Origin: Oerskovia merdavium
GTDB taxonomy: Bacteria > Actinomycetota > Actinomycetes > Actinomycetales > Cellulomonadaceae
DNA length: 34,371 bases
NCBI RefSeq assembly: GCF_014836755.1
Contig: NZ_JACSQF010000021.1
Span: 11,906-46,276, forward strand
Direction of reading: 5' to 3'
The notes below the pieces were generated by a model. That model saw only the letters and a list, made by a program, of their open reading frames with translations. It had not been told where the DNA came from and ran no database searches. The translations under genes and the position numbers were made by a program. Every line of letters starts with the position of its first letter. The first letter of the stretch is position 1. Positions 1 through 34,371 of this stretch are shown piece by piece.

Positions 1-32
<32 letters not shown>

Positions 33-170
33 CGGTGCGTCGTCCCCTACCCGGCCGGTCGCAGCGACCTCGGACGTCGATCGGTAGCGGTTCGCCGGGC
101 GCCCTGCCGGGCCGTGGCGAGGGGCGACCTCGGCGTGGCCGACCCTGCGCCTCCGGGGCCCCGTAGACGA

Positions 171-211
171 CTGCCCCGGTCTCCCCGAGCTGGTCGGGGG
201 GACCGGGGCAG
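171..211 (-). terminator. Strong hairpin after the HAD phosphatase gene
   Basis: Arms 171-188 and 194-211 pair over 18 bp with one G-U type position, around a 5-nt loop. The hairpin lies just past the stop codon of the minus-strand HAD gene (233). There is no U-tract, as is common for terminators in high-GC actinobacteria. Bases 31-170 upstream of it show no gene I can support. Confidence 0.7.
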
Positions 212-232
212 CGTGCTGTCCGGGGGCGTGCG

Positions 233-1006
233 TCAGACGAGGTCGACGAGGTTCGCGATCGAGTCGACGACCTTGCTGGGACGGAACGGGAACGTGTCGA
301 CCTCGTGGAGCTTGGTCGAGCCCGTCATCACGAGGTAGGTGTAGAGCCCGGCCTCGATGCCCGCCACGACGTCGGTGTCCATGCGGTCGCCGATCATCGC
401 GGTCGTCTCGGAGTGCGCGTCGATGCGGTTGAGCGCGGACCGGAACATCATGGGGTTGGGCTTGCCCACGAAGTACGGCTCGCGGCCCGTCGCGGCCGTG
501 ATCATGGCGGCGACCGCGCCCGTCGCGGGCAGCGGCCCCTGCTGCGAGGGTCCGGTCGTGTCCGGGTTGGTGCAGATGAAGCGCGAGCCGCCCAGGATCA
601 GGCGCACGGCCTTGGTGATCGCCTCGAACGAGTAGGTGCGGGTCTCGCCCAGGACCACGTAGTCGGGGTCGGACTCGGTGAGCGTGTAGCCGGCCTCGTA
701 GAGGGCCGTCGTCAGGCCCGCCTCACCGATCGCGTAGGCGCTGCCGCCCGGGACCTGGTCGCTCAGGAACTGCGCGGTGGCCAGCGCGGACGTCCAGATC
801 GACTCCTCGGGCACCTCGATGCCGGAGGTGGCGAGGCGCGCGCGCAGGTCGCGGGCCGTGAAGATCGAGTTGTTGGTCAGGATGAGGAACGGGCGCTCCT
901 TGTCGCGCAGCGCGCGCACGAACTCGGCTGCTCCGGGGATGGCGTGGCCCTCGTGGACGAGCACGCCGTCCATGTCGGTGAGCCAGCTCTCGATCACGCG
1001 CGTCAT
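233..1006 (-). CDS. HAD-superfamily (class IIA, NagD-like) phosphatase
   Basis: This 257-residue cytoplasmic protein is a predicted sugar- or nucleotide-phosphate phosphatase of the HAD-IIA (NagD) group. Seen in sequence: the N-terminal nucleophile motif LTDMDGVL (Asp-x-Asp-Gly), motif II LTNNS near residue 45, and the C-terminal GDRMDTDVVAGIEAGL, which supplies the magnesium-binding acidic residues. The length fits the family (about 250-270). The ATG start at 1006 overlaps the DedA stop by 4 nt (ATGA), so the two genes are translationally coupled with DedA first. The natural substrate cannot be read from sequence; NagD relatives act on small phosphorylated metabolites. A strong hairpin follows at 171-211. 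Confidence 0.9.
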   Translation of the reverse strand: MTRVIESWLTDMDGVLVHEGHAIPGAAEFVRALRDKERPFLILTNNSIFTARDLRARLATSGIEVPEESIWTSALATAQFLSDQVPGGSAYAIGEAGLTTALYEAGYTLTESDPDYVVLGETRTYSFEAITKAVRLILGGSRFICTNPDTTGPSQQGPLPATGAVAAMITAATGREPYFVGKPNPMMFRSALNRIDAHSETTAMIGDRMDTDVVAGIEAGLYTYLVMTGSTKLHEVDTFPFRPSKVVDSIANLVDLV

Positions 1007-1929
1007 CGGTGGTCCTCTCCAGGGGTGTGCTCGACGGCGTCCTTCGTCTTCTCGGACCCCGTCGCCGGGGCGGTGGTCGCCTCGGCGGTCGTCAGGGGGG
1101 TGTCGGTCGGGACGGCGGCCGTGGTCGGGACGGCGGAGGTGCCCGCGGTCGCGACGGCGGGGCTCTCCGCAGCGCCGGCGGCGGCGGTGGCCGCTCCGCC
1201 CGCGGCGAGCTCGGCCTTGGTCCGCTGCGACTCACGGCGGGCCCGCAGCACCTCGATGACCACGGGGACGACCGAGACGGCGACGATGAGGACGAGGATC
1301 GTCTCGATGTGGTCGTTGACGAACTGGATGTTGCCGAGCCAGTAGCCGAGCAGAGTCACGCCGACGCCCCACACGAACGCGCCGACCAGGTTGTAGGCGA
1401 CGAACGTCCGGTAGCGCATGCCGCTCATGCCTGCGGCGACCGGGGCGAACGTCCGCAGGAAGGGGACGAACCGGGCCAGGATGACGGTGCGTCCGCCGAA
1501 GCGCTCGAAGTAGTCGTGAGCCTGGTCGATGTACTTGGTCTTGAGGACGCGGGCGTCCGGCGTGAAGAGGCGCGGACCGATCTTGTTGCCGATCAGGTAG
1601 GCGAGCTGGTCCCCGAGGAACGCGGCGGCGAAGATCATGGCGCACACGACCCAGATCGACAGGTTGAGCTCGTCCTGGGCGACCAGGAGGCCAGCGGTGA
1701 AGAGCAGCGAGTCACCGGGCAGGAACGGGAACAGCAGGCCCGTCTCGATGAAGACCACGGCGACGATGCCGAGCACCGCGTACACGCCGAACCTCTCGAT
1801 GAAGCCGCTGATCATGGTGCGCGCGTCGAGCCAGTCCGGCCCCAGCGCGACCACCTGGGTGCCGTCGACGGCGGAGAGCGCCGCGGCCGTGTCGGGCAGC
1901 GTCGAGGTCAGGAGAAGATCGGTGAGCAC
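1003..1929 (-). CDS. DedA family membrane protein
   Basis: A 308-residue integral membrane protein of the DedA/SNARE-associated (VTT domain) family, linked in other bacteria to lipid carrier flipping, membrane homeostasis and proton-motive force. Visible hallmarks: the E-x-G-L-x-x-P-x-x-P-G-D-S-L-L-F re-entrant loop near residue 60, GRTVILARFVPFLRTFAP in the middle, and a final hydrophobic helix pair. The last 60 or so residues are an Ala/Thr/Pro-rich, probably disordered cytoplasmic tail, longer than in typical DedA proteins. I chose GTG 1929 because reading further upstream would run through the promoter and start of the divergent methyltransferase gene; a GGTGG element lies 3-4 nt upstream. 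The gene overlaps the downstream HAD gene by 4 nt. Conserved proximity to fba is known in mycobacteria. Confidence 0.88.
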   Translation of the reverse strand: MLTDLLLTSTLPDTAAALSAVDGTQVVALGPDWLDARTMISGFIERFGVYAVLGIVAVVFIETGLLFPFLPGDSLLFTAGLLVAQDELNLSIWVVCAMIFAAAFLGDQLAYLIGNKIGPRLFTPDARVLKTKYIDQAHDYFERFGGRTVILARFVPFLRTFAPVAAGMSGMRYRTFVAYNLVGAFVWGVGVTLLGYWLGNIQFVNDHIETILVLIVAVSVVPVVIEVLRARRESQRTKAELAAGGAATAAAGAAESPAVATAGTSAVPTTAAVPTDTPLTTAEATTAPATGSEKTKDAVEHTPGEDHR

Positions 1930-2027
1930 GCCACCAGCGTAGTGGGCGTCCCGCTGCACGGACCTGGGCGGCGTGGAGCACCCTGTGAACATCGTGGGGG
2001 GATCCGGGGGCATGGTGACGCACCGGA

Positions 2028-2033
2028 GACAAT
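2028..2033 (+). promoter_or_regulatory. -10-like hexamer of a leaderless promoter
   Basis: GACAAT ends 6 nt before the GTG start at 2040. No Shine-Dalgarno sequence lies between, so transcription would start at or next to the start codon. Confidence 0.45.
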
Positions 2034-2039
2034 GGGTCC

Positions 2040-2792
2040 GTGACGAACTCCTCCGCGCGCCCCCAGCACGAGGGTCGCCCCGCGCGTGACGACCAGCCCG
2101 CAGCGCCCTCCGTGACCCAGGCACCGGACGAGACCACGCACCCCCGCGGTGAGGACCAGGTCGAGGTGGGTGTGGGCCCCTGGCCCGGCGGTCGGGCCGC
2201 CTGGCCGACCGGCGAGCGCTACGACGTCGAGCTGCTCGAGCACGGCGACCGGCGCAACGTCGTGGACGCCTACCGCTACTGGACGGTCGAGGCGATCGTC
2301 GCCGACATGGACGCGCGCCGCCCTGTGGGAAGGCGCCTGCACGTCGCGATCGAGAACTGGGGCCACGACCTGAACATCGGGTCGGTCGTGCGCACGGCCA
2401 ACGCGTTCAACGCGGCGGGCGTGCACATCGTGGGCAGGCGGCGCTGGAACCGCCGCGGCGCGATGGTCACGGACCGCTACCAGCACGTGAGCCACCACCC
2501 GCAGGTCGAGGACCTGCTCGCGTGGGCCGCGGCGCAGCACGACGGCGCGGGCATCCCGGTCGTCGGGATCGACAACGTCCCCGGCTCGATACCGATCGAG
2601 GGCTACCTGTTCCCACGCGAGTGCGTCCTGCTGTTCGGGCAGGAGAGCAGCGGGCTCTCGGCCGAGGCCCGCGAGGCGAGCCGGGAGATCCTGCACATCA
2701 CCCAGCTCGGGTCGACCCGGTCGATCAACGCGGGGGCCGCGGCGGCCGTCGCGATGCACGCGTGGGCCGTGCAGCACGCGTACGAGCCCTAG
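2040..2792 (+). CDS. TrmH/SpoU-family RNA 2'-O-methyltransferase
   Basis: A 250-residue SPOUT-class methyltransferase that would transfer a methyl group from S-adenosylmethionine to a ribose 2'-OH in rRNA or tRNA. The three family motifs are visible: NIGSVVRTANAFNA (motif 1) near residue 110, LLFGQESSGLS (motif 2) near residue 200, and STRSINAGAAAAVAMHAW (motif 3) near residue 225, which together form the trefoil-knot cofactor pocket. About 90 N-terminal residues before the catalytic domain are partly low complexity. The GTG start at 2040 is supported by a -10-like hexamer just upstream, suggesting a leaderless message. The target RNA cannot be assigned. The gene is divergent from DedA and followed by a short hairpin and fba. 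Confidence 0.9.
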   Translation: MTNSSARPQHEGRPARDDQPAAPSVTQAPDETTHPRGEDQVEVGVGPWPGGRAAWPTGERYDVELLEHGDRRNVVDAYRYWTVEAIVADMDARRPVGRRLHVAIENWGHDLNIGSVVRTANAFNAAGVHIVGRRRWNRRGAMVTDRYQHVSHHPQVEDLLAWAAAQHDGAGIPVVGIDNVPGSIPIEGYLFPRECVLLFGQESSGLSAEAREASREILHITQLGSTRSINAGAAAAVAMHAWAVQHAYEP

Positions 2793-2793
2793 G

Positions 2794-2812
2794 CGTCCCG
2801 ACCTCCGGGACG
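2794..2812 (+). terminator. Short hairpin after the methyltransferase
   Basis: Inverted repeat 2794-2800 / 2806-2812 (7 bp, 5-nt loop) directly after the stop codon. The rest of the 2793-2950 gap holds the fba leader, including a small inverted repeat (2871-2876 with 2882-2887, CCATGA/TCATGG) next to a -10-like GATAAC at about 2889. Confidence 0.45.
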
Positions 2813-2950
2813 TCCCAACCAGTGGTGACGGACGTCCACCAGAGGGACGGATCACACCGGCGGTAGGGATCCATGACAAAATCATGGGGATAACAGGGCG
2901 CGCGGCAGTGTCGTCGGCACCCACCTCCTTCCGTCATTGGAGTTCTGCAG

Positions 2951-3973
2951 ATGGCTATCGCAACCCCCGAGGTCTACGCCGAGATGATCGACCGCGCGAA
3001 GGCAGGCAAGTTCGCCTACCCCGCCGTCAACATCACGTCGTCGCAGACCATCACCGCCGCCATTCAGGGCTTCGCCGAGGCCGAGTCCGACGGCATCATC
3101 CAGGTCTCCGTCGGCGGCGCCGAGTACGCGGCGGGCTCGACCATCAAGGACCGCGTCACCGGTTCGCTCGCCCTCGCGGCGTACGCGACCGAGGTCGCCA
3201 AGAACTACGACGTCACCATCGCGCTGCACACGGACCACTGCGCCAAGCAGAACCTGGACTCCTGGGTCCGTCCGCTGCTCGCGCTGGAGATCGAGCAGGT
3301 CAAGGCCGGCAAGCTCCCCACGTTCCAGTCGCACATGTGGGACGGCTCGTCCGTGCCGCTCGACGAGAACCTGATCATCGCCGAGGAGCTCCTCGAGCTC
3401 TCCGTCGCCGCGCGCACCATCCTCGAGATCGAGGTCGGCGTCGTCGGTGGCGAGGAGGACGGCCACACGGCCGAGATCAACGACAAGCTCTACACGACGG
3501 TCGAGGACGGTCTCGCGACGGTCAAGGCCCTCGGTGCGGGCGAGAAGGGCCGCTACCTGACGGCTCTCACGTTCGGCAACGTGCACGGCGTCTACAAGCC
3601 GGGTGCGGTCAAGCTGCGTCCGTCGATCCTCGCGGACATCCAGAAGGCCGTCGGCGACGCGATCGGCAAGGAGAACCCGTTCGACCTCGTCTTCCACGGC
3701 GGCTCGGGCTCCACGGCCGAGGAGATCACGGAGGCCGTGGACAACGGCGTCATCAAGATGAACATCGACACGGACACGCAGTACGCGTTCACGCGTCCGG
3801 TCGTCGACCACATCTTCCGCAACTACGACGGCGTCCTGAAGGTCGACGGCGAGGTGGGCAACAAGAAGGCCTACGACCCGCGCGCCTGGGGCAAGCTTGC
3901 CGAGGCCGGCATGGCTCAGCGCATCGTCGAGGCGTCGCAGCAGCTGCGTTCCGCGGGCCAGAAGATCCGCTGA
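2951..3973 (+). CDS. fba: Class II fructose-bisphosphate aldolase
   Basis: A 340-residue zinc-dependent glycolytic and gluconeogenic aldolase that interconverts fructose 1,6-bisphosphate with dihydroxyacetone phosphate and glyceraldehyde 3-phosphate in the cytoplasm. Key class II segments are visible: HTDHCAKQ near residue 95 (catalytic Asp and a zinc-ligand His), EVGVVGGEEDG near 160, TFGNVHGVYKPG with another metal His near 210, FHGGSGS near 240, and NIDTDTQYAF near 265, which binds substrate phosphate. The length matches actinobacterial Fba. The ATG at 2951 has GGAG 8 nt upstream. Codon use is strongly biased to C/G third positions, as expected for a highly expressed gene. A 16-bp perfect hairpin follows at 4038-4073. 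Confidence 0.97.
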   Translation: MAIATPEVYAEMIDRAKAGKFAYPAVNITSSQTITAAIQGFAEAESDGIIQVSVGGAEYAAGSTIKDRVTGSLALAAYATEVAKNYDVTIALHTDHCAKQNLDSWVRPLLALEIEQVKAGKLPTFQSHMWDGSSVPLDENLIIAEELLELSVAARTILEIEVGVVGGEEDGHTAEINDKLYTTVEDGLATVKALGAGEKGRYLTALTFGNVHGVYKPGAVKLRPSILADIQKAVGDAIGKENPFDLVFHGGSGSTAEEITEAVDNGVIKMNIDTDTQYAFTRPVVDHIFRNYDGVLKVDGEVGNKKAYDPRAWGKLAEAGMAQRIVEASQQLRSAGQKIR

Positions 3974-4037
3974 ACGGCTCGCTGAGCCGCCCGCGAGGGC
4001 GGTGAGCCCGGCGGGAGCCTCCCGCCACCAGAAGTGC

Positions 4038-4073
4038 CAGCAGGCCCCGGTCCGTCAGGACCGGGGCCTGCTG
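4038..4073. terminator. Bidirectional terminator, 16-bp perfect stem
   Basis: Arms 4038-4053 and 4058-4073 are perfectly complementary around a GTCA tetraloop. The hairpin sits between the convergent ends of fba and the STAS gene, so it can terminate both. A smaller 7-bp hairpin (4010-4016 / 4020-4026) precedes it. Confidence 0.8.
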
Positions 4074-4131
4074 CGTGTCGCGGGGCCCGCCAGGGGCGCC
4101 CGACGGCGGAGCGACCGTCGGGCGGTCGTCC

Positions 4132-4587
4132 TCAGCGGTCGGTGCGCGGGAGGCGACGGCTCCCGTTGAGGTGCGTGACGCCGTCGGGCAGGTCGAAACC
4201 GGGGTCCTCGTCGACGATGTCGAGCATGTCCCCGATGCGCGTGACCTCGAGCAGGAAGCGGACGGTCGGGGGAGCGCGCAGCACCCGGACGCGATGCGGC
4301 CCGCGGGTCGCGAGCCGCGCGAGGAACGCCACGCCCGAGGAGTCCATGAAGGTCACGTGGTGCGCGTCGATCTCGACGGGGAGGCCCGTGGCCTCGGCGT
4401 CCGCGGTCGCGTCCAGCAGGTCCGGGCCCAGATCGGCGTCGATCTCGCCCGACAGCACGATGCGGGCGCGTGTCGCCCCGACGATGACGTGAACGCTCGC
4501 AGGGTCGGACTGCTCCGTCACGACGTTGCTCGACCCGGTCGCGGGGTCGTCAGGCTCGCTACCAACCGTGGTGTTACCGTCGCGCAC
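4132..4587 (-). CDS. STAS-domain anti-sigma factor antagonist
   Basis: A 151-residue SpoIIAA/RsbV-type protein. In this family the unphosphorylated form binds and sequesters an anti-sigma kinase, releasing a stress sigma factor. The STAS fold spans roughly residues 30-130; FMDSSGVAFL carries the expected phosphorylatable Ser. About 30 polar N-terminal residues and a C-terminal tail with DLPDG lie outside the fold. I chose GTG 4587, not an upstream ATG at 4638, because GGGAGGAG sits 4-5 nt before it. It is divergent from the SpoIIE-type phosphatase/kinase, its likely partner, and convergent with fba. No sigma factor gene lies in the window. Confidence 0.88.
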   Translation of the reverse strand: MRDGNTTVGSEPDDPATGSSNVVTEQSDPASVHVIVGATRARIVLSGEIDADLGPDLLDATADAEATGLPVEIDAHHVTFMDSSGVAFLARLATRGPHRVRVLRAPPTVRFLLEVTRIGDMLDIVDEDPGFDLPDGVTHLNGSRRLPRTDR

Positions 4588-4701
4588 GTTGCTCCTCCCA
4601 GCGTGGACCGGACCCGCACAGGTCTCGGAGATCACCAATCTACGGTTGAATGTCCACTCGGGACAGTAACGCGCTCACGGCAATCTCGGTCGGAGGTGGG
4701 A

Positions 4702-7080
4702 ATGGTCGGCTCGTCGAGCCTCGGGCTGGGCTCCTGGGCCCGCGGTCCGCGCGCGGCCGGGGCCTCCCTGCCGGCGGGTGGTCCGGAGATCTTCGCGCGC
4801 GCCGCGCAGCGGTCCGGGATCGCCTCCTTCCTCCTCGGCCGTCGGTCCGAGGGCATGCCGATGACCTGGGTCAACGACGCCTTCTGCCGGCTCACGGGAT
4901 ACACGGCCGACGAGGTCCTGGGGCGCAGCCCGCGGTTCCTCGCGGACCTTCTCGCGGACCCGGGCGAAGCCGACCAGTTCCGGGCCGCGGTGCTCGAGGG
5001 GCACGAGGTCACGCGCACGGTCCGCAGCGACCGGCACGACGGCACGCCCTTGTGGACGCAGGTCTCGCTGTCCCCGGTCGACGAGGCCGAGGGCGAGATC
5101 ACCCACTGGATCGGCGTGATGATCGACGTCACCGAGCACATCGACCGCTCCGCGGCGCAGCTCGCGTCGCTCGAGCTCGAGCGCCGGGAGCGCGTCAGCC
5201 TCGCGATCATCACCGAGACCTCGGACCTGCTCAACGACCTCGACTACCCGCTCGCGCTGCGAGAGATCTGCGACGTCCTCGAGGGGGCGCTCGTCGGGTG
5301 GGCCGGCTTCTACATGAACGACGACGGGCTGCGCTACGCCGAGGGCATCGACACGACGACCCCGCCGAGCGGACGCGGGCAGCGCCACGGCCGGTACATC
5401 GCGGACGGTGCCGGCGCCGTGGAGGGGGCCATGGGGCTCACGGACGCCCTCGGTGACGCTACGGGTCCCGCGGGGCTCGTGCCCGGCACGGTGATCGACC
5501 TGCAGGACACCGTGCAGGACCTGCTCGACGGACGGATCGACGGTCCGGTCCGCCTGGACCTGACGGCCGACTACCCGCAGTGGTCCGCGTCGAGCTGGTT
5601 GAGCCGGGACGTGCGGCAGCGCACCTCGGCGAGCGCCGAGGCGCCCGAATCCGTCCTGCTCCACCCGATCGCAGGCCGTCGGCGCGTCCTGGGGCTGCTC
5701 GCCACGAGCGGGCTGCCGGCGTCGGTCACGACGGCCCCCGACGCGTCGGGGGCCCAGGCGGTCCTGAAAGCGCTGGCGCGTCGTGCGGGCCTCGCGATCG
5801 ACAACGTGCGTCTGTACGCCCGCGAGCACCGGCTCGCCGAGACGCTCCAGCGCGCCATGCTGCCCGAGCAGGCGGACGTCACGGGGCTCGACGTGTGGAC
5901 CTACTACGCGCCCAACTCCGAGCACGCGCAGGTCGGCGGCGACTGGTACGACGTCCTGCAGATCTCTCCCGACGTCGTCGGCCTGGTGATCGGCGACGTC
6001 GTGGGCCACGACGTCGAGGCCGCCGCCGCGATGGGTCAGCTGCGGTCCGTGGTCCGTTCGTACGCGTACGAGCTCACGACCCCGGGGCCCGTGCTCGAGC
6101 GGGTCGACCAGCTCGTGGTGGGGATGCGCATCCCGCGGTCCGCGAGCCTCGTGTACGCGGCGCTCACGCACCGCTCGGCCGTGCCGTCCGCGACCCGGGC
6201 GTCCGAGCTCGACCCTGAGACGTTCGAGGAGGACGCGACGGTCCTCGACGCCGGCGCGACAGGCAGCGATGACTCGGACGGCCCGGGCGACGACGCGAAG
6301 AGCTGGGCGATCGAGTACTCGCGCGCAGGCCACCTCCCGCCCCTGCTGCTCCGCCGCGGCGAGGTGACCCAGCTCAACGAGGCGGGCGGCTCGCTCGTCG
6401 GGTTCGGCACCGGCACCCGGGCGACGGGCCGGGTCGAGCTCGAGCCCGGCGACGTCCTGCTCTTCTACACGGACGGGCTGATCGAGCGGCGCGACCGTGC
6501 GCTGCGCGTGGGGCTCGATGCCCTCGTGGAGGCGACCCGGTCGATCACGGCCATCGACTCGGCAGGCATCGGCGAGGAGCTCCTCTCGCGCCTCGCGGAC
6601 GCCCCCGAGGACGACGTGGCGCTCGTGGTCGTGCGGATCCCGGACCCGGTCTCGGACCCCGTCACCTCGGCCCTGAGCCCGCGCAGCCGTCGCTGGCTCC
6701 TGCCGAGCGAGCCCGCGTCGATCGGGCGCGCACGCCATGCCGTGCTGCGCACGTGCCAGGCGTGGGACCTGGGCGACAGCGCCAACGCCGAGCTCGTGGT
6801 GTCCGAGCTCGTCGCCAACGGGGTCCTGCACGGCTGGGGCCACCTCGCGCTGCGCCTGTTCGACACGGGGGACGGCCTGCGCGTCGAGGTCGAGGACTCC
6901 AACCCTGCACCGCCCGTCTCGACGGACGGGCACGCGCACCGGATGGGCGGGTTCGGGATGCAGATCGTCGAGCGCCTCGCGGACTGGGGCTGGCGTCCTG
7001 CGGGCTCGGGCAAACTCGTGTGGGCGCGGTTGCGCCCGCTCGGGGAACGCCCGGACAGGACGTCGAGCGCCTCGGACTGA
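4702..7080 (+). CDS. PAS-GAF-SpoIIE phosphatase with C-terminal HATPase (partner-switching regulator)
   Basis: A 792-residue soluble signalling protein. Domains in order: PAS at about 28-145, with a coiled segment after it; GAF-like at about 165-375; SpoIIE/PP2C phosphatase at about 390-650; and an RsbW/SpoIIAB-like HATPase at about 660-790. Visible residues: GGDWYD (from 412) and GDVVGHD (from 431) for metal binding, SRAGHLPPLLL, LLFYTDGLIERRD, DDVALVVVR; then N-box ELVVSELVANGVLHG (near 695) and VEVEDSNPAPP with a later G-rich loop. An Asp/Glu-rich insert of about 35 residues interrupts the phosphatase domain. ATG 4702 has an ideal GGAGG 5 nt upstream. Inferred role: integrate PAS/GAF inputs, then dephosphorylate and/or phosphorylate the two flanking STAS proteins. 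Having phosphatase and kinase-type domains in one chain is known in actinobacteria. Confidence 0.93.
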   Translation: MVGSSSLGLGSWARGPRAAGASLPAGGPEIFARAAQRSGIASFLLGRRSEGMPMTWVNDAFCRLTGYTADEVLGRSPRFLADLLADPGEADQFRAAVLEGHEVTRTVRSDRHDGTPLWTQVSLSPVDEAEGEITHWIGVMIDVTEHIDRSAAQLASLELERRERVSLAIITETSDLLNDLDYPLALREICDVLEGALVGWAGFYMNDDGLRYAEGIDTTTPPSGRGQRHGRYIADGAGAVEGAMGLTDALGDATGPAGLVPGTVIDLQDTVQDLLDGRIDGPVRLDLTADYPQWSASSWLSRDVRQRTSASAEAPESVLLHPIAGRRRVLGLLATSGLPASVTTAPDASGAQAVLKALARRAGLAIDNVRLYAREHRLAETLQRAMLPEQADVTGLDVWTYYAPNSEHAQVGGDWYDVLQISPDVVGLVIGDVVGHDVEAAAAMGQLRSVVRSYAYELTTPGPVLERVDQLVVGMRIPRSASLVYAALTHRSAVPSATRASELDPETFEEDATVLDAGATGSDDSDGPGDDAKSWAIEYSRAGHLPPLLLRRGEVTQLNEAGGSLVGFGTGTRATGRVELEPGDVLLFYTDGLIERRDRALRVGLDALVEATRSITAIDSAGIGEELLSRLADAPEDDVALVVVRIPDPVSDPVTSALSPRSRRWLLPSEPASIGRARHAVLRTCQAWDLGDSANAELVVSELVANGVLHGWGHLALRLFDTGDGLRVEVEDSNPAPPVSTDGHAHRMGGFGMQIVERLADWGWRPAGSGKLVWARLRPLGERPDRTSSASD

Positions 7081-7122
7081 GGCCCGGTCAGGCGCAGGCG
7101 GGACGGGCGGTCGAGGGACCGG

Positions 7123-7464
7123 TCAGGAAGCGTTGGCCCCCGCCGGCGGGTCGCAGCGGTGGTCGACGTCGATCCGGAAGAGGTCGAGCGCGCCGCACAC
7201 CTCGAGGACGAACAGGTCCCGGTCGTCGCACCCCCGCAGGACGGTCGCACCGCCCCGCTTGCGCCCGGAGTCGGCGAGCGAGATGAGGAACGCCGCGCCG
7301 GTCGAGTCCATGAAGGTCACCCGGCACATGTCGATCACCAGGAGCTGGCGTCGTAGTCCGACGACGCGGGCGGCGATCTCGGGGAACTGGTCCCGTTCGG
7401 CGAGATCGAGGTCCCCTGCGATGACGAGAGTGGTCGTCGCGGGGGAGGTGGAGATCTCGATCAT
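7123..7464 (-). CDS. STAS-domain anti-sigma factor antagonist (second copy)
   Basis: A 113-residue protein consisting almost entirely of one STAS domain. The motif FMDSTGAAFL has Thr where the upstream paralogue has the usual Ser; Thr is also phosphorylatable and occurs in known RsbV proteins. The start is ATG 7464, with AGGA 6 nt upstream. It is convergent with the SpoIIE-type gene (stop 7080) and divergent from the DUF3151 gene; their starts are about 70 bp apart. It is only moderately similar to the STAS protein at 4132-4587 outside the core, so this is probably an old duplication or an independent recruitment. Confidence 0.87.
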   Translation of the reverse strand: MIEISTSPATTTLVIAGDLDLAERDQFPEIAARVVGLRRQLLVIDMCRVTFMDSTGAAFLISLADSGRKRGGATVLRGCDDRDLFVLEVCGALDLFRIDVDHRCDPPAGANAS

Positions 7465-7521
7465 GGTCCTGACTCTAGGCGGGTGCGCGTCTCGGTGCAC
7501 ATGCGCTCGTCAGGGGCCTGC

Positions 7522-7527
7522 GAGAAT
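7522..7527 (+). promoter_or_regulatory. -10-like hexamer of a leaderless promoter
   Basis: GAGAAT ends 6 nt before the ATG at 7534, with no Shine-Dalgarno between them. Confidence 0.45.
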
Positions 7528-7533
7528 CGACGG

Positions 7534-7974
7534 ATGTCGACCACACCTGTGCGCCCCAACCTCCTCGACGGACCGCCTCCGGTGCGTCTGCCCGCCGAGC
7601 CGGACGTCGTCGCCGGCCTCGCCCGCGGCGACGAGCCGTTCGGGCTCGCGGCCGCCCACCCCTCGTCCTCGCTGCTCTGGGCGGTCCTGGCCGAAGCCAC
7701 GCTGCGGGACGGCGGGGAGCACGCCCCGGTGACCGCGTACGCGTTCGCGCGCACCGGGTACCACCGGGGCCTCGACGCGCTGCGTCGGGCCGGTTGGCGC
7801 GGTCAGGGCCCGATCCCGGCCGACCACGAGCCCAACCAGGGATTCCTGCGGGCGCTGCTCGCGCTGCACCGCGCCGCCGCGCTCATCGGGGAGACCGACG
7901 AGGCCGACCGCTGCGCCCAGTTCCTGGTCGACTCGGGCACCTCGGTCGACGAGGTCGCCGCGCTCGTCGTCTGA
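7534..7974 (+). CDS. DUF3151 family protein
   Basis: A 146-residue protein recognised as the actinobacterial DUF3151 family from its conserved core: AFARTGYHRGLDALRRAGWR and GFLRALLALHRAAALIGE, with a C-terminal segment of alternating acidic and hydrophobic residues. No signal peptide or membrane segment is present; the function is unknown. The family is typically found near fba and purA, as here, although the STAS/SpoIIE cassette now separates it from fba. The ATG at 7534 is preferred over in-frame codons at 7483 and 7501 because family members start with a short polar leader, and a -10-like hexamer sits just upstream. A compact hairpin follows. Confidence 0.85.
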   Translation: MSTTPVRPNLLDGPPPVRLPAEPDVVAGLARGDEPFGLAAAHPSSSLLWAVLAEATLRDGGEHAPVTAYAFARTGYHRGLDALRRAGWRGQGPIPADHEPNQGFLRALLALHRAAALIGETDEADRCAQFLVDSGTSVDEVAALVV

Positions 7975-7983
7975 CGCAGCCAG

Positions 7984-8000
7984 GACGTCCTCGGGACGTC
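7984..8000 (+). terminator. Hairpin after DUF3151
   Basis: Arms 7984-7990 and 7994-8000 pair over 7 bp with a TCG loop, 10 nt past the stop codon. The rest of the 393-nt gap before purA (to 8367) holds the purA promoter and a leader of about 190 nt; I see no known riboswitch in it. Confidence 0.5.
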
Positions 8001-8166
8001 TCTCCTCGGCGGCGCACCCCGTCGCCCCGTCGCGCCCCCGTCGTTCGTCGCCCGGGGTGCCCGGGGTGCGTGCCCGTGATCCGCACCGGACCGGGACGGG
8101 GGCGGCGCCGTCGGACACGTGGAGCCTGCCTCGTGGACCAGGGGAGCCGTCCAGGGCAAGGACAGG

Positions 8167-8172
8167 TAAACT
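8167..8172 (+). promoter_or_regulatory. purA -10 region (TAAACT)
   Basis: TAAACT preceded by GG resembles an actinobacterial -10 element. It predicts transcription from about 8179 and a long leader before ATG 8368. Nearly the same element with matching downstream bases precedes purS (22346). No good -35 is visible. Confidence 0.45.
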
Positions 8173-8367
8173 CGTCCCGGCTTCCGGGTGACTGCCGCCC
8201 GGACGTGCCTCGGGCCCGCAGAGGACCCGCCGACGAGACGCGACACGCATCGACAACCGTCGACGACGCGTGCCGCCGTTCACCGGCCGGTCTGTCCCCT
8301 GTACGTGCCGGTCGGTGCTGGTCCGTGACCCGGTCCGAGGAACAGGCAGTCTGAAAGTGGGGAATCC

Positions 8368-9654
8368 ATGCCAGGCGTGGTGCTCATCGGTGCCCAGTGG
8401 GGCGACGAAGGCAAGGGCAAGGCGACCGACCTCCTCGGTTCGCGGGTCGACTACGTGGTCAAGTTCAACGGCGGCAACAACGCCGGGCACACGGTCGTCA
8501 TCGGGGACGAGAAGTACGCCCTGCACCTGCTGCCCTCCGGCATCCTCTCGCCGGGCGTGACCCCCGTCATCGCGAACGGCGTGGTCGTCGACATCGAGGT
8601 GCTCTTCCAGGAGCTCGACGACCTGATCTCGCGCGGTGTGGACGTCTCGCGCCTCCTGGTCTCCGGGAGCGCGCACGTCATCACCGGGTACCACCGCACC
8701 ATGGACAAGGTGAGCGAGCGGTTCCTCGGCAAGCGCCGCATCGGGACGACCGGGCGCGGGATCGGGCCGGCGTACGCCGACAAGATCAACCGTGTCGGGA
8801 TCCGCATGTGGGACCTGTTCGACGAGAAGATCCTGGCCGAGAAGATCGAGGGCTCGCTCGACCAGAAGAACCACCTGCTGGTCAAGGTCTACAACCGTCG
8901 GGCCATCACGGTCGACGAGACCGTCGAGGAGCTCCTCGCGTACGCCGAGCGCGTCAAGCCGATGGTCGCGGACACGTCGCTGATCCTCAACCAGGCGCTC
9001 GACGCGGGCAAGAACGTCCTCTTCGAGGGCGGCCAGGCCACGATGCTCGACGTCGACCACGGCACCTACCCGTTCGTGACGTCGTCGAACGCGACGGCGG
9101 GCGGCGCGGTGACCGGTTCGGGCGTCGGCCCCACCAAGATCTCGTCGGTGATCGGCGTCATCAAGGCCTACACGACCCGGGTGGGCGAGGGTCCGTTCCC
9201 CACCGAGCTCTTCGACGAGATGGGCGAGTACCTGCTCAAGACCGGCGGCGAGTTCGGTGTGACCACCGGTCGCGCGCGACGCTGCGGCTGGTACGACTCG
9301 GTGATCGCTCGCTACTCGAGCCGCATCAACGGGATCACGGACCTGGTCGTGACCAAGCTCGACATCCTCACGGGCATCCCCAAGATCCCCGTGTGCGTCG
9401 CCTACGACGTCGACGGCGTCCGCTACGACGAGATGCCCACGGACCAGACGGCGTTCCACCACGCCAAGCCGATCTACACCGAGTTCGACGGCTGGACCGA
9501 GGACATCTCCGGCTGCCGGACCTTCGAGGACCTGCCGGCCAACGCGCAGGCCTACGTGCGCTCGCTCGAGGAGCTCTCGGGTGCGCGGGTCTCGGCGATC
9601 GGGGTGGGACCGTCGCGCGACGCGATCATCCCGCTGCACGACCTGCTGCACTGA
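8368..9654 (+). CDS. purA: Adenylosuccinate synthetase
   Basis: A 428-residue cytoplasmic enzyme of AMP biosynthesis: IMP + aspartate + GTP gives adenylosuccinate, the first committed step to AMP. The N-terminal glycine-rich loop [16 protein letters not shown] includes the catalytic Asp and the GTP/IMP loop. [11 protein letters not shown] follows with the catalytic His near residue 41, then [14 protein letters not shown] near 130, [20 protein letters not shown] near 220, and [12 protein letters not shown] near 300. Length and motif order are standard. ATG 8368 has an AGTGGGGA element about 6 nt upstream. It has its own promoter and a terminator (9727-9777), so it is probably monocistronic. 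Confidence 0.98.
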
Positions 9655-9726
9655 GACACCGCCCCCGCGCCTGCTCCTGACCACGGGGAGATGTTCCAGG
9701 TGCGCTGACGGACGACTCGCAACAGG

Positions 9727-9777
9727 GACGGACGCCGCGGATCCCCGACCTCGTGTCGAGGGTCCGTCGCGTCCGTC
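9727..9777 (+). terminator. Terminator between purA and purD
   Basis: Outer arms 9727-9735 and 9769-9777 pair perfectly over 9 bp. After a small internal loop the inner bases continue to pair, giving a stem of about 20 bp. A pyrimidine-rich stretch (TTCTGTGT) follows, unlike most terminators here. Confidence 0.65.
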
Positions 9778-9881
9778 TTCTGTGTCCGGCGATCCTCCGG
9801 AGGGGCGCGACGGCAGCGCCGCGCGGCAGGGCTGCCCGGTTGCGGTGCGTGGACGCCTCGGGCTCACAGCGCACCGATCGG

Positions 9882-9887
9882 TAGACT
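9882..9887 (+). promoter_or_regulatory. purD -10-like hexamer (leaderless)
   Basis: TAGACT ends 8 nt before the GTG start at 9896; no ribosome-binding site lies between, so the mRNA is predicted to be leaderless. Confidence 0.5.
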
Positions 9888-9895
9888 GCGTTCCC

Positions 9896-11194
9896 GTGAA
9901 GATCCTCGTCATCGGTTCGGGTGCCCGCGAGCACGCCATCGTCCACTCCTTCGCCCAGGAGTCCGTCGCCTCGGGCGCGGAGGCGCACGAGCTGCACGCC
10001 GCTCCGGGGAACCCGGGGATCGGAGAGCTCGCGACGCTCCACGCGATCAGCGCGGTCGACGGCGAGGCCGTCGCGGCGCTCGCCGTCGAGCTGGGCGCCG
10101 ACCTGGTCGTGATCGGTCCGGAGGCCCCGCTCGTGGCCGGGGTCGCGGACGCCGTGCGGGCGGCCGGCATCGACTGCTTCGGTCCCAGCGCCGAGGCCGC
10201 AGCGCTCGAGGGCTCCAAGGCGTTCGCCAAGGACGTCATGGCCGCCGCGTCGGTCCCCACGGCGCTCGCGCACGTGTGCACCGACATCGACCAGGTCGCC
10301 GACGCGCTCGACGCGTTCGGTGCCCCCTACGTGGTCAAGGACGACGGCCTCGCCGCGGGCAAGGGCGTCGTCGTGACCGACGATCGCCAGGAGGCGCTCG
10401 AGCACGCCCAGGCCTGCTTCGCGACGCCCCGTCCGGGCGCGGGCGACCCCGTGGTCGTGATCGAGGAGTACCTCGACGGACCCGAGGTCTCGCTCTTCTG
10501 CCTGTCGGACGGCACGAGCGTCGTCCCGCTCGCCCCGGCACAGGACTTCAAGCGCGCGTTCGACGGCGACGCAGGCCCCAACACGGGCGGCATGGGCGCC
10601 TACAGCCCTCTGCCCTGGGCCCCGGCCGGCCTGACCGAGGAGGTCGTGACCCGGGTCGCGCAGCCCACGATCGACGAGATGGCGCGCCGCGGCACGCCGT
10701 TCGCCGGCGTCCTCTACGTGGGCCTCGCGCTCACGAGCCGCGGTACGCGCGTGGTCGAGTTCAACGCGCGCTTCGGAGACCCCGAGACCCAGGTCGTCCT
10801 CTCGCGGCTCGTCACGCCGTTGTCCGCGGTGCTCCGCGCAGCGGCCCGCGGCGAGCTCGCGGACTTCCCGCGCCTGCGCTGGTCCGACGACGCGGCCGTG
10901 ACCGTCGTCGTCGCAGCGAACGGCTACCCGGCTGCCGTCCGCAGCGGGGACCCCATCACGGGAGTGGCCGACGCCGAGGCGATCGAGGGCGTGCACGTCC
11001 TGCACGCGGGGACCGCGCTCGACGACGAGGACGTGCTGCGCAGCGCCGGTGGCCGTGTGCTGTCGGTCGTCGCGCGTGGCGAGGACCTCCAGGAGGCACG
11101 CCGTCGCGTCTACGCCGGGGTCGACAAGATCGTCCTGCCCGGCTCGCACCACCGCACCGACATCGCCGAGAAGGCCGCGCGCGAGCAGCGCTGA
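9896..11194 (+). CDS. purD: Phosphoribosylamine--glycine ligase (GAR synthetase)
   Basis: A 432-residue ATP-grasp ligase catalysing step 2 of purine synthesis: 5-phosphoribosylamine + glycine + ATP gives GAR. Visible: [11 protein letters not shown] at the N-terminus, [18 protein letters not shown] near residue 100, DGLAAGKGV near 150 (ATP-grasp), [10 protein letters not shown] near 230, [17 protein letters not shown] near 290 with metal-binding residues, and a C-terminal RCK-like domain ending [14 protein letters not shown]. The GTG at 9896 is the only start giving the canonical N-terminus and is preceded by a -10-like element. In many actinobacteria purC lies close by; here 8.5 kb separates them, including the cellulase block. 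Confidence 0.97.
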
Positions 11195-11204
11195 GGCCGT
11201 GCAC

Positions 11205-11242
11205 GGCGAGGACCCGCGAGCTGGTGCTCGCGGGCCCTCGCC
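11205..11242. terminator. Terminator after purD
   Basis: Arms 11205-11220 and 11227-11242 form a 16-position stem with one mismatch (11212/11235) around a CTGGTG loop. It lies 10 nt past the purD stop and can also act on the convergent cellulase transcript. Confidence 0.75.
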
Positions 11243-11310
11243 GTTCCGGCCCGTCCGACGGGGCCAGGTCGATGGGGTGCGTCTCGGCCGACGGTCGCCG
11301 ACGCACCCGG

Positions 11311-11397
11311 TCAGGAGGTCGAGCAGGCCTTCCCTGCGAGCGTGATGCTCGTCCGGGTGCCGCCCGTGCCGAGCCCGGCGGCGAGACCGAGCCCGAC
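11311..11397 (-). pseudogene. Remnant of a CBM2 C-terminus
   Basis: Read on the minus strand just past the GH5 stop, in a different frame, this stretch encodes about 28 residues ending GTGGTRTSITLAGKACSTS and then a stop. The pattern matches the last strands of a family 2 cellulose-binding module: compare the intact GH5 gene, which ends GTGAAPTGFALDGQPCTSA. It has no start codon of its own. The likeliest origin is the tail of a second CBM2-encoding gene, left by recombination between CBM2 repeats or by frameshift decay. The short length limits certainty. Confidence 0.45.
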
Positions 11398-11402
11398 GCG
11401 TG

Positions 11403-13469
11403 TCAGGCGCTCGTGCAGGGCTGGCCGTCGAGCGCGAAGCCCGTGGGGGCCGCCCCGGTGCCGTTCGCGTTGAAGCCGAGCTCGACGCTCGCGCCCGGGG
11501 ACAGGGTCGCGTTCCACGGTGCGTTGGCGACCGTGACGGCCGTGCCCGACTGGCTGAACGTGCCCGACCAGCCGTTCGTGACCTGCTGACCTGCCGGCAG
11601 GGTGAAGGTCAGGGTCCACCCGTTGCGGGTCGTCGAGCCCGTGTTGGTGACCTTGAGCGTCCCCGTGTAGCCCGTGCTCCAGCCGTTCGCGGAGAACGTC
11701 ACGGCACACTGGCCCGTAGGGGTCACGGGACCGGCCGACGTGGTCACGGTCCGCGCGCCCGACGCGGGGGAGACGTTGCCCGCCGCGTCACGCGCCCGCA
11801 CCGTGAACGAGTACGTGGTCGCGGCCGACAGCCCCGTCAGGGTGGCGTTCGGAGCGCTCGTCGTGGCGACCTTCGTGGCCCCCGTGGCGTCGTTCCGGTA
11901 GACGTCGTAGGCGGTCACGGCCCGGTCGTCGGTCGAGGCGGCCCAGGTGAGCGTCACGCCCGACGACGTCACGTCGGTCGCGCTCGGGGTCCCCGGCACG
12001 GTCGGTGCCTGGGTGTCCGGGACGGGCGTGGTGCCGCCGTCGCCGTACAGGTCGCCGAGCGACCGTCCCGTCGTCGAACCGGCCCCGCCGAGCGGCACCT
12101 GGTGGTCGAGCGAGACGAACTTCCCGCCCTCCTTCCACAGGGAGGGCTCGAGCAGGTCGTACTTGGCCTCGTCCCACGTGGTCCAGTCGTGGTTGAGCAG
12201 CCCGCCCGTGTCGCCCGAGTTCGGGTTGATGCACCAGAACGTGTGGCTGATCCGGTAGTCGACCATCAGGTCGCGCAGCGCGCGCATCCACTTCTCGTTC
12301 TTGCCGCCGTCCAGGAAGCCGCCCCACTCGCCCACGAGCAGCGGCGCGGTCTCCTGCTTCCACAGGTACAGCCAGTTCGGGTCCCACACCTCGGCCTCGA
12401 GCGAGGCACGGTCCCAGTCGGCGCCCTCGAACCAGGGCTGCGCGGAGACGAGCGGCCCGTAGTCGTGCGGCGAGTAGACGAGCTGGTCCTGGTGCGCGCC
12501 CAGGTCGACCGGGTGGTCGGCCGCGCCGCGCAGGTTGCCGCCCCACCACGTGTTGTGGAAGTCGTCGAGCCCGCGGTCGGCCCAGGTCTTGCCGGCCTTC
12601 GGGTAGACCTGGACACCCTCGACGAGGATGAGCAGGTGCGGGTTGATCGCGAGGATCCGTGCGGCGGCCTGCTCGGCGACGTAGCGCCAGTTGTCGGCGT
12701 CGCTCGACCCGTCCCACTTGGCGCGCAGGGTCTCGGACTGCGAGCCGTGCGGCTCGTTCTTGAGGTCGGCCGCGACGATCGTGTCGTCGTCCGCGTACTC
12801 CTGGGCGAACCACTCCCAGCCCGCGTAGAAGTCCTCGACGGTGAATCCCCCGTGGGTCCACAGGGGATAGACGTGGCCGGAGTTGTCGGCCGTGGCGCTG
12901 TGGAGGTCGATCATGACCTTGAGCCCGTACTTCTCGCACAGCGAGAGCCAGTGGTCGAAGATCTCCTTGTTGTCCATGCCCACGAGCTCGGGGTTCACGT
13001 ACGTGTTGACGTTGGGCGACGCGACGGTCTCCCCGTCCTTCCACTCGAGCAGCAGCTCGGTCGAGACGGGCACGCGCACGATGTTGATGCCCCGCTCGGC
13101 CATCGAGCGCGTGATCGCCTCGAGGTTGCCGGACCACAGGCCGTGGAAGACGCGCTCGCTCGCGTTGAACCCGAACCAGTTCGCGCCGGTCAGCCAGACC
13201 TCGTTGCCCGCCGCGTCGACGATGGTCGAGCCGTCGGTGTGCAGCCAGTCGTCGGCCGGGACGCCGGCGAGGGACACGTCGGCGGCCTCAGACGGGGCGA
13301 GGGACGCCGAGGTGGGAGTCGCGGACGAGGTGAGCGGCGTCGTCGGGCCGGAGAGGGCTGCCGCGGACGGCAGCGCGCTCGCGACCAGGACGGCGCCCAC
13401 CGCGATCGCGGCGTACGCGGCCCTGCGCCGGGGGCGGGGGCGGGAGATCGGATCCTGCAGAGGACTCAT
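11403..13469 (-). CDS. Secreted GH5 endoglucanase with FN3 and CBM2
   Basis: A 688-residue extracellular cellulase that should cut internal beta-1,4 bonds of cellulose. Order: Sec-type signal peptide (residues 1 to about 38, RPRRR then a hydrophobic core ending SAAA); Ser/Thr/Ala linker; GH5 catalytic domain at about 70-465; FN3 at about 486-578; CBM2 at about 587-688. The acid/base Glu is in DLKNEPHG (E239) and the nucleophile Glu in LLVGEWGG (E381); HDYGP near 335 is also typical. The pattern resembles subfamily GH5_1 (Acidothermus E1 type), judged by eye. CBM2 cysteines near both ends (QCAV and QPCTS) are present. ATG 13469 has AGGAG 8 nt upstream. It lies 89 bp downstream of the GH6 gene on the same strand, probably co-transcribed, with a hairpin between. 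The CBM2 remnant lies just past the stop. Confidence 0.95.
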   Translation of the reverse strand: MSPLQDPISRPRPRRRAAYAAIAVGAVLVASALPSAAALSGPTTPLTSSATPTSASLAPSEAADVSLAGVPADDWLHTDGSTIVDAAGNEVWLTGANWFGFNASERVFHGLWSGNLEAITRSMAERGINIVRVPVSTELLLEWKDGETVASPNVNTYVNPELVGMDNKEIFDHWLSLCEKYGLKVMIDLHSATADNSGHVYPLWTHGGFTVEDFYAGWEWFAQEYADDDTIVAADLKNEPHGSQSETLRAKWDGSSDADNWRYVAEQAAARILAINPHLLILVEGVQVYPKAGKTWADRGLDDFHNTWWGGNLRGAADHPVDLGAHQDQLVYSPHDYGPLVSAQPWFEGADWDRASLEAEVWDPNWLYLWKQETAPLLVGEWGGFLDGGKNEKWMRALRDLMVDYRISHTFWCINPNSGDTGGLLNHDWTTWDEAKYDLLEPSLWKEGGKFVSLDHQVPLGGAGSTTGRSLGDLYGDGGTTPVPDTQAPTVPGTPSATDVTSSGVTLTWAASTDDRAVTAYDVYRNDATGATKVATTSAPNATLTGLSAATTYSFTVRARDAAGNVSPASGARTVTTSAGPVTPTGQCAVTFSANGWSTGYTGTLKVTNTGSTTRNGWTLTFTLPAGQQVTNGWSGTFSQSGTAVTVANAPWNATLSPGASVELGFNANGTGAAPTGFALDGQPCTSA

Positions 13470-13490
13470 GGAAAGGCTCCTGGAAGAAGG

Positions 13491-13535
13491 ACCGGGCTGC
13501 CCGGGGCCGCGAGGTGCGGGCCCGGACAGCCCGGT
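13491..13535 (-). terminator. Intercistronic hairpin between the GH6 and GH5 genes
   Basis: Outer arms 13491-13499 and 13527-13535 pair perfectly over 9 bp; an inner CCGG/CCGG pairing (13501-13504 with 13522-13525) extends the stem. It lies between the GH6 stop and the GH5 ribosome-binding site, so it may partly terminate, or stabilise a processed message, making GH6 and GH5 levels unequal. Confidence 0.55.
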
Positions 13536-13558
13536 CGGGTGCTGTCTGTCAGGTCAGG

Positions 13559-15847
13559 TCAGGCGACGGTGCAGGCCTGGCCGTTGAGGGTGAAGACGGC
13601 CGGCACGCCGTTCGTGCCGCTGTGGCTCGCGTTGAAGCCGACCTCGGCCGACCCGCCCGGTGCGAGGTTCGCGTTCCAGGAGAGCCCGGTCACCGTGACG
13701 TTCGCGCCGGTCTGGGTGAACTGGCCCGACCACGAGTTGGTGATCGTCTGGCCCGACGGGAACGTGAAGGCCAGGCTCCAGCCGTTGACCGTGCTGGTCG
13801 AGGTGTTCGTGACCTTCACGGTGCCCGTGAAGCCCGAGCCCCAGCTGTTGGCCGTGTAGGCGACCGTGCACGAGCCCGGGGGCGGGACGACGACCGTCGT
13901 GGTCGTCGCGCTCACCGCGGCCGAGGCCGCCGAGAGGTTGCCCGCGGTGTCCTTGGCCCGGACCGTGTACGAGTACGCGGTGCCGGCCGTCAGGCCCGTG
14001 TCGGTGAACGACGTGCCGGTCGGGGTGCCGACCTGCGAGCCGTTGCGGTAGACCACGTAGCCGGCCACGCCGACGTCGTCGGTCGACGCGTTCCAGGAGA
14101 GCGGGACGGTGCTCGAGGTGGTCGTGCCCGCGGTCAGCCCCGTGGGGGTCGACGGCGGCTGGTCCGTCTGGCCCGTCGCGGTCGTGACCGACCGGGCGGC
14201 CGACGCGGCCGAGACGTTGCCCGCTGCGTCGCGCGCCGTGACCGTGAACGAGTACGTGGTCGAGGGGCTCAGGCCCGTCGCCGTGAAGCTCGTCGAGGTC
14301 GACGTGCCGACCTGCACGCCGTTGCGGTAGACGGTGTAGCCCGTCACACCGACCGCGTCGGTCGAGGCCGTCCACGAGAGCGCGACCGAGGTGGCCGTGG
14401 GCGTGCCCGCGATCAGGCCCGTCGGGGCCGTGGGCGCCGTCACGTCGCCGGGCGTCGTGCCGCCACCGTCGATCACCGGGTAGGCGTTCTCGACGAGCAT
14501 CTCGAACTGCGCGTCGAACCACTGGCCCGCGAGCGGGGCCCCGCCCAGCGCGCCCGTCAGCTGGTTGGAGAGCTTGGGCGAGACGAACGTCGGGTCGCAC
14601 ATGCGGTCGAACCGCTTGCCTTGGTCGTTCGGGATGTCCGTCGATGCGCCGTCGGACTCGCCCGGAGGCTTGACCCACACGAACGCGTGCAGGTGCGACT
14701 CGGGGTATCCCGCGGGCGTGGCCTGCGGACGCTCACCGATGCCGGCACCGGCCGGGTTGCACCACGCGCCGCGGTGGATGCGCTTGTCGACCCGGGACTC
14801 GTCGACGTAGGTGTTGTGGTTCGTCGACGTGCTGACCGCGGTCGGCCGGGCGTCGCCGCCCCACCCGTTGCGCGACGTGTCGATGAGCATGCCGATCGAG
14901 GCCGGGAAGCCCTCGGCGACCAGGAGGTCGTAGAGGTGCGCGGTCCAGTCGGTCTCGTCGAAGTCGGCGTTCCACTCGTAGAAGCTCGACGACCGGATGG
15001 GCGTCCCGCCGATCTGGATGTCCTCGAGGAACGGCTCGGCCAGCGGCGTCGAGTTCGCGGTGTTGGTCACGAATCCCGTGACCGACGCGAAGCCTGCGTT
15101 CGTCGACCTCACCACGTCGGCGAAGAGCTTGGCGGCGGGGCCCGAGTTGCTGGGCCAGCCCAGCCAGCCCGCGTGCGCGGCGTCGATGTAGGAGTAGACG
15201 TTGCCGACCGTGTAGAGCTCGTCGAGCGCGTACTTCACGCCTGCGCGGTAGTACGGCGCGGACTGCTGGCAGTCGGGCGTGCTGATGTTGGTGATGAGGT
15301 TGGGCAGCGAGTCGGGCTCGATCGTCGCGGCGATGCGCAGCGAGTCGTACTTGGGGTCGTCGAGGATGTCGACGATCGGGTCGATGTACTCGTTCTTGTA
15401 GCGCACGAGCCCGGCGTCGGTGGCGGGCAGCTCGCCGTTCGACGCGAGCGCGTAGCAGTCACGACCGGGCAGGTCGTAGATGACCAGGTTGAACACGATC
15501 GGCACGCCCGCGTCCTTCTGGGCGAGCGCCTCGTCCAGGTGGAAGCGCAGGCCGGGGCCGTCGGCGTTGCCCTCGATCGCGCTGATGCGGTCCATCCAGA
15601 CGGCCGTGGGCTCGCCCGAGATCGCCTGCATCTTCGCGGCGAGGTCGCCGCCCGCCCGCGTCGCGGCCGCCTCGACCGAGTCCGACCAGTACGGGTTCAC
15701 GTACTGGGTCGCCCCGGAGTACGGGTTCGCGACCCGCGGCTCGGCCGCTGCGGCAGGGACCTGCGCGAGTGCGAGGGGAGCGGCGACGAGCGCCGCGGCG
15801 GCCATGGCTGTCGCGCCCTTGCGCAGCCGATGGTGGGTTGGTGACAC
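13559..15847 (-). CDS. Secreted GH6 cellobiohydrolase-type cellulase with two FN3 and CBM2
   Basis: A 762-residue extracellular cellulase. Order: signal peptide (1 to about 35, HHRLRK then an Ala-rich core ending PAAAA); GH6 catalytic domain at about 38-460; FN3 at about 468-558; FN3 at about 565-650; CBM2 at about 660-762. GH6 signatures: YDLPGRDC with the catalytic acid D130, DAAHAGWLGW near 225, FYEWNADFDETDW near 290, and WVKPPGESDG with D399. Long loops and the GH6-FN3-CBM2 layout resemble Cellulomonas fimi CbhA, so an exo-acting cellobiohydrolase is most likely; endo activity cannot be excluded. GTG 15847 is preceded by a near-perfect AGGAGG at 5-nt spacing. It is the first gene of the GH6-GH5 pair, with LacI upstream on the same strand and a LacI-type operator in the gap. 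Confidence 0.95.
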   Translation of the reverse strand: MSPTHHRLRKGATAMAAAALVAAPLALAQVPAAAAEPRVANPYSGATQYVNPYWSDSVEAAATRAGGDLAAKMQAISGEPTAVWMDRISAIEGNADGPGLRFHLDEALAQKDAGVPIVFNLVIYDLPGRDCYALASNGELPATDAGLVRYKNEYIDPIVDILDDPKYDSLRIAATIEPDSLPNLITNISTPDCQQSAPYYRAGVKYALDELYTVGNVYSYIDAAHAGWLGWPSNSGPAAKLFADVVRSTNAGFASVTGFVTNTANSTPLAEPFLEDIQIGGTPIRSSSFYEWNADFDETDWTAHLYDLLVAEGFPASIGMLIDTSRNGWGGDARPTAVSTSTNHNTYVDESRVDKRIHRGAWCNPAGAGIGERPQATPAGYPESHLHAFVWVKPPGESDGASTDIPNDQGKRFDRMCDPTFVSPKLSNQLTGALGGAPLAGQWFDAQFEMLVENAYPVIDGGGTTPGDVTAPTAPTGLIAGTPTATSVALSWTASTDAVGVTGYTVYRNGVQVGTSTSTSFTATGLSPSTTYSFTVTARDAAGNVSAASAARSVTTATGQTDQPPSTPTGLTAGTTTSSTVPLSWNASTDDVGVAGYVVYRNGSQVGTPTGTSFTDTGLTAGTAYSYTVRAKDTAGNLSAASAAVSATTTTVVVPPPGSCTVAYTANSWGSGFTGTVKVTNTSTSTVNGWSLAFTFPSGQTITNSWSGQFTQTGANVTVTGLSWNANLAPGGSAEVGFNASHSGTNGVPAVFTLNGQACTVA

Positions 15848-15955
15848 GAGATCCTCCTGGGGTTCGTCCTGGGGCCGGACGGCACCGGCCGGCCCGTGCC
15901 GCGGAGTGCGGCGCCGAGCGCAACGTGTCACGGACCGGGTGAGGTCGGCAGGTCG

Positions 15956-15967
15956 TGAAACGTTTAG
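15956..15967. promoter_or_regulatory. Candidate LacI-family operator
   Basis: TGAAACGTTTAG contains the perfect palindrome AAACGTTT (15958-15965) with the central CG typical of LacI/GalR operators. It lies about 110 bp upstream of the GH6 start, between it and the lacI-type gene. A TAAACG -10-like sequence overlaps it on the minus strand. It is the natural target for the neighbouring regulator, but this is inference. Confidence 0.5.
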
Positions 15968-16011
15968 GTGGACAACCCCGTTCACCCGCTCGACGGGTGC
16001 GGGGGCCCTGG

Positions 16012-17160
16012 TCAGCGCGGGGGAGAGGTGGTGCCGCGCACGACGAGCCGTCCGCCGGGGACCGCGGGCAGGGGCTCGGGATGCGATGTCGTGGTCCCCG
16101 GCGCGGCGTCGGGGCCGGGGCTGGGCACGGTCCCGTCGGACCGGCCGAGGGCGCGGAGCACCTGACGCCCGGCCTCCTGCCCGAGCTCGCGGTCGGGCCG
16201 CCCGACGGCCGTCACGGGTGGGGTCGACAGCCGCAGCACCGGGGAGTCGCGGCCCGCGACGACCGACAGGTCCCACGGGACGGCGAGACCCGCACGTCGC
16301 GCGACGTCGCGGACGCCCAGGGCGCCCGGGTCGTCCGAGGTGACGATCGCCGTCGGGCGCTCCGGGGACGCGAGCAGCCGGCGCGCGGTCGCCGCGACGT
16401 CCGCGAGCGTCGTGCACGACTCGACGACCGCGACCCCGCCCCGGCGGACGACCTCCGCGCTCACGGCCTCCGCGGCGCCGCGCCCCGACCGGAGGTCCGC
16501 CGCGGACGCGAGCACCGCGACGCGCCGGTGCCCGAGGTCCGAGACGTAGCGGCCGACCTTGGTGTCGGCCGAGGGGTCCAGGGCCACGGCCCGCGGCTCC
16601 TGCCCCGGGGGCGCCGGCGACACGGGTGCCGCCTGGTCGCGCGGGTCGCGGACGGGCGCGACGTGGTCGACCAGGACCGCCGCCGCGCCCAGGCGTGCGA
16701 CGACCGCGAGCCGTGGGTCCTCGTGACGGACCCCCGTGAGGACCACGGCGTCGTACCGCTGCTCGGCCCACCAGTCTGCGATCGCGCCCGCCGCCGCGGC
16801 CAGGGATCCCAGGAGGTGGACGGCCAGCGAGAGGTGCCCGTCGAGGACGTCCCGGAGACCGTCCGAGAGCTCGAGGTCCGTGGCCGTCGACGCGATCCCG
16901 ACCGCGTCGCGCACCAGGACGAGCGCGACCGATCCGGCCGCGCCGCGCAGCGTCCTGGCGGCCACGCTCGGGCGCCACCCGAGCTCCTCGGCGACCTGGA
17001 GAACCCGGCGCCGCGTGCGGTCGGAGACCCCCGGTCGGCCATTGAGGGCGTAGGAGACGACGGCGATCGACACCCCGGCCGCGCGGGCGACGTCGGTGAT
17101 GGTCGTGCGCCTACCGGTAGCAATCGGGCGTTCCGGACGTAAGAATGTGGCCACGGTCAC
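16012..17160 (-). CDS. LacI-family transcriptional regulator
   Basis: A 382-residue repressor-type protein. The N-terminal LacI helix-turn-helix is clear: TITDVARAAGVSIAVVSYAL with hinge NGRPGVSDRTRRRV, residues about 20-70. It is followed by a periplasmic-binding-protein-like effector domain to the C-terminus (for example VAVLASAADLRS and TAIVTSDDPGALGVRDVAR). The conserved hinge alanines (PSVAARTLRG) are present. A sugar effector, probably cellobiose or another cello-oligosaccharide, is inferred from its place directly upstream of the two cellulase genes on the same strand. GTG 17160 gives about 20 residues before the HTH, slightly long for the family. It is divergent from the LacI-sensor/PAS gene, 94 bp apart; that gap contains a hairpin (17199-17206 / 17211-17218). 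Confidence 0.92.
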   Translation of the reverse strand: MTVATFLRPERPIATGRRTTITDVARAAGVSIAVVSYALNGRPGVSDRTRRRVLQVAEELGWRPSVAARTLRGAAGSVALVLVRDAVGIASTATDLELSDGLRDVLDGHLSLAVHLLGSLAAAAGAIADWWAEQRYDAVVLTGVRHEDPRLAVVARLGAAAVLVDHVAPVRDPRDQAAPVSPAPPGQEPRAVALDPSADTKVGRYVSDLGHRRVAVLASAADLRSGRGAAEAVSAEVVRRGGVAVVESCTTLADVAATARRLLASPERPTAIVTSDDPGALGVRDVARRAGLAVPWDLSVVAGRDSPVLRLSTPPVTAVGRPDRELGQEAGRQVLRALGRSDGTVPSPGPDAAPGTTTSHPEPLPAVPGGRLVVRGTTSPPR

Positions 17161-17254
17161 ACAGCATGCCCCCAGTCAGGGCGTGGTGCACGATCGGACG
17201 GGCTCGACGGCGAGCCCGCCAGGGGGGAATCCGGTACACGACGGGGTGATCGCC

Positions 17255-19558
17255 ATGGTCGATGTCACGACCCACCGACGGAACCTCACGATCGGTGTGC
17301 TCTCACCGGTCGTGGGGGGCTTCTACTTCGGCAAGGTCCTCGCGGGGATCGCGCGCGGCCTGCGCGCGGGCGGGCACCGCGTGGTCGCGGTCCAGACCTA
17401 TCCCGCGGACCTCGACCGGGACGAGTTCCCCGACCAGCCCCCGCACCGTCCGATCGTGGGGCTCGACGCGATGGACGGGGTCATCGTGGTCACGTCCGCC
17501 GTCGAGCACGACGTCCTGCGGACGCTCGACCGGTCGGGAAGGCCCCTGGTCGTGATCAGCGAGACCGTCGACGCCCTCGGGGCGCCCCTGGTCACCCCCG
17601 ACAACGCGGGCGGGGTGCGTGCCGCCGTCGAGCACCTCCTCCAGCACGGTCACCAGCGGATCGGGTTCCTCGGCAACCCGCGCCAGCACGACCTGGCCGA
17701 ACGGCACGCCGCGTACGAGGCCGCGCTGCGCAGCCACGGGATCGAGCCGCGGCCCGAGTGGGTCTACCGGACCCGCGACAACCAGGAGGCCGCGGGGGCG
17801 GCAGCCGCCCGGACCGCGCTCGACGAGGGGCTCGACACGACCGCGACCATCGCAGGGACGGACCGCAACGCGGTCGGCTTCCTGCGGGCTCTGACCGACG
17901 CGGGGCTCGTGCTGCCCCGCGACCAGGCGCTCATCGGGTTCGACCACTCGGACGGCGGCGCTCGTGCGCGGCCACGGCTCTCGTCCGTCGACCCGCACCA
18001 CGACCGCGTCGGCGAGCTCGCTGCCGAGCTCCTGCTCGCACGCATCCACGGCGACCGCGTCGGTCCGGGCCAGCACCTCGCCGAGGCGACCCTCGTCTGC
18101 CGCGAGTCCTGCGGGTGCGTCGACGGCACGCGGACCGACCTGCTCGTCGACGGCGTGCCGCGGATCGCCGGTGCGGGCGAGGGGGACTCTGCGGCGGCGC
18201 GCCTCGGGGCCGTGGCACGCGCCGTGCTCGACGACGCCGTGGTCCTGCGCGCGAGGCCGCGCCCGGGTCCCTCGGGGGCGGCCGGTGCGGGAGAGAGCGC
18301 GGTCGGCGGGTGGGTGCGCGCCGTCGTCGGGATGATGACCGACGCCGCCACCGACGCGACGACGCCCACGTCGCACTCCTACCGTGCCCTCGCCGACCGG
18401 ACCGCGGTGCTGCGACCGGTCCCCGAGGCCCTCGAACAGCTCGTGCCGGCCGTGCGCGCCCTGGAGGCCGAGCTCCTCGGCGGCCTCAGGCGCCGTGGGC
18501 CGGCGGGGCCGCTCGGGGTCGCGGTCGGTGGCGTGGCGCGCGGCCGTCCGCAGGAGCGCTCCCGAGCGCTCGGCGACGTGACGACCGAGATCCTCGTCGC
18601 GCTCTCGAAAGGGTGCACGCACGGGCTCCTCGTCCGCTCGGGTTACCTCGAACGAGCCATGGTCGACCAGTACGAGCTCGACCTCGAGCTCATGCACGCC
18701 GACAGCGCGTCGCTGCGTCACCTCGAGTGGTTGCCGCGAGGGCAGGCCGGTCCGGCGGCGATCGCGCTGTGGGTCCCGCCGGGCGGTGGGGCCGCGGGCG
18801 GCGTGCTCGAGGTCGCGGGCGTCCGGGGCAGCGCCGCCGGGCAACGGCTCGTCGGCCACCGGTACGCCCCGGCGGAGTTCCCGCCCCGGGCGCTGCTGAG
18901 CGCCAACGCTCTCTCGTTCGTCATCCCGGTCGCGTTCGACGTCAGCGACTGGGGGTACCTCGTGATCGGGGGACCGGTCGACACCCGGGCGACGAGCGCG
19001 CGCGAGAAGTACAACCACTGGGCGGCCATGCTCGCGGTCGCGCTCGACCAGGAGCACCACCTCGCGGCGCTGCGCGCGCAGCGTACCGAGCTCGAGGAGT
19101 CGGCGCGGCGAGAGCGGCGCCTGGCCGAGGAGATCAGCGCGAGCGAGGAACGCTACGCCCTCGCCTCGGTCGCCGCGTACGACGCGACGTGGGACTGGGA
19201 CGTCGCGACCGGCACGGTCTACTTCTCGCCGTCCTGGCGGGCCATGCTCGGCCTGCCCGACGACGACGTCAAGACCGCCGACCCCGACGAGTGGCTCGAC
19301 CGGGTCCACCCCGAGGACCTGCAGGCGGTCCAGGTCGCGCTCGCGGCCCAGCTCGGCGGAGCGGGCGGGTCGCTCGACCTCGAGCACCGCCTGCGGTCCG
19401 CCGACGGACGCTACCTGCGCGTGGCCTGCCGTGCCGTGACGGTGAGCGACGGTGCGGGCTGTCCGACGCGCATGGTCGGGGTCATGACGGACCGGTCCGA
19501 CGAGCGTCGGGAGGCCGCGCTCCGAGGGGTCTTCCTGCCCGATCCCTCGCGGCCCTGA
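17255..19558 (+). CDS. LacI-type sugar-sensor plus PAS protein, no DNA-binding or output domain
   Basis: A 767-residue soluble protein. Residues about 10-290 are a LacI/PBP-like ligand-binding domain: starts LTIGVLSPVVGGFYFGKVL, with VEHLLQHGHQRIGFLGNPRQ and ALIGFDHSDGG, but no preceding helix-turn-helix. About 290-450 is a poorly conserved Ala/Arg-rich helical linker. About 480-620 is an uncharacterised region with FVIPVAFDVSDWGYLVIGG, seen in LacI-sensor signalling proteins. A coiled coil follows at about 610-645, then PAS at about 645-745. The protein stops shortly after PAS (DRSDERREAALRG). In relatives I know of, GGDEF, EAL or kinase domains follow at this point; no such sequence is visible in any frame downstream. 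The start is ATG 17255; an in-frame GTG at 17246 is an alternative, and both have weak ribosome-binding sites. Probable role: sensing cellulose-derived sugar. Confidence 0.8.
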   Translation: MVDVTTHRRNLTIGVLSPVVGGFYFGKVLAGIARGLRAGGHRVVAVQTYPADLDRDEFPDQPPHRPIVGLDAMDGVIVVTSAVEHDVLRTLDRSGRPLVVISETVDALGAPLVTPDNAGGVRAAVEHLLQHGHQRIGFLGNPRQHDLAERHAAYEAALRSHGIEPRPEWVYRTRDNQEAAGAAAARTALDEGLDTTATIAGTDRNAVGFLRALTDAGLVLPRDQALIGFDHSDGGARARPRLSSVDPHHDRVGELAAELLLARIHGDRVGPGQHLAEATLVCRESCGCVDGTRTDLLVDGVPRIAGAGEGDSAAARLGAVARAVLDDAVVLRARPRPGPSGAAGAGESAVGGWVRAVVGMMTDAATDATTPTSHSYRALADRTAVLRPVPEALEQLVPAVRALEAELLGGLRRRGPAGPLGVAVGGVARGRPQERSRALGDVTTEILVALSKGCTHGLLVRSGYLERAMVDQYELDLELMHADSASLRHLEWLPRGQAGPAAIALWVPPGGGAAGGVLEVAGVRGSAAGQRLVGHRYAPAEFPPRALLSANALSFVIPVAFDVSDWGYLVIGGPVDTRATSAREKYNHWAAMLAVALDQEHHLAALRAQRTELEESARRERRLAEEISASEERYALASVAAYDATWDWDVATGTVYFSPSWRAMLGLPDDDVKTADPDEWLDRVHPEDLQAVQVALAAQLGGAGGSLDLEHRLRSADGRYLRVACRAVTVSDGAGCPTRMVGVMTDRSDERREAALRGVFLPDPSRP

Positions 19559-19662
19559 CCCGGCCTCTTCCACGAGCAATGCCCTCGAGCTGCGCCGCGT
19601 CACCTCCCGGCCGACCGGAGCCCCGCCATCCGGACGCCCTGAACGACGCCCGTGCCGGATGA

Positions 19663-19668
19663 GAGACT
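19663..19668 (+). promoter_or_regulatory. purC -10-like hexamer (leaderless)
   Basis: GAGACT ends 7 nt before GTG 19676, with no Shine-Dalgarno between. The 19559-19675 gap otherwise shows nothing I can name. Confidence 0.4.
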
Positions 19669-19675
19669 AGGCGCC

Positions 19676-20632
19676 GTGACTGACTCGCGCGACGCCCTCG
19701 ACACGGCCCACCTCGACCTGCCGGGGTGGCGGCACGTCTACTCGGGGAAGGTCCGCGACCTCTACGAGCCGGACCTCGCGCAGCTCGGCGGGGCGCACCC
19801 GCTCGGCGACGTCGTCCTGGTCGTCGCGAGCGACCGCGTGAGCGCGTTCGACCACGTCTTGTCCCCGGGGATCCCCGACAAGGGCGTCGTCCTGACCCAG
19901 CTCAGCCTGTGGTGGTTCGACAAGCTCGCCGACCTCGTCCCCAACCACGTCGTGAGCACCGAGGCCAGCGCCATGCCCGGTGACGGCCTGGTGCCGGACG
20001 TCGTCGCCGGTCGCGCCATGATCTGCCGCCGCCTCGAGATGTTCCCGGTCGAGTGCGTGGCCCGTGGCTACCTCACCGGATCCGGCCTGGTCGAGTACCG
20101 CGTGGACCGTACGGTGTGCGGAGTTCCTCTGCCCGAGGGGCTCGTCGACGGCTCGCGCCTGCCGGAGGCGATCTTCACACCCGCCGCCAAGGCCGAGGTC
20201 GGGGAGCACGACGAGAACGTGTCGTTCGAGGTCGTCGCCCAGACCGTCGGGCTCGAGGCGGCGACCCGCCTGCGCGACCTGACGCTCGCGGTCTACTCGC
20301 GCGCCGAGGAGATCGCGCGCGAGCGCGGCGTGATCCTCGCCGACACCAAGTTCGAGTTCGGCGTGGACCCCGTCACGGGCGCGACCGTGCTCGGGGACGA
20401 GGTGCTGACGCCCGACTCGTCGCGCTTCTGGCCTGCCGACCAGTGGCAGCCGGGGCGCTCGCAGCCGAGCTTCGACAAGCAGTACGTCCGCGACTGGCTC
20501 GCCTCCGACGCCTCGGGCTGGGACCGCGCGTCCGATGCCACGCCGCCGTCGCTGCCCGCCGACGTCGTCGAGCGCACGCGCGACCGCTACCTCGAGGCCT
20601 ACGAGCGGATCACGGGCGACTCCCTGTTCTGA
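19676..20632 (+). CDS. purC: SAICAR synthetase
   Basis: A 318-residue phosphoribosylaminoimidazole-succinocarboxamide synthase: CAIR + aspartate + ATP gives SAICAR, step 8 of purine synthesis. Visible: YSGKVRDLYE near residue 22 (ATP-binding start), SDRVSAFD near 55, CRRLEMFPVECVARGYLTG near 120, AEVGEHDENVSF near 175, ADTKFEFG near 220, and DEVLTPDSSRFWPADQW near 240. It ends with FDKQYVRDWL and a C-terminal helix. The length fits the long bacterial form (about 300). GTG 19676 is preferred over an upstream ATG at 19652 because of the adjacent -10-like hexamer. Its 3' end overlaps the antisense HNH gene by 34 bp. Its usual neighbour purD is 8.5 kb upstream, beyond the cellulase block. Confidence 0.97.
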   Translation: MTDSRDALDTAHLDLPGWRHVYSGKVRDLYEPDLAQLGGAHPLGDVVLVVASDRVSAFDHVLSPGIPDKGVVLTQLSLWWFDKLADLVPNHVVSTEASAMPGDGLVPDVVAGRAMICRRLEMFPVECVARGYLTGSGLVEYRVDRTVCGVPLPEGLVDGSRLPEAIFTPAAKAEVGEHDENVSFEVVAQTVGLEAATRLRDLTLAVYSRAEEIARERGVILADTKFEFGVDPVTGATVLGDEVLTPDSSRFWPADQWQPGRSQPSFDKQYVRDWLASDASGWDRASDATPPSLPADVVERTRDRYLEAYERITGDSLF

Positions 20633-20961
20633 GCGACCCCGAGGCGCTCTCGGACGTAGCGGTGCCCCGTCGGTGACGTCCAGCGGACGGTGCCGTCGGC
20701 CGCGAGCTCAGGACGCCAGCCGTGCCGCGCCCGGACCACGTGGTGGTGTCGGCAGAGCGAGATGAGCTCGTCGGGGCCCACGTCCGTCGCCTCCTGGGTC
20801 GCGCCCGGTCCCGGCGGCGACGGGCGCCTGACGTGGTCGAGGTCGCAGCGGAACGCGGGCACGGCGCACCCCGGGAACGTGCACGTGCGGTCGCGCGAGA
20901 GGACGGCGGCGATCACCTGGACCCCTGGCCCAGGACGGGCTTCGAGCAGCGATTCGAACAT
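20599..20961 (-). CDS. Miniature DUF222-type HNH endonuclease (internally deleted)
   Basis: A 120-residue open frame carrying the C-terminal HNH domain of the DUF222/13E12 family: RDRTCTFPGC (Cys pair), CDLDHVRRP (HNH Asp-His), LISLCRHHHVVRARHGW, and WTSPTGHRY. Full-length members are about 400-500 residues. Here the N-terminus MFESLLEARPGPG, which resembles the first residues of full-length members, runs straight into the HNH region, so some 300 codons seem to have been lost by internal deletion. The start is ATG 20961, which sits within a perfect LexA/SOS box. The C-terminal codons run antisense into the end of purC. The HNH residues look intact, so residual nuclease activity is possible. 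Known: 13E12 genes in mycobacteria are LexA-regulated. Confidence 0.75.
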   Translation of the reverse strand: MFESLLEARPGPGVQVIAAVLSRDRTCTFPGCAVPAFRCDLDHVRRPSPPGPGATQEATDVGPDELISLCRHHHVVRARHGWRPELAADGTVRWTSPTGHRYVRERLGVAQNRESPVIRS

Positions 20962-20969
20962 GTGTTCGA
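20954..20969. promoter_or_regulatory. LexA-binding SOS box
   Basis: TCGAACATGTGTTCGA is a perfect inverted repeat matching the actinobacterial/Gram-positive LexA consensus CGAAC-N4-GTTCG. It overlaps the start codon of the HNH gene and lies about 100 bp from the PadR gene start on the other strand. Confidence 0.8.
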
Positions 20970-21055
20970 TCGTAGCGTCGGGGTCCGACAGCGACACCCA
21001 TGGGGCCGCAGGGTCGTCCAGCCGGGCGCGGCGTCTTGCCCCATGGGTCGTCGCG

Positions 21056-21067
21056 CGATATATATCG
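21056..21067. promoter_or_regulatory. AT-rich palindrome at the padR promoter
   Basis: CGATATATATCG is a perfect 12-bp palindrome ending 3 nt before the PadR start codon, in otherwise GC-rich DNA. It overlaps the only plausible -10 region, so it looks like an autoregulatory PadR operator on a leaderless promoter. Confidence 0.5.
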
Positions 21068-21070
21068 ACC

Positions 21071-21469
21071 ATGACTCCCGCCGTGAGTGGTCCGCCTGGC
21101 GCCAAGCCGTTCCGCATGACCGAGCAGGCGTACCTGATCCTGCTCTCGCTCACTCCCGAGCCGCTCCACGGCTACGCCGTCATCCAGGCGGTCGCCGAGC
21201 TCTCCGACGGGGCCACCGCCCTCGGAGCCGGCACCCTGTACGGCAACCTCGACCGGCTCTCGGGTGCGGGGCTCGTCGAGCCCTCGGGCGAGGAGGTGGT
21301 CGACGGTCGTCTGCGCCGCTACTACCGGATCACCGACGACGGCCGTCGCGTGGCCGAGCAGGAGACGGCCCGGCTCCGCGAGCTCGCCGCCAGGGCGCAG
21401 AAGGCCCTCGACCGGCGGGGCACGGCAGCACGCCCGACGTCGGGCCGGCTCGCGGGAGGGCTGGCCTGA
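21071..21469 (+). CDS. PadR-family transcriptional regulator
   Basis: A 132-residue winged-helix repressor. MTEQAYLILLSLTPEPLHGYAVIQAV forms the first helices (shown here in part: LILLSLTPEPLHGYAV), GAGTLYGNLDRLSGAGLVEP is the recognition helix region, and RRYYRITDDGRRVAEQE is the wing, followed by a dimerisation helix. This is the standard short PadR form. ATG 21071 is chosen because the AT-rich palindrome and -10 region lie immediately before it. The stop overlaps the start of the downstream membrane-protein gene (TGATG), a typical PadR-plus-target-protein operon. The effector is unknown; relatives often respond to membrane-active compounds or phenolic acids. Confidence 0.92.
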   Translation: MTPAVSGPPGAKPFRMTEQAYLILLSLTPEPLHGYAVIQAVAELSDGATALGAGTLYGNLDRLSGAGLVEPSGEEVVDGRLRRYYRITDDGRRVAEQETARLRELAARAQKALDRRGTAARPTSGRLAGGLA

Positions 21470-22098
21470 TGCGCCGCCGCGACCTGACGCCCCACGAGCG
21501 CTTCGAACGGTCCGCGCGCTTCTGGGCGCGCGCCTACCCGCGCCGCTGGCGCGAGGTCCACGGCGACGAGCTGCTCGCGGTCCAGCAGGACGTGGCCCAA
21601 GCGGCTGCGGAGGCGACCGGTGCGCCCGTGCCCGACCGGCTGAGCGTCGGCGAGGTCCGCGGCCTGCTGTGCGCGGGGTGGGGACTGCGGTGGCGTGAGC
21701 GACCGCCGCTGTGGCGGTGGGTGCTGTACCGGTTCGGTCTGCGGCTGCCCGCGCGGTACTGGTGGTGGGTCGCCGACGACATCAGGGGCGCGTTCTACTC
21801 GGTGCGGGATGCGGTCTCCCCCCTCGTCCTGATCTACAGCCCAATGCTCGTTGTGCTCATGGGGTACGCGTGGTTCACGGGGCGTCCTGTCGCCGACTAC
21901 TGGCCCACGTTCCTCTCGTCGGGATTCTTCTGGTTCTTCGTCGTGCTCCTCCTGATCCCGCCTGCGACGTTCCTCCGCAAGAGTCGTACGCGCGACGCCT
22001 GGTACCGACACGTCGTCTACGGCAACGTGCCCGAGCAGATGCGGCCAGCGACTGTGACGACGGGTGGCCAGACAGGGAGCGACCAGGACCGCACCTGA
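21469..22098 (+). CDS. Predicted membrane protein, PadR-coupled
   Basis: A 209-residue protein I do not recognise by name. The N-terminal third is soluble and basic, containing ARAYPRRWREVHGDELLAV, a motif common in actinobacterial proteins encoded next to PadR regulators. Residues about 100-125 are aromatic and amphipathic (RYWWWVADD). Two hydrophobic helices follow, at about 118-140 (PLVLIYSPMLVVLMGYAWF) and 150-170 (GFFWFFVVLLLIPPATFL); the C-terminus is polar. The start codon overlaps the PadR stop by 1 nt, and GGGAGGG lies about 9 nt upstream. Its function is probably linked to envelope stress or transport through PadR control; nothing more can be supported. Confidence 0.82.
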   Translation: MRRRDLTPHERFERSARFWARAYPRRWREVHGDELLAVQQDVAQAAAEATGAPVPDRLSVGEVRGLLCAGWGLRWRERPPLWRWVLYRFGLRLPARYWWWVADDIRGAFYSVRDAVSPLVLIYSPMLVVLMGYAWFTGRPVADYWPTFLSSGFFWFFVVLLLIPPATFLRKSRTRDAWYRHVVYGNVPEQMRPATVTTGGQTGSDQDRT

Positions 22099-22169
22099 GC
22101 CCTGAACCCGCGAGGCCGCACAGGACTCCTGAGGCGAGCTCCGCCGTCGGGCTGGGGGCTTCCTGCGGT

Positions 22170-22224
22170 CGAGCACGAGGTTGCGGTCGTTCTGACGCCC
22201 AGGACGACCGCAACCTCGTGCTCG
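22170..22224. repeat. Long perfect inverted repeat (21-bp arms)
   Basis: Arms 22170-22190 and 22204-22224 are perfectly complementary around a 13-nt loop. It sits 70 bp past the membrane-protein stop and more than 100 bp before the purS promoter. It may be a terminator, but its length and lack of U-tract also fit a REP-like palindromic element. The remainder of the 22099-22472 gap carries the purS promoter and leader. Confidence 0.7.
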
Positions 22225-22345
22225 GCACCCCGCTCGACCGCCGGCCGGCCTCGCCCGGCGCCACGAGCAGCCCGCCCCGCAGCCCGCCCAGCCCGCACCT
22301 GCGCCCGCCGCCTGAGACGCGACCCTGCCCCGTGCGCGGCCCGGG

Positions 22346-22351
22346 TAAACT
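22346..22351 (+). promoter_or_regulatory. purS -10 region (TAAACT)
   Basis: GGTAAACT followed by GGCCCCGGA closely matches the purA promoter segment at 8165-8180. It predicts a leader of about 115 nt before GTG 22473. Confidence 0.45.
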
Positions 22352-22472
22352 GGCCCCGGAATCCCCACCCACCGAGATCCGTGCGACCCGGTCGCCGCCC
22401 TCGCGGCGCGCCCCGAGCCTCGTGCGGACCTGTCCGAGCCGAGCGGCCGGACCAACTTCCCGAGGAGCTCCT

Positions 22473-22745
22473 GTGGGACGCGTAGTCGTCGAGGTCATGC
22501 CCAAGCCCGAGATCCTGGACCCGCAGGGCAAGGCCGTCGTCGGGGCGCTCCCGCGCCTGGGCTTCACCCAGTTCACCAGCGTGCGCCAGGGCAAGCGGTT
22601 CGAGCTCGAGGTCGAGGGTGACGTCACCCCCGAGGTGCTCGCCGCGGCCCGCGAGGCCGGCGAGAAGGTCCTGTCGAACCCGGTCATCGAGGACGTCGTC
22701 CTCGTCGCCGAGCTGACCGCCGAGCTGGGCGGGGAGAGCGCCTGA
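22473..22745 (+). CDS. purS: Phosphoribosylformylglycinamidine synthase subunit PurS
   Basis: A 90-residue small subunit of FGAM synthase (step 4 of purine synthesis), which bridges PurQ and PurL. Visible: start [20 protein letters not shown], then [11 protein letters not shown], and [10 protein letters not shown] near the end. Length is standard (about 80-90). The GTG start at 22473 has GAGGAG 5 nt upstream. The stop overlaps the purQ start (TGATG), so the two are translationally coupled. Confidence 0.95.
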
Positions 22746-23473
22746 TGAGCGCCCCCGCAGCGACCGGCCTGGCCACGGCCCTGATCGGTGTCATCACGTT
22801 CCCCGGCACGCTCGACGACCGGGACGCGGCCCGTGCCGTGCGCCTGGCCGGCGGCGAGCCCGTGTCCCTGTGGCACGCGGACGCCGACCTGCACGGGGTC
22901 GACGCGGTCGTGCTCCCGGGCGGCTTCTCGTACGGGGACTACCTGCGCGCCGGGGCGATCAGCCGCTTCGCGCCCGTCATGGACTCGCTCGTCGACGCGG
23001 CCCAGGGCGGCCTTCCCGTCCTGGGCATCTGCAATGGCTTCCAGATCCTCACCGAGGCGCACCTGCTGCCCGGCTCGATGATCAAGAACGACCACCTCGC
23101 GTTCATCTGCCGCGAGCAGACCATGGTCGTGGAGAACGCGGACACCGCCTGGACGCGCGACTACACCGCGGGCCAGCGCATCACGGTGCCGCTCAAGAAC
23201 CAGGACGGCCAGTTCGTCGCCGACGAGCGCACGCTCGACGAGCTCGAGGCCGAAGGCCGCGTCGTCTTCCGCTACGAGGGCTGGAACCCCAACGGGTCGC
23301 GCCGCAACATCGCGGGCATCTCGAACGCGGCGGGCAACGTCGTGGGCCTCATGCCGCACCCCGAGCACGCGGTCGAGGCCGGGTTCGGCCCCGCGAACGA
23401 GTCCGGCCCGCGCGCGGGCACGGACGGGCTGGGCTTCTTCACCTCGGTGCTGAGCACGCTCGTCCAGGCCTGA
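22745..23473 (+). CDS. purQ: Phosphoribosylformylglycinamidine synthase, glutaminase subunit PurQ
   Basis: A 242-residue class I glutamine amidotransferase that supplies ammonia to PurL for conversion of FGAR to FGAM. Visible: [17 protein letters not shown] at the N-terminus, [16 protein letters not shown] near residue 60, nucleophile Cys in LGICNGFQ near 95, and MPHPEHAVE near 205 with the catalytic His and Glu. It starts inside the purS stop codon. In most actinobacteria purL follows directly; here a 17-bp hairpin terminator follows instead, and purL is not in the window. Confidence 0.97.
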
Positions 23474-23508
23474 GAACTGTCGCCCCCGCGCGACGCTTCG
23501 CACTGCCC

Positions 23509-23546
23509 GACGGCGGCGCTCGCCTCCCGAGGTGAGCGCCGCCGTC
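23509..23546 (+). terminator. Strong terminator after purQ
   Basis: Arms 23509-23525 and 23530-23546 pair over 17 positions with one G-U, around a CCCG loop. It closes the purS-purQ transcript and separates it from the next operon. A TAGCCT -10-like sequence at 23603-23608 could start the following operon. Confidence 0.8.
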
Positions 23547-23651
23547 GCGCACCGCGAGACGGACGGGGAGCAGTGCCCATGTCGCACGCACGAGGCCACG
23601 GCTAGCCTGTGCCCCGGAATGCACGAGATCGTCAAGAACAGGGGGCGTGGC

Positions 23652-23924
23652 ATGTCAGTGTCCTTACGGGTCGACACGGTACGCATGGAGACGGCGGGTT
23701 CCAGTCTGCAGGCGGCAGCATCGCAGCTCCCGTGGACGGTGCCCGACCGTGCGGGCGGATGCGGTAGCCAGGCGGTCGAGAACGCGGTGCAGGAGTTCGC
23801 GATGCGGATGGCGCTCGAGCTCCGCGGGGCCTCCGAGGAGATCGCGGCGCTCGGGCGTCATGCCGGGGAGGCTGCCCGGGCCATCGAAGAGGCCGACCAG
23901 GAGCTTGCGCAGGCCGCCCCGTGA
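23652..23924 (+). CDS. WXG100/EspC-like small helical protein
   Basis: A 90-residue, almost entirely helical protein with no signal peptide: helix 1 at about 5-27, a break at LPWTVPDRAGGCG (a Trp followed by Gly residues between the helices), and helix 2 at about 40-86 ending AARAIEEADQELAQ. This hairpin of about 90-100 residues is typical of WXG100 and EspC-type partners of type VII (ESX) secretion substrates. ATG 23652 has a G-rich ribosome-binding site (AGGGGG) upstream. The end overlaps the next gene by 4 nt (GTGA), so the two products are probably made in equal amounts and may form a heterodimer. No ESX core gene (EccC or others) is in the window. Confidence 0.65.
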   Translation: MSVSLRVDTVRMETAGSSLQAAASQLPWTVPDRAGGCGSQAVENAVQEFAMRMALELRGASEEIAALGRHAGEAARAIEEADQELAQAAP

Positions 23925-26122
23925 GCTACTACACCACTCGACGCCCCGACGTGGGGGACCTGACCGTCCTGACCAGCCTATCGGCCGGCTTCGGGGCCCA
24001 TGCCGACCAGGCGAGGGCCGCGGCGGGCACGTTGACGAGCGCATCCGGCGACCTCGGTGTCGAAGCGTGGCAAGGAGTGTCCGGCGACGCCTGGCGAGCG
24101 CAGGTCCCGGTCCCCGCGACGCGGCTCGCACGGGTGCAGGCGGCCGCCGAGACGTTCTCCCGGGCCGTCGGCACCTATGTGACCGTCGTGGCATGGATCG
24201 CGAGCGACGCCGCCGTCCAGCGGACACGGCTCGACGAGGCGGAGCATGTCATCTCACGGCTCTACTGGGACTCCGAGTACACCGGCTCGGCGTTCTGCTA
24301 CGACGAGGACGACCGCGCTCGTGCGCGTCAACGTGTCCGCGAGCAGGCCGAGCGGGACGTGCTCGACGCGTGGGCGGCACTGCGCACGCTCGAGGAACAG
24401 CGGGCAGCGGCCGACAGCACGTTCTGTGCTGCCCTCGCGGCCGATGCGCCCGACGGATGGTCGACGACGTACCGAGCGCTCCTGGCTGTCGGCATCGACT
24501 CGACGGCCGAGATGAGCAGCAGCGAGCTCGCGGCCGCCTTCGCCGGTCTCGCGGACCGCGTCGCGAGCGGAGACGCCTCCGAGCGCGAGCTGGAGCGGCT
24601 CCAGGCCTTCTTCGACACGTGGGGCGGGTCGAACGACGTGATGGCGCAGTACTTCCTGAAGGTCGGAGGTGAGACCACCGTCGCCATGGTCGACCGGCTC
24701 GGCGACGACGCGCTGGCGGGCCGCATCGACCCCGCGGTGGCGCTCCTGCTCGCCGCGGGCATCCGGGCCGCCCTCAGCACGGGTTCGGCGCGCTGGTCTC
24801 CCCGGACCGCGGACAGGTTCGCCGAGCAGATGCTCAGCACGGCGAGCGCGACGGGGGGAGGCGGGGTCGCCACGATCGGCTTCCTGTTCTCGAACCCGCT
24901 CCGCGCCCCCCTGGGGGAGACGCTCACGGTCGCGGTCTCGGACGCGCTCGACGACCAGGAACGCAACCCCCTCAACGCCTCGACGGGAGCCTGGTACGAC
25001 ACGTCCCCGAACGCCGGGGGCCGGTTCCTCGCGGGCCTCGAGAGCGGGACCAACGGCAACGAGGTCGACGACCCCGCGGGTCGAGTTCTCGCGACGCTCG
25101 GCGTGTATCCGGCCGCTGCGATCGCCTGGCTCAGCGAGGACAAGGACGACTTCGCGACCGACGGAACCCTGGGCGACGCGCGGCTGACCTACTGGTTCGG
25201 CCAGCGGGACTGGTCCGTAGGGACCAGCGGGGACGGCTTCGAAGGCGTGAACGCGCTCTGGGCCGGCCTGCAGCGATCGGAAGGAGGTCTGGTGGCCGGA
25301 GCGGCCGACGGGGCGCCGATCGACGTCGCGGTGATGCAGGACGTCGCCTCCCTCTCGACCAGGGTCTTCGAGCAGCTCAGCCGGAACGCAGCGCTGGAAC
25401 CGGAGAACGTGAGCACCCACGGCGCGATGCTCCTGGCGACCGCGCTCGTGCAGCAGCTCGAACAGCTCGGGGAGTACCCGATCTCGGCACGGTCGGCGGA
25501 CACCGCTGTCGTGGTGACAGGAATCCTGGGTGGCGAGCCCGTGCCGATCGTCAACGCGAAGCAGGACTGGGTCGCTGACCTCTTCGGCGTCGCGGGCTAT
25601 GACCCGGCGGGCCGGAAGATCTTGGCCGATCATGTTGCCGACTACCAGCAGCACGTGACGAGCATGGCCGCCGTGCCAGGCTCGACCTTGAACGCGGAGG
25701 GCGCCATCACGAGGATGCTGGGAGCGCAGGGAGCTCTCGAGGGTGCACCTGTCGGTGCTGGTCTCGCGGTCGCGCAACGGAGCGACGCGGCGGTCAAGGC
25801 GGGAATCGATGCCGTGGGGGGCCTCGTCGGCGCTGTCTCCGTCCCGGGCGGATATCTCGGAGGATGGGCGTTCGGAGAGGGAGTGGGTGCCGTCGGTGAC
25901 CTGCTCGGTACGCAATGGGCCACTGCGTACAACGACGCTCTCCAGCTCGAGTACGGCGACGAGGAGGTCCGCAGCGCGATCATGCGTGAGCGGCTCGAGA
26001 CCCTGGTCGGGGACTATGCCGACCTGGGGCTGATGGAGCCCGATCCGCGCTATGTCGACGAGCAGATCATGCACTACAACAATGGCTTCGACGCCTGGGC
26101 ACGTGAGGGAGAACGTCAGTGA
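23921..26122 (+). CDS. Large T7SS-substrate-like protein (WXG-like N-terminus, DUF6571-like middle)
   Basis: A 733-residue protein without Sec signal. Residues about 1-110 form a helical WXG100-like domain with RRPDVGDL at the start, W50-Q-G in EAWQGVSGDAWRA, and a long second helix, as in putative actinobacterial T7SS-secreted proteins. About 115-155 is a charged coiled coil. About 190-500 is a helical region with LQAFFDTWGGSNDVMAQYF, VATIGFLFSN and LTYWFGQRDWS, resembling DUF6571 proteins (from memory, not searched). About 500-620 is unassigned. About 625-665 is a glycine-rich hydrophobic stretch, followed by a polar C-terminus with YNNGFDAWARE. I see no known toxin catalytic motif. The start overlaps the upstream gene and the end overlaps the lipoprotein gene, each by 4 nt. 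Confidence 0.7.
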   Translation: MSYYTTRRPDVGDLTVLTSLSAGFGAHADQARAAAGTLTSASGDLGVEAWQGVSGDAWRAQVPVPATRLARVQAAAETFSRAVGTYVTVVAWIASDAAVQRTRLDEAEHVISRLYWDSEYTGSAFCYDEDDRARARQRVREQAERDVLDAWAALRTLEEQRAAADSTFCAALAADAPDGWSTTYRALLAVGIDSTAEMSSSELAAAFAGLADRVASGDASERELERLQAFFDTWGGSNDVMAQYFLKVGGETTVAMVDRLGDDALAGRIDPAVALLLAAGIRAALSTGSARWSPRTADRFAEQMLSTASATGGGGVATIGFLFSNPLRAPLGETLTVAVSDALDDQERNPLNASTGAWYDTSPNAGGRFLAGLESGTNGNEVDDPAGRVLATLGVYPAAAIAWLSEDKDDFATDGTLGDARLTYWFGQRDWSVGTSGDGFEGVNALWAGLQRSEGGLVAGAADGAPIDVAVMQDVASLSTRVFEQLSRNAALEPENVSTHGAMLLATALVQQLEQLGEYPISARSADTAVVVTGILGGEPVPIVNAKQDWVADLFGVAGYDPAGRKILADHVADYQQHVTSMAAVPGSTLNAEGAITRMLGAQGALEGAPVGAGLAVAQRSDAAVKAGIDAVGGLVGAVSVPGGYLGGWAFGEGVGAVGDLLGTQWATAYNDALQLEYGDEEVRSAIMRERLETLVGDYADLGLMEPDPRYVDEQIMHYNNGFDAWAREGERQ

Positions 26123-26742
26123 GAATCATGGTGCGTCGGGGCTTGAGGGCGGGCTGGGGGCCAAGCGTCGTCGTGGCGGGCGCCCTGGTGCTCGCCGGGT
26201 GCTCGTCGGCGCCGGAGCCTGCGCCGTTCTCTGCCGACGTGGTGTGGCCGGACGGGGAGCCGGTGGGGGAGCTCGAGGAGTCGCCGTGGGTGCAGGCGGT
26301 GCGGGAGTACGAGCTCGTCGTGGCCGCAGGAACGAACGCCCTGGACTTCTCCTCGTCCCGTTTCGGGATCATGAAGGAGAGCGTCGCGCAGGGCTGGTAC
26401 GAGGCCGCGGTGGACGGCATCGAGGACGGTGACCTAGAGCTGTGGGTGGGGCCGCGGTCGTTCGCGGTGACCTCGGTGGTGGAGACCGAGACGGGGGCCA
26501 CGGTCGTGGTGTGCTTGGCGCCGCGCGAGCGGATCATGGTTGAGCCCCAGGAGACTCTGAGCACGGCGATCGAGTACTACCTCGTGGAGGTCGAAGGTCG
26601 CCGGGTCGTCGACGGGGCACGCGAGGAGCGTTTCGGTTCGTGCGACGCGACAGGCGCGGTGCAAGGGCTGTTCGTCACGCCGCCGGATCGTGAGCTGTTG
26701 ACCATCGACGACCCGTCGGTCGTGGTCCCGCCCCGTCCCTGA
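26119..26742 (+). CDS. Lipoprotein of unknown function
   Basis: A 207-residue protein with a lipoprotein signal: basic MRIMVRRGLRAGWG, hydrophobic stretch, lipobox LVLAGC (Cys at about 28), then a Ser/Pro/Ala-rich tether. The mature part (about 60-200) is mixed alpha/beta: PWVQAVREYELVVAAG with the helical region after it, then strands such as FAVTSVVETETGATVVVCL, and a Cys in FGSCDATG. This layout (conserved helix, then YYLVEVEGRRVV-type strands) resembles small NTF2-like lipoproteins; that is inference. GTG 26119 overlaps the preceding stop by 4 nt and has GAGGGAGAA upstream, so it belongs to the three-gene T7SS-like operon. It could be an immunity or surface-anchoring partner. Confidence 0.75.
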   Translation: MRIMVRRGLRAGWGPSVVVAGALVLAGCSSAPEPAPFSADVVWPDGEPVGELEESPWVQAVREYELVVAAGTNALDFSSSRFGIMKESVAQGWYEAAVDGIEDGDLELWVGPRSFAVTSVVETETGATVVVCLAPRERIMVEPQETLSTAIEYYLVEVEGRRVVDGAREERFGSCDATGAVQGLFVTPPDRELLTIDDPSVVVPPRP

Positions 26743-26790
26743 CGGTCCGTCCGTCCGCGATATCACCCGCCACCAGGCGGCGCGACCCGT

Positions 26791-26796
26791 TACCCT
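26791..26796 (+). promoter_or_regulatory. -10-like hexamer of a leaderless promoter
   Basis: TACCCT ends 6 nt before GTG 26803. Confidence 0.4.
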
Positions 26797-26802
26797 GGTC
26801 CG

Positions 26803-27117
26803 GTGCTCACCCTCTTGTCCGGTTCCTCCGTGTTCGGTGCTCTCGCGGTCGACTGCTTCACCTGGGTGGCCGGCGCGCTGGCCGCAGCCCCTGGCAGGCT
26901 GGGAGCCCTGGGGTCTCGCATCGAGGCCACCGTCGTGGAGTGGGGCTGGTTCGGTCCCGCGGGCGAGATGACCGAGCGCATCGCGTACACCCCGGCACGG
27001 GTCGCCCTCGCGCTCTTCCTGGTCATGTCGGTGGCCGCGGTCGCCGCGCTGGTGTCGAGCCTCGTGACCCGCAGGGCACGTGAGGACACCGAGGTCAGAG
27101 CCCCGCGACGAGGTTGA
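26803..27117 (+). CDS. Small membrane protein, unknown function
   Basis: A 104-residue predicted protein. Residues about 5-30 (SVFGALAVDCFTWVAGALAA) and about 66-88 (RVALALFLVMSVAAVAALVS) are hydrophobic, with a short exposed loop between and a basic tail RRAREDTEVRAPRRG. I do not recognise a family. Support for it being real: strong G/C third-position bias, and a -10-like hexamer in the leaderless position. Its 3' end overlaps the convergent DUF1345 gene by 23 bp. Confidence 0.6.
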   Translation: MLTLLSGSSVFGALAVDCFTWVAGALAAAPGRLGALGSRIEATVVEWGWFGPAGEMTERIAYTPARVALALFLVMSVAAVAALVSSLVTRRAREDTEVRAPRRG

Positions 27118-27769
27118 CGACCGCACCGATGATCACGGTCCCGAACAGGTAGGACAGCAGCGCGTGCCACAGCGCTGTCCGACGGATGTCGCCCGACGTC
27201 ACGTTGGTGTCGGAGATCGCGAAGCTCATCCCGATCGTGAACGCCACGTACAGGAAGTCGACGTAGCGGGGCGGCTCGTGCTGGTTGAAGTCGATGCCGC
27301 CATCCATGCCCGTGTAGTACTGCCGCGCGTAGGCGAGCCCGAAGAGCGTGTGGACGGCGGCCCACGAGATCGCGACGCTCCCCACGGCGAACACCGCGGT
27401 CAGCGCCTGCGCCCCCTTGTCGTCGGGCGAGGCGAGCAGCATGAGGCCCACCCCGACGAGACTCACGACCGACGCAGCCAGGATGAACAGGTGGGTCACG
27501 CGCCGCGACGGCTCCTCGCGTGTGGCGTGGCTCGCGGTCGTCTGCGCATCCATGGCGATGACGACGATCCAGGTCCAGGCGACGAACACGAGCGCCGCGA
27601 TCGACCACCCGGCGAGGAACGCGAACCGCGGGTACCCCTGCGACCCGATCCAGGCACCCGCGGCCACCCCGACCGCCGCGCCGACCGCCAGCCGCACCGC
27701 AGGTCCGGCCCCGAGGCGGTCGCGGGGCACGGGGGCGCTGGGAAGGTCCGGGTGGTGGGAGGGCGTCAC
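27095..27769 (-). CDS. DUF1345 domain membrane protein
   Basis: A 224-residue integral membrane protein with about six hydrophobic segments (roughly 27-46, 48-74, 92-112, 120-146, 166-184, 199-222). The DUF1345 hallmark YVDFLYVAFTIGMSFAISDT is present near residue 170, followed by a polar Thr/Ser turn and final helix. The family has no established function. GTG 27769 gives a short Pro/His-rich leader before the first helix; no good ribosome-binding site is visible. It lies 43 bp downstream of the MBL gene on the same strand and may be co-transcribed with it. Confidence 0.88.
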   Translation of the reverse strand: MTPSHHPDLPSAPVPRDRLGAGPAVRLAVGAAVGVAAGAWIGSQGYPRFAFLAGWSIAALVFVAWTWIVVIAMDAQTTASHATREEPSRRVTHLFILAASVVSLVGVGLMLLASPDDKGAQALTAVFAVGSVAISWAAVHTLFGLAYARQYYTGMDGGIDFNQHEPPRYVDFLYVAFTIGMSFAISDTNVTSGDIRRTALWHALLSYLFGTVIIGAVVNLVAGL

Positions 27770-27812
27770 GCGGTCAGTCAACCACCGGGCGTGCGGCCCG
27801 GCGCGTCGGCCG

Positions 27813-28664
27813 CTACGCGCCCTCGGCGAGGTACCGGAGCTGCGCTCGGACGCTCTGCCGGGCCGCGGGGAGCGCGCCGGGGTCGACCTCGCCGTAGACC
27901 GCAGCGGTGACCGTGTCCACGAGAGCCTCGGTCTGGGCGGCGCCCGCTCGGCTGCCGAGCACCTCGCGCACCTGCGCGAGCCGGGTCGCCCGGTGCTCGC
28001 GGTACGCGCGCGCGACGGCTGCGAGGTCGCCCTGGTGCGGGCCGTGCGCGGGCAGGACCGTCGCCGCGCCGAGCGACTCGAGCAGGTCGAGGCTCGTGAG
28101 GTAGTCCCGCAACGAGCCGTCGGGCTCGGAGATGACCGTGGTGCCCCGGCCCAGGATCGTGTCTCCCGTGAGCACGCTGCCGTGCGGTCCGTCGTCGGGG
28201 AGGTGGAAGCTCGTCGAGTCGCTCGTGTGCCCGGGGGTCGCGAGGACCTCGATCCGCAGCCCGGCCGCGTGGATCGTCTCGCCACCGCGGAGCGGCGCGG
28301 CCTCGCGGGAGCCTGCCGGGTGGCAGTGGGCCGGGTCCGCGGCGCGGACCGGGGCGCCCGTGAGCTCGGCGAAGCGCGCCGCCCCTGCGGTGTGGTCCGC
28401 GTGGCGGTGCGTGATCAGGACGACCTCGATGCGCTGGCCGGTGGCCAGGGCCGTGAGGTGAGCGACGTCGTCGGGCCCGGGGTCGACGACCACGCGGGTG
28501 CGCGCCCCCGGCGCGGCCAGGACGTAGGACCGGGTCCCGTCGAGGGTCATGGGCCCGGGGTTGGGTGCGAGGAGCACCGAGGCCTGGCTCGTGACGCGCA
28601 CGGGCGTGCCCGACGGCGCCGCGTCGGCGGGCGGTCGGGTGCGGTCGTCGCTCGGGCGCGTCAC
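27813..28664 (-). CDS. MBL-fold metallo-hydrolase (LACTB2-like)
   Basis: A 283-residue metallo-beta-lactamase-fold hydrolase. Metal ligands visible: THRHADHTAGA near residue 85, TPGHTSDS near 140, LTGDTILGRGT near 165, and LPAHGP near 208. A C-terminal helical domain follows (HRATRLAQVREVL and later ARQSVRAQLRYL), as in the LACTB2/glyoxalase-II-like group, which includes RNases and thioesterases. The first 25 residues are a polar extension, so a start at a downstream GTG (VRVTSQASVLL) is possible. It starts 10 bp after the LLM oxidoreductase stop, so the two genes probably share a transcript. The substrate is unknown. Confidence 0.88.
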   Translation of the reverse strand: MTRPSDDRTRPPADAAPSGTPVRVTSQASVLLAPNPGPMTLDGTRSYVLAAPGARTRVVVDPGPDDVAHLTALATGQRIEVVLITHRHADHTAGAARFAELTGAPVRAADPAHCHPAGSREAAPLRGGETIHAAGLRIEVLATPGHTSDSTSFHLPDDGPHGSVLTGDTILGRGTTVISEPDGSLRDYLTSLDLLESLGAATVLPAHGPHQGDLAAVARAYREHRATRLAQVREVLGSRAGAAQTEALVDTVTAAVYGEVDPGALPAARQSVRAQLRYLAEGA

Positions 28665-28674
28665 GTGGCAGGCG

Positions 28675-29724
28675 TCAGCCGGCGAGCTCGGCCGCGAGGA
28701 GCTGGATGGTCTGCGTGCGGCCGGGCGTCGCGTCGAGCGACTCGTCGGCCCGCGACCCCGCGACGGGCACGAGCATGACCTCGTCGACGCCGTGCCGGGC
28801 GGCGAGCTCGCGCACGCGCCGGGCTGCGGCCTGGGGCGCGTCGACGATCCAGCGGTCGAGCATCTCGTCGGCCATCTGGGACGTGAGCCCGTCGAGCGGT
28901 GTGGACGCCGCGTCCTCGACCGTCTCCTGCGCGCCGAGCGGCTTGCCCGAGCGCAGGCGGGCCATCATGCGGGCCTGCGGCAGCGCGCGGGCTCGGGCCT
29001 CGTCGACCGTCGGGGCGACCGACACGTTGACCGTCAGGAACGTCTCCGGGGTCGGGTGCTGGGCCGACGGGCGGTAGCCGTCGCGGTACAGCGCGAGGAC
29101 CTCGTCGATGCCGTGGCCCGAGAAGTGGTTCGCGAACACGTACGGCAGGCCCAGCTCAGCGGCCAGGCGCGCCGAGTAGTCGCTCGACCCGAGCAGCCAG
29201 ACCGTGGGGACGCTCTCAGCGGCCGGGGTCGCGTGCACGTCGTAGACCTGGCCGCTCGTCAGGCGTACCGAGGCGCCCTCGGCGCTCATGAGCGAGCGGA
29301 TGTCCTGCACGTGCTGCGGGAAGCGGTCGACGTCGGACGTGGGGCCGCTGCTGCGCAGCAGGGCCGTGACGACGGGGTCGCTGCCGGGTGCCCGCCCGAT
29401 CCCCAGGTCGATGCGGCCCGGCGCCATGGCCTCGAGCACCGCGAACTGCTCGGCCACGACGAGGGGGGCGTGGTTGGGGAGCATGACGCCGCCCGACCCG
29501 ACGCGGATCCGCTCGGTCACCGAGGCGGCGGCCGCGATCATGACGGGCGGGGCGGACGCGGCGACCGCGGGCATGTTGTGGTGCTCGGCGAACCAGTAGC
29601 GCGTGAAGCCGAGGCGGTCGGCGAGGCGCACGAGGTCCAGGGAGGCGGCGATGGCCTGGGAGCTGGACTGTCCCGAACGGACGGGGACGAGGTCGAGGAC
29701 GGAGAGGCGCGGCGAGGTAGTCAT
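28675..29724 (-). CDS. LLM-class flavin-dependent oxidoreductase
   Basis: A 349-residue luciferase-like (TIM-barrel, FMN-dependent) monooxygenase. Visible: SVLDLVPVRSG at the N-terminus, RYWFAEHHNMP near residue 45, ERIRVGSGGVMLPNHAPLVV near 73, GRIDLGIGRAPGSD near 103, and WLLGSSDYSARLAAELGLPY near 180. These match the group 1 luciferase-like family often annotated only as LLM oxidoreductase. The substrate is unknown. Its position after metZ and before an MBL hydrolase might suggest organosulfur metabolism, but the long hairpin between it and metZ argues for separate control. ATG 29724 is the only start near the canonical N-terminus; no clear Shine-Dalgarno is visible. Confidence 0.9.
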   Translation of the reverse strand: MTTSPRLSVLDLVPVRSGQSSSQAIAASLDLVRLADRLGFTRYWFAEHHNMPAVAASAPPVMIAAAASVTERIRVGSGGVMLPNHAPLVVAEQFAVLEAMAPGRIDLGIGRAPGSDPVVTALLRSSGPTSDVDRFPQHVQDIRSLMSAEGASVRLTSGQVYDVHATPAAESVPTVWLLGSSDYSARLAAELGLPYVFANHFSGHGIDEVLALYRDGYRPSAQHPTPETFLTVNVSVAPTVDEARARALPQARMMARLRSGKPLGAQETVEDAASTPLDGLTSQMADEMLDRWIVDAPQAAARRVRELAARHGVDEVMLVPVAGSRADESLDATPGRTQTIQLLAAELAG

Positions 29725-29773
29725 CGCCAGGTGCAACCCCGCGATACGGCCGGGGTATTCCTGGACCGTCCGC

Positions 29774-29830
29774 TGAGTGCGGAGTTCTTGCGAGACACGC
29801 ACGGCGTGTCGCGCAAGAACTCCGCACTCA
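29774..29830. repeat. Long near-perfect inverted repeat (26-bp arms)
   Basis: Arms 29774-29799 and 29805-29830 pair with a single mismatch (29793/29811) around a 5-nt loop. It lies 17 bp past the metZ stop and 49 bp before the LLM start, on the same transcript. It can serve as terminator for metZ, yet it is longer than needed and has no U-tract, as for the element at 22170-22224. The arm sequences of the two elements differ. Confidence 0.7.
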
Positions 29831-29847
29831 ACGGTGCGGCGGGCGGC

Positions 29848-31134
29848 TCAGCGCGCGGCGAGCGCCTGCTCGACGTCCTCGATCAGGTCGAGAGGGTCCT
29901 CGAGGCCGATCGAGAGGCGCACGGTCGTCTCCGCGATCCCGACGGCGGCACGACCCTCCGGCCCCAGCTTGCGGTGCGTCGTGGTCGCGGGGTGCGTGAT
30001 GAGGGACTTGGCGTCGCCCAGGTTGTTGGAGATGTCCACGATCCGCAGCGCGTCGAGGAACTGGAACGTGCGCTTCTTGAGGAGCTCGGGGTCCGTGCCC
30101 GGGTCGTCGGCGCCGGGCACGTCGAGGTTGAACGTCACGACCGTCCCGCCGCCGCTCTGCTGGGCCTTGGCGAGCTCGACCTGCGGGTGCGAGGCGAGGA
30201 ACGGGTAGCGCACGGCCGTGATGCCCGGCAGCTCCTCGAGCGCGGTCGCGACCTGGAAGGCCGCGGCGTTCTGGGCCTTGACGCGCACCGACAGGGTCTC
30301 GAGCCCCTTGACCAGGACCCACGCGTTGAACGCGCTGAGCGAGGGGCCGGTGTTGCGGATGAACGTCTGGACGGGTCCCTTGACGTACTCCTCGGAGCCC
30401 AGGATCGCGCCGCCGAGCACGCGCCCCTGGCCGTCGATGTGCTTGGTCGCCGAGTACACGACGACGTCCGCGCCGAGCTCGAGCGGCTTCTGCAGCACGG
30501 GGGTCGCGAACACGTTGTCGAGCACGACGACGGCGCCCGCCGCATGGGCGAGGTCGCTCACGCGGCGCACGTCGATCACGTCCTGCATGGGGTTGGACGG
30601 GGTCTCGAAGAAGACGACGTCCGCGGGGGTCGACAGCGCCTCCTCCCACTGCGAGAGCACGTGACCGTCGACGTAGTCGGTGCGCACGCCCCACTTGGCG
30701 AAGATCTCGTCGAAGATCACGAGCGACGAGCCGAACAGCGCGCGGGCTGCGACGATGCGCGACCCGGATCCGACCAGCGCCGCGAGCGACGTGAAGACCG
30801 CGGACATGCCCGACGCCGTGGCGTAGCAGGCCTCGGCGCCCTCGATGAGGCGCAGCCGCTCCTCGAACGTGTGCACGGTCGGGTTGCCGTAGCGCGAGTA
30901 GATGAAGCGGTCGACCTCGCCCGTGAACGCGGCCTCGGCCTCGGCGGCGCTCCCGTAGACGTAGCCCTGCGTGAGGAAGAGGGCCTCGCTCGTCTCCTCG
31001 AACTCGGAGCGGGCGTGGCCACCGCGCACCGCGAGGGTGTCGGGTCGCACCGAGCGCGGGAGCGGGCCGCGGCCCGAGCCTCCGGGGATCCCGGCGGGGA
31101 TGCGCAGGACGCCGTCCCCGGTGCCGGCGCTCAC
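29848..31134 (-). CDS. metZ: O-succinylhomoserine sulfhydrylase
   Basis: A 428-residue PLP enzyme of the Cys/Met metabolism family; it should make homocysteine from O-succinylhomoserine and sulfide. The PLP lysine is in YSATKHIDGQGRVLGG near residue 230, the form typical of MetZ, with SRYGNPTVHTFEERL near 80, ETPSNP near 180, and SLITHPATTTH near 365. The GTG start at 31134 overlaps the rhodanese stop by 4 nt (GTGA). The rhodanese-metZ pair is conserved in mycobacteria (Rv0390-Rv0391). The operon leader carries a SAM-I riboswitch. O-acetylhomoserine use or cystathionine gamma-synthase activity cannot be excluded from sequence. Confidence 0.92.
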   Translation of the reverse strand: MSAGTGDGVLRIPAGIPGGSGRGPLPRSVRPDTLAVRGGHARSEFEETSEALFLTQGYVYGSAAEAEAAFTGEVDRFIYSRYGNPTVHTFEERLRLIEGAEACYATASGMSAVFTSLAALVGSGSRIVAARALFGSSLVIFDEIFAKWGVRTDYVDGHVLSQWEEALSTPADVVFFETPSNPMQDVIDVRRVSDLAHAAGAVVVLDNVFATPVLQKPLELGADVVVYSATKHIDGQGRVLGGAILGSEEYVKGPVQTFIRNTGPSLSAFNAWVLVKGLETLSVRVKAQNAAAFQVATALEELPGITAVRYPFLASHPQVELAKAQQSGGGTVVTFNLDVPGADDPGTDPELLKKRTFQFLDALRIVDISNNLGDAKSLITHPATTTHRKLGPEGRAAVGIAETTVRLSIGLEDPLDLIEDVEQALAAR

Positions 31135-31595
31135 GACTGCTTCCAGGGGAGGCCCGCTGCGCGCCAGCCGTCGGAACCACGGTGACCGGCGCCGTCGAGC
31201 GCTCCCTCGAAGCCCTCGAGGACGTTGTACGCCGGGCCGAGGCCCGCTGCGGTCGCGGCCTTGGCCGCGCCGATCGACCGCGCACCGGAGCGGCACAGGA
31301 ACACGACCGGGCGCTCGGGGGTCACACCGGCCGCGGTGAGGTCGGCGACGAACGCCGGGTTGGGGCGGCCCTCGACCGTGACCCACTGGGTCAGGACCGG
31401 CTCGCGGCCCGTCGAGGACAGGTCGGGGACGCCGACGAAGCGCCACTCGGCGTCGGTGCGGACGTCGACGAGGACGGCGTCCGGGTCCGACTGGAGAAGG
31501 GCCCACGCCTGCTGGGGCGTGATGTCGCCGGCGTAGCCGTCGGCGGGCCGGGCGTCGGGGACCGGTGCAGCGGTCGCGCGGTCGGGGGCACTCAT
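31131..31595 (-). CDS. Rhodanese-like sulfurtransferase
   Basis: A 154-residue single-domain rhodanese. The active-site loop is FLCRSGARSIG (Cys near residue 109), preceded by AVLVDVRTDAEWRFVGVP near 45. It would carry persulfide sulfur in the cytoplasm; as the first gene before metZ, it may deliver or handle sulfide for homocysteine synthesis. ATG 31595 has GGAGGA at 5-nt spacing, and that ribosome-binding site is contiguous with the 3' strand of riboswitch helix P1. Confidence 0.92.
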   Translation of the reverse strand: MSAPDRATAAPVPDARPADGYAGDITPQQAWALLQSDPDAVLVDVRTDAEWRFVGVPDLSSTGREPVLTQWVTVEGRPNPAFVADLTAAGVTPERPVVFLCRSGARSIGAAKAATAAGLGPAYNVLEGFEGALDGAGHRGSDGWRAAGLPWKQS

Positions 31596-31604
31596 GGTGA
31601 TCCT

Positions 31605-31691
31605 CCATCGGTCGTGGCGGTAGCACCCTCGCCCGTCGCCGGGGGGTTGCTGCGGCGTCATCGTGCCAAGTCACTCAGCCGCTCTGGATGG
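31605..31691 (-). promoter_or_regulatory. SAM-I (S-box) riboswitch
   Basis: On the minus strand, 5' CCATC (31691-31687) pairs with 3' GATGG (31609-31605) as helix P1. Between them lie S-box signatures in order: CAGAGCGGCTGAGTGAC, GGCACGATGACGCC, CAGCAACC, and GGTGCTACC. A -10-like TACGAT (minus strand, 31706-31701) would start transcription just upstream. The 3' P1 strand shares its last two G with the GGAGG of the rhodanese gene, which suggests translational repression when SAM is bound. Confidence 0.8.
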
Positions 31692-31810
31692 TTGCGTCGG
31701 ATCGTACGCCACCGTGCCCACAGGATGGAACGCCTGTCTCGCAGGGTGGTCGGGAGATAGGTTGCCGTGCATGGAGAGCTTCCCGTCCGGCCGTGAGATC
31801 GAGGATTCCT

Positions 31811-31877
31811 GTCGAGGTAGAGGGCTCGGGGCCTCTACCTCGACGCAAGCCCTCTACCTCGACGCAAGCCCTCTACC
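31811..31877. repeat. 19-bp tandem repeat with an inverted copy
   Basis: The unit CCTCTACCTCGACGCAAGC occurs at 31832-31850 and 31851-31869, followed by a partial copy (8 bp) at 31870-31877. The reverse complement of its first 13 bases lies just upstream at 31811-31823, so it can pair with either copy. It sits between the two divergent riboswitch promoters. I see no gene in 31707-31974. Confidence 0.85.
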
Positions 31878-31974
31878 GCGGGGTGGGCGGTCGGGAGGGG
31901 AGCGCGCCCCGGCACCCGCTCCGCCCGCCTGACAAGCTCCCGCTGCCCACCATCCGAGACGCGGTGCCCACCGG

Positions 31975-32004
31975 TTGACACGCTCCGTGGGCCTCGCCCA
32001 TCCT
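31975..32004 (+). promoter_or_regulatory. Promoter of the SAM-IV-controlled gene
   Basis: TTGACA at 31975-31980, an 18-nt spacer, then CATCCT at 31999-32004. The predicted start at about 32011 coincides with the first base pair of the riboswitch at 32013. This is the best -35 match in the window. Confidence 0.65.
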
Positions 32005-32012
32005 GGACACCA

Positions 32013-32133
32013 GGTCATGAGTGCCAGCGCAAAACCCCGGTTTGCTGGCCGGCAACCCTCCTCCGCGGCGGGGTGCCCCGGGTGACGACCGGGCCCCTCT
32101 CTACAAGGAAGGGGGCAAGCGCGGAGGGGCCGC
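32013..32133 (+). promoter_or_regulatory. SAM-IV riboswitch
   Basis: P1 is GGTC (32013-32016) with GACC (32087-32090). Inside are ATGAGTGCCAGCG, CCCCGG, TTGCTGGCCGGCAACCC, and GGGGTGCCCCGGGTGA, the SAM-IV core shared with SAM-I ligand-binding bases. Past P1, a hairpin (32094-32098 with 32110-32114) and the conserved GGCAAGCGCGG (32114-32124) form the SAM-IV-specific 3' pseudoknot region. It lies immediately upstream of the class V aminotransferase gene. The exact 3' boundary is estimated. Confidence 0.85.
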
Positions 32134-32167
32134 AGGGCGAACTCCGACGACCACCGGAGGACGTGCC

Positions 32168-33568
32168 ATGAGCGCACACGCAGTCATCGAAGCCCCTACC
32201 TCGTGTGCCGTGCTGCCCGTCGTGGGCAGCGACACCCTGGTCCCGCTCGTCGACGGGCGCAGCGTCCCGTACGCGAACCTCGACGTCGCGGCGTCGGCCC
32301 CTGCGCTGCAGGTCGTGGCCGACCGCGTCAACGAGGTCCTGCCGCTCTACGCGAGCGTGCACCGCGGCGCGGGCTACCTGTCCCAGGTGTCGACCGCCCT
32401 CTACGAGGCCGCGCGCCAGACCATCGGCGCGTTCGTCGGCGCCCGCGAGGACGACGTCACGATCGTCACGCGCAACACCACCGACTCGCTCAACCTGCTC
32501 GCGGGATGCGTCCCGGCGCAGGCCGACGGGACGCCCGGCCGGGTGCTCGTCCTGGACGTCGAGCACCACGCGAACCTCCTGCCCTGGCAGCGCACGGGCG
32601 GCGCCACGGTCCTGGTCGGAGGCGCGACGGTCGCCGAGACCCTGTCCGGGCTGCGCGCCGAGCTCTCGCGCTTCCCGTACGCGCTCGTCGCGATCACGGG
32701 GGCCTCGAACGTCACGGGCGAGTCGCTCCCTCTCGCAGAGGTCGTCGCCGCAGCGCACGACGCCGGGGCGCGCGTCCTGCTCGACGGCGCCCAGCTCGTG
32801 CCGCACCGCGGTGTCTCGCTCGCGGCGAGCGACGTGGACTACGTCGCGTTCTCGGGCCACAAGACCTACGCGCCGTTCGGTGCGGGCGCGCTCGTGGGGC
32901 GCCGTGACTGGCTCGACGCAGGCACGCCCTACCTCGCCGGGGGCGGCGCGGTGCGCAACGTGACGCTCGAGGGCACCACGTGGCAGAGCGCCCCGGCGCG
33001 GCACGAGGCCGGGTCGCCCAACGTGATCGGCGCGGTCGCGCTCGCCTCGGCGTGCGACGCGCTCGCTGCGCTCGAGCCGGGCGTGCTGGTCGCGCACGAG
33101 ACCGAGCTCCGGGCCCGCCTCGTCGAAGGGCTCGAGGAGATCGACGGCGTGCGCGTCGTCCGCGCCTGGGCCGACGCCGTGGACCCCGTGGGCGTCGTGA
33201 CGTTCTCGGTCGACGGCCACGACGCGGGCCTCGTCGCGTCCTACCTGTCGGCCGAGCACGGGATCGGCGTGCGCGACGGCCGGTTCTGCGCGCACCCGCT
33301 CCTGGCCCGCCTGGGCTTCCCGGCGGGGGCCGTCCGCGCCTCGATCGGCGTGGGCACCACGGGCGAGGAGATCGAGCGCCTGCTCTCCGCGCTGCGCGCC
33401 TACGTCGGCGACGGGGCCACGGCCCGGTACGAGGTCGTGGACGGCTGCTGGGTCGTGAGCGACGACCCGCGTCCGCTGCTCCAGGTCGCGGGGCTCTCGG
33501 GCCTCTTCGCGACCGCCGCCGTCGGCAACATCACGGCCGCCGTGGGGTGCGGTCCCGCCCCCGCCTGA
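32168..33568 (+). CDS. Class V-fold PLP aminotransferase (cysteine desulfurase-like)
   Basis: A 466-residue PLP enzyme of the class V/NifS-SufS superfamily. The PLP lysine is in AFSGHKTYAPFGAGALVGR near residue 237; other landmarks are VTRNTTDSLNLLAG near 100, DVEHHANLLPWQR near 133, DGAQLVPHRGVSL near 210, and RASIGVGTTGEEIERL near 393. After the catalytic fold comes an unusual tail of about 60 residues (YEVVDGCWVVSDDPRP and onward) with a Cys; whether it matters is unknown. ATG 32168 has GGAGG at 7-nt spacing. The SAM-IV riboswitch upstream ties it to methionine/cysteine sulfur metabolism; a desulfurase or a related C-S lyase is likely, but the substrate is not established. Confidence 0.88.
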   Translation: MSAHAVIEAPTSCAVLPVVGSDTLVPLVDGRSVPYANLDVAASAPALQVVADRVNEVLPLYASVHRGAGYLSQVSTALYEAARQTIGAFVGAREDDVTIVTRNTTDSLNLLAGCVPAQADGTPGRVLVLDVEHHANLLPWQRTGGATVLVGGATVAETLSGLRAELSRFPYALVAITGASNVTGESLPLAEVVAAAHDAGARVLLDGAQLVPHRGVSLAASDVDYVAFSGHKTYAPFGAGALVGRRDWLDAGTPYLAGGGAVRNVTLEGTTWQSAPARHEAGSPNVIGAVALASACDALAALEPGVLVAHETELRARLVEGLEEIDGVRVVRAWADAVDPVGVVTFSVDGHDAGLVASYLSAEHGIGVRDGRFCAHPLLARLGFPAGAVRASIGVGTTGEEIERLLSALRAYVGDGATARYEVVDGCWVVSDDPRPLLQVAGLSGLFATAAVGNITAAVGCGPAPA

Positions 33569-33681
33569 GAGGGCCTCTGACCTGCGGAGACGCTCCTCCG
33601 AGCGCAACGTTCACCCGTGCGTCACCTCATCGTCCACAGCAGACCGCTCCGTGGTCTTGGCGGCGACGCCTGCGTGTGTTC

Positions 33682-33687
33682 TGATAT
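33682..33687 (+). promoter_or_regulatory. -10-like hexamer of a leaderless promoter
   Basis: TGATAT ends 5 nt before GTG 33693. The gap 33569-33681 shows only a weak 5-bp hairpin. Confidence 0.4.
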
Positions 33688-33692
33688 GCGCT

Positions 33693-34371
33693 GTGCAGCA
33701 CGATGTCGTCCTGGAAGGCCACGGGTTCCGCCTCGAACCCCTGGCTGTCGCGCACGCCGGTGCGCTGGCTCAGATCGTCGATCCGACGATGTGGGCGGGT
33801 ATGAGTACGACCCTCCCTGCGGGGGAGGTCGGGATGGTGAACTTCATCGAGGACACTCGGGCTACCCGGGCGCTGACGGCCTTCGCCGTCGTCGACGCGG
33901 GCTCGGGTCTCGTGGTGGGGAGCACCGCCTTCCGTGACCTGTCGCTCGACGACAGGCGCGTGGAGATCGGGCGGACCTTCTACGCCCGTTCCACGTGGGG
34001 GAGCCTCGTCAACCCGGTCTCGAAATGGTTGCTGCTCCGACATGCGTTCGAGTCGTGGGACGTGCACCGTGTGGGCTTCCGGGTGGACGCGCGCAACGCT
34101 CGCTCGCTCGCCGCGATGCGTCGCCTCGGCGCGTACGAGGAGGGCGTCATGCGAGGTCACCGCACGGCGCCCGACGGCACGCGCGCCGACTCGGTGTGCT
34201 TCTCGATCCTCGCGCACGAGTGGGCGGGCGTCGAGCTCGGCCTGCTCGCGCGGATCACGAGCCCGCGCATCGTCCCGGTGCTCGGCCCGGTCGAGATGTC
34301 CGCCGCCGGCGAGCCCGTGACCACGCCGCTCCTGTCGGTCGTCCCGCCGGTCGCCGGGCACGTCGCCGACG
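33693..34371 (+). CDS. GNAT-family N-acetyltransferase (partial, runs off window)
   Basis: The first 226 codons of a gene that continues past the window end. The start GTG 33693 gives VQHDVVLEGHGFRLEPLAVA, followed by VVGSTAFRDL near residue 75, RVEIGRTFYARSTWGSLVN near 88, and VGFRVDARNARSLAAMRRLG near 128, the classic RimJ/RimL-type acetyl-CoA-binding pattern. After the GNAT fold, FSILAHEWAGV ends the domain near residue 175. A further stretch with VLGPVEMSAAGEPVTTPLL continues to the edge, more than most RimJ-like proteins have, so a C-terminal extension or second domain is likely. The acceptor is unknown (protein N-terminus or small molecule). Confidence 0.88.
   Translation, partial: MQHDVVLEGHGFRLEPLAVAHAGALAQIVDPTMWAGMSTTLPAGEVGMVNFIEDTRATRALTAFAVVDAGSGLVVGSTAFRDLSLDDRRVEIGRTFYARSTWGSLVNPVSKWLLLRHAFESWDVHRVGFRVDARNARSLAAMRRLGAYEEGVMRGHRTAPDGTRADSVCFSILAHEWAGVELGLLARITSPRIVPVLGPVEMSAAGEPVTTPLLSVVPPVAGHVAD

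Follow-up and report, generated by a model that had tools for sequence, protein, structure and literature searches.

A head-to-head pair of SAM-clan aptamers of two architectures, putative translational switches, in an Oerskovia-like actinobacterium

A sulfur/methionine locus of an Oerskovia-like actinobacterium carries two divergently oriented SAM-clan aptamers: a full-length SAM-IV RNA before a class V aminotransferase gene on the plus strand, and a SAM-I-like RNA that lacks the P4 hairpin before a rhodanese-metZ unit on the minus strand. This pair of two architectures was confirmed and is conserved among the relatives examined. The two RNAs probably act as OFF switches that respond to SAM at the level of translation; by analogy with known SAM riboswitches, we infer that both RNAs bind SAM, that they follow OFF logic, and that control is exerted at translation. 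High SAM would then turn down both arms of the locus.

RESULTS

Two SAM-clan aptamers face away from each other.

The whole window, a stretch of 34,371 bases, was scanned with cmscan against 4,227 Rfam families (Rfam 15) at their gathering scores. Two families matched, RF00634 (SAM-IV) on the plus strand and RF00162 (SAM) on the minus strand, in divergent orientation with a gap of 318 nt (Table 1). The original prediction had placed two different SAM classes back to back, about 320 bp apart, one upstream of rhodanese-metZ and the other upstream of a class V aminotransferase. The scan bore this out with one match per class, each above its cut-off, with neither class missing nor one class found twice, and the PF00581, PRK07810, and PF00266 matches agreed with the genes named. 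The label "SAM-I" holds insofar as the RNA passes the Rfam SAM cut-off, but it needs qualifying, as the P4 hairpin is absent. RF01725 (SAM-I/IV) matched neither of the SAM places in the window's own genome at E values up to 1; its sole match in that genome lies elsewhere and scored 22.4 bits, below the cut-off of 41.1.

Table 1. Coordinates of the genes, aptamers, and proposed switching elements in the window
Feature	Position	Strand	Evidence or remarks
metZ, O-succinylhomoserine sulfhydrylase	29848..31128 (start approximate)	-	NCBIfam PRK07810 and TIGR01325 above cut-off
Rhodanese-domain protein	31131..31595	-	PF00581, E 1.8e-07; CRSG motif in 78/79 relatives
Rhodanese Shine-Dalgarno GGAGG	31602..31606	-	First two bases inside P1 3' strand; ATG start 31593-31595
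P4-less SAM-I-like aptamer (P1, P2a, kink-turn, P2b, P3, PK-1)	31602..31694	-	RF00162, 60.7 bits (cut-off 44.4), E 7.3e-12
P1 to P1 extent of SAM-I-like aptamer	31605..31691	-	5' strand CCAUC 31687-31691; 3' strand GAUGG 31605-31609
PK-1 3' strand	31613..31617	-	Pairs with L2 (31666-31670), with a single mismatch in the window; A1 columns 109-114 with 25-29
SAM-IV aptamer	32013..32127	+	RF00634, 113.1 bits (cut-off 38), E 2.2e-20, positions 1-116 of 116
PK-2 5' strand CCGCG, P3 loop	32063..32067	+	Complementarity with 32120-32124
PK-2 3' strand CGCGG	32120..32124	+	Shares bases with CGGAG 32122-32126, which belongs to the alternative hairpin
Proposed switching strand CUCCG	32142..32146	+	Predicted partners: 32122-32126, or else CGGAG 32155-32159 at the Shine-Dalgarno; from a helix count and from folds comparing a locked with a free PK-2 strand
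Aminotransferase Shine-Dalgarno GGAGG	32156..32160	+	Start codon 32168
Class V aminotransferase fold, cysteine-desulfurase-like	32168..33568	+	PF00266, E 3.7e-82

No terminator-like site was present in 31590-32180. A promoter scan gave 0 candidates, though its consensus is perhaps a poor match for actinobacterial DNA of high GC content. When the leaders were folded freely, the aptamers were not recovered (z scores, -0.24 and +1.42).

Between the aptamers, at 31811-31880, lies a palindromic repeat (GTCGAGGTAGAGGGCT ... AGCCCTCTACCTCGAC) together with a 19-nt direct repeat. The window's own genome holds 13 exact and 71 one-mismatch matches to CCTCTACCTCGACG, against 7 for the reversed control, and at seven places, the window's included, two facing copies stand 22 nt apart. 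The element has the appearance of an intergenic repeat scattered through the genome, and it could account for the 318 nt that separate the aptamers.

That genome (4.49 Mb in 46 contigs) contains two SAM and five SAM-IV matches above the cut-offs. A second strong SAM-IV (L004 on C14; 100.5 bits) is followed, by eye, by an apparent FMN reductase gene and then a flavin reductase gene. The genes that follow the SAM-IV RNAs of L005, L006, and L007 yielded no clear product.

Genes of the locus.

The metZ product scored 731.6 bits against PRK07810 (cut-off, 618). In the plus-strand protein, the motifs RDG[RK]FCAHP (RDGRFCAHP in the window) and SGHK are present in 80/80 relatives. We take the cysteines of this first motif and of the rhodanese CRSG to be persulfide cysteines and the SGHK lysine to be the PLP lysine. 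An assignment of the plus-strand protein as SufS (TIGR01979) was rejected at 290.5 bits, below the cut-off of 475.1. Since the cysteine and lysine motifs occur in every one of the relatives, the protein may still work like a cysteine desulfurase despite this score. That the gene products act together, in a sulfur relay from cysteine via the rhodanese to MetZ, is our guess; an obligate partnership is disfavored, because no rhodanese-metZ homologue was present in the 9 kb fetched around three aminotransferase loci of a second family (L135-L137, described below).

The pair is conserved in relatives.

The relatives used were the top 80 among 318 confirmed stretches that a search with the aminotransferase brought up; the closest named ones among these were Oerskovia species, with 94 to 97% identity in that protein. 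One locus (L037) starts inside the aminotransferase gene, and upstream counts are therefore given over 79. SAM-IV was present upstream of the aminotransferase at the Rfam cut-off in 79/79, as was a rhodanese gene upstream on the opposite strand; metZ came next in 78, and the exception (L075) ends inside the rhodanese. On the rhodanese strand, SAM-I scored above the Rfam cut-off in 35 of the 79 and below it in 44. Reading these 44 upstream regions revealed the same P4-less SAM-I-like aptamer, which the Rfam cut-off thus misses at this locus. A single sequence pattern found exactly one copy in 79/79, a result that describes the set and is not a blind test, because the pattern was written after the 44 sub-threshold sequences had been viewed. 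The survey of related genomes proposed in the original prediction accordingly returned the same pairing in every relative that reaches upstream. Among the 35 Rfam-scored pairs the gap is 86 to 165 nt in 29 and 745 to 1132 nt in 6; in the remaining 44, the distance between SAM-IV and the rhodanese reaches about 3.5 kb.

By eye, nine Cellulomonas-type loci (L065, L066, L069, L073, L076, L079, L080, L082, and L083) carry a seemingly extra small gene between the SAM-I-like aptamer and the rhodanese gene. They are the same nine in which no Shine-Dalgarno (SD) sequence was recognized before the aminotransferase.

The minus-strand aptamer lacks P4.

In the Rfam alignment of the minus-strand aptamer, 20 model positions of the P4 region stand against 4 bases of sequence. 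J3/1, the linker that runs from GGUGC to the P1 3' strand, measures 13 nt in 78/80 sequences and 12 and 14 nt in one each, and about 5 of the 13 nt are taken up by PK-1. P4 is thus absent, because this linker is too short to hold it, whereas in five control SAM-I RNAs from other Actinomycetota (76.5 to 80.9 bits) the linker is about 35 nt with an evident hairpin.

We aligned 57 of the 80 minus-strand sequences (alignment A1), leaving out the remaining 23, which were mostly near-duplicates. P1, P2a, P2b, the base of P3, and PK-1 together had 99.1% paired cells. Eight pairs changed on both sides, a number reached by 0/500 shuffles (mean, 3.0), and the count fell to 0 to 2 on sliding by 1 to 3 columns. 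The covarying changes sit in P2a, P2b, PK-1, and one P3 pair. PK-1 itself was paired in 97.5% of cells, with both-side changes in three of its five pairs. A kink-turn in P2 was recognized by sequence only: its G-A and A-G pairs (columns 19-20 and 36-37) are formed by bases that do not vary in the 57 relatives. PK-2 is absent: the SD and start codon follow directly after P1, and SAM-IV did not match there.

As far as the accessible text of the respective sources goes, SAM-I is set apart from SAM-IV by a P4 hairpin, a kink-turn in P2, and the lack of an additional pseudoknot (PMC7270179); SAM-IV lacks P4 and has PK-2, while SAM-I/IV lacks PK-1 and has P4 (PMC6890682); and the internal loop of P2 is missing from SAM-I/IV variants (PMC2864571). 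The minus-strand RNA resembles SAM-I (S box, RF00162) in its core, kink-turn, PK-1, junction, and ribosome binding site (RBS) at the P1 3' strand, the last as in the available portion of PMC2258182, and departs from it in the 13-nt linker without P4. Like SAM-I/IV, it is a SAM-clan RNA between both classes; unlike SAM-I/IV, it has the P2 loop and PK-1 and no P4, and this architecture, together with the absent RF01725 match, rules that class out. The RNA matches none of the three classes exactly and comes closest to SAM-I.

The rhodanese SD begins inside P1.

Because GAUGG of P1 continues straight into AGG, the rhodanese SD begins inside P1, which ends 9 nt before the start codon. Of the 80 sequences, 59 have an SD that overlaps P1 and 15 have one that adjoins it; in the other 6 (L040, L043, L044, L049, L055, and L099), the SD stands further downstream. 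SAM binding would stabilize the short P1 (CCAUC/GAUGG), hide the SD, and turn down rhodanese-metZ. P1 hardly varies in A1, and covariation therefore lends no support to the P1-SD coupling. Control of this kind is already known for SAM-I: in the part of PMC2258182 available, the RBS lies in or adjoins the P1 3' strand.

Two observations concern the region upstream of this aptamer. GAGAC occurs 46 to 49 nt before P1 in 43/80 sequences, against 2.45 expected from shuffles, and a near-perfect palindrome (TGAGACGACCGTCTCA) stands upstream of the aptamer in L040; either could possibly be a transcription factor operator.

At two metF loci, L002 in the window's own genome and L135 (4334-4390), a short leader open reading frame was seen by eye just behind P1 of SAM-I, with its stop overlapping the metF start (ATGA). 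This suggests that the SAM-I switch may act on metF by translational coupling.

A proposed PK-2 switch in the SAM-IV leader.

The plus-strand RNA resembles SAM-IV in its full-length match, PK-2 complementarity, and lack of P4 (compare PMC6890682, as far as its text is available). It differs in a proposed switch from PK-2 to an alternative hairpin. PK-2 was complementary by Watson-Crick pairs in 47/80 sequences and, by eye, with one G-U in 31 more. With SAM bound, PK-2 would hold CGCGG, freeing CUCCG to mask the aminotransferase SD; with SAM absent, the PK-2 strand would pair with CUCCG and leave the ribosome site freer.

We folded leaders that began at the PK-2 strand and extended 9 nt beyond the start codon (n = 80), setting aside the 9 without a recognized SD. 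Barring the PK-2 strand from pairing made SD opening dearer by a mean of 2.12 kcal/mol over the 71 leaders, compared with 0.23 for shuffled linkers. For the window leader the cost was 4.27 kcal/mol, and modeled opening fell from 0.19 to 0.00. Among 61 distinct leaders with linkers of at least 12 nt, the lock cost a mean of 2.14 kcal/mol, against 0.22 for shuffled linkers and -0.11 when five other linker bases were locked instead. The effect exceeded a leader's own shuffles in 54/61 and the other-bases control in 46/61 (Wilcoxon, 8e-10 and 1.5e-7, respectively; the leaders are related, so that the tests are not independent and these values are not true probabilities), and it was nil or reversed in 5/61. 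Mean modeled SD opening was low in both states, at 0.036 free and 0.003 locked.

Counting helices showed the competing pairing as well. An alternative helix of at least 5 Watson-Crick pairs that includes the last two G's of the PK-2 strand was present in 52/68 distinct, sequence-varied leaders, with a mean length of 5.5 versus 4.2 in shuffles, although just 28/68 beat their own shuffles at 5%. The window's helix did so at the 5% level, and the identical L024 stood at 10% in another draw. In L085 and L096, the SD lies directly behind the PK-2 strand, with no room for the hairpin. The folding models thus support the direction in which the PK-2 lock moves SD opening, and not its size or a real ON state.

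Spread of the two RNAs and of mixed pairs.

SAM matches occurred in 109 and SAM-IV matches in 110 of 121 genomes drawn from the family (E up to 0.001). A covariance model of the P4-less form, R1, was built from the 57 sequences of A1, and only its matches outside these are therefore independent. R1 matched 97/198 genomes of the order and 79/296 of the phylum (E up to 0.001), counts that are upper bounds for the P4-less form because R1 also weakly matches P4-bearing RNAs; the five P4-bearing controls were themselves phylum matches of R1. SAM-IV matched 118/198 genomes of the order. Given this breadth, neither RNA looks like a recent import. The 52 loci fetched held 55 R1 matches, 51 of which had readable 3' ends with short linkers of about 11 to 17 nt by eye; the matches in L130, L150, L156, and L160 are the others, and L137 holds an atypical match at 701-796.

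We surveyed pairs in the order among the best 150 R1 and the best 150 SAM-IV places. Within 400 nt, 17/17 pairs among these places were both divergent and mixed, 10 in genomes of the window's own family and 7 in genomes of a second. Within 2 kb, the same places gave 20 divergent mixed pairs, 2 divergent SAM-I/SAM-I pairs, spaced 1.5 to 1.6 kb, and 6 tandem SAM-IV/SAM-IV pairs. In L135-L137 of the second family, SAM-IV precedes an aminotransferase 59 to 62% identical to the window's, and a divergent P4-less SAM-I precedes metF-metE (Pfam was run on L135). In L109, also of that family, a mixed pair 100 nt apart lies between two SBP_bac_5 genes. The two units are divergent and 1.6 to 5.8 kb apart in L138-L140 of a third family. 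No aminotransferase accompanied rhodanese-metZ and its P4-less SAM-I inside 6 kb for L143 or inside the 3-kb loci L112 and L128; these three loci speak against a fixed pairing.

DISCUSSION

As to why a genome would carry more than one aptamer class for SAM, the reading that we find about evenly balanced is that mixing the classes serves no function in itself: each of two sulfur genes with a shared divergent promoter region carries a SAM aptamer that was already widespread in the lineage, and the arrangement has been kept by descent. This concerns only why there are two classes and is compatible with the translational OFF-switch mechanism. Both RNA types are indeed common in the order, and SAM-IV stays with the aminotransferase in all 79 relatives; against it, mixed pairs at close range turn up again beside different partner genes, and within 400 nt, among the best 150 places per class, mixed divergent pairs are the only kind. 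The recurrence with rhodanese-metZ, with metF-metE, and between two SBP_bac_5 genes suggests that such pairs may have arisen more than once. Independent acquisition, one of the two explanations offered by the original prediction, therefore survives in this limited sense and not as a recent import of either RNA.

Its other explanation, graded control, would have the two classes differ in affinity or speed, so that the arms switch at different SAM levels. We consider this doubtful: the architectures do differ (PK-2 and P5 in one RNA, a kink-turn with neither P4 nor PK-2 in the other), as do the expression platforms, but affinity is not predictable from structure. A bolder version, in which the P4-less RNA is a separate actinobacterial SAM-clan architecture repeatedly paired head to head with SAM-IV for different SAM thresholds or speeds, and SAM-IV switches via PK-2, is somewhat less probable still.

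A different challenge to the translational OFF-switch reading is that one leader, or each of the two, works by terminating transcription, as SAM-I riboswitches do elsewhere (PMC8603990, in the available part of its text). A Rho-dependent form would be compatible with the sequence, but given the missing terminator-like site, the short distance from the minus-strand P1 to the start codon, and SDs that are built into the switching elements, we hold termination to be improbable. Very improbable is the notion that mixed classes avoid a rearrangement-prone head-to-head inverted repeat: the 17 mixed against 0 same-class divergent pairs within 400 nt (best 150 places per class) would fit it, but they come from two families and few arrangements, two same-class divergent pairs do exist at the wider spacing given above, and the window's two aptamers, at 75% gap-excluding identity against 74 to 89% for SAM-IV/SAM-IV pairs of the same genome, are hardly less repeat-like.

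Both classes are known. The accessible text of PMC11508383 describes two SAM aptamer classes at one locus as a tandem riboswitch, whereas here they occupy two divergent leaders. In the open-access literature, the original SAM-IV description excepted, we found no divergent SAM-I/SAM-IV pair, P4-less SAM-I, or PK-2-driven SAM-IV platform, and none of the three appears in the available portions of PMC2258182, PMC2864571, PMC3766115, PMC3774663, PMC6890682, and PMC7270179. As far as these sources extend, what is new here is the mixed divergent arrangement together with the P4-less form; any of the three may already be in print.

The P4-less form suggests that P4 may be dispensable in a conserved SAM-I-like switch, and the PK-2 switch, if true, would provide a testable expression-platform logic for SAM-IV. 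The question of why a genome keeps several aptamer classes for the same ligand can be tested directly in this natural pair, whose two members have a locus, and probably also a pathway, in common.
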